Under the pieces are notes generated by a model that was not told the origin of the DNA, made no database searches, and saw only the letters and a program-made list of their open reading frames with translations. DNA of 64,000 bases from Chloroflexota bacterium (GTDB taxonomy: Bacteria > Chloroflexota > Limnocylindria > P2-11E). Shown here piece by piece: positions 1 to 64,000 of the stretch (the first letter of the stretch is position 1; each line of letters opens with the position of its first letter). The position numbers were made by a program, and so were the translations under genes. The DNA lies in contig VBEZ01000165.1 in NCBI GenBank assembly GCA_005882255.1, positions 1-64,000 on the forward strand, in the 5' to 3' direction.

Positions 1-457
1 TCGTCCAGCGGTCATCATCCGGGCGCACTTCGCGAACGACGCGTGCCGGCACGCCGAGCACCAGCGACCGGGCCGGGGCGGCGAAACGTTCGGGGAGCAC
101 CGCGCCCGCGCCGACGATGGTGCGCTCGCCCACCGTGTTGGCACCGACGAGCACCGCGGCGGACCCGATGAGGACGTTCCGCGCGACGATCGATGAATGC
201 ACGATGGCCCCGTGACCGATCGTGCATTCCTCCCCGATGATGGTCGGCTCGCCGGTGTCGGTGTGGATGGTGCAGTTGTCCTGCACGTTGGAGCGCTCGC
301 CGATCTCGATCCGGTCCATGTCGCCGCGCAGCACCGAGCCGAACCACACCGACGCGCCCGACCGGACCGTCACGTCGCCGATGAGCACGGCCGTCGGCGC
401 GACGAATGCGTCTGGCGCCACCGTCGGTCGCTTGCCGCGGTAGCCGTAGAGCGGCAC
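1..457 (-). CDS. Gamma-carbonic anhydrase / hexapeptide-repeat acyltransferase family protein (3' end outside window)
   Basis: Minus-strand read from GTG at 457: VPLYGYRGKRPTVAPDAFVAPTAVLIGDVTVRSGASVWFGSVLRGDMDRIEIGERSNVQDNCTIH; left-handed beta-helix repeats. Missed by the ORF track (GTG start, truncated end). Confidence 0.85.
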   Translation of the reverse strand, partial: MPLYGYRGKRPTVAPDAFVAPTAVLIGDVTVRSGASVWFGSVLRGDMDRIEIGERSNVQDNCTIHTDTGEPTIIGEECTIGHGAIVHSSIVARNVLIGSAAVLVGANTVGERTIVGAGAVLPERFAAPARSLVLGVPARVVREVRPDDDRWT

Positions 458-480
458 GGCTCCGTAGAGTAGGTGGCGCG

Positions 481-1572
481 ATGAAGACCCGCGACCTCCG
501 CGTCGAAGGCTACCGGCCGCTCATCCCGCCGGCGATCCTGCTCGACGAGCTTCCGCTCTCCGAGACGGGCTCGCGGACGGTGGCGAGCGCGCGCGAAGAG
601 CTCGTGCGTATCCTCGATCGCGAGGACGACCGCCTCATCGTCGTCGTCGGACCGTGTTCGGTGCACGACGTCGAAGCCGCGATCGACTACGCGCGCCGGC
701 TCGCGACCGTCGCGACCGATCTCGCGGCCGATCTCCGCATCGTGATGCGTGTCTATTTCGAAAAGCCGCGCACCACGGTCGGCTGGAAAGGCCTGATCAA
801 CGATCCGGGCCTTGACGGCAGCTTCCGCATCAACGATGGCCTACGCCTCGCGCGCCGCCTGTTGCTCGACCTCGCGGAGCTCGGCGTGCCCGCCGGCTGC
901 GAGTTCCTCGACCCCGTCTCGCCGCAGTACACCTCGGACCTCGTGAGCTGGGGCGCGATCGGCGCCCGCACGACGGAGAGCCAGGTGCACCGGGAGCTCG
1001 CCTCGGGGCTGTCCATGCCGGTCGGGTTCAAGAACGGCACCGGCGGCACGGTGCAGATCGCGATCGACGCGGTGCGCGCGACCGGGCACCCGCACCGTTT
1101 CATCGGCGTGACCGAGCAGGGCCTGGCGGCATTCGTGAGCACGCGCGGCAATCCCTATGGCCATGTGATCCTGCGCGGCGGCGCGCGCGGCCCGAACTAT
1201 GACCGCGCGAGCGTGCGTAGCGCGCTCGGCGCCCTGCGCGACGCGGGCCTCCCCGAGCGACTCATCATCGACGCGAGCCACGGGAACAGCGAGCGGGATC
1301 ACCTGCGGCAGGTCGTCGTCGCGGCAGACGTCGCGGGGCAGATCGCCGCGGGCGAGCGCGGGATCGCGGGCGTGATGATCGAGAGCTTCCTCGTCGCCGG
1401 GCGACAGGAGCTGACCGACCCCTCGCGCCTGGTCTACGGGCAGAGCATCACCGACGCGTGCATCGGATGGGACGAAACGGTGACGGTGCTCCGGGGGCTC
1501 GCGTCGGCGGCGCGCGAACGCCGCTCGCGCGGCGCGGATCAGCGCGCTCGGGTCGCGTCCACCAAGCGGTAA
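481..1572 (+). CDS. aroG: 3-deoxy-7-phosphoheptulonate synthase (DAHP synthase, AroG/F/H type)
   Basis: MKTRDLRVEGYRPLIPPAILLDELPLSE..VVGPCSVHD..VYFEKPRTTVGWKGLINDP..DASHGNS; start at ATG 481 inside the longer ORF. Confidence 0.93.
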   Translation: MKTRDLRVEGYRPLIPPAILLDELPLSETGSRTVASAREELVRILDREDDRLIVVVGPCSVHDVEAAIDYARRLATVATDLAADLRIVMRVYFEKPRTTVGWKGLINDPGLDGSFRINDGLRLARRLLLDLAELGVPAGCEFLDPVSPQYTSDLVSWGAIGARTTESQVHRELASGLSMPVGFKNGTGGTVQIAIDAVRATGHPHRFIGVTEQGLAAFVSTRGNPYGHVILRGGARGPNYDRASVRSALGALRDAGLPERLIIDASHGNSERDHLRQVVVAADVAGQIAAGERGIAGVMIESFLVAGRQELTDPSRLVYGQSITDACIGWDETVTVLRGLASAARERRSRGADQRARVASTKR

Positions 1573-2282
1573 CCGAAACCGCGCGCGGTCTCGATGGCGA
1601 CCTCGGTCACGGTGGCGTCTTCCAGCTTCTTACGTAGACGCCCGACGTGCACGTCGACGAGGCGCGTGTCGCTTCCCGGCTCGTAGCCCCAGACCCCGGT
1701 GAGCAGATCGTCACGCGTGAACACGCGGCCCGGCTCCCCCGCGAGCGTGCGCAGAAGCTTGAACTCGGTCGGGGTCAGCTGCACCTGCCGATCACCGGCG
1801 ATGGCCTGGACGCTGCCGCTGTCGATCACGAATCTGCCGAAGCGGAGCTGTTTGGCACCGGTGCCCTCGTGCGACATCTGCGAGCGGCGGAGCAGCGCTT
1901 CGATCCGCGCGAGCAGCTCGTCGTTGTCGAAGGGCTTGCCGATGTAGTCGTCCGCGCCGACGCGGAGGCCGACGACACGATCCGGTGGCTCCTTCTTGGC
2001 GGAAATGAACAGGATCGGGATGTCGGTGTTGCGCCGGAGCTCGAGGCAGAGGCTGATGCCATCGAGGCTCGGCATCATCACGTCGAGGGTCACGACGTCC
2101 GGCCGTACACGCTCGAACGTATCAACGGCCTGACGCGAATCGGTAACAACGTGCGTCGCGTAGCCTTCCTCGGCCAGGATGCTCGAGAGCAGCATCGCGA
2201 TGTCGCGGTCGTCCTCGACGATCATGACCCGCGCGCCGGTATGCGAGGGCGCGATGGCGGCCGACGGCCGCTGTTCGATCAT
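1539..2282 (-). CDS. OmpR/PhoB-family response regulator (receiver + winged helix)
   Basis: VMIVEDDRDIAMLL..VVTLDVMMPSLDG..LFISAKKE..GADDYIGKPF plus C-terminal Trans_reg_C. Confidence 0.9.
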   Translation of the reverse strand: MIEQRPSAAIAPSHTGARVMIVEDDRDIAMLLSSILAEEGYATHVVTDSRQAVDTFERVRPDVVTLDVMMPSLDGISLCLELRRNTDIPILFISAKKEPPDRVVGLRVGADDYIGKPFDNDELLARIEALLRRSQMSHEGTGAKQLRFGRFVIDSGSVQAIAGDRQVQLTPTEFKLLRTLAGEPGRVFTRDDLLTGVWGYEPGSDTRLVDVHVGRLRKKLEDATVTEVAIETARGFGYRLVDATRAR

Positions 2283-2476
2283 CGTGACGGTCCGGTATCG
2301 CATTTGCCGTGCCACATGTAACGATCTCGCCTACGGCTCGATCGTTCTGCCAGGCGCGTCGGCTCGCCCTGCGGCTTCGCCTACGCCGGAGTATTCGGGC
2401 AGCTGGCTGCCCTCATCTCCTTGGCGGGATGCGCTTCGCGCCCCGCCGCAGTAACGACGCAGCCATCGCGCCGGAC

Positions 2477-3349
2477 TTAGAAGGAAGCGTTAACTACCGC
2501 GAGCTTTTCCCGGATCCAGCCAGAGGACGAGGCGACGTCGTCCGGCCACCCTGAGTAGAAGAGGCGGTCCGTCTCGTCCTCGATGGCCTGGCGCGCCTGG
2601 GCTCCTTTATCGGTCGTCCGGAGCGCGCCGTCGGGGGCGACGAAGCCGTCGCGCCGCAGGCGCGCGAGCTCGGTGGCGACGTCCGCGGGCCGCTGCGTCG
2701 TGAGCTTCGCGGCGAGCTCCACTTCGCTCGTGGCCTCGCCTCGCCAGACGCGCGTGAGTGCGTCGAGGGTGGGGCCATCCAGGCCGGCCTGCCGCCAGGC
2801 GGCCACATGGCAATCGTCGCGGGCCTGCCACAGGCCATACACGGCGTTCTCGAGGGCGACCATCGGATGCGCGCCGTTTCCGGCCATACGCCGAGCCCGC
2901 GGGATGTGCGCATGCCAGCGTCGATCGAGGCTCGCCGCCGTCCCCTCGAAGGCGCGCTCGAGCAGCGATGCGAGTCGCGCGAGGTCGTTCGCGGCCAGCG
3001 GCGATGGCAGCGACGCCAGGTAGGCGTCGGCCTCACGGCGCACGCGCAGGGTGAGATCTCGACCCGCCGGCGTCAGATCCCAGCGCGCGTCCTTCTCATC
3101 GACCAGCCCGGCGTCGCGCGCCGCGGCCGACGCGGCCTGGTACTGGTCCCACTGCGTCGCGTACGGGTTCCACATCTCGCTGAGCCGTCCGCCGCCCTGC
3201 GGCGCGACCCCGCCGATGGCGAAGAACAAGCTGGGCCGATCGATGCCGAGGTCCTCCATGAGCCGGAGCGGGAACGTGAACTTCGTGCGCCGCTTGTTCA
3301 GGAACTCGAGAAAGAGCGGGACGAGCTCGAGCGGATAGGGCGGTCTCAT
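2477..3349 (-). CDS. SCO6745-like helix-turn-helix domain protein (hypothetical)
   Basis: 290-aa ORF MRPPYPLELVPLFLEFLNKRRTKFTFPLRLMEDLGIDRPSLFF; stop abuts the next CDS. Confidence 0.65.
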   Translation of the reverse strand: MRPPYPLELVPLFLEFLNKRRTKFTFPLRLMEDLGIDRPSLFFAIGGVAPQGGGRLSEMWNPYATQWDQYQAASAAARDAGLVDEKDARWDLTPAGRDLTLRVRREADAYLASLPSPLAANDLARLASLLERAFEGTAASLDRRWHAHIPRARRMAGNGAHPMVALENAVYGLWQARDDCHVAAWRQAGLDGPTLDALTRVWRGEATSEVELAAKLTTQRPADVATELARLRRDGFVAPDGALRTTDKGAQARQAIEDETDRLFYSGWPDDVASSSGWIREKLAVVNASF

Positions 3350-4494
3350 GCGGGCACCGCCTTGCGCGTCGCGAGCCGCACCGCGAGCTGCCGGAGCGCG
3401 ACGGTCGTCTTGTCGTTCGGCTCGGCGAGGACATATGGCACGCCGAGGTCGGCCGCCGCGTCGGCCTTCTCGGCGTACGGCACGACGACGTCCGGCTTGC
3501 GGTTCAGGAATTTCGCGACACCCGCGTCATCGATGCCCTTCGGCGTATTGCGAACGAGCGTGACCAGGATGCGCGCCTCGGAGATCCCGATCCGCGTCAG
3601 CATTGCGAGCGTGTCCGACGTACTGCGTAGCGCCGCGAGATGGGGCGCCGTGACCACGCACACGATGTCGGTGACGTCGAGCGAGGCGAGCGTGATCTCA
3701 TCGAGCTTCGTGGCCAGGTCGAGCACGACCACATCACGTCCGCCGCGCGCGAGATCGATGGCCTGCTGCACGGCCGCGATGCTGACGAGCTCGGCCTCCT
3801 CGGGGGAGGGCGGGGCGGCGAGGATGCGGACACCGCTCTTGTGATCGGCCAGGTATTGCGCGAAGTCCTCTTCGGTGACGCGGGTGATGTCGCCGCGTGC
3901 GTAGTCGACGATCGTCGCGCGCGGACGAAGATCGAAGAACATCGCGGCGTTGCCGAACTGCAAGTTGAGATCGAGGAGCACGACGGATTTTCCCTCGGCG
4001 GCGAGGGCGGCGGCGACGTTGGCCGCGAGCGTCGTCGCGCCGACGCCGCCCTTGCCGTGCACGAACGCGATGACCACCGCGAGCTTGCGCGGCGCCGCGA
4101 CCACCTCGGCCACGCCCCGCGTCTGTCGCAGGATCGTCTCGATCTTCGCCGCCAGGACCGCCAGGTCGATCGGCTTGCCGATGTAGTCGTCGGCGCCGTG
4201 GGAGTAGCCCGCCAGGATGTCCTGCTCCTGTTTGGCGGCGGAGAGGACGATGATCGGCGTGCGGGCGGTGCGGCGATCCTCGCGGAGGCGTTTGACGAGC
4301 TCGAGGCCGTTCATCAGCGGCATGTTCACGTCGGTGACGACGAGGTCCGGCGGCCCCTTGCTTTCGACGAGTCGCAAGGCCTCGACACCGTTCGCGACCG
4401 CTTCGACGCGGTACCCGCGTTTCGCGAGGTAGACGGTGCAGAGCTTGCGGATCGCGTCGTCGTCGTCGACGCAGAGGATCTTTTCGCCCGCCAT
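3346..4494 (-). CDS. CpaE-like protein: response receiver fused to MinD/ParA-type ATPase (Tad pilus assembly)
   Basis: ILCVDDDDAIRKLC..DLVVTDVNMPLMNG..GADDYIGKP then VIAFVHGKGGVGATTLAANVAAALA (deviant Walker A). Confidence 0.85.
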   Translation of the reverse strand: MAGEKILCVDDDDAIRKLCTVYLAKRGYRVEAVANGVEALRLVESKGPPDLVVTDVNMPLMNGLELVKRLREDRRTARTPIIVLSAAKQEQDILAGYSHGADDYIGKPIDLAVLAAKIETILRQTRGVAEVVAAPRKLAVVIAFVHGKGGVGATTLAANVAAALAAEGKSVVLLDLNLQFGNAAMFFDLRPRATIVDYARGDITRVTEEDFAQYLADHKSGVRILAAPPSPEEAELVSIAAVQQAIDLARGGRDVVVLDLATKLDEITLASLDVTDIVCVVTAPHLAALRSTSDTLAMLTRIGISEARILVTLVRNTPKGIDDAGVAKFLNRKPDVVVPYAEKADAAADLGVPYVLAEPNDKTTVALRQLAVRLATRKAVPA

Positions 4495-4564
4495 GCCATC
4501 CTTTCGGTCTTCCACCCGCCGCTAGACTCGCCGCAGTGCGCCGCTGCGAAACATTAAGGCTTCC

Positions 4565-5317
4565 GTGAGTACAGGAATCAACCTCGGCGACCCGTACAAA
4601 ACATCGCGCTCACGCACGCTGTCCCGCGTACTTCTCGCGCTGGGCGTGCTCATCGCGGTCGTCGCCGGCGCAGGCACCTACCTGTACGGCGTCGCCGCTC
4701 GCACCGCGCCTCCGACCGAGGTGGCGACGGTCGACGTGCTCGTCGCTACGCGCGATATCGAACCACGGTCGGCGCTCGGCGCGAGTGACCTCAAGGTCGT
4801 CCAGCTGCCGCGCGATGCTGCGCCCGCGAACGCGCTTCACGACGCGACCAGCGTGACCGGAATGATCACCACGGTCGCGCTCTCCAAGAACGAGCCCGTG
4901 CTGCCGACGAAGGTCGCGCAGACCGGTAGCGAAGGCCACATCGCGGTCCTGCCTCCCGGCGCGACGGTCGCGAACTCGGTGGCCTTCCGCGCCATGTCGC
5001 TCAATATCCCCGACGCGAACGCGGCGGGCGGAGCGATCACGGCTGGCGATCACGTGGACATCCTGTACACGCTCGCCGTGGCCGAGCCGAAGCAGGACTT
5101 CATCGGACGCATCGTGATCCAGGATGTGCCGGTGCTCGCGAAGACGATCACCGTGTACACGCTGCGCGTGGACGTCACGACCGCGGAGCGGATCGCGGCG
5201 CTTCAAGCATCGGGCGGGAGCCTCGCGCTGCTCCTGCGTGCGCCGGGTGACGCGCGACCCGCCGGGACCGCGGGCGCGAGCTTTACGAACGAGGCGCAGC
5301 GGATCCAGCGGCCCTAG
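4565..5317 (+). CDS. CpaB-like Flp pilus assembly protein (TM + SAF domain)
   Basis: N-terminal TM, VATVDVLVATRDIEPRSALGASDLKVVQLP..; divergent from the CpaE-like gene. Confidence 0.78.
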   Translation: MSTGINLGDPYKTSRSRTLSRVLLALGVLIAVVAGAGTYLYGVAARTAPPTEVATVDVLVATRDIEPRSALGASDLKVVQLPRDAAPANALHDATSVTGMITTVALSKNEPVLPTKVAQTGSEGHIAVLPPGATVANSVAFRAMSLNIPDANAAGGAITAGDHVDILYTLAVAEPKQDFIGRIVIQDVPVLAKTITVYTLRVDVTTAERIAALQASGGSLALLLRAPGDARPAGTAGASFTNEAQRIQRP

Positions 5318-5329
5318 CTCCGCCGCGCG

Positions 5330-6574
5330 TCACTCCACCAGCGACGGCACCCGCGTGCCTGTGATCGAAGCCGGCGTGAAGTTCATCGTGAGGGTGTTGT
5401 TTCCGGTCACCGTGAGCTCGTAAGCCACGATCTGCGACGCGATCGTGAGGCTGTTCACCAGCGTGAGCGTCAGCGCCGCCGCGGGCACGTAAAGCGTTCC
5501 GTTGAGGGTCGTGCCGGTCCGCACACTGATCGCCGCGCCGTTCGCGCACCCGCGGTCCTGGAACAGCAGCATCCCTGCGTATGAGCCCGTTTTGCTCGCG
5601 GACAGCGTCATCGTCCCGGTCCCGGCGAGGGAGATGTTTCCGCACGCTCCACCAGCTGCTGGATAACTCGCGTTCGCGTTGTAGAGGAGAACGCCGCCGC
5701 TGCCCGCGAGCACGAGGGAGCCGGTGCCCGTCGTTCTGAGGCCCGCGCGGAATATGTAGTTCCCGGCGTTCAGACTCGCAACGCCGCTGTTTCCCACAGT
5801 GATGAGGCCGGTGTAGACCCCCGGACTCAGCGTCACAGGCGTCGTGATGGTCTGTCCCGCGAATACGGGCAGGCCGTTCGTCGAAGGACCCGCGACTGCG
5901 GCGAACGGATCCGCGGTGGCGGCCACGCCGACGGATGGTGCGGGGCTCATACGTGCCGCGACCGTTCCGGAGACGTTTCCCGTGACGCGGTGGAAGGTGC
6001 CGGTCAGCAGTCCCCCGCTACCGATGTTGACGGCGGTGTTGCTCGTGGAGTTCGTGCTCGTGCCGCCACCAACGACAGTCAGGCGTGTGCTGCCATTCAA
6101 GGTCAACGTGCTGGAAGTGGATCCATGGGTAACGACGATGGCCTCGCCGCTGCCGGAACGAGCGAGCCCCGCCACGGCGCGAACTGATATGGCGGTGCGG
6201 CCGGAGCTGGCGCCGAAGAGGAATCGCGTGAGCACCTGCTCGGTGATCGTCACCTCGACATAGCCCGGATCGCCCGCATATGGCCCGCCCGCGGGCGGAG
6301 AGGCGGTCGTCACGGTTACGTCGCCGCCATCGGTGTAGCCGTTGCGCGTAGCGTCGGTCGTGGCCGCCGTCCGTGCCTGCGCGGCGCTCCCGCCGGCGTA
6401 GAGCACGGCCGCGCCGGCCCACGCGCCGGCGTCCGCGGCCGTCTGGGCCGCACGCCGCGAAACAAAGAGCTGGCCGGTGTCGAGCGCGAGGCCGATGCCG
6501 AGGAGCAGCCCGCCCAGCGCGACGGCGATGAGGATCAGCGCCTGCCCGCCGTCGTCGCGCGACCATAGCCTCAT
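5330..6574 (-). CDS. TadG-like pilus-associated protein with C-terminal beta-rich domain
   Basis: MRLWSRDDGGQALILIAVALGGLLLGIGLALDTGQLFVSRRAAQTAADAGAWAGA; start ATG 6574, overlaps the preceding gene stop. Confidence 0.78.
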   Translation of the reverse strand: MRLWSRDDGGQALILIAVALGGLLLGIGLALDTGQLFVSRRAAQTAADAGAWAGAAVLYAGGSAAQARTAATTDATRNGYTDGGDVTVTTASPPAGGPYAGDPGYVEVTITEQVLTRFLFGASSGRTAISVRAVAGLARSGSGEAIVVTHGSTSSTLTLNGSTRLTVVGGGTSTNSTSNTAVNIGSGGLLTGTFHRVTGNVSGTVAARMSPAPSVGVAATADPFAAVAGPSTNGLPVFAGQTITTPVTLSPGVYTGLITVGNSGVASLNAGNYIFRAGLRTTGTGSLVLAGSGGVLLYNANASYPAAGGACGNISLAGTGTMTLSASKTGSYAGMLLFQDRGCANGAAISVRTGTTLNGTLYVPAAALTLTLVNSLTIASQIVAYELTVTGNNTLTMNFTPASITGTRVPSLVE

Positions 6575-7131
6575 TGCTCGATCACCAGGGTCGAGCTCGA
6601 TCGCATGGTGATGCCCAGTCCGCCCCCGAGGAACACCTGCGCGAGGATCGGCGTGAACGGGAAGCTCGCGCTCACGACGATGCGGCTGCCGCGGTTCGCG
6701 TTGCCGTCGGGCCATGTCGATTGGACCGTCAGGTTGTTCGGCACGCCGGTCGCATAGTTCCGGACCTGCGCCGTGATCGCGGTGTCCGTGTCCGGTGGGG
6801 TATAGGTGGCCGCTCCGGGACCGGTCGGCGAGCCACTGAGCGCGCCGTGCACGACGCCATAGCGCGACCCCTCGCGCACCGCGGTCGCCAGCGTGTTGCT
6901 GAGCCAGACGGCGCGCCCGATGTCGAAGAGACCCACGATCAATAACAAGAGGAGCGGTAGAACGAGCGCGGTCTCGACGAGCGCTTGCCCGAAGGAGTCG
7001 AGCGAGGGGCCCTCGGTGCCGGGTCCTCGCTCGAAGCTCGCGGTCGGACTCGCCGCTCGTCTCGTCGCTTGGGAAGAGAGGGTTTCGGTGGCGGCTCCGC
7101 GCGGGACGCGGCTCAGCGGCACGTCACTCAC
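6571..7131 (-). CDS. TadE-like pilus assembly protein
   Basis: GTG start at 7131 (VSDVPLSRVPRG..) then GQALVETALVLPLLLLLIVGLFDIGRAVWLSNTLATAVREGSRYG. Confidence 0.8.
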   Translation of the reverse strand: MSDVPLSRVPRGAATETLSSQATRRAASPTASFERGPGTEGPSLDSFGQALVETALVLPLLLLLIVGLFDIGRAVWLSNTLATAVREGSRYGVVHGALSGSPTGPGAATYTPPDTDTAITAQVRNYATGVPNNLTVQSTWPDGNANRGSRIVVSASFPFTPILAQVFLGGGLGITMRSSSTLVIEQ

Positions 7132-7519
7132 GGGTAGTTCCGGAACGTCGCGGTCTTGTCGAGGCTGAGCGCGTTCGGGACGAACGGCCAGGGCGCGAGC
7201 GTTCGATACGTGTACTGCACGCGCACGTTCACCAGCGACTCGCCACCGGCGCCGGTGGTATGCGTGACCGTGATGATCGCCGCGGCGGAATCGACGCCGG
7301 CGATGCGGCCGAGCTCGTCGGTGGCGTACGCGATCGCCTGCGCGTCCGTCGTCGCGGCGCGCGTCACCCACGCCTCGGCCCCCGCGCGCGCCCCGTTCTG
7401 CACCCCGAGCTGCGCGGCGAACGCGCGCGCCATATCCGCGCCGCCGAGGATCGTGAACACAAGGAGCGACAACGAGAGCGCGGTCTCGACCAGCGCCTGT
7501 CCGCTCTCGCTCGCGCGGC
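7128..7519 (-). CDS. TadE-like protein, start not resolvable
   Basis: ARRASESGQALVETALSLSLLVFTILGGADMARAFAAQLGVQNGARAGAEAW; homology extends upstream of the TTG-started track ORF without an in-frame ATG/GTG. Confidence 0.65.
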
Positions 7520-7636
7520 GCGCATTTGTGTGCGTGCGATGTCTGCTTACGCGCCCATTGTGCCGGTGGGTGTGCCGTGTCCCAGGCTCGCAGCGGTCGC
7601 AATCCGTGTCGTGGCCTGTCGGAGCAGAATCCGGTC

Positions 7637-7954
7637 GTGCAAGTGGACGAATTCAGTAAGCGGCGGGCTGATCTCCATCTCCTCGACGTCCGCGAAGACG
7701 ACGAGTGGGCCGCCGGTCACATCGACGGCGCGCAGCACATACCCCTGGGTGAGCTCTCCGCTCGTCTCGGCGAGCTGCCGAAGGAGCGGACCATCGTGGC
7801 CGTGTGTCGCAGCGGCGGCCGAAGCGAAGCCGCTGTTCGCGGGCTCCGGAAGCTGGGCTTCGAGGCGGAGAACCTCGAGGGTGGCGTGAACGCGTGGGAT
7901 CGCGCGAAGCTTCCGCTCGTCGACGGCAGCGGCGGGCGCGGGCGCGTCGTCTGA
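7637..7954 (+). CDS. Rhodanese-like domain protein
   Basis: VQVDEFSKRRADLHLLDVREDDEWAAGHIDGAQHIPLGEL..VAVCRSGGRSEAAVRGLRKLGFEAENLEGGVNAW. Confidence 0.88.
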   Translation: MQVDEFSKRRADLHLLDVREDDEWAAGHIDGAQHIPLGELSARLGELPKERTIVAVCRSGGRSEAAVRGLRKLGFEAENLEGGVNAWDRAKLPLVDGSGGRGRVV

Positions 7955-7968
7955 GTACGCTACCGGGG

Positions 7969-8745
7969 ATGGCAGAGCCCGCCCCCGATCACGCGCGACA
8001 TCTGGACCGCGCGTGGCTGGCCCAGCACCTTGCGGACGAGCGCAAGGAAGCGGAGCTGCTCGGCGAGATCCGCGAGGCGCTCTTCGGGATGCAGGATGGT
8101 CTGGTCAGCACGCTCGCGGTCGTCAGCACCGTCGGCGCGGCGAGCGGCGACCGCTTCGCTGTCCTGGTCGCGGGCATCGCGTCGGCGCTCGCGGGCGTCT
8201 TCTCGATGGCCGCGGGTGAGTACCTGTCTTCGAAGAGCCAGCGCGAGATCTTCGTCGCGCAGATCGAGAACGAGCGCGAGGAGGTCCGCGACCGTCCGGC
8301 CGAGGCGGAAGCGGAGGTCGCGTACATGCTCGAGTCGGAAGGTCTATCGGAGGCCGCGGCGCGGCGCGTCGCCGCCGAGCTCGCCCGCGAGCCGACCGTG
8401 CTCCTCAAGACGATGGTCGAGAAAGAGCTCGGCCTCGTGGTCGAGGAGGGTCCCGGCGCGCTGCAAGGTGCCCTCGTCATGGGTGGTTCGTTCGGGCTCG
8501 CGTCGCTCGTTCCGATCCTCCCGTACCTCTTTCTTCCGATCGCGAGCGCACCCGTCGCGACCCTCCTGCTGTGCGGGGTCGTCGTCTTCGGCATCGGCGT
8601 GGTGAAGACGAGGTGGACGAAGCGCAGCCCGGTACGGTCCGGCCTCGAGGTCGTCGCTCTTGCCGCGTTCGCCGGGATCGCGGGGTACCTCTTCGGTTCG
8701 GTGTTGCCGAGCCTGCTCGGCTTCGCGGGGCTCGGCGCGGTCTAG
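7969..8745 (+). CDS. VIT1/CCC1 transporter family protein
   Basis: EIREALFGMQDGLVSTLAVVSTVGAASGDRFAVLVAGIASALAGVFSMAAGEYLSSKSQREI. Confidence 0.88.
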   Translation: MAEPAPDHARHLDRAWLAQHLADERKEAELLGEIREALFGMQDGLVSTLAVVSTVGAASGDRFAVLVAGIASALAGVFSMAAGEYLSSKSQREIFVAQIENEREEVRDRPAEAEAEVAYMLESEGLSEAAARRVAAELAREPTVLLKTMVEKELGLVVEEGPGALQGALVMGGSFGLASLVPILPYLFLPIASAPVATLLLCGVVVFGIGVVKTRWTKRSPVRSGLEVVALAAFAGIAGYLFGSVLPSLLGFAGLGAV

Positions 8746-8754
8746 CGCTCGGCT

Positions 8755-10110
8755 GTGCTGCTGCAGCAGTTCTTCGACGCGGGCCTCGGCCACGCGAGCT
8801 ACCTCGTCGCGGATCCCGATGCCGGCGTCGCGTTCCTCGTCGATCCCGACCGCGCCGTCGATGTGTATCTCGCGGCCGCTTCGAAGATGGATGTCCTGAT
8901 CACGCACTCGTTCGAGACGCACGTCCACAACGACTACCTGTCGGGATCGCGTGCGCTCGCCGAGCTGCGACCGATCGCCGTCGTCTCGGGACCCGACGCG
9001 AGGGTCGAGTACCCGCACACGGCGCTGCGCGACGGAGAGAGCCTCGACGTGGGCGCGCTTCGCGTGCGCTGCGTCGCGACGCCAGGGCATACGCCCGAGC
9101 ATGTCGCGTTCCTCGTAAGCGACCTGCGCCGCGCCGACGATCCGCAATACCTCTTCAGCGGTGGCGCGCTGCTGGTCGGGCACATCGCGCGCGTCGATCT
9201 GCTCGGCCCGGAGCTCGAGGAGCGGCTCGCGCGGGACGCGTACGCGACGCTGCGCGACAAGGTGCTGAGCCTGCCCGACTACATCGCCGTGTTCCCGACG
9301 CACGGCGGCGGCAGCGCTTGCACCGCGAGCGTGGCCGGCTCGCGCTGGACGACGCTCGGATTCGAACGCCGCCACAACGACGTCGTGCGTGCCGCCGCCG
9401 GTGAATTCCGCGAGTTCCGTGAGACGATCGCGCAGGGTTTGCCGGTGGCACCCGCGTATTACGCGCACGTGCGCGCGCTCAATCACCGCGGCGCGGCGCT
9501 CGCGGATCGCCGGCCGTTGCCGCTCCTGAGCGATCCGCTCCCGAAGGGCGCGGCGCTCCTCGATCCTCGTCCGCCTCATCTCTACGGCGCCAGCCATCGC
9601 CGCGGCGCGCTCAACATCGTCGGGAACGATGGCTTCGCCGTGCGCTGTGGCGCGGTCGTCAAGTACGGGACGTCGGTCGTGCTGCTGACCCGCGACGAAG
9701 AGCAAGCTGAGCGTCTACGGGCGCAGCTCGCGCTCATTGGCTTCGATGACGTTCGCGGATATGCCGAGCCGATCGCGGCATCGGACGACGCGACCGCGAC
9801 GACGCAGCAGCTCGACGCGCGGACCGCGGGCCGGCTCGCCGGAGAGGGCGCGCCAGTCCTCGACGTGCGCGAGCGATCCGAATACGCCCTGGGCCATGTG
9901 CCCGGCGCGCGGCACATCCCGTACGAGCAACTCGAGCAGCGCATCGGCGAGCTGCCGCGCGAGCGAATGCTCGTCGTGTATTGCGCGAGCGGTGTGCGTT
10001 CGAGCCTCGCGACGAGCATCTTCGAACGTCATGGGGTCGTCACGGCGAACCTGCGTGGCGGATTCAACGCTTGGCGGAACGCAGGGCTGCCGATCGAGGA
10101 GTCGCGTTAG
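8755..10110 (+). CDS. MBL-fold hydrolase with C-terminal rhodanese domain (persulfide-dioxygenase-like)
   Basis: LITHSFETHVHNDYLSGS..CVATPGHTPEHVAFL..LFSGGALLVG plus DVRERSEYALGHVPGARHIPYEQL..VVYCASGVRSSLA. Confidence 0.9.
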   Translation: MLLQQFFDAGLGHASYLVADPDAGVAFLVDPDRAVDVYLAAASKMDVLITHSFETHVHNDYLSGSRALAELRPIAVVSGPDARVEYPHTALRDGESLDVGALRVRCVATPGHTPEHVAFLVSDLRRADDPQYLFSGGALLVGHIARVDLLGPELEERLARDAYATLRDKVLSLPDYIAVFPTHGGGSACTASVAGSRWTTLGFERRHNDVVRAAAGEFREFRETIAQGLPVAPAYYAHVRALNHRGAALADRRPLPLLSDPLPKGAALLDPRPPHLYGASHRRGALNIVGNDGFAVRCGAVVKYGTSVVLLTRDEEQAERLRAQLALIGFDDVRGYAEPIAASDDATATTQQLDARTAGRLAGEGAPVLDVRERSEYALGHVPGARHIPYEQLEQRIGELPRERMLVVYCASGVRSSLATSIFERHGVVTANLRGGFNAWRNAGLPIEESR

Positions 10111-10215
10111 CGGTACACTGACCTCGGGCACTCCCCACGACCGATCTCCCAAACGGCGCCCTCTCTTTGGGTGGCCAGCGTTCCTCCAAACGAGCGCCCA
10201 GATGGGAATTGTGTG

Positions 10216-11409
10216 ATGCGCGTTGCCTTTGTCGCGTCCTCCGTTCCGCGCCGCTGTGGCATCGCCACGTTCACCGCGGATCTCGCGGCCGCCGTGAAGT
10301 CGGCCGATCCGTTGGTGCGGATCTTCGCCGCCGCCATCAACGAACCGGGCGCAGCGCGCGCGTACGGACCGGATGTGCGCTGGCGCATCCAGCAAGAGGA
10401 GGCGAGCACCTACCGCGACGCCGCGATGGCGATCAGCGCGTCAAATGTCGACATCGTCAACCTGCAACACGAGTTCGGCCTCTACGGTATGTGGCACGAC
10501 GGCACGTACGACGACCACCTGCGCGTATTCCTCGAAAACTGCACCAAGCCGGTCGTCACCACGCTCCACACGGTCGCGCCGAAGCCCGAGCCCTGGGCGC
10601 TCGAGACGGTGCGTTTCGCCTCGGAGCACAGCGAACAGATCGTGGTCATGGGCACGACCGCGGCGCGCCTCCTTCGCGACGTCTACGGTGTGTCGAGGCC
10701 GCCGGTGGTGATCGAGCACGGCATGCCGGCGATCGAGCCCCGCGGGAGGCACCGTCTGAAGCGTCAGCTGGGGGTCGAGGACCGGCCGATCGTGTCCACG
10801 TTCGGTCTCGTCGACCCGCGGAAGGGTCTCGAGTACGTGATCGAGGCGATGCCCGAGATCGTCGCGCGTCATCCGCGCGCGCTCTATCTCGTCGTCGGCC
10901 AGACGCACCCCGAGCTGCAGAAGCGGGAGGGCGAGGCTTATCGGAATTCGCTCATCGCGTCATCGGCGCGGCTCGGCCTCCGCGACCACGTCAAATTCGT
11001 GAATCAGTACCTCACGCAGCGCGAGGTCGTCGATTACCTGCTCGCGACCGACGTCTATGTCACGCCGTATCTCGACCCGAATCAGATCACCAGCGGCACC
11101 CTCGCCTACGCGCTCGGAGCCGGGAAAGCGATCGTCTCGACGCCCTACCTGCACGCGCAGGAGGTGCTGGACCATGGCCGCGGGATCCTCGTCCCGTTCC
11201 GCGACGCCGCGGCCGTCGCGTCGGCGGTGAATTCGGTCCTCGGCGACTCCGCGCGCAAGCGTGAGCTCGAGATCCGCGCATACGAGTACGGGCGGGAAAT
11301 GGCGTGGCCCGCCATCGGCCGTCGCGTCCTGGCGCTGATGCGCGACGTCCTCGATCACCCGGTCGCCGCGCAGGAAGAGCTGCTCGAGGAGCCGACACCG
11401 ATCGCATGA
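10216..11409 (+). CDS. Glycosyltransferase family 4
   Basis: MRVAFVASSVPRRCGIATFTADLA..STFGLVDPRKGLEYVIEAMP..YLDPNQITSGTLAYALGAGKAIVSTPY. Confidence 0.88.
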   Translation: MRVAFVASSVPRRCGIATFTADLAAAVKSADPLVRIFAAAINEPGAARAYGPDVRWRIQQEEASTYRDAAMAISASNVDIVNLQHEFGLYGMWHDGTYDDHLRVFLENCTKPVVTTLHTVAPKPEPWALETVRFASEHSEQIVVMGTTAARLLRDVYGVSRPPVVIEHGMPAIEPRGRHRLKRQLGVEDRPIVSTFGLVDPRKGLEYVIEAMPEIVARHPRALYLVVGQTHPELQKREGEAYRNSLIASSARLGLRDHVKFVNQYLTQREVVDYLLATDVYVTPYLDPNQITSGTLAYALGAGKAIVSTPYLHAQEVLDHGRGILVPFRDAAAVASAVNSVLGDSARKRELEIRAYEYGREMAWPAIGRRVLALMRDVLDHPVAAQEELLEEPTPIA

Positions 11410-12620
11410 ATCTCGGCGAGCGGCTCCCACAGAATCCACTCCTTACGGCACGCGACGTGAAGCCGTCCCTGCCCATGCTCGAGGTCGTGTCGGTGTTCAA
11501 CGCCGCGGCGGCCAGAGTGGGCAACGAGATCGTTCTGTTGTTGCGCATCGCCGAGCGGCCGCGGAGCGACATCGCGCCGGGACCCGACGCGCTCACGCTC
11601 GATCTCGCCGCGCCACATCCGATCCTCGCTCCGCTGCCGGCCCACTATCGGAAAGAGCGGCTCATCGGCATGGCCTTCCTGGATACACGCGACGGGGATG
11701 CGCCGCGCGTCGTCGTCGCGTATGTACCCGCGAACCTCCCCGGCCTCGACCTCCGGGACCCTCGGTCGATCCGCTATCGGAACGCCAGCGGCAGCCTGCG
11801 TATGGCGAACGAGGGGTACATCGACTTCCTCGCGCAGATCTCGCACCTCCGCGTCGCGCGCAGTACCGACGGCGTGAACTTCACCGTCGATGAGACGCCC
11901 GCCATCGCGCCGCACACCGACATGGAGGAGTACGGCGTCGAAGATCCGCGCGCGACCTTCATCGACGGCGAATGGCACATCACGTATGTCTCGGTGTCGC
12001 GCTGGGGGATCACGACGAGCCTCGCGACGACGACCGATTTCCTGAGCTTCGAGCGCAAGGGCGTGATCTTCCTCCCCGATCACAAGGACGTCGTGCTCTT
12101 TCCCGAGAAGATCGGTGGCCGTTACGTCGCGCTCACGCGACCGATGCCGCAGTCGTTCAGCCGGATCTTCGGCATCTGGATCGCCTTCAGTGAGGATCTG
12201 CTGTCGTGGGGCGGTCACGAGAGGCTCTGCCTGCCGCGCCCTGAGTACTGGGACGAGCTGCGCACCGGTGGTTCGGCAGTGCCGTTCCGCGTCGACGATG
12301 GCTGGCTCGAGCTGTACCACGGCGTGGATCGCGATTCGCGCTACGCGATGGGCGCCCTGCTCCTTGACGCCCACGATCCGCGAAAGGTCCTCGCACGCTC
12401 CGCGCAACCGATCCTCGAGCCGCTCGAGCCATTCGAGCGGACCGGTCTCTTCAACGAAACGATCTTTTCCTGCGGCCACGTCACGCTCGCCGACGGCCGC
12501 ATCCGCATGTACTACGGCGCTGCGGACTCGGTCGTCGCGGCGGCGGACTTCGACGTACGCGACATCGTGAATAGCCTCGAGCCCTGGCGCGGCGCCGCCC
12601 GACGGCTCGTGCGGGTGTAA
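11406..12620 (+). CDS. GH130-family glycoside phosphorylase / hydrolase
   Basis: GVEDPRATFIDGEWHITYVSVSRWG; ATGA overlap with upstream GT4 stop. Confidence 0.83.
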   Translation: MNLGERLPQNPLLTARDVKPSLPMLEVVSVFNAAAARVGNEIVLLLRIAERPRSDIAPGPDALTLDLAAPHPILAPLPAHYRKERLIGMAFLDTRDGDAPRVVVAYVPANLPGLDLRDPRSIRYRNASGSLRMANEGYIDFLAQISHLRVARSTDGVNFTVDETPAIAPHTDMEEYGVEDPRATFIDGEWHITYVSVSRWGITTSLATTTDFLSFERKGVIFLPDHKDVVLFPEKIGGRYVALTRPMPQSFSRIFGIWIAFSEDLLSWGGHERLCLPRPEYWDELRTGGSAVPFRVDDGWLELYHGVDRDSRYAMGALLLDAHDPRKVLARSAQPILEPLEPFERTGLFNETIFSCGHVTLADGRIRMYYGAADSVVAAADFDVRDIVNSLEPWRGAARRLVRV

Positions 12621-12622
12621 TC

Positions 12623-13723
12623 GTGCTGCGCCAGCTGGCTCGACTCACCATCCCGGTCGAGTCCGCGGGAGAGGGCGCCTGCGCGATCGCGGTCTACGCC
12701 GACGCCGCCCATCGGATCTTCCCGGCCGCGGAGCGGGGATTCGAAGGAGTGGCCTGCGTCGACGACGCGGCGCGTGCTCTCATCCTCTTGAGCGACGTCT
12801 GGTCCGCGACCGGCGTGTCTCGCGTGCGCGACTGGGCCCTCGGATTGCTCGACTTCCTGCTGTACATGCAGCTCGACGACGGTCGCTTTGTGAACTTCGT
12901 CACCGACTGGTCAGGTCGGCGCAACCAAGCTGGCGTGACCTCCTTTCCCGGTGGTGGGTTCTGGCACGCCCGCGGCGTGCGCGCTCTCGCGCGCGCCGCG
13001 GTGACATTCGGAGAGGACCGAGCGCGCCTCGGCCTCGAGCGAGGACTTGTTCACATTCGGGCCGCGCGCGACGTACCAGCTGACGTGCGTTCGATCCACG
13101 TGCTCACGGCGATCGAGCTCGTGCGCGCCGGGAAATTCGCTGAGCTTCGTGCAGACATCGGGAGCTGGTGCGACGAGATCGCGGCGTGTCGGCGCGGCGG
13201 AGTGCTCTTCGACAACCCGGATCAGTCCGCGCCGCACCTCTGGGGCCACCAACAGGAAGGCGTGCTGGCCGAGGCCGGCGCGTTCCTCGGCCGCGATGAC
13301 CTCACCAGCGTCGCGCGGCAGAGCGCGCTCGCGTACCTCGCGCCGCTCATCGAAGCCGGTTTCGACGAGCCGACCGTGCAGCCGTATGGCGTGGCCTCGG
13401 CGGTGTATTCGACGGAGCGACTCCGCACGATCACGAACGAACCTCGTTTCGACGAGCTCTGGCGCATGGCGCGGGGCTGGTTCGACGGTCGGAATTCGGC
13501 GCGATCGGCGGTCTATGACCGCGAGGAAGGTCGCGTCTATGACGGCGTCGACCACGGTGTGTTGAATGTCCACTCCGGAGCGGAGTCGAACGTGGTCGGG
13601 GCGCAGGCTCTGCTCGATCAGGTGATCCGCACCGTGCCGCTGCTGGCGCCGCTGATCGAGACCTGCTTCGCTCCGGACGTGAGAGAGCGGCTCGGCACGA
13701 TGGCAGAGGCGCGTTCGAGCTAG
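12623..13723 (+). CDS. Putative alpha,alpha-toroid glycosidase-like protein
   Basis: GFEGVACVDDAARALILL..LLDFLLYMQLDDGRFVNFVTDW..; 2 nt downstream of GH130 stop. Confidence 0.6.
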   Translation: MLRQLARLTIPVESAGEGACAIAVYADAAHRIFPAAERGFEGVACVDDAARALILLSDVWSATGVSRVRDWALGLLDFLLYMQLDDGRFVNFVTDWSGRRNQAGVTSFPGGGFWHARGVRALARAAVTFGEDRARLGLERGLVHIRAARDVPADVRSIHVLTAIELVRAGKFAELRADIGSWCDEIAACRRGGVLFDNPDQSAPHLWGHQQEGVLAEAGAFLGRDDLTSVARQSALAYLAPLIEAGFDEPTVQPYGVASAVYSTERLRTITNEPRFDELWRMARGWFDGRNSARSAVYDREEGRVYDGVDHGVLNVHSGAESNVVGAQALLDQVIRTVPLLAPLIETCFAPDVRERLGTMAEARSS

Positions 13724-14751
13724 GCGATCTCGAGCCGGACCGGCCGAACAGCGTTGTTGGCGTACCCGAGCTCGTTGCGAACTTCTGCCAGCGGCTGTTC
13801 GTCGCCATCCGTCGTGACCGCGCGCGCCATGACGACCAGCTGGCCGCTCGTACCGGGGGCGACGCTGGCGTGCCACTGCCGCCAGGCGTAAGGCGACAGC
13901 GCATCGTCGAGCGTCGCGTCCCGCCAGCTTCGGCCGCCGTCGGCGGAAACGTCGACGCGAGCGAGCGAGCCGCGACCGTCCCACGCGTAGCCGCGTACCA
14001 CGAACGGGCGCGCCGGGAGCCGATCGTCATCGCGCGGCCACGCGATCAAGGCGCGCGGCGCGATCTCGCGCAGCGGGCGCTCGCCGACGACGTAGCGCCT
14101 GGCCTGGAAGAAACCCTCGAACCTGCGCTCGACCAGCCGCAGCCGGGCGAGCCATTTCACGGACGCCATGCCGTACCAGCCCGGCACCAGCAGGCGCAGC
14201 GGCGCGCCGTGCTCGCGCGGAAGCTCGTCACCGTTCATCGCGTACGCCAGCAAGACGTCGTCCCGCGTCGCGTCGGCGAGCGGCAGCGATCGTTCGTACG
14301 CGATGCGTGCCCCCGCGTCCGCGGATGCCCCCGAGTCCGCGCCCACGCAGACGACCTCGACCGCGCTCGCAAGCGGTCCCGCCATCCCGAGGACCGTACG
14401 GAGTGACGCGCCGGTCCACTCGGCCGTGCTCACGGCTCCGGTGCGCCATTGCTCGCCCGGGGCCGGAGGGTCGAGGAAGGCACGCCCGTTCCCGGCGCAC
14501 TCCAGCGTCACGACGAGCGAGCGCCGCGGCAGCGATCGGAGATCGTCGACATCCAACAGCAGCGGCGTGCGCACCGCGCCGTCGATGGCCAGCCGCTCCG
14601 GGGCCCGCGGTATCGCGAAGTGATCGCGTACGTAGTGCCGTGACGCGGGCGTGACCACGCCGACCTGTCGTTCGAGCGGCGTTTCCGCATTGAGCGGTTC
14701 GCGACTCAGATACACGAGCTCCTCCGCGGCCACGCGGCCAGTCTCGGGCAT
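13720..14751 (-). CDS. Sulfite-oxidase-family molybdopterin oxidoreductase (Moco domain + dimerisation domain)
   Basis: LVVTLECAGNGRAFLDPP..PLRLLVPGWYGMASVKWLARL..GYAWDGRGSLARVDVSADGGRSW. Confidence 0.87.
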   Translation of the reverse strand: MPETGRVAAEELVYLSREPLNAETPLERQVGVVTPASRHYVRDHFAIPRAPERLAIDGAVRTPLLLDVDDLRSLPRRSLVVTLECAGNGRAFLDPPAPGEQWRTGAVSTAEWTGASLRTVLGMAGPLASAVEVVCVGADSGASADAGARIAYERSLPLADATRDDVLLAYAMNGDELPREHGAPLRLLVPGWYGMASVKWLARLRLVERRFEGFFQARRYVVGERPLREIAPRALIAWPRDDDRLPARPFVVRGYAWDGRGSLARVDVSADGGRSWRDATLDDALSPYAWRQWHASVAPGTSGQLVVMARAVTTDGDEQPLAEVRNELGYANNAVRPVRLEIA

Positions 14752-14773
14752 TTGGCGGACTAGGATTCTCACG

Positions 14774-15763
14774 ATGCCGCGGCGGGTGGTGAACCTCGCG
14801 CTTCTCATCGCCGTTCCCGTCCTCGTCGCGACCGGGTTGCTCGCTTGGATCGCCGCTCCGTCCGTCGCCTATGGGCTGATCCTGCTGCACCGCGTCGCCG
14901 GCGTCGGACTGGTACTGGCTCTGGCGTGGAAGTACGGCATCGCCCGGCGCTCGGTGCGTCGTCGCACGCGCGCCGGCATCGACATGACTTTGGCCATCGG
15001 CGGCCTCGCGTCACTTGCGCTGCTTGTCGTGCTGGGGCTTGGTCTCGCGTGGTCGATCGGCATCGTCTCGTTCGACCGGCCGCTTGCGTACTCGCTGCTG
15101 AACGTGCATGTTTTTGTCGGAGTCGCGCTCGTTCCGCTGATGCTCGCCCACGCCGCGGGTCGGTGGGAATCGCGGCCACCTCTGGCCGATCTCACTCGTC
15201 GTCGTTTCGTCGTGCGAGCGCTGGCGGTCGGCGTCGGAGCGCTCGTCGCGACAGCGGCCCTCGATCGCGTCGGCCTCGCGCGCCGCGCGACGGGATCACG
15301 CGCCGCGGCAGCGTTCAGCGCGAACGCGTTCCCGCTCACGATCTGGGCGTTCGACGCGGTACCCACGATCGACCTTGCGCGCTGGCGCATCCGGGTCGAT
15401 GGAAACGTCGCATCGCCGGGCACGATGGACTACGACGGTCTGCTCGCCTTGCCATCGACCGAGCGCGACGCGGTCCTCGACTGCACCGGTGGCTGGTGGA
15501 CCGAGCAGCGCTGGCGAGGTGTGACGCTCGCGGACGTGCTTGAACGGCACGGTGTTCGCGCGTCGGCCCAGCGCATCGACGTCGTGTCGCTCACGGGGCA
15601 CGCTTGGTCGTTCCCGATCGCGGAGGCGGAGCGTCTTCTCATCGCGACACACGTCGGCGGCGAGACGTTGAGCGCGGGACATGGGTATCCCGCGCGCCTT
15701 GTCGCACCCGAACATCGCGGATTCCAGTGGATCAAGTGGGTCAGTGACGTCCATGTCGCGTAG
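14774..15763 (+). CDS. Membrane cytochrome-b-like domain fused to sulfite oxidase/MsrP-type Moco domain
   Basis: About four N-terminal TM segments then RWRIRVDGNVASPGTMDYDGLLALPSTERDAVLDCTGGWWTEQRWRGVTLADVL..GYPARLVAPEHRGFQWIKWV. Confidence 0.83.
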   Translation: MPRRVVNLALLIAVPVLVATGLLAWIAAPSVAYGLILLHRVAGVGLVLALAWKYGIARRSVRRRTRAGIDMTLAIGGLASLALLVVLGLGLAWSIGIVSFDRPLAYSLLNVHVFVGVALVPLMLAHAAGRWESRPPLADLTRRRFVVRALAVGVGALVATAALDRVGLARRATGSRAAAAFSANAFPLTIWAFDAVPTIDLARWRIRVDGNVASPGTMDYDGLLALPSTERDAVLDCTGGWWTEQRWRGVTLADVLERHGVRASAQRIDVVSLTGHAWSFPIAEAERLLIATHVGGETLSAGHGYPARLVAPEHRGFQWIKWVSDVHVA

Positions 15764-15766
15764 CCT

Positions 15767-16717
15767 ATGAAGATGGGCCGCCTGTTCGTCATCGCCATCG
15801 CCGGTCTCGCGCTCGTCTCGGCGGTGGTCATCGCGCGCGGCGTCGCTGCTCCGGGGAGTGTGCCCGGCCTGCCCGCCTTGCAGCTCGCGGGCGGCGTGGT
15901 GGTCCAAGCCGGCGCACCGCTTCCGATGCTGCAGGACATCGATCCAGAGGATCTCGATCCCGCTCGCGACGTGCCCGGTCTCCCACCGGTCGCGCTCGCT
16001 CCACCCGGCGGCGCCGTGGTGCAGGCGAATGGCATCCGCATCCCGAAGCCGGCGATGCCGACCGGGGCGCGCCGCGTCGGGATCCAGGTCGGTCACTGGA
16101 TGACGGATCAGGTGCCGGCCGAGCTCGGAACGCGCATCACGTTCCAGACCGGAACGAGCTGGGCAGGCGTGCAGGAAGTCGACGTGAACATGGATATCGC
16201 GCAGCGCATCAAGGCACAGTTGGTCTCGCGCGGATACGTCGTCGACATCATCCCGACGACGGTCCCCGTGGGATATCTCGCCGACGTTTTCCTTGCGCTA
16301 CACGCGGACGGTGATGGCACAGGAGAGAACAGCGGCTTCAAGATTGCGCACGGATCGCGGCGCGGCCCGTACGAGGACAAATTGGTCGCAGGGTTGACCG
16401 ACGAGTACGCGAAACTGACAGGTCTTGACAATGACGTCGAGCACGTAAGTCGAGCCATGAGCGCGTACTACGCTTTCAACTGGGGTCGCTACCAACACGC
16501 TGCCGCGGCGCATACACCGGCCGCGATCCTCGAGATGGGCTACCTCTCCAACGATCACGACCGCGACCTTTTGGTCAACAGAGCGGACGGGGTGGCCACG
16601 GCGATCGTCAATGGGCTGCAGCGTTTTCTCGACGAGGTCCCGCGTTCGAAGATCTTCGGAGAGGACCTCATCGTGCCGCCGCAGCGCAGCTTCCCCAGTC
16701 CGTCGCCCCGGACCTAG
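15767..16717 (+). CDS. N-acetylmuramoyl-L-alanine amidase (Amidase_3)-like secreted protein
   Basis: N-terminal hydrophobic signal/anchor; VGIQVGHW..DVNMDIAQRIKAQLVSRGYVVDII..ADVFLALHADG..PAAILEMGYLSN. Confidence 0.82.
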   Translation: MKMGRLFVIAIAGLALVSAVVIARGVAAPGSVPGLPALQLAGGVVVQAGAPLPMLQDIDPEDLDPARDVPGLPPVALAPPGGAVVQANGIRIPKPAMPTGARRVGIQVGHWMTDQVPAELGTRITFQTGTSWAGVQEVDVNMDIAQRIKAQLVSRGYVVDIIPTTVPVGYLADVFLALHADGDGTGENSGFKIAHGSRRGPYEDKLVAGLTDEYAKLTGLDNDVEHVSRAMSAYYAFNWGRYQHAAAAHTPAAILEMGYLSNDHDRDLLVNRADGVATAIVNGLQRFLDEVPRSKIFGEDLIVPPQRSFPSPSPRT

Positions 16718-16801
16718 TCCACTACGGCTATAGGCACCAACGCCGCCAGCGAGTACGATCCAGCCGCGCCCAACGGGCGACGAAACCTAAGGAGGCCGGA
16801 C

Positions 16802-16864
16802 ATGAGCGTTTACACCGCACGCGACCGCAGCGCCGGCCTCCTCGCCGTGGTGTCCGCGGCCTAA
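16802..16864 (+). CDS. Putative 20-aa leader peptide MSVYTARDRSAGLLAVVSAA
   Basis: ATG preceded by AAGGAGG; followed by hairpins and the RIO kinase gene. Confidence 0.5.
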   Translation: MSVYTARDRSAGLLAVVSAA

Positions 16865-16923
16865 GGCCGCCGCAGCACGCCGCGCGCGGCGCCTCTATCG
16901 CTCATGCCCTCCTCCACGGAGGA
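16856..16923 (+). promoter_or_regulatory. Candidate translational attenuator: stop-codon hairpin, GC hairpin, and SD-sequestering hairpin
   Basis: GCGGCC-TAA-GGCCGC (16856-16870), CGCCG-CGCG-CGGCG (around 16878-16891), TCCTC-CACG-GAGGA (16910-16923) 3 nt before ATG 16927. Confidence 0.45.
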
Positions 16924-16926
16924 CGC

Positions 16927-17712
16927 ATGCCGTCACGCGACCTGTTTCCCAGCGACTGGCTCGTCACCGGTGCCTACCGGGATACGCGGCTGGGCGTCAT
17001 CAAGTCCGGCAAAGAGAGCGAGGTCCATCTCGTCGCCCGCATCGGGAGCGACCGAACGACCCTGCTCGCCGAAAAACGCTTCAAGGCGCGCGACCGTCGG
17101 TCGTTCCAGAACGACTGGACGTATCGCGGCGTGTGGGGCGGGGGCACGCGTCGCGAGAGCCGCGCGATGAAGAAGAACACGCGGTTCGGCCATGAAGCTG
17201 CCCAGGCCCGCTGGATCTCGAACGAGTGGGACAGCCTGGTACGTCTCCACGAAGCCGGCGTGACCGTTCCACCACCGGTCGAGCTGTTGGACGACGGCTA
17301 CCTGATGGCGTTCGTCGGCGACGGCGAGCGTGCGGCACCGCGTCTCTCGGAGGTCGACCTCGCCCCGGCGGTCGCGCAGCGGGTATGGGACGAGCTGCTC
17401 GACGAGCTTGCGGTGCTCGTTTCGATCGACCGCGTCCACGGCGACCTCTCGGCGTTCAACATCCTGTGGTGGCGTGAGCGCGCGGTCCTCATCGACTTCT
17501 CGCAGACCGTCGAGATCGTCACCCATCCGGCCGCGCACGATCTGCTGACGCGCGACATCACGTCGCTCGCCCGGTACTTCCAGCGACGCGGCGTTGAGGT
17601 CGCGATCGATCGCGTCTTAGGTGGCATCGGCGCGGACGTGCATCGCTTCACGCGACAGCTGGGCGACGTACGCGTTGGTGGCAGACGAGCGCCGGAGCGC
17701 TGGCGCGACTAA
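16927..17712 (+). CDS. RIO-type serine/threonine kinase
   Basis: GVIKSGKESEVHLVARIG..LAEKRFKARDRRSFQNDWTYRGVWG..DRVHGDLSAFNILWWRERAVLIDFSQTVE. Confidence 0.88.
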   Translation: MPSRDLFPSDWLVTGAYRDTRLGVIKSGKESEVHLVARIGSDRTTLLAEKRFKARDRRSFQNDWTYRGVWGGGTRRESRAMKKNTRFGHEAAQARWISNEWDSLVRLHEAGVTVPPPVELLDDGYLMAFVGDGERAAPRLSEVDLAPAVAQRVWDELLDELAVLVSIDRVHGDLSAFNILWWRERAVLIDFSQTVEIVTHPAAHDLLTRDITSLARYFQRRGVEVAIDRVLGGIGADVHRFTRQLGDVRVGGRRAPERWRD

Positions 17713-17723
17713 AGTGAGCCCCC

Positions 17724-18737
17724 ATGCCCGCGAAGAAGACAACGGCCAGGAAGACCACCGCCAAGACCACGCGGAAGACCACACGCAAGCGCCGCGGTCC
17801 GGCGGAGCCGCGCGGTCCGGAGCCGACCCAGAGCGCGATCGCGTCCGACGACGCGGAGATCGGCGACCTCGTCGCGCACATTCGTTCGTCGCGCGGCGCG
17901 GTGATCGGCGCATACCGCGACCCCTACGGCGGCACGCCCCTGGTGTTCGCGTCGGTTCCCGTCGGCGCCGTCGAGGCTACGGCGTTCCAGCGCGACCTAT
18001 CGCGCACTCATGCGGAACGGCTCGCGACCGCGATCGGCGACACCGGCGCGTTCCTCGACCCGGTCATCGCGATCCCGTCCAAGGAGGGATTCCTCTCGCC
18101 GAACGGACGTCACCGCATCGCCGCGGCCCGCCAGCTCGGTCAGCGCTCCATCACGGTGCTTGCCACCGCGGACCCTGCGCTCGCGTACCGCATCCTCGCG
18201 CTCAATACGGAAAAGGCGCACAACCTGCGCGATCGGAGCCTCGAGGTGATCCGGATGGCGCGCTCCCTGGCGAAGGAACAGCCGCGCTCGAAGGAGAAAG
18301 AGCACGCGACATCGTTCGAATCGCCGGCATTTCTCACGCTGGGTTGTGCGTACGAGAAGCGCGATCGCTTCTCCGGTTCGTCGTACAACTCGATGCTGCG
18401 CCGGGTCGAGCTGTTCCTCGATCAGACCCTGCCCGCCGCGCTGCGGCAGCGGGAGCAGTGGGCGGTCCGCCTGCTCGACATCGACGACCGCGTGAGCGCG
18501 CACGTGAAGGCGCTGCAGGAGCTGGGGATGAAGAGTCCATACCTCCGGGCGGTCGTGGTCGCCCGTTGCAATCCGGTCCGCTGGATCCCGACGAAGAAGG
18601 GTGCCGGACCGCCGATGTCGGTCGCCGAAGCGCTCACACGCATGACGAAGAACGTGCGCGCTTTCGAGCCGAAGAAGGTGCGACCGCAGGATCTCGCGTT
18701 CGCCGCGACGGTGGGTGGGACGGAAGAGGGCTCCTAG
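17724..18737 (+). CDS. ParB-like nuclease-domain protein with Lys/Thr/Arg-rich N-terminal tail
   Basis: MPAKKTTARKTTAKTTRKTTRKRRG then ATAFQRDLSRTHAERLATAI..FLDPVIAIP..LSPNGRHRIAAARQLG. Confidence 0.75.
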   Translation: MPAKKTTARKTTAKTTRKTTRKRRGPAEPRGPEPTQSAIASDDAEIGDLVAHIRSSRGAVIGAYRDPYGGTPLVFASVPVGAVEATAFQRDLSRTHAERLATAIGDTGAFLDPVIAIPSKEGFLSPNGRHRIAAARQLGQRSITVLATADPALAYRILALNTEKAHNLRDRSLEVIRMARSLAKEQPRSKEKEHATSFESPAFLTLGCAYEKRDRFSGSSYNSMLRRVELFLDQTLPAALRQREQWAVRLLDIDDRVSAHVKALQELGMKSPYLRAVVVARCNPVRWIPTKKGAGPPMSVAEALTRMTKNVRAFEPKKVRPQDLAFAATVGGTEEGS

Positions 18738-18751
18738 CCGCGGGGCAGTGC

Positions 18752-19210
18752 CTAGTTCGCTCGCCCTCCGGATGCGCGGAAGCGCTCCACCGTAGCCAAC
18801 AGGTCGTCGAGGCCGAACGGTTTCGCGAGATAGCCTTCGGCGCCCACCTCGTCGGCCCAGCGCCGTGCGCTCTCGGCCGCCGTCATGACGATGATCGGCA
18901 CGGTGATGCCCTGGCCGCGTAGCGCGCGCGCGACGGCCCACCCGTCCATCACCGGCATGCGCATGTCGAGCAGGATCAGGAGCGGCACCTTCCGCGCGAC
19001 GGCATCGAGCGCTTCCTGACCGCTGGATGCGCTCACGACGTCGTAGCCCTCGCCCGACAGGATCGAGCTCACGGTATCGAGGATGGATGTGTCGTCGTCC
19101 ACCACGAGCACGGTGCCGTGATGACCTTGCCCTCGAGCGACATTGCGCGCTCCGCCGGATGATGGCGGCTGTTCGTCGCGCGGTGGACCTCCAGCCCACA
19201 GATCCCTCAC
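18752..19210 (-). CDS. Response regulator (receiver domain only)
   Basis: TVLVVDDDTSILDTVSSIL..LLILLDMRMPVMDGW..VMTAAES..GAEGYLAKPF. Confidence 0.88.
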   Translation of the reverse strand: MRDLWAGGPPRDEQPPSSGGARNVARGQGHHGTVLVVDDDTSILDTVSSILSGEGYDVVSASSGQEALDAVARKVPLLILLDMRMPVMDGWAVARALRGQGITVPIIVMTAAESARRWADEVGAEGYLAKPFGLDDLLATVERFRASGGRAN

Positions 19211-21097
19211 CTAGTTGAGCCTCCTTCCATCCGCGATCGGCAATGCGACGTGAAATGTCGAACCCTTGCCGACCTCGCTCTCCACCCAGATGCGACCACC
19301 GTGCTCCTCGACGATCCCGCGGCAGATGAACAGGCCGAGACCCATGCCGTGAAAACGCCGGTCGTCGACGTTCGATGCGCGCGAGAAACGCTCGAAGATC
19401 CGCGGGAGATCCGCTGCCGGGATCCCGATGCCGGAGTCCGCGACGGCCACTCGCGCCTCTCCATCCTCCTGCCAGACCCTGATCGTGATCGGCGTCTGTT
19501 CGGGGCTGTACTTCCGCGCATTCTCGACGAGATTCTGTAGCAGCTGCTCGACGCGACGGCGATCGTACACGCCGACCACCGGTGCGCTCGCCTCGACCTG
19601 ACAGAGGCTGAGGTCGCTCGCGTCGTGTGTGCAGACCTCCTGCGCGAGCGTGGCGATGTCCACCGGCTCCCGCTCGCCGACGAGCCGGCCCTGCTCGAGC
19701 CGCGTCGCATCGAGCAGATCCCCGACCAGCCCGGCGAGGCGCTTGCTCTCTCGCACGACGCGTTGGATGCCGGCGATGTCGGCCGGCGCGCTTGGTTCGC
19801 GGGTCGCACGCCGCTCGAGAAACTCGGCCTGGGCGACGACGGTCGTGAGCGGGGTCTTGAGATCGTGCGCGGCGGCTGAGAGGAAGTCCTCCTTGAGACG
19901 CGTGGCCTCTTCGCGCGCCCTGACGCGCGCGGCGTGGTCGATGAGCGCGCGGCTCTCCAGGATGACCGCGGCCTGATCGGCGAGGAGTTTCGCCAGCTCG
20001 ATGTCGCTCCCGGCGAAGATCGGCGGGCGCTCCGCGCTGAACGTCAGGACGCCGAGACGGCGTTCGCCGGCCGTGATCGGCGCCGCGAGAACGGCGCCGA
20101 CATTGCGGGTACGGTAGTCCGCCGCGCCGTCGGGGTTGTCGCGGATCGGATCCGTGCTGAAGATCGCGCGCTGCAGCTCGAATGCGCGTCCCGCGAAGTG
20201 CTTGCCTGGCTCGAGATCGAGGGTCGTCTCGTCCTCATTCCAGAAACGCAGTTTCGAGGTGTCGTCCTGCCACAGGCCGATCCGCGCCGTCGTGCCGGTG
20301 CTGTTCGCGGCGCCACGCTCAAGCTCGCGCACGATGTCGAGCGTCGCGGGCAGTCGGGGGAGGCTCGCGGAGCGCGCGAGGAACGCCCGTAGCTCCGGCT
20401 CCTGCCAGGCCCTCCGAAGGATCGCCGGCGGCGCGAAGCCGAGGTAGTAGGCGACGCCAGAGCCGAGACCGAGCAGCTGCCCGAGGGCCTCCAGCACGGC
20501 GCGATCGTCCGGCCCCGCGAGAGGGGTGAGCCCGGCGATGAGGATGTCGGTGCCGAGCAGGATCGAGCCGAGCGAGATCGCCTCCATGCGGCGCCGCGTG
20601 ACACCGCGCGAGCGACGAGCGGCGCGGATGAATGCGAAGGCGCAGTAGATCGAGACGCCGAAGAAGTACAGGACCACGTACAGGATCACCGGCGTCGGCA
20701 GCGCCGGCGCGGTCGCGTACGTCGCGATGACCCCGGCCGCCAGGCCGAGCTCGGCTCCACGCTTGATGGCGCTGCGCACATGGGTGAAATCGTCGACAAG
20801 CCTCAGCAGGACGTACGGCAGCGCCATGAGCACCGCGATCTCGACCGTCGTCAGCCATGGCGGGGCATTCCCGACGAGCGCCGCGACCCGCGACGCGAGG
20901 ATGATGAAGGCCACCGCTCCGAAGAAGAGCGTCATGTCGCCGTGCGCTCGCGTCGGCTGCCGGACCGCACGCAGGGCCACGCTGATGAAGATGAGAACGT
21001 AGATGAGCTGCGTGACCACGGAGATGAGGTCGAGCGCGTTCAAGTTCGGTGATTCTATGGACCTAGCGAGCCAGTAAGAGACCGAGCGCGGCACCAC
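19211..21097 (-). CDS. Multi-TM sensor histidine kinase with GAF domain
   Basis: Repeated TM segments, GAF-like region, KEDFLSAAAHDLKTPLTTVVAQAEFLERR..NLVENARKYSP..GIGIPAADLPRIFERFSR; start uncertain. Confidence 0.88.
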   Translation of the reverse strand: MVPRSVSYWLARSIESPNLNALDLISVVTQLIYVLIFISVALRAVRQPTRAHGDMTLFFGAVAFIILASRVAALVGNAPPWLTTVEIAVLMALPYVLLRLVDDFTHVRSAIKRGAELGLAAGVIATYATAPALPTPVILYVVLYFFGVSIYCAFAFIRAARRSRGVTRRRMEAISLGSILLGTDILIAGLTPLAGPDDRAVLEALGQLLGLGSGVAYYLGFAPPAILRRAWQEPELRAFLARSASLPRLPATLDIVRELERGAANSTGTTARIGLWQDDTSKLRFWNEDETTLDLEPGKHFAGRAFELQRAIFSTDPIRDNPDGAADYRTRNVGAVLAAPITAGERRLGVLTFSAERPPIFAGSDIELAKLLADQAAVILESRALIDHAARVRAREEATRLKEDFLSAAAHDLKTPLTTVVAQAEFLERRATREPSAPADIAGIQRVVRESKRLAGLVGDLLDATRLEQGRLVGEREPVDIATLAQEVCTHDASDLSLCQVEASAPVVGVYDRRRVEQLLQNLVENARKYSPEQTPITIRVWQEDGEARVAVADSGIGIPAADLPRIFERFSRASNVDDRRFHGMGLGLFICRGIVEEHGGRIWVESEVGKGSTFHVALPIADGRRLN

Positions 21098-21578
21098 CGA
21101 TGACCACGGCGGCGGGATGCAGACGGCCTTGATACGTCAGCCCCGCTGCCGCGATGCCGACGGCGACCTGCCACCATGACGGCGCGTCGCCGGCCGGAAG
21201 AATGAGCGAGGCGCCGGTCGCGCACAGCAGGCCCGCCGTCGCAAGCGCCGCGCCGCGCACCAAGCCGGCGAACGGGACCGAGAGCAGCCAGCGTCGCGCG
21301 ACCGCGGTCGCGGGAAGGATGATCAGAGGTGGGAGGCTCGAGGCGACCAGTGCCAGCGTCGCTCCGAGCGGTCCGGCCAGCTGATAGCCAAGGCTGACGA
21401 TCCAGAGCCCGTTCGGCCCGGTCGAGAGGCGACCGATGGCCAGCGCTTCGACCAGCTGCGTATCGGTCACCACCCCGGTCGCGACGAGATCCTGCCGCAG
21501 GAGTGGCAGCGAACCGAGCCCGCCGAGCGCGAGCGCGGAGTCCTTCAGCAACACGAGAAACAATGAGAGGAGATCCAC
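21063..21578 (-). CDS. Chromate transporter (CHR) half-length subunit
   Basis: LVLLKDSALALGGLGSLPLLRQDLVATGVVTDTQLVEALAIGRLSTGPNGLWIVSLGYQLAG. Confidence 0.83.
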   Translation of the reverse strand: MDLLSLFLVLLKDSALALGGLGSLPLLRQDLVATGVVTDTQLVEALAIGRLSTGPNGLWIVSLGYQLAGPLGATLALVASSLPPLIILPATAVARRWLLSVPFAGLVRGAALATAGLLCATGASLILPAGDAPSWWQVAVGIAAAGLTYQGRLHPAAVVIGGAALGLLLAR

Positions 21579-21581
21579 GCG

Positions 21582-22145
21582 CTACTCGCTCGCGCCTTCG
21601 CGTGACGTCGGCCGCTCGCGACCGAGGAACAACGCGCCGAGGGTCGCCGCGCCGACGATCACGGCGACGCTCGAGATGTTCGTGAGCAGCAGGACGGCGA
21701 ACGCGACGATCACGAGCCCGATGTCGACGATCGCGCGCACCCCGTGCCGGCGAGCGCCGCGCACGAGAACGATCGCGAGACCCAGCGTCATCCCGCCTGT
21801 CGCCGGCGCCATGCCGGCGAGCGCGGCGTGGGCGAGCGGCTGATCCGCGATGACGCCGTAGGCGGCGGTCATCGCGGCGGTGATGATCGCGGCCGGGACC
21901 ATCATCCCCGAGACCGCGACGAGGACGCCCCGCCAGCCCGCGATGCGCTGGCCGAGCAGGCCCGCGAGCGCGACGAGATGGATACCGGGGCTCAGCTGGC
22001 AGAGCGCCCACGCTTCAGTGAACTCGCGTTCGCTGAGGCGAGCTTCGCGCTCGACGAGGAAACGACGAAGAAGGAACAGCGTGCTGGTGCCTCCACCCAC
22101 CGACTGCGTGCCGACCGCGATGAAGATCTTCGCGAGCTCACGCAT
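21582..22145 (-). CDS. Chromate transporter (CHR) half-length subunit
   Basis: AVGTQSVGGGTSTLFLLRRFLVEREARLSEREFTEAWALCQLSPGIHLVALAGLLG. Confidence 0.84.
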   Translation of the reverse strand: MRELAKIFIAVGTQSVGGGTSTLFLLRRFLVEREARLSEREFTEAWALCQLSPGIHLVALAGLLGQRIAGWRGVLVAVSGMMVPAAIITAAMTAAYGVIADQPLAHAALAGMAPATGGMTLGLAIVLVRGARRHGVRAIVDIGLVIVAFAVLLLTNISSVAVIVGAATLGALFLGRERPTSREGASE

Positions 22146-22164
22146 CGCGACCTAGGCTACGTAA

Positions 22165-22893
22165 GTGGCCGGCGAGGTGCGCATCGGTACGTCCGGCTGG
22201 GTCTATCCGCACTGGCGCGAGACCTTCTATCCGAAGGGACTGCCGCAATCACGCTGGCTCGAGCACTACGCCGAGCGATTCAACACCGTCGAACTCAACA
22301 ATCCCTTCTACCGGCAACCGGAGCGAGCGACGTTCGAACGCTGGCGACGAGCCGTACCCGACGACTTCGTCTACGCCGTGAAGCTCAATCGTTTTCTCAC
22401 GCATCTGAAGCGACTCAACGTGGACCGGGCGATGGTGGCGCGGTCGTACGACACGATGGCCGGGCTCGGACCGAAGGCCGCGGTCGTGCTGGTGCAGCTG
22501 CCGGCGCGGTTTCGCTTCGACGCGGACCGCGTTGCGCGGTTCTTCGCCGCCGTGGCGCCCCGTCGAAGGCGCCACGCGCTCGAGCCGCGCGACGCGAGTT
22601 GGCTCACGGACGAGGCGATCGCCGTTCTGCGCGAACGAAGCGTTGCCCTATGCATCATCGACACGCCGAAGTGGCCGACGCGCGGGTCGGTGACGGCCGA
22701 CTTCGTTTACCTGCGCTTCCATGGACAGACTCGGCTGTATGGCTCGAGCTACGACGACCACGCCCTGCGCGCCTGGGCTGAACGGATCCGTCTCTGGCGC
22801 GCCGCTGGCCTCGATGTCTACGCGTACTTCAACAATGACGAACGCGCATATGCGCCGCGCGACGCACTGCGACTGCGCGAGCTCGTCGGGTGA
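22165..22893 (+). CDS. DUF72 (YecE-like) domain protein
   Basis: VRIGTSGWVYPHWRETFYPKGLPQSRWLEHYAERFNTVELNNPFYRQPE. Confidence 0.93.
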   Translation: MAGEVRIGTSGWVYPHWRETFYPKGLPQSRWLEHYAERFNTVELNNPFYRQPERATFERWRRAVPDDFVYAVKLNRFLTHLKRLNVDRAMVARSYDTMAGLGPKAAVVLVQLPARFRFDADRVARFFAAVAPRRRRHALEPRDASWLTDEAIAVLRERSVALCIIDTPKWPTRGSVTADFVYLRFHGQTRLYGSSYDDHALRAWAERIRLWRAAGLDVYAYFNNDERAYAPRDALRLRELVG

Positions 22894-22926
22894 GCAGGCT
22901 GGCACGCCGCCTGCTTCGCTTATGGC

Positions 22927-23202
22927 ATGGACTGGTCGCTCGTCGATGTCGATCGCCTCGCCAGGCTGGCGTGTCCAAGCTGTCAGCGCGGCCTGGCCGG
23001 CGGTCTGATGCGTCAGGTCGAATGGACCACGCGCCGCTGCATCGTCGTGGTGGCCTGCCCGAACTGCAACGCCGAGTCGATGGTCGTCCTCGAAACGAGC
23101 GGCACGAGGCGAACTGCGCCGCCGATCGACGTCGACGACGTTCGCCGCGCACACGAAGCTCTCGCGCGCGCGGGCCGCATGAGCGACCTCTTCCCCGCGT
23201 AG
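22927..23202 (+). CDS. Small zinc-ribbon-like hypothetical protein
   Basis: Two CxxC motifs (CPSC, CPNC) spaced as in a zinc ribbon; 91 aa. Confidence 0.5.
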   Translation: MDWSLVDVDRLARLACPSCQRGLAGGLMRQVEWTTRRCIVVVACPNCNAESMVVLETSGTRRTAPPIDVDDVRRAHEALARAGRMSDLFPA

Positions 23203-23216
23203 CGACTGCGCTTCGG

Positions 23217-24101
23217 TCAGATCGTGAGGCGCAGCTGCGACGGCGTCGAAGGCTCGGGCTTTCGGAACGGCCGCTCGTGGAAGCGGTAACGGGAGCGCAC
23301 ACGGCGAGCGCGTTCCTCGAGCATGTCGGTGTAGCCCCGCTCCGGATTGATGCGCTCAGCAAAACGCGCCTCGGTCGCCGGCAGCAGGGCGGGGAAGTGC
23401 TCGGAGAGGAACGCGAGGTAGTGAGGTTTTACGCTCGGATCCAGCTTGAGCGGCCGCGTCGAGAAGAAGGTCGCGCCGTTCATCGCCGCGGCGGCAGCGA
23501 CGGCATCGAGCGACTCCTCACTGTCGCTGAGCCCTGGGAGGATCGGCGCGGCGAGCACGCCCGCGTCGATGCCTGCCGCTGCCAGGCGCCGGACCGCTTC
23601 GAGGCGAGCCTTCGGTGGCGAGGCGTGCGGCTCGGAGGTGCGCGCGAGCTCCGTCGAGACCGTGCCGATGCTCATGCAGACCTTCACGTCGAGGCGAGCG
23701 AGAAGATCGATGTCTCGGACCACCATCGAGCCCTTCGTGATCACGACGAGCGGCAGCGGTGAGGCGACGAGCGCCTCCAGCGTTCGTCGCGTGATGCGGT
23801 AGCGACCTTCGCACTGCTGGTACGGATCGGTGGCGGTGCCGAGGGCGACCGTTTCCCGTTTCCTGAGCCGACGGAGCTCAAGCGCGAGCAGGTCCGGGAA
23901 GTTGACCTTCACGTCGATCTCGCGATCGAAGCCGGCGCCGGTGTCGCGTCCCCGGCGCGCGTGGTAGTCACGGGCGTAGCAATAGACGCAGGCGCGCTCG
24001 CAACCGGAATAGGGATTGAGGCTCCAGGCGAAGGGCATGCCCTGAACGCGCGTGAGCGCGCTCTTCACCGTGATCTCGCGATAGCTGACGCCGCTCCCCA
24101 T
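23217..24101 (-). CDS. Rv2578c-family / SplB-like radical SAM protein
   Basis: MGSGVSYREITVKSALTRVQGMPFAWSLNPYSGCERACVYCYARDYHARRGRDTG. Confidence 0.9.
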   Translation of the reverse strand: MGSGVSYREITVKSALTRVQGMPFAWSLNPYSGCERACVYCYARDYHARRGRDTGAGFDREIDVKVNFPDLLALELRRLRKRETVALGTATDPYQQCEGRYRITRRTLEALVASPLPLVVITKGSMVVRDIDLLARLDVKVCMSIGTVSTELARTSEPHASPPKARLEAVRRLAAAGIDAGVLAAPILPGLSDSEESLDAVAAAAAMNGATFFSTRPLKLDPSVKPHYLAFLSEHFPALLPATEARFAERINPERGYTDMLEERARRVRSRYRFHERPFRKPEPSTPSQLRLTI

Positions 24102-24114
24102 GTTCGACATTGTA

Positions 24115-24126
24115 GAACATGCGTTC
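24115..24126. promoter_or_regulatory. LexA-like palindrome GAAC-ATGC-GTTC
   Basis: Perfect GAACN4GTTC abutting TACAAT (minus strand, 24114-24109) upstream of the radical SAM gene. Confidence 0.4.
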
Positions 24127-24151
24127 TATCCTAGGGAGTTAGGCTCGGGAG

Positions 24152-24442
24152 CTAGCCTCCGATCCTCGAAGCGATGACGAGCAGGGTCCCGATGCCTGCG
24201 GTCACGCCCGCGGGAACGACTTCGTCCGTCGTGGCGCCGAATACCCTGCTGACTCCGAGGACCGACTTCACAGCGCCGAACACGGTCATCGCGAAGCCGA
24301 GCACCGTGCTCGCAAGCTTGATCGCCTTGTCGAGTTGTTCCGCAGATGCGGGCGGCAGCTGCTCCATTTGCCAAACGAGGAACACGCCAACGGCCGCCGC
24401 GATGAAGAAGACCGCCACGCTCCCTTTCGTCATTTGCTTCAC
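24152..24442 (-). CDS. Small hypothetical membrane protein
   Basis: 96 aa with two hydrophobic segments (GSVAVFFIAAAVGVFLVW; VTAGIGTLLVIAS). Confidence 0.5.
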   Translation of the reverse strand: MKQMTKGSVAVFFIAAAVGVFLVWQMEQLPPASAEQLDKAIKLASTVLGFAMTVFGAVKSVLGVSRVFGATTDEVVPAGVTAGIGTLLVIASRIGG

Positions 24443-24520
24443 CTCTCCACGGTTACGTGCGGGCCATCGCGAGTCTAGAGACGGCTGGGGACATCATCGG
24501 CGAACGTCCGAGCATTTCGC

Positions 24521-25186
24521 GTGCAAGGATGGAGATTCGTGGTGGCCAAGAAACCAGCAGCGCGTCGCGGCCTCTCCGAGTACAAGCGCAAACGCGACTT
24601 TGCGCGCACCCCCGAGCCGGCGCCGCGACCCGCGCGGTCCGCGACGCGACGCAGCTTCGTCGTTCAGAAGCATCGCGCGACCGCACTGCACTACGACTTC
24701 CGGCTCGAGATCGGCGACGCGATGCCGTCGTGGGCCGTGCCGAAAGGTCCGTCCCTCGATCCGAGCCAGAAACGCCTTGCGATGCAGGTCGAGGATCACC
24801 CGCTCGAATACGCGGGCTTCGAGGGTGTGATCCCCGAAGGCGAGTACGGCGGCGGGACGGTGATGATCTGGGACGAGGGCACCTACGAGATGCTCGACGA
24901 CGTCGATCCCGCCGTCGCGCTGAGGAAAGGCGAGATCCGCTTCACGCTCGACGGCCACAAGCTCAAAGGGCGATGGACCCTGGTGCGCACCGGACCGCGG
25001 AGGTGGCTGCTCATCAAAGGACGAGACACGTACGCGCGGACGACTGACATCACGGTCTCGCGCCCGCGGTCGGTGCGCACGAAGCGGCTCCTTGCGGAGA
25101 TCGCTCGCGATGAAGGAGGCAACGTCGAAAAGGCCGCGACCGGCGATCCCGCCCCGCGCAGAGTCGTCGCGTCCGCCAAGCCGTGA
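24521..25186 (+). CDS. LigD-type 3'-phosphoesterase (stand-alone PE domain)
   Basis: RRSFVVQKHRATALHYDFRLEIGDAMPSWAVPKGPSLDPSQKRLAMQVEDHPLEYAGFEGVIPEGEYGGGTVMIWDEGTYE. Confidence 0.9.
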   Translation: MQGWRFVVAKKPAARRGLSEYKRKRDFARTPEPAPRPARSATRRSFVVQKHRATALHYDFRLEIGDAMPSWAVPKGPSLDPSQKRLAMQVEDHPLEYAGFEGVIPEGEYGGGTVMIWDEGTYEMLDDVDPAVALRKGEIRFTLDGHKLKGRWTLVRTGPRRWLLIKGRDTYARTTDITVSRPRSVRTKRLLAEIARDEGGNVEKAATGDPAPRRVVASAKP

Positions 25187-26109
25187 GGGCGGCGATCCCG
25201 CCGATGCTCGCCTCGCTCTCGAAGGACCTGGTCACGGGTGCCGAGTGGGTCTATGAGGAGAAGTACGACGGCATCCGCGCGGTCGCGTATCGCGATGGCG
25301 ATCGTGTGCGTCTTCTGTCTCGCACCGGTCAGGACCTGACGGCCGGTTTTTCCGCGATCGCTGATGCCATTCGCAACCTGCCCGATCCCGACCTCGTGCT
25401 CGACGGCGAGCTCGTCGTCTTCGATAAGAGCGGCGTCTCGCGCTTCCAGCTCCTCCAGCGTCGTGGCATCGATCGCGGCACGCGCACGCTTTACGTGGTG
25501 TTCGACTGCCTCCGTTCGCAAGGACGCGACCTACTCCACCGGCCGCTCGAAGAGCGACGCGGACGACTCCTCGAGCTCATCCCGAAACGCGCGGGTCCGC
25601 TCATGCCGTCGCGGCGGCTCCCGCGCGACGGCGAGCGCGCCCTCGCGACCGCACGCGAGAAAAGCTGGGAGGGCGTGATCGCGAAGATCGCGACGTCAGC
25701 GTACGAGCCGGGCGCGCGATCCCGCGCGTGGCTCAAGCTCAAAGTGCGCGGAGAATCGGAATTCGTGATCGGGGGATATACGCCGCCACAGGGTTCGCGC
25801 ACGGAGCTGGGCGCGCTGCTCGTGGGCCTGTATGACGCCGGCAAGCTGCGCTACACCGGGAAGGTCGGGACCGGGTACACGCAGGAGACACTGCGCGACC
25901 TCGGGACGAAGCTCGACGATCTGCGGACAGAGACGCCACCGTTCGATCCGGCGCCGCGCGTCTCGGGTGCGATATGGGTGAAGCCGCGACTCGTCGCGCA
26001 GCTCGTGTACGCGGAGTGGACGGCCGATGGAAAGCTGCGCCAGCCAGCTTTCCTGGGGCTTCGCACCGACAAGAAACCAGAGGAGTGCACGTGGGCACGA
26101 CGCGAGTGA
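25183..26109 (+). CDS. ATP-dependent DNA ligase (LigD ligase domain)
   Basis: WVYEEKYDGIRAVAYRDGDRVRLLSRTGQDLT..LDGELVVFD..WEGVIAKIATSAYEPGARSRAWLKLK. Confidence 0.92.
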   Translation: MRAAIPPMLASLSKDLVTGAEWVYEEKYDGIRAVAYRDGDRVRLLSRTGQDLTAGFSAIADAIRNLPDPDLVLDGELVVFDKSGVSRFQLLQRRGIDRGTRTLYVVFDCLRSQGRDLLHRPLEERRGRLLELIPKRAGPLMPSRRLPRDGERALATAREKSWEGVIAKIATSAYEPGARSRAWLKLKVRGESEFVIGGYTPPQGSRTELGALLVGLYDAGKLRYTGKVGTGYTQETLRDLGTKLDDLRTETPPFDPAPRVSGAIWVKPRLVAQLVYAEWTADGKLRQPAFLGLRTDKKPEECTWARRE

Positions 26110-26981
26110 CGGACGGCGCCGAGATCGGCGGTGTCACGATCTCGAACGTCAACAAGGTGTGGTGGCCCGATGACGGCATCACCAAGGGCGACATCGCGCG
26201 TTTCTACCACGCGATCTCGCCATTGCTGCTTCCATGGATGCGCGATCGTCCGCTCACGGCTGAGCGCTGCCCCGACGGGATGCTCGGCGGGTGCTTCTAC
26301 CGGAAGAACTTCCCGGAAGGCAACATCCCCGTCGGTGCACCGCGGCTCCGGTTGCGTGCCGAGAGCACGGGCAAGGACGTGAACTACGTCGTTGGCGGCA
26401 ACCTCGAGGCACTTCTCGGACTCGTCAGGGTGGGGTGCATAGCGATGCACATCATGAACTCGCGCGTCGGCTCGATGCGTGAGGCGGATTGGCTCGCGTT
26501 CGACCTCGACCCGAGCAGTGGAGAGTTCGCCGACACCATCCGCGCGGGCCGCGCGTTGAAGACGATCCTCGATGAGCATGGGCTCGTCTCGTTCCCGAAG
26601 ACCTCGGGCAGCCGGGGGCTGCACGTTTTCGTGCCGCTGCGCGCAGGCCACTCGCAGGAGGACGTGACGGCTTTCGCGGTTCGCGTCGGGGAAGAGCTCG
26701 CGCGACGAGAGCCCGAGCTGGTGACGATGGAGTTCAGCAAGAAGGCGCGCGGCTCGCGCGTCTACGCCGATCCCTTCCGCAACGCCTACCTGCAGACGAT
26801 CGTCGCGCCGTATTCGGTGCGCCGCCGTCCAGGCGCCACGATCTCGACGCCGCTCGCATGGGACGAGGTCACCGCGCGACTCGACCCGCGCCGCTTCACC
26901 ATCCGGACCATCGAGAAACGGATGACCGCGGGCGATCCGTGGGCTGATTTCAAGAAGCGAGGACAGCGGCTGCCCGGCTAG
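26091..26981 (+). CDS. LigD primase/polymerase domain protein
   Basis: [70 protein letters not shown]. Confidence 0.9.
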
Positions 26982-27016
26982 CGACCGCTGGCACGCCGTA
27001 TGCCCCGCACCAGCGT

Positions 27017-27514
27017 GTGACCAGCGCGGAGCGCAAGACGCATCTAGTTGCCGCGCAACAGAAGCTGCCCCAGCGTGGTCTGAGCCATTCGTTCTCGCGC
27101 GCCGCTTCGCGGATCGCCGATTTCACCGGTCGTCCGTGGGCGTTCCTGGCCGCGATCCTCGTGATCTTGGTGTGGGCCGTCACCGGCCCGATCTTCGGCT
27201 TCTCCGACACCTGGCAGTTGCTAATCAACACGGGGACGACCGTCGCCACGTTCCTCATGGTCTTCCTCATCCAGAACACGCAGAACCGCGATGCGCGCGC
27301 GATCCACCTCAAGCTAGATGAGCTCCTCCGCGCGACACCGCACGCACGCCGCGAATTCATGGAGGCCGAGGAAGAGGACCTCGACGAGATCGAGCGCGAG
27401 AAGGAGATCGTCGACCGGGATGATCCGGCGCCGCCGGAGGAGCGCGCCCACGGTCACACCGTCGACACCCGCCACCCGGGCAACGGCAAGAAGCAAGGAG
27501 GCGTCCGTGGCTGA
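27017..27514 (+). CDS. Low-affinity iron permease family protein
   Basis: [79 protein letters not shown]. Confidence 0.88.
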
Positions 27515-27647
27515 GCAGACGAGCGGCGATGCGGGAGCCGAGCGAGTGGCGGAGACGGTGCGACGCGCGCTGTCGCTCGTCGGGCCTGCCGAACATGGCA
27601 TCGAGCGGCTTGCCGAGGAACCACCGGTGGACGACTCAGCGGTCTAG
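27507..27647 (+). CDS. Small hypothetical ORF (46 aa)
   Basis: GTG with AAGGAGG upstream; [46 protein letters not shown]. Confidence 0.35.
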
Positions 27648-27690
27648 CCGATCGCGTCCTTGGCCGTGGCGAGTCGTTGCTGCCCGCGAT

Positions 27691-27957
27691 TCAGCGCGCG
27701 ACGTGAAGTGGATCAGCGCCCCCGATCGGATGCGGCACGTATCGCGCGTCGTCGCCTTGTTCCTCGACGTCCTGCCGAACCAACTGCTCGAGGAATACCC
27801 CACCCGTCGGGATCCAGCGATGGTCAGCATCGGAGGCGAAACCGTCGCAGTAGCCGAATGTGCCGTGATGCAGGACGATCCCGCCGACGCCACCGCGGGA
27901 CCGCGATGCGAGATGTGTGGTGTTACGACATTCGAAGTGAATGACCGTCGACATGAC
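27691..27957 (-). CDS. Small hypothetical protein
   Basis: MSTVIHFECRNTTHLASRSRGGVGGIVLHHGTFGYCDGFASDADHRWIPTGGVFLEQL; reads as non-repetitive protein. Confidence 0.4.
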   Translation of the reverse strand, partial: VMSTVIHFECRNTTHLASRSRGGVGGIVLHHGTFGYCDGFASDADHRWIPTGGVFLEQLVRQDVEEQGDDARYVPHPIGGADPLHVAR

Positions 27958-28136
27958 GCGCCTCCCCCGACAACGTCTGCGACCAGGATGCTGGTCTCCC
28001 CGGTGATCTGAGGATACGAAGGTGTCACGACACTTCAAGAGGCAATCTCATTCTTGTCGTCCTACTCGAGCGAGCGAGCGAGCAGGCACTGCGACCCTTG
28101 CGCCCGCGGTGGCACAGGGGCTGCGCGCGGAACGCC

Positions 28137-28763
28137 ATGGCCAAGAGCGACGAGAACGCCTATCCGGCGATCGCGGATCCGCGGTCGCTTCGGAGCGTTG
28201 CGGCGGCGGCGAAGGATTGCCGCGCCTGCGACCTCTGGTCGCGAGCGACGCAGACCGTCTTCGGCGAGGGGCCACGCACGGCGACCGCCGTCTTCGTAGG
28301 TGAGCAGCCCGGCGACAAGGAAGATCTCGCCGGGCATCCGTTCGTCGGCCCGGCTGGCCGCGTTCTCGACGAGGCTCTCGCGGAGGCGGGCATCGACCGC
28401 AGGCGCGTGTTCGTCACGAACGCGGTGAAGCACTTCAAATGGCGCGCAAATGGCAAACGACGTCTGCACGAACGCCCGAACGGCGCTGAGATCGCGGCGT
28501 GCCGGATGTGGCTGGAGCTCGAGCTTCAGCTCGTAAAGCCTGACATCGTGGTCGTCCTCGGGGCCACCGCTGCCCAGGCGCTGCTCGGCCCAGCGTTCCG
28601 CGTCACGCGCCAGCGGGGCCAACTCGTGACCTCATCGCTGGCGCCGCGTGTCGTCGCGACGGTGCATCCGTCGTCGATCCTCCGCGCGCCCGACGAGTCG
28701 CGCGATGCGGAGATGCGTGCGTTCGTCCGCGACCTTCGTATCGTCGCGAAGCTCATCGGCTAA
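28137..28763 (+). CDS. udgX: UdgX-family uracil-DNA glycosylase
   Basis: GEQPGDKEDLAGHPFVGPAGRVLDEAL..NAVKHFKWRANGKRRLHERPN (KRRxH loop)..VVATVHPSSILRAP. Confidence 0.9.
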   Translation: MAKSDENAYPAIADPRSLRSVAAAAKDCRACDLWSRATQTVFGEGPRTATAVFVGEQPGDKEDLAGHPFVGPAGRVLDEALAEAGIDRRRVFVTNAVKHFKWRANGKRRLHERPNGAEIAACRMWLELELQLVKPDIVVVLGATAAQALLGPAFRVTRQRGQLVTSSLAPRVVATVHPSSILRAPDESRDAEMRAFVRDLRIVAKLIG

Positions 28764-29650
28764 GCGAACACCGCGAGAGCCCCCTTACGGCAGGTGAACT
28801 CCGCCGGCAACCCGCCGGCGAACGCGCCATCGGCGTGCACGGCCACGGGCCGGTCCGAAGAGATCCTGATGCGTGAGCCTCGGTACACCACCGGATGGGT
28901 CGGCAGCGTCCCGCCTCGCCACACGGTGATGAAGGAGCGCATCAGCGACCAGTGACCCATGTGCGGGAAGACCACCACGTCGAGAAGCCCGTCGGTCATC
29001 GTGACCTGCGGAAGCAGCTGGAGCGACCAGCCGTAATACGGGCTGTTCATCACCAGCACCTGCAGCGCGCGGTGGCGGTGTTCGCGCCCATCGACGTCGA
29101 TCGCGATGCGGACCGACTCGTGCGTGACCCACCGCCACGCGCGCCGAAGCGCCCGACGCCAGTCGCCACGCTCGGCGTGGCGCGTCACACCGAACATCTC
29201 GGCGTCGAGACCGATGCCGGCGGTCTCGAAGAAGATCTTCCCATGCACCTCCGCGGCATCCGCCCGCGCCACGCGTCGCCGCGCGATGACCTTCGCGGCC
29301 TCGATCGGCTCCAGCGGGAGACCGAGACCGTGCGCGATGTTCATGACGCTCCCGAACGGCAGGATCCCGACGACGACCGGGCTGTTCAGAAGCGTGGCGG
29401 CCGCGAGCGCGACGGTCCCGTCGCCGCCGGCGACGATGCACGCCTGGTGGCCATGCTCGACCGCGCGGCGCGCGAGATCGTCCGCGCTCGGCGACTCCGC
29501 GCCTGTCTCCACCCGATCCAGGACGAAGCCGGCGCTCTCGAGGATGGCCTCGCAGCGTTCGAGATCGCCGGCTTTCGCGTGACGGTTACCGGCGGCCGGA
29601 TTGGTGATCAGCAGCGCGCGAACACCCGAACGCTCGTCGGTCACGGTCAT
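28760..29650 (-). CDS. Diacylglycerol kinase-family lipid kinase
   Basis: ALLITNPAAGNRHAKAGDLERC..CIVAGGDGTVALAAATLLNSPVVVGILPFGSVMNIAHGLGLP. Confidence 0.9.
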   Translation of the reverse strand: MTVTDERSGVRALLITNPAAGNRHAKAGDLERCEAILESAGFVLDRVETGAESPSADDLARRAVEHGHQACIVAGGDGTVALAAATLLNSPVVVGILPFGSVMNIAHGLGLPLEPIEAAKVIARRRVARADAAEVHGKIFFETAGIGLDAEMFGVTRHAERGDWRRALRRAWRWVTHESVRIAIDVDGREHRHRALQVLVMNSPYYGWSLQLLPQVTMTDGLLDVVVFPHMGHWSLMRSFITVWRGGTLPTHPVVYRGSRIRISSDRPVAVHADGAFAGGLPAEFTCRKGALAVFA

Positions 29651-29717
29651 TCATGGTGACGCTGGGTCATGCGCCCGGCGCCGTGCCGATCTAGCGTCGC
29701 GATAGGGGGAGGGAACC

Positions 29718-29957
29718 ATGGCAAAAGGTGGATTGATCCATTACGTCTGCATCGCGGATGCCCACATGTCGAGCGTTCGTCAGTCCACGTCAGACACCCT
29801 GACCGTCGTCTCCGGCCGCTGGGCATTTTGCGCGTTCGACGCGAAAGGCGAGGGACACGACTGGCGAGAGACCGAGGGCGTGACGATCGAGGCGCTGCGT
29901 TCCGGATTTCCCAGGGCCCGTTTCGTGCAGCTTCCGGCCGAGGATCGCAGCCGCTAG
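29718..29957 (+). CDS. Small hypothetical protein
   Basis: 79-aa ORF with GGGGGAGGGAACC upstream of ATG. Confidence 0.45.
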   Translation: MAKGGLIHYVCIADAHMSSVRQSTSDTLTVVSGRWAFCAFDAKGEGHDWRETEGVTIEALRSGFPRARFVQLPAEDRSR

Positions 29958-30545
29958 TCAGGCCGGTCCGCGGGTGAGCTGGAAGGTGACGACCGCGACA
30001 GATCTGCCGCGCACGAGACGAACGAGCTCGCTGCGGGCGCGCCACCAGCTTCCCCGGCGTGGCCCGCTCGCCAGCTTGAAACGGAGCAACGCCGGCTTTC
30101 CGGCGGCGGCGCGCACGAGCGGCGTGGCGTCGCGAGGAAGCCTCACGCCGCGCTCGTCGCGGTAGAGCGCCGCCGCGAAGACCCGTTGGAAAGTCGGATT
30201 CGCGAGCAGAACCCGCGCGTGCCGATCGACGACCACCGCCGGATCCCTTCCGACAAGCGACGACAGAAGCTTCGCCCGTGCTTGCAGCGCCGATTGGTGT
30301 TCTTCCTCGGCGAGGCGCTCGAGCTCGCGGGCGGCGAGGGAACGCCGGTCGATCTCCTCGCTCATCGCCGCGACTGCCAGCCCGGCGCGGCTTTCGACCC
30401 GGAACTTGAGGAAGAGGCGCGAAATGTGGGCCTTGACGGCCTGCTCGCCGATGCGCATCTCCTCGGCGATGGCTTTGTTCGCGCGTCCCGAGACGACGTA
30501 GTCCAGCACCTCGCGTTCGCGCGGAGTGATCTTGGGCAGCGAGCT
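29958..30545 (-). CDS. LuxR-type HTH (N-terminal) fused to PAS-like domain; start unresolved
   Basis: LPKITPREREVLDYVVSGRANKAIAEEMRIGEQAVKAHISRLFLKF..DPAVVVDRHARVLLANPTFQRVF; homology extends upstream of the GTG chosen by the ORF track. Confidence 0.68.
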   Translation of the reverse strand, partial: SSLPKITPREREVLDYVVSGRANKAIAEEMRIGEQAVKAHISRLFLKFRVESRAGLAVAAMSEEIDRRSLAARELERLAEEEHQSALQARAKLLSSLVGRDPAVVVDRHARVLLANPTFQRVFAAALYRDERGVRLPRDATPLVRAAAGKPALLRFKLASGPRRGSWWRARSELVRLVRGRSVAVVTFQLTRGPA

Positions 30546-30626
30546 TCGTGACGCTACGTTCGTATACGGACCTTTTGTGTTCTTACGTTACGGACCATCA
30601 AGCGAGTCTACTGACGCTTGCTAATC

Positions 30627-31316
30627 ATGACCGTGATTCAGAATCGCGCTCCGTTCCAGGTCGCGCTCGTGGTGCGCCCGCCGCTTACAGGTGTGGTCGC
30701 GCTCGCGCTCGCGCACATCCGCGCGGTCCCCATCGAGATGCAGATCGAAGACGTGGGCAAGGCGGGTTGCGACTTCGCCGTCCTTGATGAGGCGGCGGCC
30801 GACGGTGGGCTCGGTGGCGCGATCGCCGAAATGAACAAGTCGAACCGGCCCGTCCTCGTCCTGGTGCGCAACCACGGCATGAAGGGCGCGCTCAACGCGA
30901 TCGGTCTTGGCGCCACCGAGATCCTCAGGGTCCCGTTCGACCCGACCGAGCTCGTGATCCGCGCGAGCCAGGCGATCCACCGTGCCACCGGTCGGATGCC
31001 CGACCTCGACGGCGGCGTGAAGGTCGGCAAGCTACACGTCGACATCGGCAACGGTCACATCGCGCTCAACGGCAGCGCACCGCACCTCACGCCGCTCGAG
31101 CGCGGACTCCTCTATGTGCTCATCGCCAACGCCGGCCGCGTCGTCTCGCGCGAAGACATCATCGACAGCGTCTGGGGCGCCGACGCCGAGCCGAACAGCA
31201 ACCTGGTGGACCGCCACATCCGCGACCTGCGCCGCAAGCTGCAGGACGACTGGCGCCGGCCGAATGTCCTCGCGACGATGCGCGGCCAGGGCTACATGGT
31301 GCCGATCACGGACTGA
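30627..31316 (+). CDS. OmpR-type winged-helix regulator with atypical receiver
   Basis: C-terminal HLTPLERGLLYVLIANAGRVVSREDIIDSVWG..VDRHIRDLRRKL; receiver lacks the N-terminal acidic pair. Confidence 0.78.
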   Translation: MTVIQNRAPFQVALVVRPPLTGVVALALAHIRAVPIEMQIEDVGKAGCDFAVLDEAAADGGLGGAIAEMNKSNRPVLVLVRNHGMKGALNAIGLGATEILRVPFDPTELVIRASQAIHRATGRMPDLDGGVKVGKLHVDIGNGHIALNGSAPHLTPLERGLLYVLIANAGRVVSREDIIDSVWGADAEPNSNLVDRHIRDLRRKLQDDWRRPNVLATMRGQGYMVPITD

Positions 31317-31388
31317 GGACCGCGGGCCCCGTCCTTAACCAACTCATAAGTTTCGCGCCGAGGCCCGGGCCTAGACTGGGTCGACCGT

Positions 31389-32240
31389 ATGACGTTGTCG
31401 CGGTCCGATCGACCCTACGGTCAGTTCCCGCGAGGGGAGGCGCCGGAGTCGGCCCCGCCGCCTGAGGCCCCGCGGCGCGTTCCGTTGCGCGAGCGCATCG
31501 TCGCGCGTCTTCGTGCCCCGCTCGCGCTCCTCGCGCTCCTGGCTCTCTCGTGGTTCCTCGTGTCGGCAGTCCAAACGGGCGGACTCGCAGCGCTCCGCGC
31601 GCAGCAGGAGCAGCCGACACCCGCGCCGACACCGCAGCTCGCGGCTGCCATCTACGAGCACGTCGCGCCGTCGGTCGTGCAGGTGGGCGCGAAGAGCGCG
31701 AGCGGCGAGCCGAGCAGCGGCGCGGGCGTGATCGTCGACGACCAGGCGCACATCCTGACCAGCCTCCACATCATCGACGGCGCAAGCGATCTCGTGGTCG
31801 TGTTCAGCGACGGAACGAGCTCAGCGGTCGAGGTCGTCGCGCGCCTGCCCGATCGCGACATCGCGGTCCTCCGGGCCCTCACGCCGCCGTCGCAGTTCCA
31901 GCCGGCCACGCTCGGCAACCCCGGCTCGCTCTCCATCGGCGACCCGGCGTTCGTCATCGGCCATCCCTTCGGGCTCACCGGTTCGCTCTCGACCGGCGTT
32001 ATCTCCGGCCTCGGTCGTTCGATGACCGCTCCCAACCTGTCTCAGCCGATCACCGGTCTCATCCAATTCGATGCGGCGGTGAACCCCGGCAACTCAGGCG
32101 GACCACTCGTGGATCAAAAGGGAGACGTTGTGGGTATCGTCACGGGGCTGGTCAATCCAGCGGGTAAGGTGTTCAGCGGCGTCGGCTTCGCGGTCACGAT
32201 CGACTCGGCGGCGGCCGGGCTCGGCATCCCCCCGGATTAG
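31389..32240 (+). CDS. HtrA/DegP-like trypsin-family serine protease, no PDZ domain
   Basis: TM segment then SVVQVGAKSASGEPSSGAGVIVDDQAHILTSLHIID..DRDIAVLRA..AVNPGNSGGPLVDQKG; ends right after protease domain. Confidence 0.87.
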   Translation: MTLSRSDRPYGQFPRGEAPESAPPPEAPRRVPLRERIVARLRAPLALLALLALSWFLVSAVQTGGLAALRAQQEQPTPAPTPQLAAAIYEHVAPSVVQVGAKSASGEPSSGAGVIVDDQAHILTSLHIIDGASDLVVVFSDGTSSAVEVVARLPDRDIAVLRALTPPSQFQPATLGNPGSLSIGDPAFVIGHPFGLTGSLSTGVISGLGRSMTAPNLSQPITGLIQFDAAVNPGNSGGPLVDQKGDVVGIVTGLVNPAGKVFSGVGFAVTIDSAAAGLGIPPD

Positions 32241-32255
32241 AAGGAAGGAAAGGCC

Positions 32256-33251
32256 ATGACGACGAGCGTCCGTCCCGGCAGCCAGATGGAGCGTCTGCTC
32301 TTCGAGATCAAGAAGGTCATCGTCGGGCAGGACCACCTGCTCGAGCGCATCGTCGTCGCTCTGCTCGCGCGCGGCCACCTCCTCGTCGAGGGCGTTCCCG
32401 GTCTCGCGAAGACGCTCGCGGTGAAGACGGTCGCGCAGGCGATCAGCGGCGAGTTCAAGCGGATCCAGTTCACGCCGGACCTCGTGCCCGCCGACCTCGT
32501 CGGAACCCGCATCTACAACCAGAAGAACGGCGAGTTCCAAACGTCGCTCGGCCCGGTGTTCACCAATCTCCTGCTGGCCGACGAGATCAACCGCGCGCCG
32601 GCGAAGGTGCAGAGCGCGCTGCTCGAGGTCATGCAGGAGCGCCAGGTGACGATCGGCCGCGAGACGCATCGCGTTCCGGACCCGTTCCTCGTGATGGCGA
32701 CCCAGAACCCGATCGAGACCGAAGGCACGTATGCGCTGCCCGAGGCGCAGGTGGACCGGTTCATGATGAAAGTCCTCATCACCTACCCGAGCGAGATGGA
32801 CGAATTCGTCGTCGTCGAGCGCATGACCGGCGCGCTTCCCACGGTCCAGCCCGTCCTCTCGACGGAGCAGCTCATCGCGCTCCAGCGTGAGACCGACAAG
32901 GTCTTCGTCGATCCGGTCCTCATGGAGTACGTGGTGCGGCTCGTGACGGCCACGCGGTCGCCGAAGGAGTACGGGGTCCCCGACATCGCGAAGTACATCA
33001 CCTACGGGGCCAGTCCGCGCGCCTCGATCAACATCGTTCTCACCGCGCGCGCGCTCGCTTTCATGCGCGGGCGGAGCTACGTACTCGCGCAAGACCTTTC
33101 CGACGTCGCGGTCGACGTCCTCCGCCACCGCATCGTGCTGTCGTACGAGGCGCTCTCCGACGACGTGACGTCGGACACCCTCGTCGCGAAGGTCATGGAG
33201 CGCATCCCGGTACCGACCGCGCCGATGCAGGGTCATGCTCTCGCCCGCTAG
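32256..33251 (+). CDS. MoxR-family AAA+ ATPase
   Basis: VIVGQDHLLERIVVALLARGHLLVEGVPGLAKTLAVKTVAQAI..LLADEINRAPAKVQSALLEVMQERQVTIG. Confidence 0.94.
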   Translation: MTTSVRPGSQMERLLFEIKKVIVGQDHLLERIVVALLARGHLLVEGVPGLAKTLAVKTVAQAISGEFKRIQFTPDLVPADLVGTRIYNQKNGEFQTSLGPVFTNLLLADEINRAPAKVQSALLEVMQERQVTIGRETHRVPDPFLVMATQNPIETEGTYALPEAQVDRFMMKVLITYPSEMDEFVVVERMTGALPTVQPVLSTEQLIALQRETDKVFVDPVLMEYVVRLVTATRSPKEYGVPDIAKYITYGASPRASINIVLTARALAFMRGRSYVLAQDLSDVAVDVLRHRIVLSYEALSDDVTSDTLVAKVMERIPVPTAPMQGHALAR

Positions 33252-34152
33252 CAACCCGGAGCGAACGCTCCGCCGCCTCGACTGGACGATCGTTCGGCGC
33301 CTCGACGGTCTGTTGCAGGGCGACTACCGGACGCTGTTCCGCGGCCAGGGTCTCGATCTCGCGGACATCCGTGAGTACGTCGCCGGCGACGACGTGCGCA
33401 ACATCGACTGGAACGTCACGGCGCGCCTCGACCTCCCGCACGTCCGCGAATACCTCGAGGACCGCGAGATCTCCGCACACTTCCTGCTCGATCTGTCGCC
33501 ATCGGTCGACTTCGGGACCGCGAGCGCTCACAAGCGCGACCTCCTGGTGGACTTCGTCGGTCTCGTCGCGCGTCTCCTCACCCGCCACGGCAACCGCGTC
33601 GGCGCGATCCTGTACGGCAAGCACGTCGAGAAGGTCGTTCCCGCACGTGGCGGGCGGATGCAGGTCCTGCGACTCATCGACGAGATGCAACGACGGCCGC
33701 GCCTGGAGAGCTCGCCGGCCACGTCGCTCGCGGAGCTCATCGAGACGGCGCTCCGTTCGATCAAGCGTCGCTCGCTCGTCTTCATCGTGTCCGACTTCTT
33801 CTCGATGCCGGGTTGGGAGAAGCCGCTGGGCCTCCTCGCGCGGCGACACGAGACGCTCGCGATCCGCCTCACCGATCCTCGCGAGCGCGAGCTGCCGGAC
33901 ATCGGCTTCGTGATCATGACCGACTCGGAGACCGGCGAGGCCCTGCACATCGATACCCACGACGCGCGTTTCCGCAAGCGATTCGCGGAGGTCGTGGACC
34001 GCCGCGAGCGCGCGCTCGGTGCCGCGTTCCGCCGTGCCGGCGTCGACACGCTCGAGCTGTCGACGGAAGAGGATCTCGCGTCGGCCTGTACATCTGGGCG
34101 CAGCGGCGCCGTCAGAAGTACGCGCTGCGCTACGCGAGCCTCTCGCTGGTGA
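33235..34152 (+). CDS. DUF58 domain protein, C-terminus apparently truncated/out of frame after about 34080
   Basis: LFRGQGLDLADIREYVAGDDVRNIDWNVTARLDLPHVREYLEDREISAHFLLDLSPSVDFG; conserved frame breaks after STEEDLA. Confidence 0.85.
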   Translation: MLSPASNPERTLRRLDWTIVRRLDGLLQGDYRTLFRGQGLDLADIREYVAGDDVRNIDWNVTARLDLPHVREYLEDREISAHFLLDLSPSVDFGTASAHKRDLLVDFVGLVARLLTRHGNRVGAILYGKHVEKVVPARGGRMQVLRLIDEMQRRPRLESSPATSLAELIETALRSIKRRSLVFIVSDFFSMPGWEKPLGLLARRHETLAIRLTDPRERELPDIGFVIMTDSETGEALHIDTHDARFRKRFAEVVDRRERALGAAFRRAGVDTLELSTEEDLASACTSGRSGAVRSTRCATRASRW

Positions 34153-35054
34153 AGGAGGCGATGGGGCGCGGTCCCGGCGTCCGCCGGCACGTCCCGCCCG
34201 CGCTGTTCCTCGCGGCGATGTTCTTCATGACGGCCGCGCTCGCCCGTCCGGTCATGGTCGTCACCGCGCCCGCACAGGAAGGCACCGTGATCCTCGCGAT
34301 CGACGTGTCCGGCAGCATGCAGGCCGAGGACCTCAAGCCGAACCGGATGGAGGCCGCGAAAGAAGCGGCGAAAGCCTTCGTGACCCGTCAGGGCGAGGAC
34401 GTTTCGATCGGCATCGTGTCCTTCTCCGGCGACGCATCGCTCGTCCAATCGCCGACGACCGACAAGGACCTGGTGATCAAGGCGATCGACCGTCTTCGAC
34501 CGCAGCGGGCGACCGCGATCGGCCGCGGCATCCTGACCTCGCTCGACGCGATCTTCGAGAACGACGAGGGCACGCTGCCGAGCGTGGAGGCGCTGGCGCG
34601 ACTCGACCAGAGCGGCGGTCAGGCGCGCCCGCCGGCCACACCTCCGCCGGGGGGAACGCTCAACGCGCCGGCGACGATCGTCCTGTTATCAGATGGTCAG
34701 AACAATCAGTTCCCCGCGCCGCTCCAGATCATCGATGAAGCGATCAGCCGCGGCGTCCGCGTGTACACCGTCGGCGTCGGCAGCGCCGAGGGGACGATCC
34801 TGCGGCTGCAGGGGCGCCAGATCCGCACCCGGCTCGACGAAGCGACGCTGAAGCAGATCGCGCAGATGACCGACGCCGAGTACTTCAACGCGTCGAACGC
34901 ATCCGACCTGCGCGCGGTCTACGAGAAGCTCTCGACTCAGCTCGTGCTCCGCCAGCAGAAGACCGAGGTGACCGCGTACCTCACCGCGCTTGCGGCGGTG
35001 CTGTCGATCATCGCGGGCGGGTTGTCGCTGCTCTGGTTCAACCGCCTGCCGTAG
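34081..35054 (+). CDS. BatA-like VWA-domain membrane protein, N-terminus apparently missing
   Basis: GLYIWAQRRRQKYALRYASLSLV..HVPPALFLAAMFFMTAALARPVMVV..ILAIDVSGSMQAEDLKPNRM..; enters directly from the DUF58 gene without its own start. Confidence 0.82.
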
Positions 35055-35088
35055 CGTCGCTCAGAGACGGCGGCCGCGTCGGGCCTCT

Positions 35089-35223
35089 CGCTCGCGGCTG
35101 GCTACTCCGGTGCAGGCGGCGCCACTCCTCGCGCTCGCTGCTGGCTACGCCGGCCCCTCGTCAGCGAGCGCATGCTGTTCGGGCCGGCTGGGCGCAGAGG
35201 CTCGCTCGAGGAGTGCCGCCGCC
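35089..35223. repeat. Nested inverted repeat with tandem 22-nt copies
   Basis: Outer arms GGCGGCGCCACTCCTCG / CGAGGAGTGCCGCCGCC, inner arms GCCGGCCC/GGGCCGGC; CGCTCGCGGCTGGCTACTCCGG and CGCTCGCTGCTGGCTACGCCGG differ at 2 positions. Confidence 0.6.
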
Positions 35224-35264
35224 CGCTACGTGTGACCTCCTAGTGCCTTGGCCATAATCAGGTC

Positions 35265-36149
35265 GTGGCGACCATCCCCGCCGCTGATCTCCGCACACGT
35301 GTGCACGAGCTCATGCCGCAGGTGCGCGCCGATCTCGAGCGCCTCGTTCGCATCCCATCCGTCAGCGCGGAAGGTCACGATCCCGCGCCGCTCGTGAGGT
35401 CCGCCGAGCTGGTGGCCGAGCTGCTCCGGGCGGTCGGCGCCGACACGCGGGTGCTGCGCGCCGAGGGCGGGCATCCCGCTGTCGTCGGTTACCTCAAGGC
35501 GCCGCCGGGCAAGCCCACGGTCGTCCTCTACGCGCATCACGACGTGCAGCCGCCTGGTCCCGATTCGGAATGGAAGACTCCGCCGTTCGCGCCGACCGAG
35601 CGCGATGGACGTCTCTACGGACGCGGCGCCGCGGACGACAAGGCCGGGGTTCTCGCGCACATCGCCGCCCTGCGCGCGTATGACGGAAAGCCGCCGGTCG
35701 GTGTCGCGGTGTTCGTCGAGGGCGAGGAGGAAGCGGGATCGGAGCGCCTCCGCGGCTACCTCGAGGGCGAGGGCGACCGTTTGCGCTGCGACGCGGTGGT
35801 CGTCGCCGACGGTGGCAACTGGCGTATCGGCGTCCCTGCGGTCACGACGACGCTGCGTGGTGTGGTCGCGTGCGTGATCGAGGTGCGCGTGCTGGACAAG
35901 GCCGTGCACAGCGGCGGCTTCGGCGGTCCGCTGCCCGATGCGCTCACGACACTTGCGCACGTTCTCGCGTCACTCCATGACGAACGCGGACGGGTCCGCG
36001 TAGAGGGCCTTGCAAGTGGCAAAGCGCCCCCACTGGATCTCACGGAAGCAGAGCTACGGGAGCAGGCCGGGTGCCCGTCGCGCGCGCGAAGGTCAGCATG
36101 CGCATCCCGCCGGGCCAGGATGCAACGAAGGCGCTCGACGCGCTGGTGA
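35265..36149 (+). CDS. M20-family dipeptidase, N-terminal part (frame lost after about 36070)
   Basis: RADLERLVRIPSVSAEG..VVLYAHHDVQPPGPDSEWKTPPFAPTERDGRLYGRGAADDKAG..FVEGEEEAGS. Confidence 0.87.
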   Translation: MATIPAADLRTRVHELMPQVRADLERLVRIPSVSAEGHDPAPLVRSAELVAELLRAVGADTRVLRAEGGHPAVVGYLKAPPGKPTVVLYAHHDVQPPGPDSEWKTPPFAPTERDGRLYGRGAADDKAGVLAHIAALRAYDGKPPVGVAVFVEGEEEAGSERLRGYLEGEGDRLRCDAVVVADGGNWRIGVPAVTTTLRGVVACVIEVRVLDKAVHSGGFGGPLPDALTTLAHVLASLHDERGRVRVEGLASGKAPPLDLTEAELREQAGCPSRARRSACASRRARMQRRRSTRW

Positions 36150-36487
36150 AGCACCTCGAGAAGAACGTGCCATGGGGAGCGGAGGTCCACATCGAGCGTC
36201 ACGCGGTCGGCGAACCGTTCGCGACGAAGACCGGCGGTCCGGCCTACCGCGCGATGCACGCGGCGCTGTCCGAAGCGTGGGGCGCGAAAGCGGTCGACGT
36301 TGGCTCGGGCGGGAGCATCCCGTTCCTGTTCGACTTCGCCGAGCTTTTCCCGATGGCCGAGATCCTCGTCACCGGCGTGGACGACCCGCAGTCCGGCCCA
36401 CATGGTCCCGACGAGGGACTGCATCTCGCGGAGTTCGAGCGCGTCTGCCTCGCGGAGGCGCTATTCCTTTCTAAGCTCGCGGGCTAG
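36071..36487 (+). CDS. M20-family dipeptidase, C-terminal part in another frame
   Basis: PVARAKVSMRIPPGQDATKALDALVKHLEKNVPWGAEVHIER..GGSIPFLFDFAELFPMAEILVTG. Confidence 0.85.
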   Translation: MPVARAKVSMRIPPGQDATKALDALVKHLEKNVPWGAEVHIERHAVGEPFATKTGGPAYRAMHAALSEAWGAKAVDVGSGGSIPFLFDFAELFPMAEILVTGVDDPQSGPHGPDEGLHLAEFERVCLAEALFLSKLAG

Positions 36488-36572
36488 ATATCTTCCGCCG
36501 AGCCGATCAGGCCAGGGCAAACACCGAGCAGCACTCGATTCCGTCGCGACGCGAGGCGATACGCGCAAGAAC

Positions 36573-36604
36573 GCGGCTCGTCGAGCCTGTGCTCGACGAG
36601 CCGC
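36573..36604. terminator. Perfect 13-bp inverted repeat between convergent genes
   Basis: GCGGCTCGTCGAG-CCTGTG-CTCGACGAGCCGC, between genes ending at 36487 (+) and 36627 (-). Confidence 0.65.
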
Positions 36605-36626
36605 ATGTCGTGACGAGAGTCTCGGA

Positions 36627-37040
36627 CTATCGAACGACGAAGGCGATGTGCATTCCCGCCATGTAGTGGCCTGGCTGGTTACACATGAGCACGTACTTGC
36701 CGGCGCTGAGATTGAGGGTGAAGTCCTTGGTCAAGCCGGCCTCGAGGTCTCCGCTCTCACCCTGAGTGCCCTCCTCGGACATCTTGCTCGGCTCGTCCGT
36801 GTTCGGTTGGATCTTGTCCTGTGCGATATCGGTCCGGACCACGACGAGCTCGTGCACGATCGAGCCCGCGTTCTTCACTTTGAACGTAACCGGGCCGCTG
36901 CTGACGCTGGTCTGGGCAAGCGTCACGCCCGTGTCCGTCAAGGTCACCGAGACCTGCCCGCCTGTGCCTGGCTGAGCGCCTTGAGCTGCGCATCCGGCCA
37001 GGAGCACGAGTGCTGTTGCCATCGCGATGAGGACCCTCAT
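36627..37040 (-). CDS. Cupredoxin-like lipoprotein
   Basis: MRVLIAMATALVLLAGCAAQ lipobox; GPVTFKVKNAGSIVHELVVV..GKYVLMCNQPGHYMAGMHIAFVV. Confidence 0.83.
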   Translation of the reverse strand: MRVLIAMATALVLLAGCAAQGAQPGTGGQVSVTLTDTGVTLAQTSVSSGPVTFKVKNAGSIVHELVVVRTDIAQDKIQPNTDEPSKMSEEGTQGESGDLEAGLTKDFTLNLSAGKYVLMCNQPGHYMAGMHIAFVVR

Positions 37041-37178
37041 GTCTGATGCCTCCTGCCGGAGCACCCATTTCCTGGAATGTCGGCGATGCACCAACCGTAG
37101 GTAGGAGCAGCGTCTTGGCAGTGAGTCTTTCGGCACGTATGTGGGGTGCCGCCTGACATCGTTGTGGGCGTGCTGGTG

Positions 37179-37829
37179 TCAGAAGCGGGGCCGCCGCTTG
37201 GCCATGTAGGCCGCGGCTTCGGCCCGCCGTGCCAGGCCCAGCTTGTCGAGGATGCGGCTTACGTAGTTCTTCACGGTCTTCTCGGATAGGAAGAGCGCCT
37301 CGCCGATCACGCGGTTCGTCTTGCCTTCGGCCAGGTGCTCGAGCACCTTGCGCTCCTGGTCGGTCAGTGACGCGAATGCCGGATCCTCGTCCCCGTGGCC
37401 ACGGCGCACGCGCTCCAGCACCTTGCCGGTGACGTCCGGATCGAGGAGCGACTGTCCGAGCGCGACCGCGGCGATCGCATCGATGACGGCCTGACCGCGC
37501 GTCTGTTTCAAGAGGTACCCGGCCGCGCCCGCGACGATCGAGGCGAAGAGCGCCTCGTCGTCCGCGTAGGAGGTGAGCATGATCACCTTGGTCTCCGGCC
37601 GCGCCTCGCGGATGGTCCGGCATGCCTCGACGCCGCTGCCGTCCGGTAACCGGATGTCCATGACGATGACATCGGGCCTGGTCCTCGCCGCTGTCTCGAT
37701 CGCCTCAGCGGTCGTGGCAGCTTCGCCGACGACGAGCATCTCCTTGTGGCGGCCGATCAGCGTGCGGAGACCTTCGCGCACGACCTCGTGGTCGTCGACC
37801 AGCATCACCCGAGTCTGCGTCTCAGCCAT
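37179..37829 (-). CDS. NarL/FixJ-family response regulator
   Basis: RVMLVDDHEVVREGLRTLIG..DVIVMDIRLPDGSG..LTDQERKVLEHLAEGKTNRVIGEALFLSEKTVKNYVSRIL. Confidence 0.92.
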   Translation of the reverse strand: MAETQTRVMLVDDHEVVREGLRTLIGRHKEMLVVGEAATTAEAIETAARTRPDVIVMDIRLPDGSGVEACRTIREARPETKVIMLTSYADDEALFASIVAGAAGYLLKQTRGQAVIDAIAAVALGQSLLDPDVTGKVLERVRRGHGDEDPAFASLTDQERKVLEHLAEGKTNRVIGEALFLSEKTVKNYVSRILDKLGLARRAEAAAYMAKRRPRF

Positions 37830-39267
37830 TCCTCTCCACTATCGTCGCCGGCAGCTCGAAGCGTACTCGCGCGCCGCGGCCGGGCTGGCTCTCAACGCGA
37901 AGCGTGCCGCCGACGGCGAACGCGCGCTCGCGCATGTTGTGCAGCCCGTGGCCGGTCGTACTCTCCTCGAAGTCAAAGCCGACGCCGTCGTCCGCGATCA
38001 GCAGGATGACGCTGCCGTTCTCGTCGAAGAGACGCACCGACGCGTGGCGCGCGCGAGCGTGGCGCGCGATGTTCCCCAGCGCGTCGGCCGCGATGTAGTA
38101 GGCGGCCTCGCGCCGGGGTCGATCGAGGCCGCGCGCAGCGTCCGGCGAGATCTGGACGTCGACGTCGATGAGAGCGTTCGAATGCGCCTGCTCCGCGAGC
38201 AGCGGCAGCGATTCCGTCAGTGGCTGATCGCTCGCCTGCACTTGCCGCAGCCCGAGCACGTACCCGCGAAGATCCGCGATCGCGGCATTGAGACGGTCGA
38301 CCGAGCGCCAGAGCTGATCTTTCGCGTGCGCCGGCTCGGTGTCGACGCGCTCGGCGACGTCCTCGAGCAGCAGGCCTACGCCATAAAGCGACTGCATGAC
38401 GCCGTCGTGAAGGTCCATGCGGATGCGCTGGCGCTCCTCCAAAACCGACACGCGTTCGACCTGGTGGTAGAGGCGTGCATTCTCGATCGCGATCGCGGCC
38501 TGCGCGGCGAGCGTCTCGAGCGCCTCGGCGTCGTCCGTCGTGAACTCCTCCGCTCCTTGCTTCTCGGTGAGGTACAGATTGCCGAGCGGTTCTCCACGCA
38601 GGACGATCGGCGTGCCAAGGAAGCTGCGCATCGGCGGGTGGTTCTTCGGGAATCCGACGGATGAGGGATGCGCGTGAAGGTCTCGTAGCCGCAGGGGCCG
38701 GCGCTCCTCCTGCAGGTGACCGAGCAGACCGAGGCCGCGCGGCAGCGCTCCGATGAGTGTGCGGTCTTCATCGCTGATACCCGACGTCGTGAACGTCTCG
38801 ACCACGCCCTGCTCGTCGAACACGCCAAGGGCCGCGTACTTCGCGTTCGCCACCGCGCGCGCCTGATCCGCGACGCGCTGCAGCACCTCGTCGCGGTCGA
38901 GCTCCGAGGTGAGCGCGAGCCCCGCGGCATTGACCGCCTGCAGCTGCTGGCGCTTTTGCTCGAGCGCGTCGGCGAGCTGCCGCAGCCGCTCGGTGTTGGC
39001 GCGATCGCGGACCTGTAGGTTCGCGAGCTGCGCGAAGATCACCGACGAGAACGCGAGGACGCCGGCGACGCCGACGACGACCGTGATGAGGTGCGAGATG
39101 CCCGGCGAAACGAAGCGCTCGACGAGGAAAAAGTCGAGCGCCATGAGCGCGACGATGAGAAGCGAAGGCAGGAGGACCGCCGCGATGCGCAGCCGCCGTG
39201 AGTAGGTTCCGCGCGTGTCGCGGACCTTGGAGTCGCTCACCGGCCGATTATCGGAGGAGACGTGCAA
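37822..39267 (-). CDS. GAF-domain sensor histidine kinase (HisKA_3 type)
   Basis: EERQRIRMDLHDGVMQSLYGVGLLLEDV..ADALGNIARHARARHASVRL..DDGVGFDFEESTTGHGLHNMRERA. Confidence 0.92.
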   Translation of the reverse strand: MHVSSDNRPVSDSKVRDTRGTYSRRLRIAAVLLPSLLIVALMALDFFLVERFVSPGISHLITVVVGVAGVLAFSSVIFAQLANLQVRDRANTERLRQLADALEQKRQQLQAVNAAGLALTSELDRDEVLQRVADQARAVANAKYAALGVFDEQGVVETFTTSGISDEDRTLIGALPRGLGLLGHLQEERRPLRLRDLHAHPSSVGFPKNHPPMRSFLGTPIVLRGEPLGNLYLTEKQGAEEFTTDDAEALETLAAQAAIAIENARLYHQVERVSVLEERQRIRMDLHDGVMQSLYGVGLLLEDVAERVDTEPAHAKDQLWRSVDRLNAAIADLRGYVLGLRQVQASDQPLTESLPLLAEQAHSNALIDVDVQISPDAARGLDRPRREAAYYIAADALGNIARHARARHASVRLFDENGSVILLIADDGVGFDFEESTTGHGLHNMRERAFAVGGTLRVESQPGRGARVRFELPATIVERNG

Positions 39268-39313
39268 GAAGAGCGGATCTCTCCGCTCTTCCTGGCTAAA
39301 CGTCGAGTGTGGG

Positions 39314-39937
39314 TCACGCGGTGGACGGAACGCGAGCTGGTGTCGGGTACACGGGCTTCTCTGTTGGCGGGACCTTCCAGGGTGTTCCGAGGCGCGGCAT
39401 GAGGAACCGGTCGAGGCCGATGTGCCCGGCTGTCTTCCAGGCGAGGACCAGGAGGAAGCCCAGCAGGAGCATGACCGGGTTTGTACTGGCGCTGCCGGCG
39501 AGCATGAAGTTCAGGTTCATGAATGCGCCGCCGACGGCCGCGACGCCGACGAACGCACCGAAGATGAGTCCGAGGCCGACCGCGGTCTCACCGAACGCGA
39601 TCACCTTTCCCATGACCACCTCAGCGTGGCTGTCGATGAGGAACTGGATGAAGCCGCGGTACCAGTCGTAGGTGATGACCGGCTTGGCTGGTGCCGCGGG
39701 TATCGCGGCGATCCGGTTCCAGAAGGCGAGGATCCCGGCGCCGTCGTAGATGTAGTTCGTCGTCGCTCCTACGTCCTGGATCTTGTGCAGTCCAGCGTCG
39801 AGCCAGGCCCAGCCGACGTAGATGCGGACGAGGAGCCAGACCGGCGCCATCCGCGTGTCCGAGAACAGGAAGCGTGCCAGTGGTGGGTCAGCGATGACCG
39901 TGCTCTTCGTGATCCGGGTGCTCGACATTTCTTTCAA
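39314..39937 (-). CDS. DoxX/DoxD-family membrane protein
   Basis: WLLVRIYVGWAWLDAGLHKIQD..GFIQFLIDSHAEVVMGKVIAFGETAVGLGLIFGAFVGVAAVGGAFMNLNFMLAGSAS. Confidence 0.83.
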   Translation of the reverse strand: MKEMSSTRITKSTVIADPPLARFLFSDTRMAPVWLLVRIYVGWAWLDAGLHKIQDVGATTNYIYDGAGILAFWNRIAAIPAAPAKPVITYDWYRGFIQFLIDSHAEVVMGKVIAFGETAVGLGLIFGAFVGVAAVGGAFMNLNFMLAGSASTNPVMLLLGFLLVLAWKTAGHIGLDRFLMPRLGTPWKVPPTEKPVYPTPARVPSTA

Positions 39938-40085
39938 GACCTCCGTGTTGCTGCGTCAACTTTGCCGTCCGGCCATTCGGCGAGACAGGGCCGCGCGGAC
40001 CAAAAGAGGCGGTCGAGTGGTCCCGGCGAACAGGTGACCTTCGGCCCTATTTAGCCCGGGTGGGGCGACGGACCATGGGTCCACC

Positions 40086-40214
40086 GTGCAGATCGACTCG
40101 CTGTTCCTCGTTTTGGTGAGCGCCGGCGTCGTGCTGGCCGCGCTCGCAGCGATCCTCGTCGGGATGCTGACCGCGCGCCTCTTTTTCCACGCCAGTCGAG
40201 GTGGGCGCGAATAG
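40086..40214 (+). CDS. Single-TM microprotein (42 aa)
   Basis: VQIDSLFLVLVSAGVVLAALAAILVGMLTARLFFHASRGGRE; not in ORF track because of size. Confidence 0.4.
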   Translation: MQIDSLFLVLVSAGVVLAALAAILVGMLTARLFFHASRGGRE

Positions 40215-40228
40215 GTCAGGATGTCCGC

Positions 40229-40747
40229 GTGCTGACCCTATCCGTCCCCCTCTGGGAGCTCATCCTGCGTACGGCGGTCGTCTACGCCGCGGTGCTCACT
40301 TTGCTACGCCTTGCTGGTAAGCGTGAGCTCGGCCAGATGACCGCGGCGGATCTCGTCGTGATCCTGATCATCGCCAACGCGGTCCAGAACTCGATGAACG
40401 GTGGAGACGTCTCTCTCATCGGAGGCATCATCTCGGCGGCGACGCTGGTCGGCCTGAATGTCGCGCTCAGCCGCTTCGGCCGCGATATCCCGATCCTCGG
40501 CCGGCTTGTCTCCGACGAGCGAACGCTCTTGGTCCAGGATGGCCGGCCGATCATGGAAAACCTGGAGCGCGAGCACGTCGACCTCGAGGAGATCGAGATG
40601 GCCGCTCGCGAACACGGCATCGCCGACGTGAGCAAGGTAGCCGCAGCCGTGCTGGAGATCGACGGGTCCATCAGCATCATCCCCAAAGAGGGCGGCGCGT
40701 ATCACCGGACGCGTCGCCACTTCCGTCAGATCGGCAGGCGCCCTTAG
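40229..40747 (+). CDS. DUF421 (YetF-like) membrane protein
   Basis: ELILRTAVVYAAVLTLLRLAGKRELGQMTAADLVVILIIANAVQNSM. Confidence 0.9.
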   Translation: MLTLSVPLWELILRTAVVYAAVLTLLRLAGKRELGQMTAADLVVILIIANAVQNSMNGGDVSLIGGIISAATLVGLNVALSRFGRDIPILGRLVSDERTLLVQDGRPIMENLEREHVDLEEIEMAAREHGIADVSKVAAAVLEIDGSISIIPKEGGAYHRTRRHFRQIGRRP

Positions 40748-42042
40748 CGCACGTATTCGGAGCGGAGCAGCTCGAAGCTCGCGTAGAAGGCGTCCGGCGT
40801 CTGCCCGAAGGCCGACGCGAAGGCCGCAGGCCAGGACTCGCCGCGGCCAACGCGGCTGCAGAAGTCGCGCAGCGGCAGCGGTCCGTTCCGCGCGAGCATC
40901 CGATCGACGGCGAGATATCCCACGGCGAACGGATTCGCGTCCGACGGCCACGAGGTCTCGAGCGAGCGCAGGGTCACGTAACGCGCGTTCCGCAGCTGCC
41001 GCTTCGTGAAGACATCCATGTTCGCTGCCGGGATGAGCCCGGCGTCGACGAGCGAGCGGTACGCGAGCGACTCGGCCATGCCCTCCGAGATCCAGCGCGG
41101 ACCGAGCATGCAGGCGCTGCCGCCCAGCTCGTATTGCCAGAGGTGGATGTACTCGTGCGCAGCCAGCTCTTTCCGCTCGGTGCTCGGCGTCCAGGTGTCG
41201 GGCGCGGCCGCGGGCGGCGACGACCAGGCGAGGTTGGACGTGACGATCTCGAACGACGGGCCGAGGGTGAGGCAGCAGAAGCGCTCGGTGCCGTCGCCGA
41301 CACGGACGTTCACCGTCACCGCGTTCCCGCGATCGCCGCCGGCGCTCGTGGCAAGATACGCGCCCGCGTGCGCGACGCCCTCATGCACCTCGGCGATGTC
41401 GGATGCCGCGACGCCGTCGCCGATCGCGTACGTGACACCGGATGGTGACGGTGGCGTCGGTCGCGGCGCCGAGCCGTCCGCGCTCAGCACCGTGACGATC
41501 CAGAAGACGCCGTAGTCCTCCATCCAGGTCGCGCCTTCGATCAGCGGACGGATGCCGAGGCGGTACGTGCCCGGCAGGGGCGGCGCCTGCACGCTGAACT
41601 GGAACCATGCGATCTGACCCGGACCGACGTAGGCGGCGGGCTGCACGCTGGCGCGGTTGAAGCGCGGCCATCCGGTCGCGGGCGAGCCACGCGCACCATC
41701 GCCGCCGAGGATGCTCGGCTGATCCTGGCCGGGCTCGGAGTTCCATGTCCCGAGGTACGCGACCTCACCCAAACGCCCGCTGATCCAGCCGCGCGAGCCC
41801 GAGTTGAAATAGGCGACCGTCGCGGTCGCGCGCTCGCCGGCGCAGAGGCTCATGTATCCCGACTGGCCGTACCACGACGCGTGAAATCCTGCGATGCCGC
41901 TCGGCACGCGCGCGGGTGGTGCGATGCCCGGACCGATCGAGCCGACGCACGTCGCGTTCGCGGGCGCGAGCGCGGGCGCCGACGCGGGCGCCGCAGCAGC
42001 GAGAGACGCGATGAGCATGAGCACGCCAACGACTGGTCCCAT
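40744..42042 (-). CDS. Secreted HExxH (gluzincin-like) putative metallopeptidase with N-terminal NBR1-Ig-like domain
   Basis: Signal peptide; ATVAYFNSGSRGWISGRLGEVAYLGTWNSEPGQDQPS..; KELAAHEYIHLWQYELGG..RWISEGMAESLAYRSL. Confidence 0.72.
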   Translation of the reverse strand: MGPVVGVLMLIASLAAAAPASAPALAPANATCVGSIGPGIAPPARVPSGIAGFHASWYGQSGYMSLCAGERATATVAYFNSGSRGWISGRLGEVAYLGTWNSEPGQDQPSILGGDGARGSPATGWPRFNRASVQPAAYVGPGQIAWFQFSVQAPPLPGTYRLGIRPLIEGATWMEDYGVFWIVTVLSADGSAPRPTPPSPSGVTYAIGDGVAASDIAEVHEGVAHAGAYLATSAGGDRGNAVTVNVRVGDGTERFCCLTLGPSFEIVTSNLAWSSPPAAAPDTWTPSTERKELAAHEYIHLWQYELGGSACMLGPRWISEGMAESLAYRSLVDAGLIPAANMDVFTKRQLRNARYVTLRSLETSWPSDANPFAVGYLAVDRMLARNGPLPLRDFCSRVGRGESWPAAFASAFGQTPDAFYASFELLRSEYVR

Positions 42043-42114
42043 CACCAGACCAACTCTGCGCTTTGCGTGCCGTGACGGGAACGCCGCGCCGGTGACCGCG
42101 ATACGCTGACAGGC

Positions 42115-43548
42115 GTGCCCGATGCGCCGCCGCGCGCCGTGCTGAGTCCGGCGTTCCGCCTCGTCTTCCGGCTCGAGATCGCCAATCGCCCCGGCATGTT
42201 CGCGCACGTTGCGACCGTCGTCGGCGAACGCGGCTGCAGCCTTGGCGCGATCGATCTCGTCGAGGCCACCCCGGCGGTCCACGTTCGCGACGTGACGGTG
42301 GACTGCCCCGACGAGGCCATCGGGGCGCAGCTCCAGGATGATCTGCGGCGGATCGACGGCGTTCGCGTCCGCAACGTGTCCGACCGCGCGTTCCTGATGC
42401 ACCTCGGCGGCAAGATCGAGACGAAGGGTCGGGTGAGCGTCCGCACGCGCGACGACCTGTCGCTGGTATACACGCCGGGCGTCGCGCGCATCTCTCGCGC
42501 GATCGCCGAGGATCCGGACAAGGTCTGGCGGCTCACGATCCGGCAGAACAGCGTCGCGGTCGTCACCGACGGGTCAGCGGTGCTCGGACTCGGCAACATC
42601 GGGCCGGAGGCCGCGCTGCCGGTGATGGAGGGGAAGGCCCTGCTCTTCGCGGACCTCGCGGCTATCACGGCGTTCCCGCTGTGCCTCGCGACGCACGACC
42701 CCGACGAGATCGTTCGCACCGTGGAGAACGTTGCGCCAGTGTTCGGAGGCATCAATCTCGAGGACATCGCGGCGCCGGCGTGCTTCGTCGTCGAGCGCAA
42801 GTTGCGCGAACGTCTCGACATCCCGGTCTTCCACGACGACCAGCACGGCACGGCGATCGTCGTTCTCGCGGGGTTACGGAATGCCGCGGCCGTTGTGGCG
42901 CGCGAGCTCGCCGATCTGCGCATCGTGATCGCGGGCGCTGGCGCCGCGGGGATCGCGACGGCACGGCTGCTGCGCCTTGCCGGCGTGCGCGACATCATGC
43001 TGTGCGACCGCCACGGCATCGTGCATGGCAAGCGCGATGATCTGAACGAGGAGAAGCGCGATGTCGTGCGAGTGCTCGGGACCGAGCGCCGCGGGTCGCT
43101 CGAGGACGCGCTCGCCGGCGCGAATGTCTTCATCGGACTCTCTGGTCCGAGGATCCTGTCGCGTGGAGCGCTGCGCACGATGGGGCGACCACGCATCGTG
43201 TTCGCGCTCGCGAACCCTGATCCCGAGATCGACCCGCTCGACGCCGCGCCCGACGTGGACGTGCTCGCGACCGGACGCAGCGACTATCCGAATCAGGTGA
43301 ACAACGTGCTCGCGTTCCCTGGTGTGTTCCGCGGACTTCTCGACGCCCGCGCTCGCGGCGTATCGGCGGAGGTCGAGCTCGCCGCGGCGAAGGCGCTCGC
43401 CGCGACCGTCCCGCCGCAAGTGCGTTCGGCCGAGTACATCCTGCCGTCGGTGTTCGACCGCGATGTCGTGCCGGCGGTCGCGAAGGCCGTCGCCGCCGCG
43501 ACGCGCGATGCCGGCCTCGCGCGGAAAACGACGACAGCGGAGGTGTAA
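42115..43548 (+). CDS. NAD(P)-dependent malic enzyme with N-terminal ACT domain
   Basis: FRLEIANRPGMFAHVATVVGERGCSLGAIDLVEA then SLVYTPGVARIS..VTDGSAVLGLGNIGPEAALPVMEGKALLF..DIPVFHDDQHGTAIVVLAGL. Confidence 0.93.
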   Translation: MPDAPPRAVLSPAFRLVFRLEIANRPGMFAHVATVVGERGCSLGAIDLVEATPAVHVRDVTVDCPDEAIGAQLQDDLRRIDGVRVRNVSDRAFLMHLGGKIETKGRVSVRTRDDLSLVYTPGVARISRAIAEDPDKVWRLTIRQNSVAVVTDGSAVLGLGNIGPEAALPVMEGKALLFADLAAITAFPLCLATHDPDEIVRTVENVAPVFGGINLEDIAAPACFVVERKLRERLDIPVFHDDQHGTAIVVLAGLRNAAAVVARELADLRIVIAGAGAAGIATARLLRLAGVRDIMLCDRHGIVHGKRDDLNEEKRDVVRVLGTERRGSLEDALAGANVFIGLSGPRILSRGALRTMGRPRIVFALANPDPEIDPLDAAPDVDVLATGRSDYPNQVNNVLAFPGVFRGLLDARARGVSAEVELAAAKALAATVPPQVRSAEYILPSVFDRDVVPAVAKAVAAATRDAGLARKTTTAEV

Positions 43549-43551
43549 GGA

Positions 43552-44169
43552 GTGCTCATCCGTCGTCACGACGAGCCGCTGAGCGATGCCGAGTGGCGCG
43601 CGTTCCTCGCCGACCACGATTTCGGCGAGCTCATCGCGCCCGGTGCCGGCCGCGATCTCCCGATCGTGGTGCCGACGCACTTCATCTATGACGGCGACAA
43701 GACCGTGCTCCTTCACCTTGCGAGACCCAATCCGGTCTGGGGAGCGCTGGACGAGCGCCCGCGTGCGCTGCTCTCCGTCTTCGGTGCCTACACCTTCATC
43801 CCGGGTCACTGGAACCAGGACGAGTACGGCGTCCCGACCTCGTACTACGCGGCGGTACAGCTCGCGTGCGACGTGGAGATCGTCGACGAGCCGGCCGGCA
43901 TCGCAGCGATCCTCGAGCGCCAGCTCGCGCATTTCCAGCCCGAAGGAAAACACGCGCCGGTCGAGCCCGGCGACAATCCGTACGGCAAGCTGCTCGGATC
44001 CATCCGCGGCATCCGTCTCTCCGTCACCGACGTGCGCGCGAAGTTCAAGTTCGGCGCGAACCGCACGGTCGAGCATCGCGAGGCCGTTGCCGCGAAGCTC
44101 GCCGAGCGCGATCGGCCGCTCGACGTCGAAGCCCGCACGAACCTCGTGCGCCGGCTCGGGCGTCGCTGA
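43552..44169 (+). CDS. PaiB-like FMN-binding negative transcriptional regulator family protein
   Basis: LPIVVPTHFIYDGDKTVLLHLARPNPVWGAL..YTFIPGHWNQDEYGVPTSYYAAVQLACDVEI. Confidence 0.85.
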   Translation: MLIRRHDEPLSDAEWRAFLADHDFGELIAPGAGRDLPIVVPTHFIYDGDKTVLLHLARPNPVWGALDERPRALLSVFGAYTFIPGHWNQDEYGVPTSYYAAVQLACDVEIVDEPAGIAAILERQLAHFQPEGKHAPVEPGDNPYGKLLGSIRGIRLSVTDVRAKFKFGANRTVEHREAVAAKLAERDRPLDVEARTNLVRRLGRR

Positions 44170-44786
44170 TGCTCGACCCGCTCTTCGTCACCGGACTCGC
44201 CGTCCTGGCGCTGCTGACGATCTCACCGGGCGCGGACATGGCGCTCGTCGCGAAGATCACGCTCGAGCGCGGCCGGCGGGCGGCGCTACTCGCGACGCTC
44301 GGCATCTGCTCCGGCCTGCTCGTGCATGCGACCGCGTCAGCCCTGGGGCTGTCGGTGATCCTCGCGACATCGGCGGAGGCATTCACGATCGTGAAGATCG
44401 CCGGCGCGGCGTACCTCACCTATCTCGGGCTCCAGGCGCTTCGCAGCTCGTTCCGTCACGACACGTCCGAGACGCCCTCGCCGCGGCGCGGCGCGAATCC
44501 GTATCTGCAGGGCGTGTTCAGCAACGTGCTGAACCCGAAGGTCGCGGTCTTCTACCTGACCTTCCTGCCCCAGTTCATGTCACCCGGGGACAACGTGCTC
44601 GTACGGTCGCTCGCGTTCGCGGTCGCGCACGGCGTCATGGGGATCGCGTGGCTCTCGGCGTACGCGTACGCGCTCACGCGCATCAGCGCTCTGCTCGGTG
44701 GCGCCGGCGTGCGGCGCTGGCTGGAGCGCGTTACCGGCGGCGTGTTGATCGCGCTGGGCGCGCGCCTCGCTTTGGAGCGGCGCTAG
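44169..44786 (+). CDS. LysE-family translocator
   Basis: LALLTISPGADMALVAKITLERGRRAALLATLGICSGLLVHATASALGLS..FSNVLNPKVAVFYLTFLPQF. Confidence 0.92.
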   Translation: MLDPLFVTGLAVLALLTISPGADMALVAKITLERGRRAALLATLGICSGLLVHATASALGLSVILATSAEAFTIVKIAGAAYLTYLGLQALRSSFRHDTSETPSPRRGANPYLQGVFSNVLNPKVAVFYLTFLPQFMSPGDNVLVRSLAFAVAHGVMGIAWLSAYAYALTRISALLGGAGVRRWLERVTGGVLIALGARLALERR

Positions 44787-44793
44787 CTGCGCG

Positions 44794-45753
44794 CTAGGCG
44801 TCGCGCCGCGTCGGCGGGATGACCCCCATGCGGCCGGCGCGGTAGTCGGCGATGGCCTGGATGATCTCCTCGCGGGTGTTCATCACGAACGGTCCGTAGA
44901 ACGCGATCGTCTCGCGGATCGGACGACCGCCGAGCAGCAGGATCTCGAGACGCGGCGCGCGGCTCGTCTGCTGCTCGTCTGCCGCGATCGCGAGCGCATC
45001 GCCGGGCCCGAAGATCGCGAGCTGGCCTTCATGGAGCGCGACGCGTCCGATGCCGGCGGTGCCGCGACCGGAAAGGACGTACGCGAGCGCGTTGAACTCG
45101 CTGGGCCATGGCAGCTCGAGCCGCGCGCCCGGCGCGATGCTCGCGTGTGCGTACACGATCGGCGTGTGCGTGCGGCCCGGACCGGCGTGACCGCCGAGAT
45201 CGCCGGCGATGACGCGGACGAGCGATGCGCCGTCGTGCGACGAGAGGAGGAGCACGTCGCTCCCGCGGATGTCCTGGTAGCGCGGCGGGCTCCACTTTTT
45301 GTCGGCGGGCAGGTTCACCCACAGCTGCGTGCCGTGGAAGAGGCCTCCGCGCACGAGCAGCTCGTGCGTCGGCATCTCGGAGTGGACGATGCCGGCGCCC
45401 GCGGTCATCCACTGCGTCGCGCCGTCGGTGATCACGCCGCCGCCGCCGGTCGAGTCCTTGTGCTCGATCGCGCCGTCCATGATGTAGGTCACCGTCTCGA
45501 AGCCGCGGTGCGGATGATCCGGCGCGCCCTTCGCCTCGCCCGGCGAGTACTCGACCGCGCCGAGGTGATCGAGAAGCAGGAACGGGTCGGTGAGATTCGG
45601 GTCGATCCCGGGGAAGGGCCGGCGAACCTGGAAGCCCTCGCCTTCCAGCGTGACCGTCGCGTCGACGACGCCCAGCACCGGACGCACCGCGGCGGCGAGG
45701 TCGGGCCGCTCGATACGGGGTAGCGCAAGGGTCTCAGCTTCGACGGCGGGCAC
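44794..45753 (-). CDS. Pirin-family protein
   Basis: [73 protein letters not shown]. Confidence 0.92.
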
Positions 45754-45794
45754 CGCCTACTGCAACTACCCGAGGGCCACCGTTGTTCCGCGAG

Positions 45795-45986
45795 TCAAGA
45801 CGCCTTCGGTCTGAACGCGGCCCATGCCAGGACGCCCGAAACGAAGAGCAGCACGCTTCCGATCGCGGCCCACACGATCTGCCCGGTCATGAACGACCCC
45901 GGAAGCACGCCGATGCCCTGAAGGATCCAAACGATGCCTGTGAGCCCGCAGAGGATCGCAAGCACGATGAGGCGGCTCCGGCGCAC
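45795..45986 (-). CDS. Small two-TM hypothetical membrane protein
   Basis: 63 aa, two hydrophobic segments. Confidence 0.55.
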
Positions 45987-46037
45987 GAACGCACAATAGA
46001 CTTGTCACATGTCCCCTTTCCGCGGCCCTACCTAGCC

Positions 46038-47873
46038 ATGCGCCGGACCGACATCCGCAACATCGCGATCATCGCGCACGTCGACCACGGGAAGACGACG
46101 CTGGTCGACGCCATGCTCCGGCAGAGCCATATCTTCCGCGACAACCAGCAGGTCGCCGAGCGCGTCATGGACTCGAACGCGCTCGAGCGCGAGCGCGGCA
46201 TCACCATCATGGCGAAGAACACCGCGGTCATGTATCGCGGAACGAAGATCAACATCGTCGACACGCCCGGCCACGCCGATTTCGGCGGCGAGGTCGAACG
46301 GGTCATGAACATGGTCGACGGCGTGCTTCTTCTCGTCGACGCGGTCGATGGGCCGATGCCGCAGACGAAATTCGTGCTGCGCCAGGCGCTCCGGCGCGGG
46401 CACCGCGCGATCGTGGTCATCAACAAGATCGATCGTCCGAACGCGCGCCCGGTGCACGTGCTGAATGAGACGTTCGACCTGTTCCTCGACCTCGGAGCCG
46501 CGAACGAGCAGGCCGAGTTCGCGACGATCTACACCAACGCGATCACCGGCGCGGCCAGCACCGACCACCGCCACATCGGCACCACGCTCGAGCCGCTGTT
46601 CGACGCGATCGTCGAGAGCATCCCCGCGCCCGATGTGGACGCCGAGGCGCCGGCGCAGCTGCTCGTGACGACGACGACCTACGACGATTACAAGGGCAAG
46701 ATCGCCGTCGGACGGCTCCAGAGCGGCGTGCTCAGGCGCGCGCAGCCGGTCATGCGCATCGACCACTTCGGCGCGCTCACGCCGGCGCGCGTCACGCAGC
46801 TCTTCACCTTCCAGGGTCTGGCGCGCGAAGAGGTCGAAGACGCGCGTGCCGGTGACATCGTCGCGGTCGCCGGTGTCCCCGACGTGGGCATCGGCGACAC
46901 GATCGCGGACGCAGCGGACCCGCGGCCCCTTCCGCCCATTCGCGTCGAAGAGCCCACGCTGCGGATGACCTTCGCCGTGAACACCAGCCCCTTCTCGGGA
47001 CGCGAGGGCACGCACGTCACCAGCCGCAAGCTGCGGGAGCGCCTCTACGCCGAGCTCGAGCGCGACGTGGCGCTGCGCGTGGCCGATACCGAGAGCCCCG
47101 ACACGCTGGTGGTGAGCGGCCGCGGTGAGCTGCACCTCGCGATCCTCATCGAGACGCTGCGGCGCGAGGGCTATGAGTTCCAGGTGTCGCGCCCGGAGGT
47201 CATCTACAAGGAGGAGGGCGGCGAGCAGCTGGAGCCGTACGAGCAGCTCGAGGTCGAGGTCGCGCAGGACGTGCTCGGCACGGTGGTAGAGCTCGCGGGC
47301 CGGCGGCGCGGCGCGCTCGTCGACATGAAGTACCGCGAGGATGGCAGCGCCCACTGCGTGTACCGGATCCCCACCCGCGGTCTGCTCGGATTCCGTCAGG
47401 CCTTTCTCACGAACACGCGCGGCAAGGGCGTGATGAACACGCTCTTCGCAGGATACGGTCCCTATGCCGGGTCGATCGAGTCGCGCGATCTCGGGTCGCT
47501 CATCGCGTTCGAAGCAGGCACGACGACGATGTTCGGGCTGAACCAGGCGCAGGAGCGCGGCCAGCTCTTCATCGGGCCCGGCGTGGAGGTCTACGAGGGG
47601 ATGGTCGTCGGCGAGCACATCCGCGACCGCGACCTCGAGGTGAATGTGGTGCGCAAGAAACACCTCACGAACATGCGAAGCAGCAATTCGGACATCGCCG
47701 CGAAGCTCGATGGACTCCGCGAGCTGTCGCTCGATGACGCGGTCGAATTCCTGGCCGATGACGAGCTGCTCGAGGTCACGCCGGCGGCGTATCGCATCCG
47801 CAAGCGCGTGCTGGCGAAGCAAGACCGTGATCGTCTCGCGGGCCAGCGCAAGAAGGCCGCAGCCGCCGTCTGA
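46038..47873 (+). CDS. typA: TypA/BipA translational GTPase
   Basis: [71 protein letters not shown]. Confidence 0.95.
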
Positions 47874-47904
47874 GAAGCCCGTCAGGCGCTACGATTTCGC
47901 CGGA

Positions 47905-48831
47905 ATGAAGACCCGTCACGACGACGCGGCGCTCCTCGCCGAGGTCGAGCCGACGGTCGCGCGTCTGCTGGATCGCCACGTCGGCGTGGCGAAGGAGTGG
48001 TTCCCGCACGACTACATCCCATACAGCCTGGGGCGCGACTACGACAAGGAGCCCTGGACGCCGGACCAGCCCAGGCTCACCGGCGTCGCGCAGACGGCCT
48101 TCGAGGTGAACCTGCTCACCGAAGACAACCTGCCCTCATACCACCGCCTCATCTACAAGATCTTCAGCAAGGGCGACGGCGCGTGGAAGAACTGGGTCAA
48201 CCGGTGGACCGCCGAAGAGGGCCGGCACGCGATCGTCATCCGCGATTACCTCGTCGTCACGCGGAACATCGATCCGGTCGCGCTCGAGCGTGGCCGGATG
48301 CAGAACGTGATGTCCGGCTACGACCACGACGTGAACGTGCTGCAGGGCCTCGCCTATACGTCGTTCCAGGAGCTCGCCACTCGTGTCTCGCACCAGAACA
48401 CCGGCCGGTACTCGGACGACCCGGTGGCGGACAAGATCATGTCGCGCGTCGCGCTCGACGAGAACCTGCACATGGTCTTCTACCGCGACGCGCTCGCGGC
48501 GATGCTCGAGATCGCGCCGTCCGAGGTCGTCACCGCGATCACGCGCGAGGTGCTCACGTTCGAGATGCCGGGCAGCGCCATCGCCGGATTCGTGCGCAAG
48601 GCGGCGCGGATGGCGGACGCGGGCATCTACGACCTCCGCATCCATCACGACGACATCCTGTGGCCGCTGCTCCGCTACTGGCGCATCTTCGAACGCACCG
48701 GTCTCGATGCCGAGGCCGAGCACGACCGCGACCGCCTTCACCGGTTCCTCGACAAGCTTGACGCGTCGGCGCGCATATACGAGGAGCGGCGCGCCGCCCG
48801 GCGCGAACGCGAAAGCAGCGCGGCCAAATAA
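47905..48831 (+). CDS. Acyl-ACP desaturase (DesA-like)
   Basis: RWTAEEGRHAIVIRDYLVVTRNIDP..GLAYTSFQELATRVSHQNTGRYSDDPVADKIMSRVALDENLHMVFYRD (EExxH, EnxH). Confidence 0.92.
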   Translation: MKTRHDDAALLAEVEPTVARLLDRHVGVAKEWFPHDYIPYSLGRDYDKEPWTPDQPRLTGVAQTAFEVNLLTEDNLPSYHRLIYKIFSKGDGAWKNWVNRWTAEEGRHAIVIRDYLVVTRNIDPVALERGRMQNVMSGYDHDVNVLQGLAYTSFQELATRVSHQNTGRYSDDPVADKIMSRVALDENLHMVFYRDALAAMLEIAPSEVVTAITREVLTFEMPGSAIAGFVRKAARMADAGIYDLRIHHDDILWPLLRYWRIFERTGLDAEAEHDRDRLHRFLDKLDASARIYEERRAARRERESSAAK

Positions 48832-48866
48832 TTCCTGCGGCCCATCTGCGCTAGCCTCGCGGGTCC

Positions 48867-50087
48867 GTGACCTCTTCCACTCACGACGCACCGAGCTACG
48901 GGCGGCTGTTCGCGATCGCCGGATTCCCGCGCTTGGTCGCGAGCATGATGCTCGCGCGTACCGCCGGCCAGATGGTGTCGTTGGTCCTCGTCCTCTTCGC
49001 TTTGCAGCGTTACGGATCGGCAGAGATCGCAGGTGCGGTCACTTTCCTCAGCATCCTGCCCGGCCTTGTCGGCAGCCCCGTCGCCGGCGCTCTGCTCGAC
49101 CGCCACGGCCGCACCCGACTCATGGTCCTCGATTACGTGATCGCAGGATGTTCGCTCGCGCTGATCGCGACGCTCGCCCTGGTGGACCTCCTTCCAGTGG
49201 CCGCGCTGCTGGCGATCGTGACCATCACCTCGCTCACCCAACCGCTGTCGAACACCGGCGTGCGGACGCTCTTCCCGCTCATCGTCCCGCGGCACCTGTG
49301 GGAGCGCGCGAACGCGATCGACAGCAACGGCTACGTCGTCGCGAGCATCGTCGGGCCGGCGCTCGCCGGCGCGCTCGTCGCGGCTTTCGGAGCCCCCGTT
49401 GCGCTCGTGTTCACCGCTTCCCTCTTCAGCGCAGCGGCCGTCGTCGCGCTCGGCCTGCGCGATCCTGCCACCAAGGGCGAGACCGGCCGGCTGTTGCCCG
49501 ACGCGTGGCGTGGGCTCGCGTACGTGGCGCGCAACCGCACGCTGCGGGCGCTTGCGCTGGCCGTGTCGACGAGCAACCTCGGATGGGGCATGTTCTTCCT
49601 CGCGCTGCCGGTGCTCGTGCTCCAGCGCTTCGGCCGCGGGCCCGAATTCGTGGGTCTGCTCTTCGCGCTGCTGGGAATCTCCGGCTCGGTTGCCGTGCTG
49701 TTGATGGGTCGGGTGTCGACGCGCGGTCGGGAACGGCAATGGCTCGCGCTCGCGATGCTTGGCGAGGCGGCGGCGATCGCGATCGTCATGCTCTACCCCG
49801 ACCCGCTGATCGTCGCGCTCGCGATGCTGGCTCTCGGCATCGCGACCGGTCCGTTCGACATCGTCCTGTTCACGCTGCGACAGCGCCGCACTGATCCGGC
49901 ATGGCTCGGCCGCGCCTTCGCGGTGTCGATGGCCCTCAACTTCGTCGGATTCCCGATCGGCTCGGCCATCGCGGGCGCGGTCGTTCCGATCTCGATCCCG
50001 CTCGTGCTGCTCGCGGCGGTGACGTGCGAGACACTCGGCGCGGTCTTCGCGTTCGTCGGCGTTCCCGGCGAGGACGCGTTAGCGTGA
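48867..50087 (+). CDS. MFS transporter
   Basis: Approximately 12 hydrophobic segments; [23 protein letters not shown]. Confidence 0.9.
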
Positions 50088-50091
50088 CGGC

Positions 50092-50958
50092 ATGATCCCG
50101 CTCGCCCCGTTCGGCAGCACCGGTCATCGCAGCACGCGCACTCTGTTCGGCGCAGCGGCGCTCTCACGCGTGACGCAGGCGGTCGCGGACGGGGTGCTCG
50201 ACCTGCTCCAGCGTTACGGCGTCAACCACATCGACACGGCGGCCAGCTACGGCGACGCCGAGCTGCGCGTCGCGCCCTGGATCAGAGGAGCCGGGCGTGA
50301 TCGTTTCTTCGTCGCGACAAAGACCGGCCGGCGAACGTACGCCGAGGCTCGCGACGAGATCCGCCGCTCGCTCGAGCGGCTGGGCACGGATCACGTCGAT
50401 CTCATCCAGCTGCACAACCTCGTGGACCAGGCCGAGTGGGACATGGCGTTCGCCCCCGACGGTGCGCTGCGCGCGGCGGTCGAGGCGCGCGATGCGGGTC
50501 TGGTGCGCTTCATCGGTGTGACCGGTCACGGTCTCGAGGCGCCGGCGCAGCACCGGCGAAGCCTGGAACGTTTCCCGTTCGATTCGGTGCTGTTCCCCTA
50601 CAACTACGTTCAGCTGCAGGCGCCCGCCTACGCGCGCGACGTGGCGGCGCTCATTGCGCTCTGCGAGGAACGCGGCGCGGCGATGCAGACGATCAAGGCG
50701 ATCACGCTCGGGCCGTGGCAGGCGGAACGGCCGAGCACGCCAACGACCTGGTACGAGCCGCTGCGCGAACAGCGCGACATCGATCTCGCAGTGCGCTGGG
50801 TGCTGAGCGATCCGAGAGTGTTCCTCAACACCGTCGGCGACGTCGGGCTGCTGCCGCTGGTCCTGGACGCCGCAGCGCGCGATGGCGTGCGGCCGCCGGA
50901 CGCGGACATGGACGAGCTGCTGCTGCGCCGCGAGATGAGCCCGCTCTTCACGACCTAA
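50092..50958 (+). CDS. Aldo/keto reductase
   Basis: [60 protein letters not shown]. Confidence 0.93.
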
Positions 50959-51629
50959 TCCTGCGACGCGTCGACGATCGCGACGACGCGGTCGAGGCCG
51001 CGCGGCGCATCGGGCGCGCCGTCGGGCGGCAAGAGGTAGAACCGCAGACCGGCGACGATCGCGCCGGCGTCGGCGACCGGATGATCGCCGACCATGAGCG
51101 TGTCGCGCGGCAGCGTGCCGAGCGCTTCGGAGGCGCGCAGGAAGATCCTGGGATCGGGCTTCTCGGCGCCGACCTCGAACGAGTGCGTGTACGCGTCGAC
51201 CAGCTCGGCCAGGCCGTGCGCCGTGAAGATGGGTCGCAGGTCGCGCGGCACGTTGCTCACGATTCCGATCCTGACGCCGCGCGAACGCAGCGCCCGCAGC
51301 GTCGGAGCCGTGTCCGGATAGGGGATCCAGGCGCGCGGATCCATCACGCGTTCGTACAGCGTGCTCGCGATGTCGGGCACCGCACCGTTCGCGCGCTCGA
51401 AGAGCGCGGTCCACACCTCGCGGTGCGCGTCCGCTGACAGGTCGCGTCCCTTCGCGAGCTCCTCGGGCATCTTGCCCGCCACCCACAGCTCATCCCAAAG
51501 CGCGCGCGCTTTGGTGGCCTCGATGTGCACGCCGCGCTCCGCAGCCGCCGCCACGATCACGCTGCCCGCATCCGGTGGCGAGAAGAGCGTGTCGCCCCAA
51601 TCGAAGAGCACGCCGCGGATCGGAGTCAC
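50955..51629 (-). CDS. HAD-superfamily hydrolase
   Basis: [61 protein letters not shown]. Confidence 0.92.
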
Positions 51630-51677
51630 CCGCGCGATTCTGACGGACCGGAGCGTTCCATCGCAGAATGCGTCGCG

Positions 51678-52673
51678 ATGCGTGTCGCCATCCTCGGCGT
51701 TGGGCGTCTCGGCGCGTTCCACGCGAAGGTCCTCAGCGAAACGAAGGACGTGGACGAGCTACGCGTCTACGACGCGGACGACGCTCGCGCCAAAGACGTC
51801 GCCGCGACACTGCGCGTTCGGGCCGCCGCCTCGATCGACGAGGCGCTCGCGGGTGTCGATACCGCGGTCATCGTGACCCCGACCAACACGCACGCGTCGT
51901 TGATCAAGCGCTGCCTCGACGCGCGGATCGCGACGTTCTGCGAGAAGCCGATCGCGATCGGCATCCCCGAGACACGCGACATCGTCGCGCACGTCGAGCG
52001 CGCGAGGGGAAAGCTGCAGATCGGCTTTCAACGCCGCTTCGACGCGGGATACCTGAGGGCGCGCGATGACATCCGGGCCGGAAAGATCGGTGACGTGTTC
52101 TCCTTCGTCATGGTCAGCTGCGATCGCCTGCCGCCGCCCGACGCGTACGTCGCGACCTCGGGCGGCCAGTTCAAGGATCAGCTCATTCACGACTTCGACA
52201 TCACGCGCTGGCTCTTCGGCCAGGAAGCGGTGGAGGTGACCGCGACCGGCTCGACGCTCGGCTTCCCCCAGTACGAGGCGATGGGAGACGTCGGCACGTC
52301 GGTGGTGCTGATCCGCCTCTCCGGCGGCTCGCTCGGGCTCATCACCGGGCTGCGCCACAACGAAGCGGGGTACGACATCCACGTCGAGATCCATGGCGCG
52401 AAGGACACGCTCGCGATCGGCGTCGATCCGCGGACGCCCTGGCGCTCGGTCGAGGCCGACGCGCCGGCGCTCGCGGGGCCGCCCTACCCGACGTTCTTCG
52501 TGCGCTTCGACGGCGCCTACCGCGCGGAGCTCGCCGAGTTCCTGCGCTTCGCGCGCGGCGAGGCCGCGAACGCCTGCACTGCGGCGGACGCCCTCGAGGC
52601 GCTGCGGATCGCCGAGGCCGCGGGCCGCTCCTATCGCGAGCGGCGGACCGTGAAGCTCACCGAGATCACTTGA
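51678..52673 (+). CDS. Gfo/Idh/MocA oxidoreductase (inositol 2-dehydrogenase-like)
   Basis: MRVAILGVGRLGAFHAKVL..AVIVTPTNTHASLIKRCLDARIATFCEKPIA..GFQRRFDAGYLRARDDI..FKDQLIHDFDITRWLFG. Confidence 0.9.
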   Translation: MRVAILGVGRLGAFHAKVLSETKDVDELRVYDADDARAKDVAATLRVRAAASIDEALAGVDTAVIVTPTNTHASLIKRCLDARIATFCEKPIAIGIPETRDIVAHVERARGKLQIGFQRRFDAGYLRARDDIRAGKIGDVFSFVMVSCDRLPPPDAYVATSGGQFKDQLIHDFDITRWLFGQEAVEVTATGSTLGFPQYEAMGDVGTSVVLIRLSGGSLGLITGLRHNEAGYDIHVEIHGAKDTLAIGVDPRTPWRSVEADAPALAGPPYPTFFVRFDGAYRAELAEFLRFARGEAANACTAADALEALRIAEAAGRSYRERRTVKLTEIT

Positions 52674-53404
52674 CCGTCAGAGTCACCTTCATCGGGAGCG
52701 GGAACGCGTTCGCGGACGGCGGCCGCTCGCATGCCTGCATCCACGTGAGCGCTCCCGGTGTCTCGCTGCTGCTCGACTGCGGCGGTTCGGCCCTGCCCGC
52801 GATAAAGCGCGAGATCGATCCGGAAGCGATCGACGCGATCGCGATCAGCCACCTGCACGGCGACCACTTCGGCGGTATCCCGTATCTCGTCATCGAGCAA
52901 CATTTCGCGGGGCGGACCGCGCCGCTCGCGATCGCGGGTCCGCGGGCGCTTGTCCAGCGGCTGCGCGCCGCCGAGTCAGCGCTCTACCCCGATTTCTTCC
53001 GCAAGACGAAGCTCGCATTCCGGGTCGAGGAGACGGTGCTCGGCGCGAACGAGGTCGAGCTCGGGGGCGCGCTCGTGAGCGCGCTGCCGGTGAAGCACGT
53101 GGCCGAGTCGGATCCGCACGGTCTGCGGGTGCGCGTGGGTGACAAGCTCGTCGCGTATTCGGGCGACGCGATCTGGAGCGAGGAGCTGGCCCGCGTCGCG
53201 CACGGTGCCGATATCTTCATCTGCGACGCGTCGTTCTTCGACACCGACGACCCGTCGCACATCTCGTATCGCACGCTCATGTCGCACCGTGCCGAGCTCG
53301 AGTGCAAACGCATCGTGCTCACGCATCTCGGCGCGGAAACCCTCGCGCGGATCGGCGAGCTGGAGCTCGAACACGCTGTGGATGGGACGACGGTCGAGGT
53401 CTAG
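52670..53404 (+). CDS. MBL-fold metallo-hydrolase (RNase Z-like)
   Basis: VTFIGSGNAFADGGRSHACIHV..AIAISHLHGDHFGGIPYL; overlaps upstream stop. Confidence 0.9.
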   Translation: MTVRVTFIGSGNAFADGGRSHACIHVSAPGVSLLLDCGGSALPAIKREIDPEAIDAIAISHLHGDHFGGIPYLVIEQHFAGRTAPLAIAGPRALVQRLRAAESALYPDFFRKTKLAFRVEETVLGANEVELGGALVSALPVKHVAESDPHGLRVRVGDKLVAYSGDAIWSEELARVAHGADIFICDASFFDTDDPSHISYRTLMSHRAELECKRIVLTHLGAETLARIGELELEHAVDGTTVEV

Positions 53405-53429
53405 CGCAGGTCGCCGGCGTCGCCGGTGT

Positions 53430-53457
53430 TCAGCGCGCGGTCAGCGTGTGGTCAGCG
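53430..53457. repeat. Three phased direct repeats TCAGCG, period exactly 11 bp
   Basis: TCAGCG at 53430, 53441 and 53452; upstream of TACTTA (53466-53471) and the haem peroxidase gene. Confidence 0.6.
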
Positions 53458-53638
53458 ACACCCCCTACTTAGGTCACCCGCCCGGTACGAGCCGATTTGT
53501 CCACGTAACCGGCCATCGTGGCGCCGCCGTTAATGCGACGAGACCGAGCAGGTCGGCGGTCGCTCGCGTGAAAGGAGAGCGGCGAGCCACGTTCCGACCC
53601 GCGGTCGCCACGGCGGGGGGAAGGGGCGGGAGGTTGTC

Positions 53639-55555
53639 ATGCGTCAATGGAGACTCTGTACCGCCCTCGCACTGCTCTTCTCGATCATCATCCTCGCGGT
53701 CAATGCGACCCCCGCATCCGCGACCTCGTTCGTCATCCGCACGCTCGACGGCCGCGGGAACAATCCGCTCCACGCCGATTGGGGACGCGCGAACACGCTC
53801 TACCAGCGTGTCGGGGCGCCCAATTACGCCGACGGCGTCGGCGCCATCGTCGGCGGTCCATCGGCGCGGTACGTGAGCAACCGCGTGTTCAACGACATCG
53901 GCCAGAACATCTTCTCCGAGAACGCGCTGACCCAGTGGGCCTGGGTCTGGGGCCAGTTCATGGACCACGACTTCGGTCTTCGCGACGAAACGCCCGGCGC
54001 AAGCGTGCCACTCGCCTTCAACGCGAACGATCCACTCGAGACGTTCACGAATGACTTCGCGCAGATGTCGTTCACACGCACGCCGGCGGCCCCCGGGACG
54101 GGGACCGCGACGGCACGTCAGCACGTCAACACGCTCAGCAGCTTCATCGACGGCTCTGGTGTCTACGGCGTCACGCCGGCGCGCCTCGAGTGGCTCCGCG
54201 TCGGCCCGGTCGACAACGACCTGAGCAACAACGGCGCACGCCTGATGCTCACGCCGGATGGCTATCTGCCGCTCGTCACCGCGCGCGGCGACGCCGCATC
54301 GGCGCCCGCCATGGACCTCATGGGTCCGCTCGCCGGGGCACCCAACGATGCCGTTGTCGCGGGTGACGTCCGCGCCAACGAGAACATCGCGCTCACGGCC
54401 TTGCACACGCTGTTCGCTCGCGAACACAATCGCATCGTCGCGGCGCTTCCCGGTTTCCTGTCCGCGGAAGAGAGGTTCCAGATCGCTCGGCGCGTCGTCG
54501 GCGCGGAGCTCCAGTACATCACCTACACGCAGTTCCTACCGGCGGTCGGGCTCCGCCTGAGCCCCTATGCCGGGTACGAGCACACCGTGAACCCCGGTCT
54601 GTCGAACGAATTCGCCGTGGTCGGTTACCGCGCACACAGCATGATCCACGGAGAGTTCGATGTGGCCGCCGTAGCCGGGACGTACACCGGCGCGCAGCTC
54701 GCGGCGTTCGCGGCACGGGGCATCGCGGTCACCGAGACGGCCGACGAGGTCCAGCTGAACGTCCCGCTCAACGCGGCGTTCGGGGCACCCGACCTGCTGC
54801 GGCAGCTCGGCCTCGGCACCACGCTCGAAAGCCTGGGCGAGCGTCAATACCAGAACGACGAGCAGATGGACAACTCGCTACGCAGCGTCCTCTTTCAGGT
54901 CCCGAAGCCCGGGATCCCCGACCCGGCCGTGTGCGGCGAACCGGTCGACCATCCCGAGTGCTTCAAGGGCGTCACGGACCTCGGCGCGATCGACATCGCT
55001 CGCGGCCGTGACCACGGCATGCCGACGTACAACGACATGCGGCGCGCATACGGCCTCGCGCCAAAGACGTCGTTCACGGACATCACGGGTGAGGCCACGC
55101 AGCGCTTTCCCAGCGACCCGCTGATCGACGCCGGCGATCCGATCAACGATCCCAACATCCTCGACTTCGTCCGCCTCCTCGACGACAACGGGAACGTCAT
55201 CCCCTTCGGCAGTCCTGCGGCGAGCGAGAGCGCGGTCGTCGGCGTTCGCCGCACCACCCTGGCGGCACGCCTCAAGGCTGTATACGGGAACGTCGACACG
55301 CTGGACGCCTTCGTGGGCATGGTGGCCGAGCGCCACGTCAGTGGAGCGGAGTTCGGAGAGCTCCAGCTCGCGATGTGGAAGAAGCAGTTCGAGGCGCTAC
55401 GCGACGGCGACCGCTTCTTCTACCAGAACGACCCGATCCTCCGAGTCATCGACCTTCGTTTCGGCATCGACTACCGGCACACACTCTCGGAGATCGTCAA
55501 GCTCAACACCGGCGTCACCGTTCCAGCGAACGTCTTCACGTTCGCGGGCAACTGA
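53639..55555 (+). CDS. Secreted animal-type haem peroxidase
   Basis: Signal peptide; TQWAWVWGQFMDHDFGLRDE..SSFIDGSGVYG..RANENIALTALHTLFAREHNRI..RGRDHGMPTYNDMRRAYGL. Confidence 0.93.
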   Translation: MRQWRLCTALALLFSIIILAVNATPASATSFVIRTLDGRGNNPLHADWGRANTLYQRVGAPNYADGVGAIVGGPSARYVSNRVFNDIGQNIFSENALTQWAWVWGQFMDHDFGLRDETPGASVPLAFNANDPLETFTNDFAQMSFTRTPAAPGTGTATARQHVNTLSSFIDGSGVYGVTPARLEWLRVGPVDNDLSNNGARLMLTPDGYLPLVTARGDAASAPAMDLMGPLAGAPNDAVVAGDVRANENIALTALHTLFAREHNRIVAALPGFLSAEERFQIARRVVGAELQYITYTQFLPAVGLRLSPYAGYEHTVNPGLSNEFAVVGYRAHSMIHGEFDVAAVAGTYTGAQLAAFAARGIAVTETADEVQLNVPLNAAFGAPDLLRQLGLGTTLESLGERQYQNDEQMDNSLRSVLFQVPKPGIPDPAVCGEPVDHPECFKGVTDLGAIDIARGRDHGMPTYNDMRRAYGLAPKTSFTDITGEATQRFPSDPLIDAGDPINDPNILDFVRLLDDNGNVIPFGSPAASESAVVGVRRTTLAARLKAVYGNVDTLDAFVGMVAERHVSGAEFGELQLAMWKKQFEALRDGDRFFYQNDPILRVIDLRFGIDYRHTLSEIVKLNTGVTVPANVFTFAGN

Positions 55556-55612
55556 GCGACGGGGAGGGGGCGCAGCGTGCGCTCCCTCCTCGCTCCTTCC
55601 GGACGAAGCTCG

Positions 55613-56749
55613 TCACTCCGCGATGACGTGGATGCGCTCAGGCTTCACGGCGACCGTCACCGGACCGTCGAAGTCGGCGGCCGCGCCGGGATCGGGTTGA
55701 TCCACGATCCACTCGCGACCGTCGACCGTCACCCAGTAGCGCATGAGGTCGCCGAGGAACGCCCGCCGCGCGACGATGCCGGGGAGGCGGAAGCCGTCGG
55801 GATCCGCGGCCGGCGGACGGAGCGCGAGGGCCTCGGGCCGCACGCAGAGGCGCACCTCGCGTCCGGCGGCGAGCGCGAGCCCGCTCGGACGCCGCACGGT
55901 GACCGTCCGCTCGCCGAACGCGACCACGACCTCGTCGCCACGCACCTCACGCACCGTACCGGGAACGAGATTCACCGCGCCGACGAAGTCCGCGAGGAAC
56001 GAGGTGCGCGGGTGGTAGTAGATCTCCCACGGGGTACCGGCCTGCTCGACCTTGCCCGCGTTCATCACCGCGATCCAGTCCGAGAGCGACAGCGCCTCGT
56101 CCTGGTCGTGCGTGACGTACACGAACGTCATGCCCAGCCGCTGCTGCAGCGCGCGCAGCTCCCAGCGCAGCTGCACGCGAAGCTTCGCGTCGAGATTCGA
56201 CAGTGGCTCGTCGAGCAGCAGGATCTGCGGCTCGAGCACGAGAGCGCGTCCGACCGCGACGCGCTGCTGTTGTCCGCCGGAGAGCTGGTTGGGCCAGCGG
56301 TCTCCGAGCGCTCCGAGCCCGACGAACTCTAGCGTCTCCCTCACCCGTCGATCGCGCTCGTCCTTCGCCACGCCGCTGACGCGCAGTCCGTAGCCGACGT
56401 TGTCCTCGACGCTCATGTGCGGAAAGAGGGCGTAGTCCTGGAAGACCATGGCCGCGCCACGGCGATGGGCGGGCAGGTCGTTGATGCGCCGGCCTCCAAG
56501 CACGATGTCGCCCTTGTCCGGGTCGTAGAAGCCGGCGATCATGCGCAACGTCGTCGTCTTCCCGCAGCCCGAGGGGCCGAGGAGCGTCGCGAACGATCCG
56601 CGCGGGACCTCGAACGAGATGTCATCGACCGCCGGCGTTTCGCCGAACCGTTTGGTGACGTGATCGAGACGCAGGTGGATTTCGCCCGGCCGCGTCGGAG
56701 TTTCCGAGGCGACGGCCGCCGTCAGGGCATTTCTAAGCACGCGCGCCAC
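55613..56749 (-). CDS. ABC transporter ATP-binding protein (FbpC/PotA-like)
   Basis: LLGPSGCGKTTTLRMIAGF..NQLSGGQQQRVAVGRALVLEPQILLLDEPLSNLDAKLR; C-terminal TOBE. Confidence 0.93.
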   Translation of the reverse strand: MARVLRNALTAAVASETPTRPGEIHLRLDHVTKRFGETPAVDDISFEVPRGSFATLLGPSGCGKTTTLRMIAGFYDPDKGDIVLGGRRINDLPAHRRGAAMVFQDYALFPHMSVEDNVGYGLRVSGVAKDERDRRVRETLEFVGLGALGDRWPNQLSGGQQQRVAVGRALVLEPQILLLDEPLSNLDAKLRVQLRWELRALQQRLGMTFVYVTHDQDEALSLSDWIAVMNAGKVEQAGTPWEIYYHPRTSFLADFVGAVNLVPGTVREVRGDEVVVAFGERTVTVRRPSGLALAAGREVRLCVRPEALALRPPAADPDGFRLPGIVARRAFLGDLMRYWVTVDGREWIVDQPDPGAAADFDGPVTVAVKPERIHVIAE

Positions 56750-57710
56750 CCAGTGCCACGCGACCCCGCGCGAGCACCGCGATGATCCCAAGCGCCGCCA
56801 TGGCCATGCCGATGTCGGCGACGGTGAACGCGGTCGCGCCACCCCAATCGAGATCGTTCACCAGCTGGAAGATGCGGATCGTGGCCACCGTCGTTCCCGA
56901 GGTGAACAGGAAGATGACCACCGACAGCGTCGTGACCGCCCGGACGAAGGTCGTGATGAAGCCGACGCGCAGCGAGCTTCCGAGCATCGGTAGCAGCACG
57001 TCACGGAAACCGCGCAGGCTCGACGCGCCCAGACTCCTGGCGGCCTCGTCCATCGAGCGGTCGACCTGGCGGAGCCCGGCGACCGCCGCCTGATATCCGA
57101 CCGGGACGTTCCAAAAGATCATCGCGAGGATGATGAGAAGTCCGCCGCTGCTCAGCCAGTCCAGCCATCTCTCGTTGAACGCGAGCACATAGCCGACCCC
57201 GAAGAACAGGCCGGGCACCGCGGCCGGCATGATGAGCAGCAGGTCGAGGACACCTCGTCCTCTCCAGGTGCCGCGCTGCACCAGCCATCCCGCGAGGAGC
57301 GCGAACGGTGCGGAGAACGTCGCCGCGGCGAGTCCGTACACCAGCGTGTTGCGCAGCGCCACGCCATTTGCGCCGGAGAAGATAAAGGCGAAGTGGCTCG
57401 TGGTGAAGGTGGTGTTCACAGGAAACGTGAGCGTGAAGGCGCTTACGACGAGCGATCCGTAGACCAGGACGATCATGCCGCACAGAACGCTGCACGCCGC
57501 GAAACACGCCGACGACAGCCATCCCGGGACTGGCGGGCGTGGCATCGACGACGCCCGACCGCTGACGGTCACGAACGAGCGACCGCCATCGAGCCGGACC
57601 TTCGCGACGTACAGCACCAGCGCGAGCGCGAGCAGGATCGTGCTGACGGCCGCGGCGCTGGTGAAGTCGCCGAATCCACTGATCAGGCTGTACGCCTGCC
57701 GCCGCACCAA
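56733..57710 (-). CDS. Ferric-type ABC permease, C-terminal part (frame break at about 57694-57708)
   Basis: AYSLISGFGDFTSAAAVSTILLALALVLYVAKVRLDGGRSFVTVSGRAS.. second permease domain with MDEAARSLGASSLRGFRDVLLPML. Confidence 0.87.
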   Translation of the reverse strand: MVRRQAYSLISGFGDFTSAAAVSTILLALALVLYVAKVRLDGGRSFVTVSGRASSMPRPPVPGWLSSACFAACSVLCGMIVLVYGSLVVSAFTLTFPVNTTFTTSHFAFIFSGANGVALRNTLVYGLAAATFSAPFALLAGWLVQRGTWRGRGVLDLLLIMPAAVPGLFFGVGYVLAFNERWLDWLSSGGLLIILAMIFWNVPVGYQAAVAGLRQVDRSMDEAARSLGASSLRGFRDVLLPMLGSSLRVGFITTFVRAVTTLSVVIFLFTSGTTVATIRIFQLVNDLDWGGATAFTVADIGMAMAALGIIAVLARGRVALGGARA

Positions 57711-58275
57711 GTCCTGGCCGCGAGAGCGGGAGGGTGACGGTGCGGAACACGGTCCACGGTCCCGCGCCCAGATTGCGCGCGGCCTGCTCCATGCGTGCGT
57801 CGCTCCGCGAGAGGACGTCCGCGATGAGCTGGTACGCGAACGGAAAGAACGCGATCGTCTGCACGCCCCAGATGCCGCCGAGGCCGAAGATGCTGATGGT
57901 CTGGCCGAAGACCCCGTAGGTGATCATGCCGCGCGGCCCGAAGAGCAGGAGGTACGAAGCGGCGACGACGAACGGAGGCGAGAGCAGCGGCAGGATCCCG
58001 ATGACCTTGAACAGCGGTTTCCAGCGCATATCCGTGTAGACCATCGCGTACGCGAAGACGAAACCGAGAAAGACGGCGCTGACGGTGGAGAGCGCCATTA
58101 CCTGCAGCGAGTTCACGAATGGCTTCATCCAAGTGCCGCCGGCGAGGAACTCCGTGTACGAGCCACCGGGCGTCACGACCACACGGACCTGCGGATACAC
58201 GATGAATATCGCAACGAGCGCGACAACAGCAAGCAGCGCGAGCAGGACACCCGGCTCGCGCTGCAGGCTGCGCAT
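57698..58275 (-). CDS. Ferric-type ABC permease, N-terminal part (frame lost after LSRPGLGAA)
   Basis: MRSLQREPGVLLALLAVVALVAIFIVYPQVRV..MEQAARNLGAGPWTVFRTVTLPLSRPGLGAA. Confidence 0.85.
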
Positions 58276-58300
58276 CTTCGCTACGAGATCGCGGTGATCG

Positions 58301-59389
58301 CTAGAGGCCCACCGTGGATTGCCACTTCTGCAACAGCCGCGTCTTGTTGTCGGTGGCCCACTGGCGGTCGTAGTTCACGAGCTTGACCGACGTGAGGCTC
58401 GGTGCACCGGGGGCCGAAGCCACGTCGGTGCGCGTCGAGCCGCGGTTGCTGAGCTTCACGTTGAGATCGCCGGCCTCCTTGGTGATGGACCAGTCGACGA
58501 GCGCCTTCGCGGCCGCGAGGTTCTCCGGCTTTCCACCCTTGACGATGCTGATCGCGCCCACCTCGAAGCCGGTGTCGCTCGGGACGGTGAGGTCGACGGG
58601 GTTGCCCTTGCCCTTCTCGGTCAGGATGTCGTGGCTCCAGTTCGGGCAGCCGACGAACTGACCCTGGTCGATGAGCGTGAGTGCGCCCGGCGAGGTCGGG
58701 ATGTACTGGGCGATGTTGGCGTGGAGGCTCTTCATGTACGCCATCGCCCGGTCCTCGTCCTTGTTGAAGCGGAAGATCTGCGTCGCGATGAAGATGTAGC
58801 CGCCGCCGGTCAGCAGCGGGCTCGGCAGGACGAGCTTTTGCTTCCACGCCGGGTCGAGCAGGTCGTCCCAGGTCGCGGGCTTCTTGCCGCCGATCTCCTT
58901 CGTGAGACGGTCGTTGTTGGAAATGAAGCCGAAGATGCCCGTGTACCAGCCGGTCCAAAGGCCGGTCGGCTCTTTGAACTGTGCCGCGATGTCCTTCGCG
59001 TTCGGCGAGATGTAGGCCTCGAGCAGGCCCTGCTTCCCGAGCGGGTCGTGGAACTCGCTCGATCCACCGATGAAGATGTCCGCCTTCGGATTGGCCTTCT
59101 CCGCGGTGATCCGGGTTTGCAGTTCGCCGGCCGCCGCCAGCGGCAGCACGTCGACGTTGACGCCTGGGTACGCGGCCTTGAAGGCCGCGAAGAACTGATC
59201 GTTCGTCGATTGATTGAGCGCGGAGTACACCGAGATCGTGCCGGTCACCGGCGCCGCGGTCTTCGCCGCCGTCGCGACGGCGGTCGCCGAGGCGGACGGC
59301 GATGGCGTCGCCGCGCCACCGCATGCGGCCGCCACGGTGACGATCCCCAGGCCCTTCAGGAATGTTCGACGGTCAAGAAGTGATGTCAT
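58301..59389 (-). CDS. ABC transporter solute-binding protein (ferric/thiamine-type)
   Basis: MTSLLDRRTFLKGLGIVTVAAACGG signal; GTISVYSALNQSTNDQFFAAFKAAYPGVNVDVLPLAAAGELQTRITAEKANPKADIF. Confidence 0.9.
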   Translation of the reverse strand: MTSLLDRRTFLKGLGIVTVAAACGGAATPSPSASATAVATAAKTAAPVTGTISVYSALNQSTNDQFFAAFKAAYPGVNVDVLPLAAAGELQTRITAEKANPKADIFIGGSSEFHDPLGKQGLLEAYISPNAKDIAAQFKEPTGLWTGWYTGIFGFISNNDRLTKEIGGKKPATWDDLLDPAWKQKLVLPSPLLTGGGYIFIATQIFRFNKDEDRAMAYMKSLHANIAQYIPTSPGALTLIDQGQFVGCPNWSHDILTEKGKGNPVDLTVPSDTGFEVGAISIVKGGKPENLAAAKALVDWSITKEAGDLNVKLSNRGSTRTDVASAPGAPSLTSVKLVNYDRQWATDNKTRLLQKWQSTVGL

Positions 59390-59448
59390 TCTTCCCCTCC
59401 ACTCACGGTCCGTCCGGAGTTTAGACCCTGCGCTTGGTCGAAATGCGT

Positions 59449-60249
59449 TCAGCGCATGAGGCGCAGGTGATCGGGATCGAAGGTCACCTTCCACGCACGT
59501 AACGGCCCGGCCATGACATTGAGGTAGTACAAGTCGTACCCCGGCGGCGCCGATACGGTGTGATAGCCCCGCGGCACGAGAACGCATTCGCCGTCACGTA
59601 CGGCGAGGGTCTCGTCGAGCGAGCGGTCCGCGGTGTAGACGCGCTGCAGCGCAAAACCTCGTTCGTCGCGCAGGCGGTGGTAGTACGTCTCCTCGAGCGC
59701 CGTCTCGCGTGGCGGGTCGTTCGTGTCGTGTTTGTGCGGCGGGTAGCTCGACCAATGTCCGCCCGGCGTGACGACCTCGGTCACGAGCAGTGACTCCGCC
59801 GCGGCGTCCTCCATCAGGATGTGATGGATCCGCCGTTCCATCGCGCCGCTCCCGCGGATCTCGAGGCGCGCGTCGCTCGGCCCGATGACCCGGGCCGCGG
59901 CGCCACGCCCCGCCGGCGCGTGGCCAAGCGCGATCTCGACCGGGCCCGATCGCGGCGAGATCTCGAACGCCGTGCCGGGCGGCAGGTACGCGCCCGACGG
60001 CGGGCCATCGAACGGCGTCGCGCGCGTACCCAGGCCCGTCCACTCACCGGCCTCCGAGCGGATGTCGCAGCTGCCGCCGAGCACGACGACGCACGTCTCG
60101 CGCCCGGCGAGCTCGCGTCGTAGCCGCGCGCCGACCGCGATGCGATAGACCTCGAATCCGACGTACCGCCAGGCCGCGCTCTCCGGCGTGACGCGCAGGA
60201 CGCAACCGTCGCGGTCGGCGGGCTGCGCGCGAACGAGGAGGCTCGTCAC
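59449..60249 (-). CDS. iolB: 5-deoxy-glucuronate isomerase (IolB)
   Basis: GHWSSYPPHKHDTNDPPRETALEETYYHRL..GECVLVPRGYHTVSAPPGYDLYYLNVMAG; GTG 60249 overlaps iolD stop. Confidence 0.93.
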   Translation of the reverse strand: MTSLLVRAQPADRDGCVLRVTPESAAWRYVGFEVYRIAVGARLRRELAGRETCVVVLGGSCDIRSEAGEWTGLGTRATPFDGPPSGAYLPPGTAFEISPRSGPVEIALGHAPAGRGAAARVIGPSDARLEIRGSGAMERRIHHILMEDAAAESLLVTEVVTPGGHWSSYPPHKHDTNDPPRETALEETYYHRLRDERGFALQRVYTADRSLDETLAVRDGECVLVPRGYHTVSAPPGYDLYYLNVMAGPLRAWKVTFDPDHLRLMR

Positions 60250-62111
60250 TCGGGCGGTCGCAGCTCGCGGCGAGCGCGCTTCCGGCCCGTCTCGTACCGC
60301 TCGCGCGCCGCGCGCACCTCGGCCAGGCCCGAGACCTCCGCCGGCGCCACCTCCCACCACGATCCGTACTCGGGCACGCTCTCGTAGCGGTCGGTCTCGA
60401 TCGTGATGACGTACGGACTCACGGCGCGCTTGGCCCGGGCGAGCGCGGCGCGCAGCTCCGCGATCGTGCGCACGCGTTCGGACACCGCGCCCAGGCTCGC
60501 GGCATTCGCGGCGAGGTCGATCGGGAGCGTATCGCCCTGAGGCCCCTCACCATCGAGTCCGAGCGAGCCGGCCTTCCGGTAGCGGTAGTGCGTGCCGAAG
60601 CCCTGCGAGCCGAGCGACCGCGAGAGACTGCCGATCGACGCGTAGCCGTGGTTGTCCACGACGACGACGATGATCTTGATCCCCTCCTGGACCGCGGTGA
60701 CGAGCTCCTGCGCGAGCATGAGGTAGCTCCCGTCGCCGACGAGAACATAGACCTCGCGGTCGGGCGCGGCCATCTTGACGCCGAGCCCGCCGGCGATCTC
60801 GTAGCCCATCGTCGAGAAGCCGTATTCGACGTGGTAGCCCTTCGCGTCGCGTGTTCGCCACAGCTTGTGCAGGTCGCCGGGCAGCGAGCCGGCCGCGCAG
60901 ACGACCACGTCGCGCGCACCGGCGGCCTCGTTCACCGTGCCGATGACCTCGCTCTGCGCCGGCAGGGGCGCGTGACCGAGCGAATACAAGCGCTCGACCT
61001 CCGCGGACCAGTCACGAACGAGGCGCTCCACCTTCTCGCGGTACGACGACGGGGCGGCGTACGACCATCCCGCGAGCGCACCGACGGTGGCCCGGGCGTC
61101 GCCGACGAGCGCGAGACCCGACTGCTTGTACGCGTCGAACTCCGCGACGTTCACGTTGATGAAGCGGACACCGCGGTCCTGGAACGCGGTCTTCGACGCC
61201 GTGGTGAAGTCCGTCCAGCGCGTGCCGATCCCGATCACGAGATCGGCCTCGCGCGCGACATGGTTCGCGGCCGCGGTGCCGGTGACGCCGATCGCGCCGA
61301 GCGCGAGCGGATGATCGAACGGGAGCGCGCCTTTCCCCGCCTGCGTCTCGGCGACGGGTATTCCCGTCGCGTCGACCCAAGTGCGGAGCGCCTCGGTCGC
61401 GCCCGAGTAGAGGACCCCACCGCCCGCGACGATGAGCGGACGCTTTGCCGCGCCGATGAGCTCGGCGGCCCGCGCGATGGCGGCCGCATCCGGCAGACGA
61501 CGCTCGATGTGCCAGGTGCGCCGCGCGAGGAAGTCGTCCGGCACATCGAACGCCTCGGCCTGCACGTCCTGTGGGAGCGCGATGGTCACCGCGCCGGTGT
61601 CGGCCGGACTCGTGAGCACGCGCATGGCCGCGAGCGCCGCCGGGACGATCTGCTCCGGCCGCAGGATCCGGTCGAAATAGCGCGAGACCGGACGGAAGAC
61701 GTCGTTCACCGAGACGTCGCCCGCCCACGGCACCTCCAGCTGCTGCAGCACGGGGTCGGGCCCGCGCGACGCGAACACATCGCCGGGGAGGAGGAGCACC
61801 GGGATGCGGTTGATCGTCGCGGCCGCGGCCCCGGTGACCATGTTGGTCGCGCCGGGTCCGATCGACGTCGTGCACGCGAACGTCGCGAGCCGGTCGCGCA
61901 TCTTCGCGTAGCCGTGCGCGGCGTGCACCATGGCCTGCTCGTTGCGCGCCTGGAAGTAACGGAGGTCGCCGGGCCGCTCGTGAAGCGCCTGGCCGATGCC
62001 GCCGACGTTACCGTGACCGAAGATACCCCAGCAGCCGGCGAAGAAGCGCTGCTCGATCCCATCGCGCTCGACGTACTGGTTCGCGAGGAATCGCACCAGC
62101 GCCTGCGCCAT
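60246..62111 (-). CDS. iolD: 3D-(3,5/4)-trihydroxycyclohexane-1,2-dione hydrolase (IolD, TPP enzyme)
   Basis: MAQALVRFLANQYVERDGIEQRFFAGCWGIFGHGNVGGIGQAL..FACTTSIGPGATNMVTGAA..VVVVDNHGYASIGSLSRSLGSQGFGT. Confidence 0.95.
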   Translation of the reverse strand: MAQALVRFLANQYVERDGIEQRFFAGCWGIFGHGNVGGIGQALHERPGDLRYFQARNEQAMVHAAHGYAKMRDRLATFACTTSIGPGATNMVTGAAAATINRIPVLLLPGDVFASRGPDPVLQQLEVPWAGDVSVNDVFRPVSRYFDRILRPEQIVPAALAAMRVLTSPADTGAVTIALPQDVQAEAFDVPDDFLARRTWHIERRLPDAAAIARAAELIGAAKRPLIVAGGGVLYSGATEALRTWVDATGIPVAETQAGKGALPFDHPLALGAIGVTGTAAANHVAREADLVIGIGTRWTDFTTASKTAFQDRGVRFINVNVAEFDAYKQSGLALVGDARATVGALAGWSYAAPSSYREKVERLVRDWSAEVERLYSLGHAPLPAQSEVIGTVNEAAGARDVVVCAAGSLPGDLHKLWRTRDAKGYHVEYGFSTMGYEIAGGLGVKMAAPDREVYVLVGDGSYLMLAQELVTAVQEGIKIIVVVVDNHGYASIGSLSRSLGSQGFGTHYRYRKAGSLGLDGEGPQGDTLPIDLAANAASLGAVSERVRTIAELRAALARAKRAVSPYVITIETDRYESVPEYGSWWEVAPAEVSGLAEVRAARERYETGRKRARRELRPPE

Positions 62112-62153
62112 CGTGAGCCTCACCGTGGAGTGCGTACAGTACAACCTCCGACG

Positions 62154-62570
62154 ATGAACACACCGCGTATTCGCATCGGCACCGCTCCGATCAGCTGGGG
62201 CGCCTGCGAGATCCCGAATTGGGGCGATCAGCTTCCGTACGCGCAGGTGCTCGACGAGATGGCCGCGTCCGGATACGAAGGCACCGAGCTCGGCCCATGG
62301 TCGTATCTTCCGTCCGATCCAGCGACGCTCCGGCGCGAGCTGGGCGCGCGCAGGCTCGCGCTTGCGGGAGCGTTCTGTCCGGTCACGTTGCACGACCGCG
62401 ATCAGCGAGCCGCATCGCTCCACACCGCCCGCGAGACGATCGATCTGCTCGCTGCCGCGGGAGCGCCGGTGCTCGTGCTCGCCGACGCCGGTGACGAGCG
62501 GCGCGCGGCGATGGCCGGCCGCGTGCCATTGGACGGCTCCGCACGTCGCGAGCTACGTCGAGCGGCCTGA
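62154..62570 (+). CDS. IolE-like inosose dehydratase / sugar isomerase, N-terminal part
   Basis: MNTPRIRIGTAPISWGACEIPNWGDQLPYAQVLDEMAASGYEGTELGPWSYLP..AGRVPLDGSA then frame lost. Confidence 0.83.
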   Translation: MNTPRIRIGTAPISWGACEIPNWGDQLPYAQVLDEMAASGYEGTELGPWSYLPSDPATLRRELGARRLALAGAFCPVTLHDRDQRAASLHTARETIDLLAAAGAPVLVLADAGDERRAAMAGRVPLDGSARRELRRAA

Positions 62571-62970
62571 AGAGATCGCGCGTCTCATGCGTGATACCGA
62601 TCCCGCGCTCGTCGGGCTGTGCCTCGACACCGGCCACATCGCGTACGGTGGCGGCGATCCGGTGGAGATCGCGCGCACGCACGCGCGGCGTGTGAGGCAC
62701 GTGCACCTGAAGGACCTGCGTCGTGAGGTCCGGGCTGACGTGCTCGCACGACACCTGGGTTTCCGCGACGCCGTCAGCCTGGGCGTCTTCGCGCCGCTCG
62801 GTGATGGGTCGCTCGATCTGCGCGGCGCGCTCGGCACGCTCCGTGAGGCGGGGTACGGCGGTTGGCTCATCGTCGAGCAGGACGTGCGGCTCGGCGTGAG
62901 CCCGATCGCGGCGCCGCTGCGCGACGCGAAGCGCAGTCGCGCGTACCTGACCGAGGTGCTTGCGGCGTGA
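62537..62970 (+). CDS. IolE-like protein, C-terminal part in another frame
   Basis: PHVASYVERPEEIARLMRDTDPALVGLCLDTGHIAYGGGDPVEIARTHARRVRHVHLKDLR. Confidence 0.83.
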
Positions 62971-63962
62971 CGAGGGTCCGCGACATCGGCGTCGGTGTGG
63001 TCGGCGTCGGCCTGATGGGCCGCCGTCACGCCGAGAACGTCACGCGCGTCGGTGGCGCGAAGCTTCTCGCTATCCATGACGCCAACGCGTCGTTGGCGGA
63101 GCGCGTCGCGCGCGAGCTCGGCGCGAAGAGCTGTGCGTCCGTCGACGCGCTTCTTTCCTATAGCGGCGTCGACGCGGTGGTGATCGCATCCCCAGCGCCC
63201 GCGCACGAAGCGCACGCGGTGGCCGCCCTCGCGGCGGGAAAGGATGTGCTCCTCGAGAAGCCGATCGCGCTGACGCTCGAGGCCGCCGACCGCATCCTGG
63301 CCGCCGCCGCCAGCGCATCCGCGGCGCGGCTTCAGATCGGGTTCATGCGACGCTATGACCCCGCGTATACGGAGGCTGTGTCCGTGGTCCGGTCGGGCAA
63401 AGTCGGCGCGGTGCGCTTCTTCAAAGGAGTGGACCGCGACCGCGACGCACCCTCCGGCCCGTCGGGCTCGCTCGCGCGGGCCGACATCTTCGCAGAGTCC
63501 GCGATCCACGACTTCGATGTTGCGCGCTGGATCACGGGCGACGAGGTCGCCGGCGTGCGCGCGAGCGCATTGACGCTGGCGCCTGACGCACCGGGTCCCG
63601 ACCTCGCGCTTGCGGAGCTCCGCTTCGTCGGTGGTGCGGCGGCGAGCATCGAGACGTACCGCGGCGCGCGCTACGCCTACGACATCCGGGCCGAGATCGT
63701 GTGCAGCGAGGGAATCGTCTGCGTCGGCGGTTTCGCGCAGCGTTCGGTGGAGGTCCTCCTACCGGACGGCGACCGGCGCGATCTCTCCGCACACTTCCTC
63801 GACCGTTTCGCCGACGCGTATCTCATCGAGCTGCGCGACTTTCTCGCGGGTGTCCGGTATCCGCGTCCTCCCCGGGTGAGCGGCGAGGATGGCCGCCGCG
63901 CGCTCGCCATCGCGCTTGCGTGCGACCGCGCCTGCGACGACGCGCATGAGGTCGCGCCGTGA
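62967..63962 (+). CDS. Gfo/Idh/MocA oxidoreductase (IolG-like inositol 2-dehydrogenase)
   Basis: GVGVVGVGLMGRRHAENVTR..VIASPAPAHEAHAVAALAAGKDVLLEKPIALTLEAADRIL..GFMRRYDPAYTEA; GTGA overlap. Confidence 0.9.
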   Translation: MTRVRDIGVGVVGVGLMGRRHAENVTRVGGAKLLAIHDANASLAERVARELGAKSCASVDALLSYSGVDAVVIASPAPAHEAHAVAALAAGKDVLLEKPIALTLEAADRILAAAASASAARLQIGFMRRYDPAYTEAVSVVRSGKVGAVRFFKGVDRDRDAPSGPSGSLARADIFAESAIHDFDVARWITGDEVAGVRASALTLAPDAPGPDLALAELRFVGGAAASIETYRGARYAYDIRAEIVCSEGIVCVGGFAQRSVEVLLPDGDRRDLSAHFLDRFADAYLIELRDFLAGVRYPRPPRVSGEDGRRALAIALACDRACDDAHEVAP

Positions 63963-64000
63963 CCGTCGCCGCGTACGTCCTCGGCCGCGTAGGCGCGGAT
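63959..64000 (+). CDS. Start of next iol-locus gene, possibly an IolC-type PfkB kinase (truncated by window edge)
   Basis: GTGA overlap; VTVAAYVLGRVGAD; only 14 codons visible. Confidence 0.35.
   Translation, partial: MTVAAYVLGRVGAD

Follow-up and report, generated by a model that had tools for sequence, protein, structure and literature searches.

Bacterial RIO kinases are widespread and of obscure function, and no paper describing the regulation of one, including PA4780, was found in the open-licence literature, where absence is not proof. The window analysed here, a stretch of 64,000 nucleotides from a soil Chloroflexota bacterium (genome of 2.67 Mb in 252 contigs), raises the question of what sets the level of such a kinase: in it, a RIO kinase gene is preceded by a short ORF with a strong Shine-Dalgarno (SD) sequence and by stacked hairpins, an arrangement that the initial annotation had likened to the translational attenuators of erm and cat genes.

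The kinase gene and the elements of its leader

The gene encodes a protein whose top PDB relatives are archaeal Rio1 (E about 3e-34) and whose P-loop (SGKESEV), catalytic (HGDLSAFN) and IDFSQ motifs all align with archaeal Rio1 and contain the RIO1 signatures GKE, HxDLSxxN and IDxxQ. It is a genuine RIO1-type protein, and its gene is the sole RIO gene found in the source genome, for which a scan of contigs in a public collection with one protein gave one Chloroflexi MAG as near relative. RIO1 relatives take part in the maturation of the small ribosomal subunit in eukaryotes and have been proposed to do so in archaea, and the role of the present kinase is probably ribosome-related as well.

Several neighbouring genes were recorded. 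An N-acetylmuramoyl-L-alanine amidase gene (15767-16717) lies upstream of the leader and is found 5' of the leader in nearly all kinase-bearing genomes of the window's family, and no amidase match turned up next to the kinase in the sister families f3 and f4. A gene for a 337-aa protein (17724-18737) begins 11 nt past the kinase stop; the protein has no match in Pfam or NCBIfam, contains a stretch (NGRHRIAAARQLG) that is ParB-like in appearance, and is encoded 3' of the kinase in four genomes of the genus, its gene not being found beside the kinase elsewhere. Farther upstream, two molybdopterin oxidoreductase genes (PF00174; 13720-14808 on the minus strand and 14651-15763 on the plus strand) overlap in divergent orientation, the latter seemingly with an extra membrane-like part. 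Second, partial RIO kinase copies are present in two genomes of genus g8 (L051 on G015:C44 and L052 on G011:C93), and L052 resembles a decayed remnant.

The elements of the leader and the kinase gene, all on the plus strand, are as follows.

16751-16759, plus strand: predicted extended -10-like promoter element (TACGAT at 16754-16759), its spacing kept in relatives
16767-16779, plus strand: 5'-terminal hairpin P0, CGCCC-AAC-GGGCG, directly 5' of the leader SD
16789-16795, plus strand: leader SD AAGGAGG, near-perfect, its duplex with the anti-SD scored by energy
16790-16808, plus strand: segment 1, the leader initiation region AGGAGGCCGGACATGAGCG, pairing with segment 2 or segment 3
16802-16864, plus strand: leader ORF of 20 codons and TAA, MSVYTARDRSAGLLAVVSAA
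16833-16842, plus strand: segment 2, CCGGCCTCCT, within the leader ORF
16856-16870, plus strand: local stop-codon hairpin GCGGCC-TAA-GGCCGC
about 16879-16890, plus strand: GC hairpin, seen in the sequence
16899-16915, plus strand: segment 3, CGCTCATGCCCTCCTCC, co-varying in swap tests and paired in the minimum-energy fold
16910-16923, plus strand: hairpin 3:4, TCCTC-CACG-GAGGA, which sequesters the kinase SD
16918-16923, plus strand: segment 4, the kinase SD GGAGGA, closed by CCTCC of segment 3
16927-17712, plus strand: RIO1-type protein kinase, 261 aa, ATG at 16927 (PF01163, E 1.5e-33)

The leader folds at -81.7 kcal/mol, as compared with -68.3 +/- 3.8 for its dinucleotide shuffles (z -3.55). 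No relevant Rfam match above the gathering score was found in the window and 19 related loci, and the window holds no intrinsic terminator of the hflXr/rli80 type between leader ORF and kinase.

Most of these elements are common to the relatives of the window. Of the 28 genomes of its family, 18 have both leader and kinase (in one of these, G024, the contig ends within the kinase) and the remaining 10 have neither. The upstream hexamer, the ORF with its strong SD and the hairpin over the kinase SD, all of which the initial annotation had pointed out, are present and were recovered throughout the family: a -10-like hexamer (TAnnnT; TACAAC in two), mostly preceded by TG in the extended form, stands 42-47 nt 5' of the leader ATG in 16/17 leaders, an equivalent hairpin closes the kinase SD in 16/17, and the ORF keeps its start and frame in all 17. 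The P0 hairpin appears in the compensatory forms CGCCC/GGGCG, CGACC/GGTCG and CACC/GGTG. In codons 2-9 of the 14 alignable leaders, 62% of the single-nucleotide codon differences are synonymous, with 26% expected, an excess that is inflated by the relatedness of the compared sequences and that suggests that the ORF is translated; the family peptide reads MS[VE]RxARDAAGL. The stop-codon hairpin, which had also been singled out, does exist in the window, but it is shared with the closest relative only (2/17; L001 and L002), so that it is probably incidental and was rejected as a functional element. A scan of 301 genomes of the phylum with exact patterns returned only five copies, all at RIO loci of the window's own family; the motif varies too much to be caught by such patterns.

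Rival pairings in the window's family

Two pairings and the 5'-terminal hairpin (16767-16779) were absent from the initial annotation. The leader SD (AGGAGGCCGG, 16790-16799) is the perfect 10-bp complement of a part of the leader's own reading frame, segment 2 (pairing 1:2), and segment 1, through the start codon to 16808, is complementary to segment 3 (CGCTCATG...CCTCC, 16899-16915; pairing 1:3), which lies directly 5' of the kinase SD and whose CCTCC otherwise closes segment 4 (pairing 3:4). Since segment 1 and the CCTCC of segment 3 each have two partners, 1:2 together with 3:4 competes with 1:3, and at the level of sequence and energy the leader ORF is tied to the SD of the main gene by mutually exclusive pairings.

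When the leader is folded in isolation, its minimum-energy structure contains 1:3. The predicted cost of opening the kinase SD is 10.2 kcal/mol with 1:3 forbidden and 4.6 with 1:2 forbidden, and the same two values are obtained when a ribosome is taken to cover the leader start (10.2) or segment 2 (4.6), these energies ignoring co-transcriptional folding. Opening is cheaper in the 1:3 state in 17/17 leaders of the family. The multiple alignment mis-registers segment 3, and co-variation was therefore counted from per-sequence duplexes and by swap tests. Own 1:3 pairs reach -26.4 kcal/mol versus -23.9 (sd 0.55) for permuted pairs, with none of 5000 permutations reaching the own value. The swap tests, for this and for the other pairings, count related sequences as independent and do not correct for phylogeny, and the changes that are truly independent trace to perhaps 4-6 lineages. 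The double changes are concentrated at AUG-4 to AUG-1. The pairing 1:2 is almost invariant within the family, and 2:3 does not rise above shuffles there (family z 0.1); a search for 1:3 in other families was negative.

Leaders and terminators across the phylum

By profile search, 87 of 400 genomes of the phylum have a RIO kinase and, in a separate count, 87 RIO loci were examined for leaders, the start codons of kinase and leader being chosen by SD score. A leader ORF with a strong SD (SD energy <= -10) precedes 72% of these loci. Among 248 control genes, taken from the window and from 20 Chloroflexota stretches, the share is 6%, and among the 53 controls with intergenic upstream DNA it is 11%; a strong-SD leader ORF combined with a strong 1:2 pairing is found at 52% of RIO loci and 2-4% of controls. 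Widening the search to 800 nt gave further leaders, and by the SD and pairing criteria f25, f41, f74, f80 and f83 have no clear leader. As in known attenuators, a short leader ORF with its own SD is conserved in position and frame. The peptides themselves are unrelated between families.

Across families the 1:2 pairing is kept with compensating flanks, as in GGAGGCCGG:CCGGCCTCC, in GGAGGACC:GGTCCTCC of the sister family f4, and in GGAGGGC:GCCCTCC, GGAGGCACA:TGTGCCTCC, GGAGCACG:CGTGCTCC and others. Over 20 families own pairs score -15.7 versus -13.9 (sd 0.6) for swapped ones, and compared with the dinucleotide shuffles of each leader the family mean z is -1.28 (Wilcoxon p 0.0012), the pairing not being significant alone at some single loci. 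The initial annotation had made its proposal depend on conservation and covariation in related genomes; both extend through the family, and the core of ORF and SD pairing recurs across the phylum. The leader is, with high confidence, a real and conserved cis-regulatory element.

What the leader is coupled to differs between families. Many relatives have an intrinsic terminator between leader and kinase, and its 5' arm pairs with segment 2 (pairing 2:3); an Anaerolineae example is CCGCAGGCGCG...CCTGCGGTTTTC, the class labels Anaerolineae and Ktedonobacteria being inferred here, partly from neighbours. In the terminator-bearing leaders, 2:3 scores -24.1 for own pairs versus -20.6 (sd 0.95) for permuted ones (0/1000) and stands out against shuffles (family mean z -1.06, p 0.0016), and a terminator of the hflXr/rli80 type with an antiterminator in the leader ORF is found, e.g., in f10, f18, f40, f49 and f54. 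The purely translational block that had been proposed for this locus does not describe these relatives, which use a transcription terminator instead. The best reading of these sequences is an output that is translational in the window's family and largely transcriptional elsewhere. Because 1:2 recurs across the phylum, with 2:3 outside and 1:3 inside the window's family, the putative sensor, in which the ORF itself masks the leader SD, is probably old and its output re-wired within the phylum, so that one ribosome sensor would apparently have been shifted between transcription termination and translational control.

Two groups of leaders have peculiarities of their own. In the Ktedonobacteria-like f21 (L094, L095, L098, L101, L103, L107, L109, L129) two ORFs at the RIO loci are candidate leaders: the upstream ORF, which has a GGAGCGTG-type SD, an in-ORF complement such as TCACGTCTCC and a peptide containing HHVSE or SRLREG, is followed by terminator-like hairpins and by a second ORF that overlaps or abuts the kinase start and was often picked by the automatic leader choice. 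In f10 (L117, L126, L137, L138, L143, L145, L147, L148) and f40 (L140-L142) a recurrent APP stands at or near the end of the leader peptide, which results from the frame in which segment 2 (GCGCGCCTCC) is translated, and pausing at PP could contribute to the signal in these leaders.

Possible mechanisms and known systems

The arrangement of the leader, which most of the phylum has kept, points to control of the RIO kinase level by how well ribosomes can start or move on the leader ORF, and we consider ribosome occupancy of this ORF the likely principle of control. According to this reading, the short and strongly initiated ORF would sit in rival hairpins, and its use by ribosomes would pick which of them forms. 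In the window's family the kinase SD is predicted to be closed when 1:2 and 3:4 are formed or when a ribosome is held at the leader start, and to be opened through 1:3 when the leader is uninitiated or a ribosome stands on segment 2. In terminator-bearing relatives 1:2 would act as anti-antiterminator, 2:3 as antiterminator and 3:4 as terminator; stalling of a ribosome on the leader start would turn the kinase on. The predicted effect of start occupancy is thus opposite in the two groups, closing the kinase SD in the one and opening the kinase in the other, and because of this opposite logic one or both of the predicted directions may be wrong. The signal is probably failing translation initiation or early elongation.

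A more specific proposal would make the leader a feedback sensor for 30S subunits: when competent 30S are scarce the leader start would stay empty, 1:3 would form and the kinase would be made, and when they are plentiful the leader would be occupied and the kinase shut. We hold this version to be rather doubtful. If it is true, the RIO kinase is part of a ribosome-supply loop across Chloroflexota, and bacterial RIO proteins are tied to ribosome biogenesis as they are in eukaryotes and archaea. More generally, a leader that is kept across a phylum and reads ribosome occupancy would tell under which conditions the cell calls for the kinase, these being changes in translation initiation or early elongation, and would offer an entry to kinase function in ribosome maturation, rescue or drug tolerance.

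Other explanations have to be weighed against control by ribosome occupancy. The RIO kinase, or another ribosome-associated protein, might bind the leader hairpins and repress its own translation, the ORF being secondary; such autoregulation would suit the participation of RIO1 relatives in small-subunit maturation, and the CCTCC of segments 2 and 3 resembles the anti-SD at the 16S 3' end. However, segment 2 in relatives tracks the changing SD flank and not a fixed 16S-like sequence, a fixed protein-binding motif was not seen in the leaders, and the ORF keeps its frame and start with an excess of synonymous change, which makes autoregulation improbable in our judgement. The same low standing is given to attenuation of the trp or erm style, in which particular codons or a nascent peptide would stall the ribosome and provide the signal. 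The peptide conserved in the window's family with its synonymous changes and the APP recurring at the end of Anaerolineae leaders speak for a role of the peptide, but it is unrelated between families and has no stretch of one repeated residue, and APP and AGL are encoded just where the conserved RNA segment 2 lies.

An RNA thermometer, in which the two SD hairpins would melt with temperature and the ORF would be incidental, draws on the presence of each SD within a hairpin; at about -19 to -35 kcal/mol, however, the predicted duplexes of segment 1 are more stable than simple melting at the temperature of growth would allow, and both the retention of the ORF across the phylum and the terminators of many relatives speak against it, so that we find a thermometer hard to credit. 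As for chance pairing in an ordinary promoter region of GC-rich DNA, hairpins and complementary stretches do come easily at high GC and some single loci are not significant alone, but the enrichment over controls, the swap and shuffle tests and the co-occurrence of leader and kinase in 18/18 genomes make this explanation barely credible.

Control by ribosome occupancy, as preferred here, can be compared with several known leaders. In erm attenuators, segments pair as 1:2, 2:3 and 3:4, and stalling is specific to peptide and drug. The RIO leader resembles that of ermC in having a leader ORF, four segments and a main SD closed by 3:4, and differs from it in that the rival pairing in the window's family is 1:3, not 2:3, and in that its peptide, unlike an arrest peptide, is not conserved between families. 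A drug- or peptide-specific stall of the ermC kind is not supported, because the peptide is conserved only within the window's family. The erm/cat analogy of the initial annotation stands for the leader ORF and the SD-sequestering hairpin, which are conserved and co-vary, and lacks support for the erm-type stall and for 2:3 in this family; it is only partly right, since the pairings that matter most are made by the initiation region of the leader itself.

In the hflXr (lmo0762)/rli80 leader of Listeria, a leader ORF lies over the anti-antiterminator and is followed by antiterminator and terminator (PMC6310831). The order of segments is the same in terminator-bearing RIO relatives. The gene controlled encodes a ribosome-directed factor, a ribosome-splitting GTPase, in the case of hflXr, and a RIO kinase, probably ribosome-related, here. 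Unlike hflXr/rli80, however, RIO leaders have the leader SD itself as segment 1, the window's own family is without terminator, and the RLR macrolide motif of the Listeria peptide is set against a RIO leader peptide that varies from family to family. In toiL-topAI of E. coli, a broad sensor of translation stress, base-pairing joins the leader ORF to the ribosome-binding site of the gene downstream, and ribosomes held at the start of or within the leader change translation of the main gene (PMC12121999). The RIO leaders share with toiL a leader ORF region that pairs near the ribosome-binding site of the main gene and a predicted decisive role of ribosome position, although their partners, unlike those in toiL, are the leader's own initiation region and the stretch just 5' of the kinase SD, and start occupancy in the window's family is predicted to close rather than to open the kinase SD. 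The genes vmlR, cplR and vga(A) are ABC-F-type resistance genes in Firmicutes and not RIO kinases. For their leaders, stalling at the start codon has been proposed as the signal (PMC12121999), and such a signal would fit a segment 1 made of SD and start codon. The best reading is that the RIO leader belongs to the architectural kind of hflXr, vmlR and toiL, with a RIO kinase as a new target.
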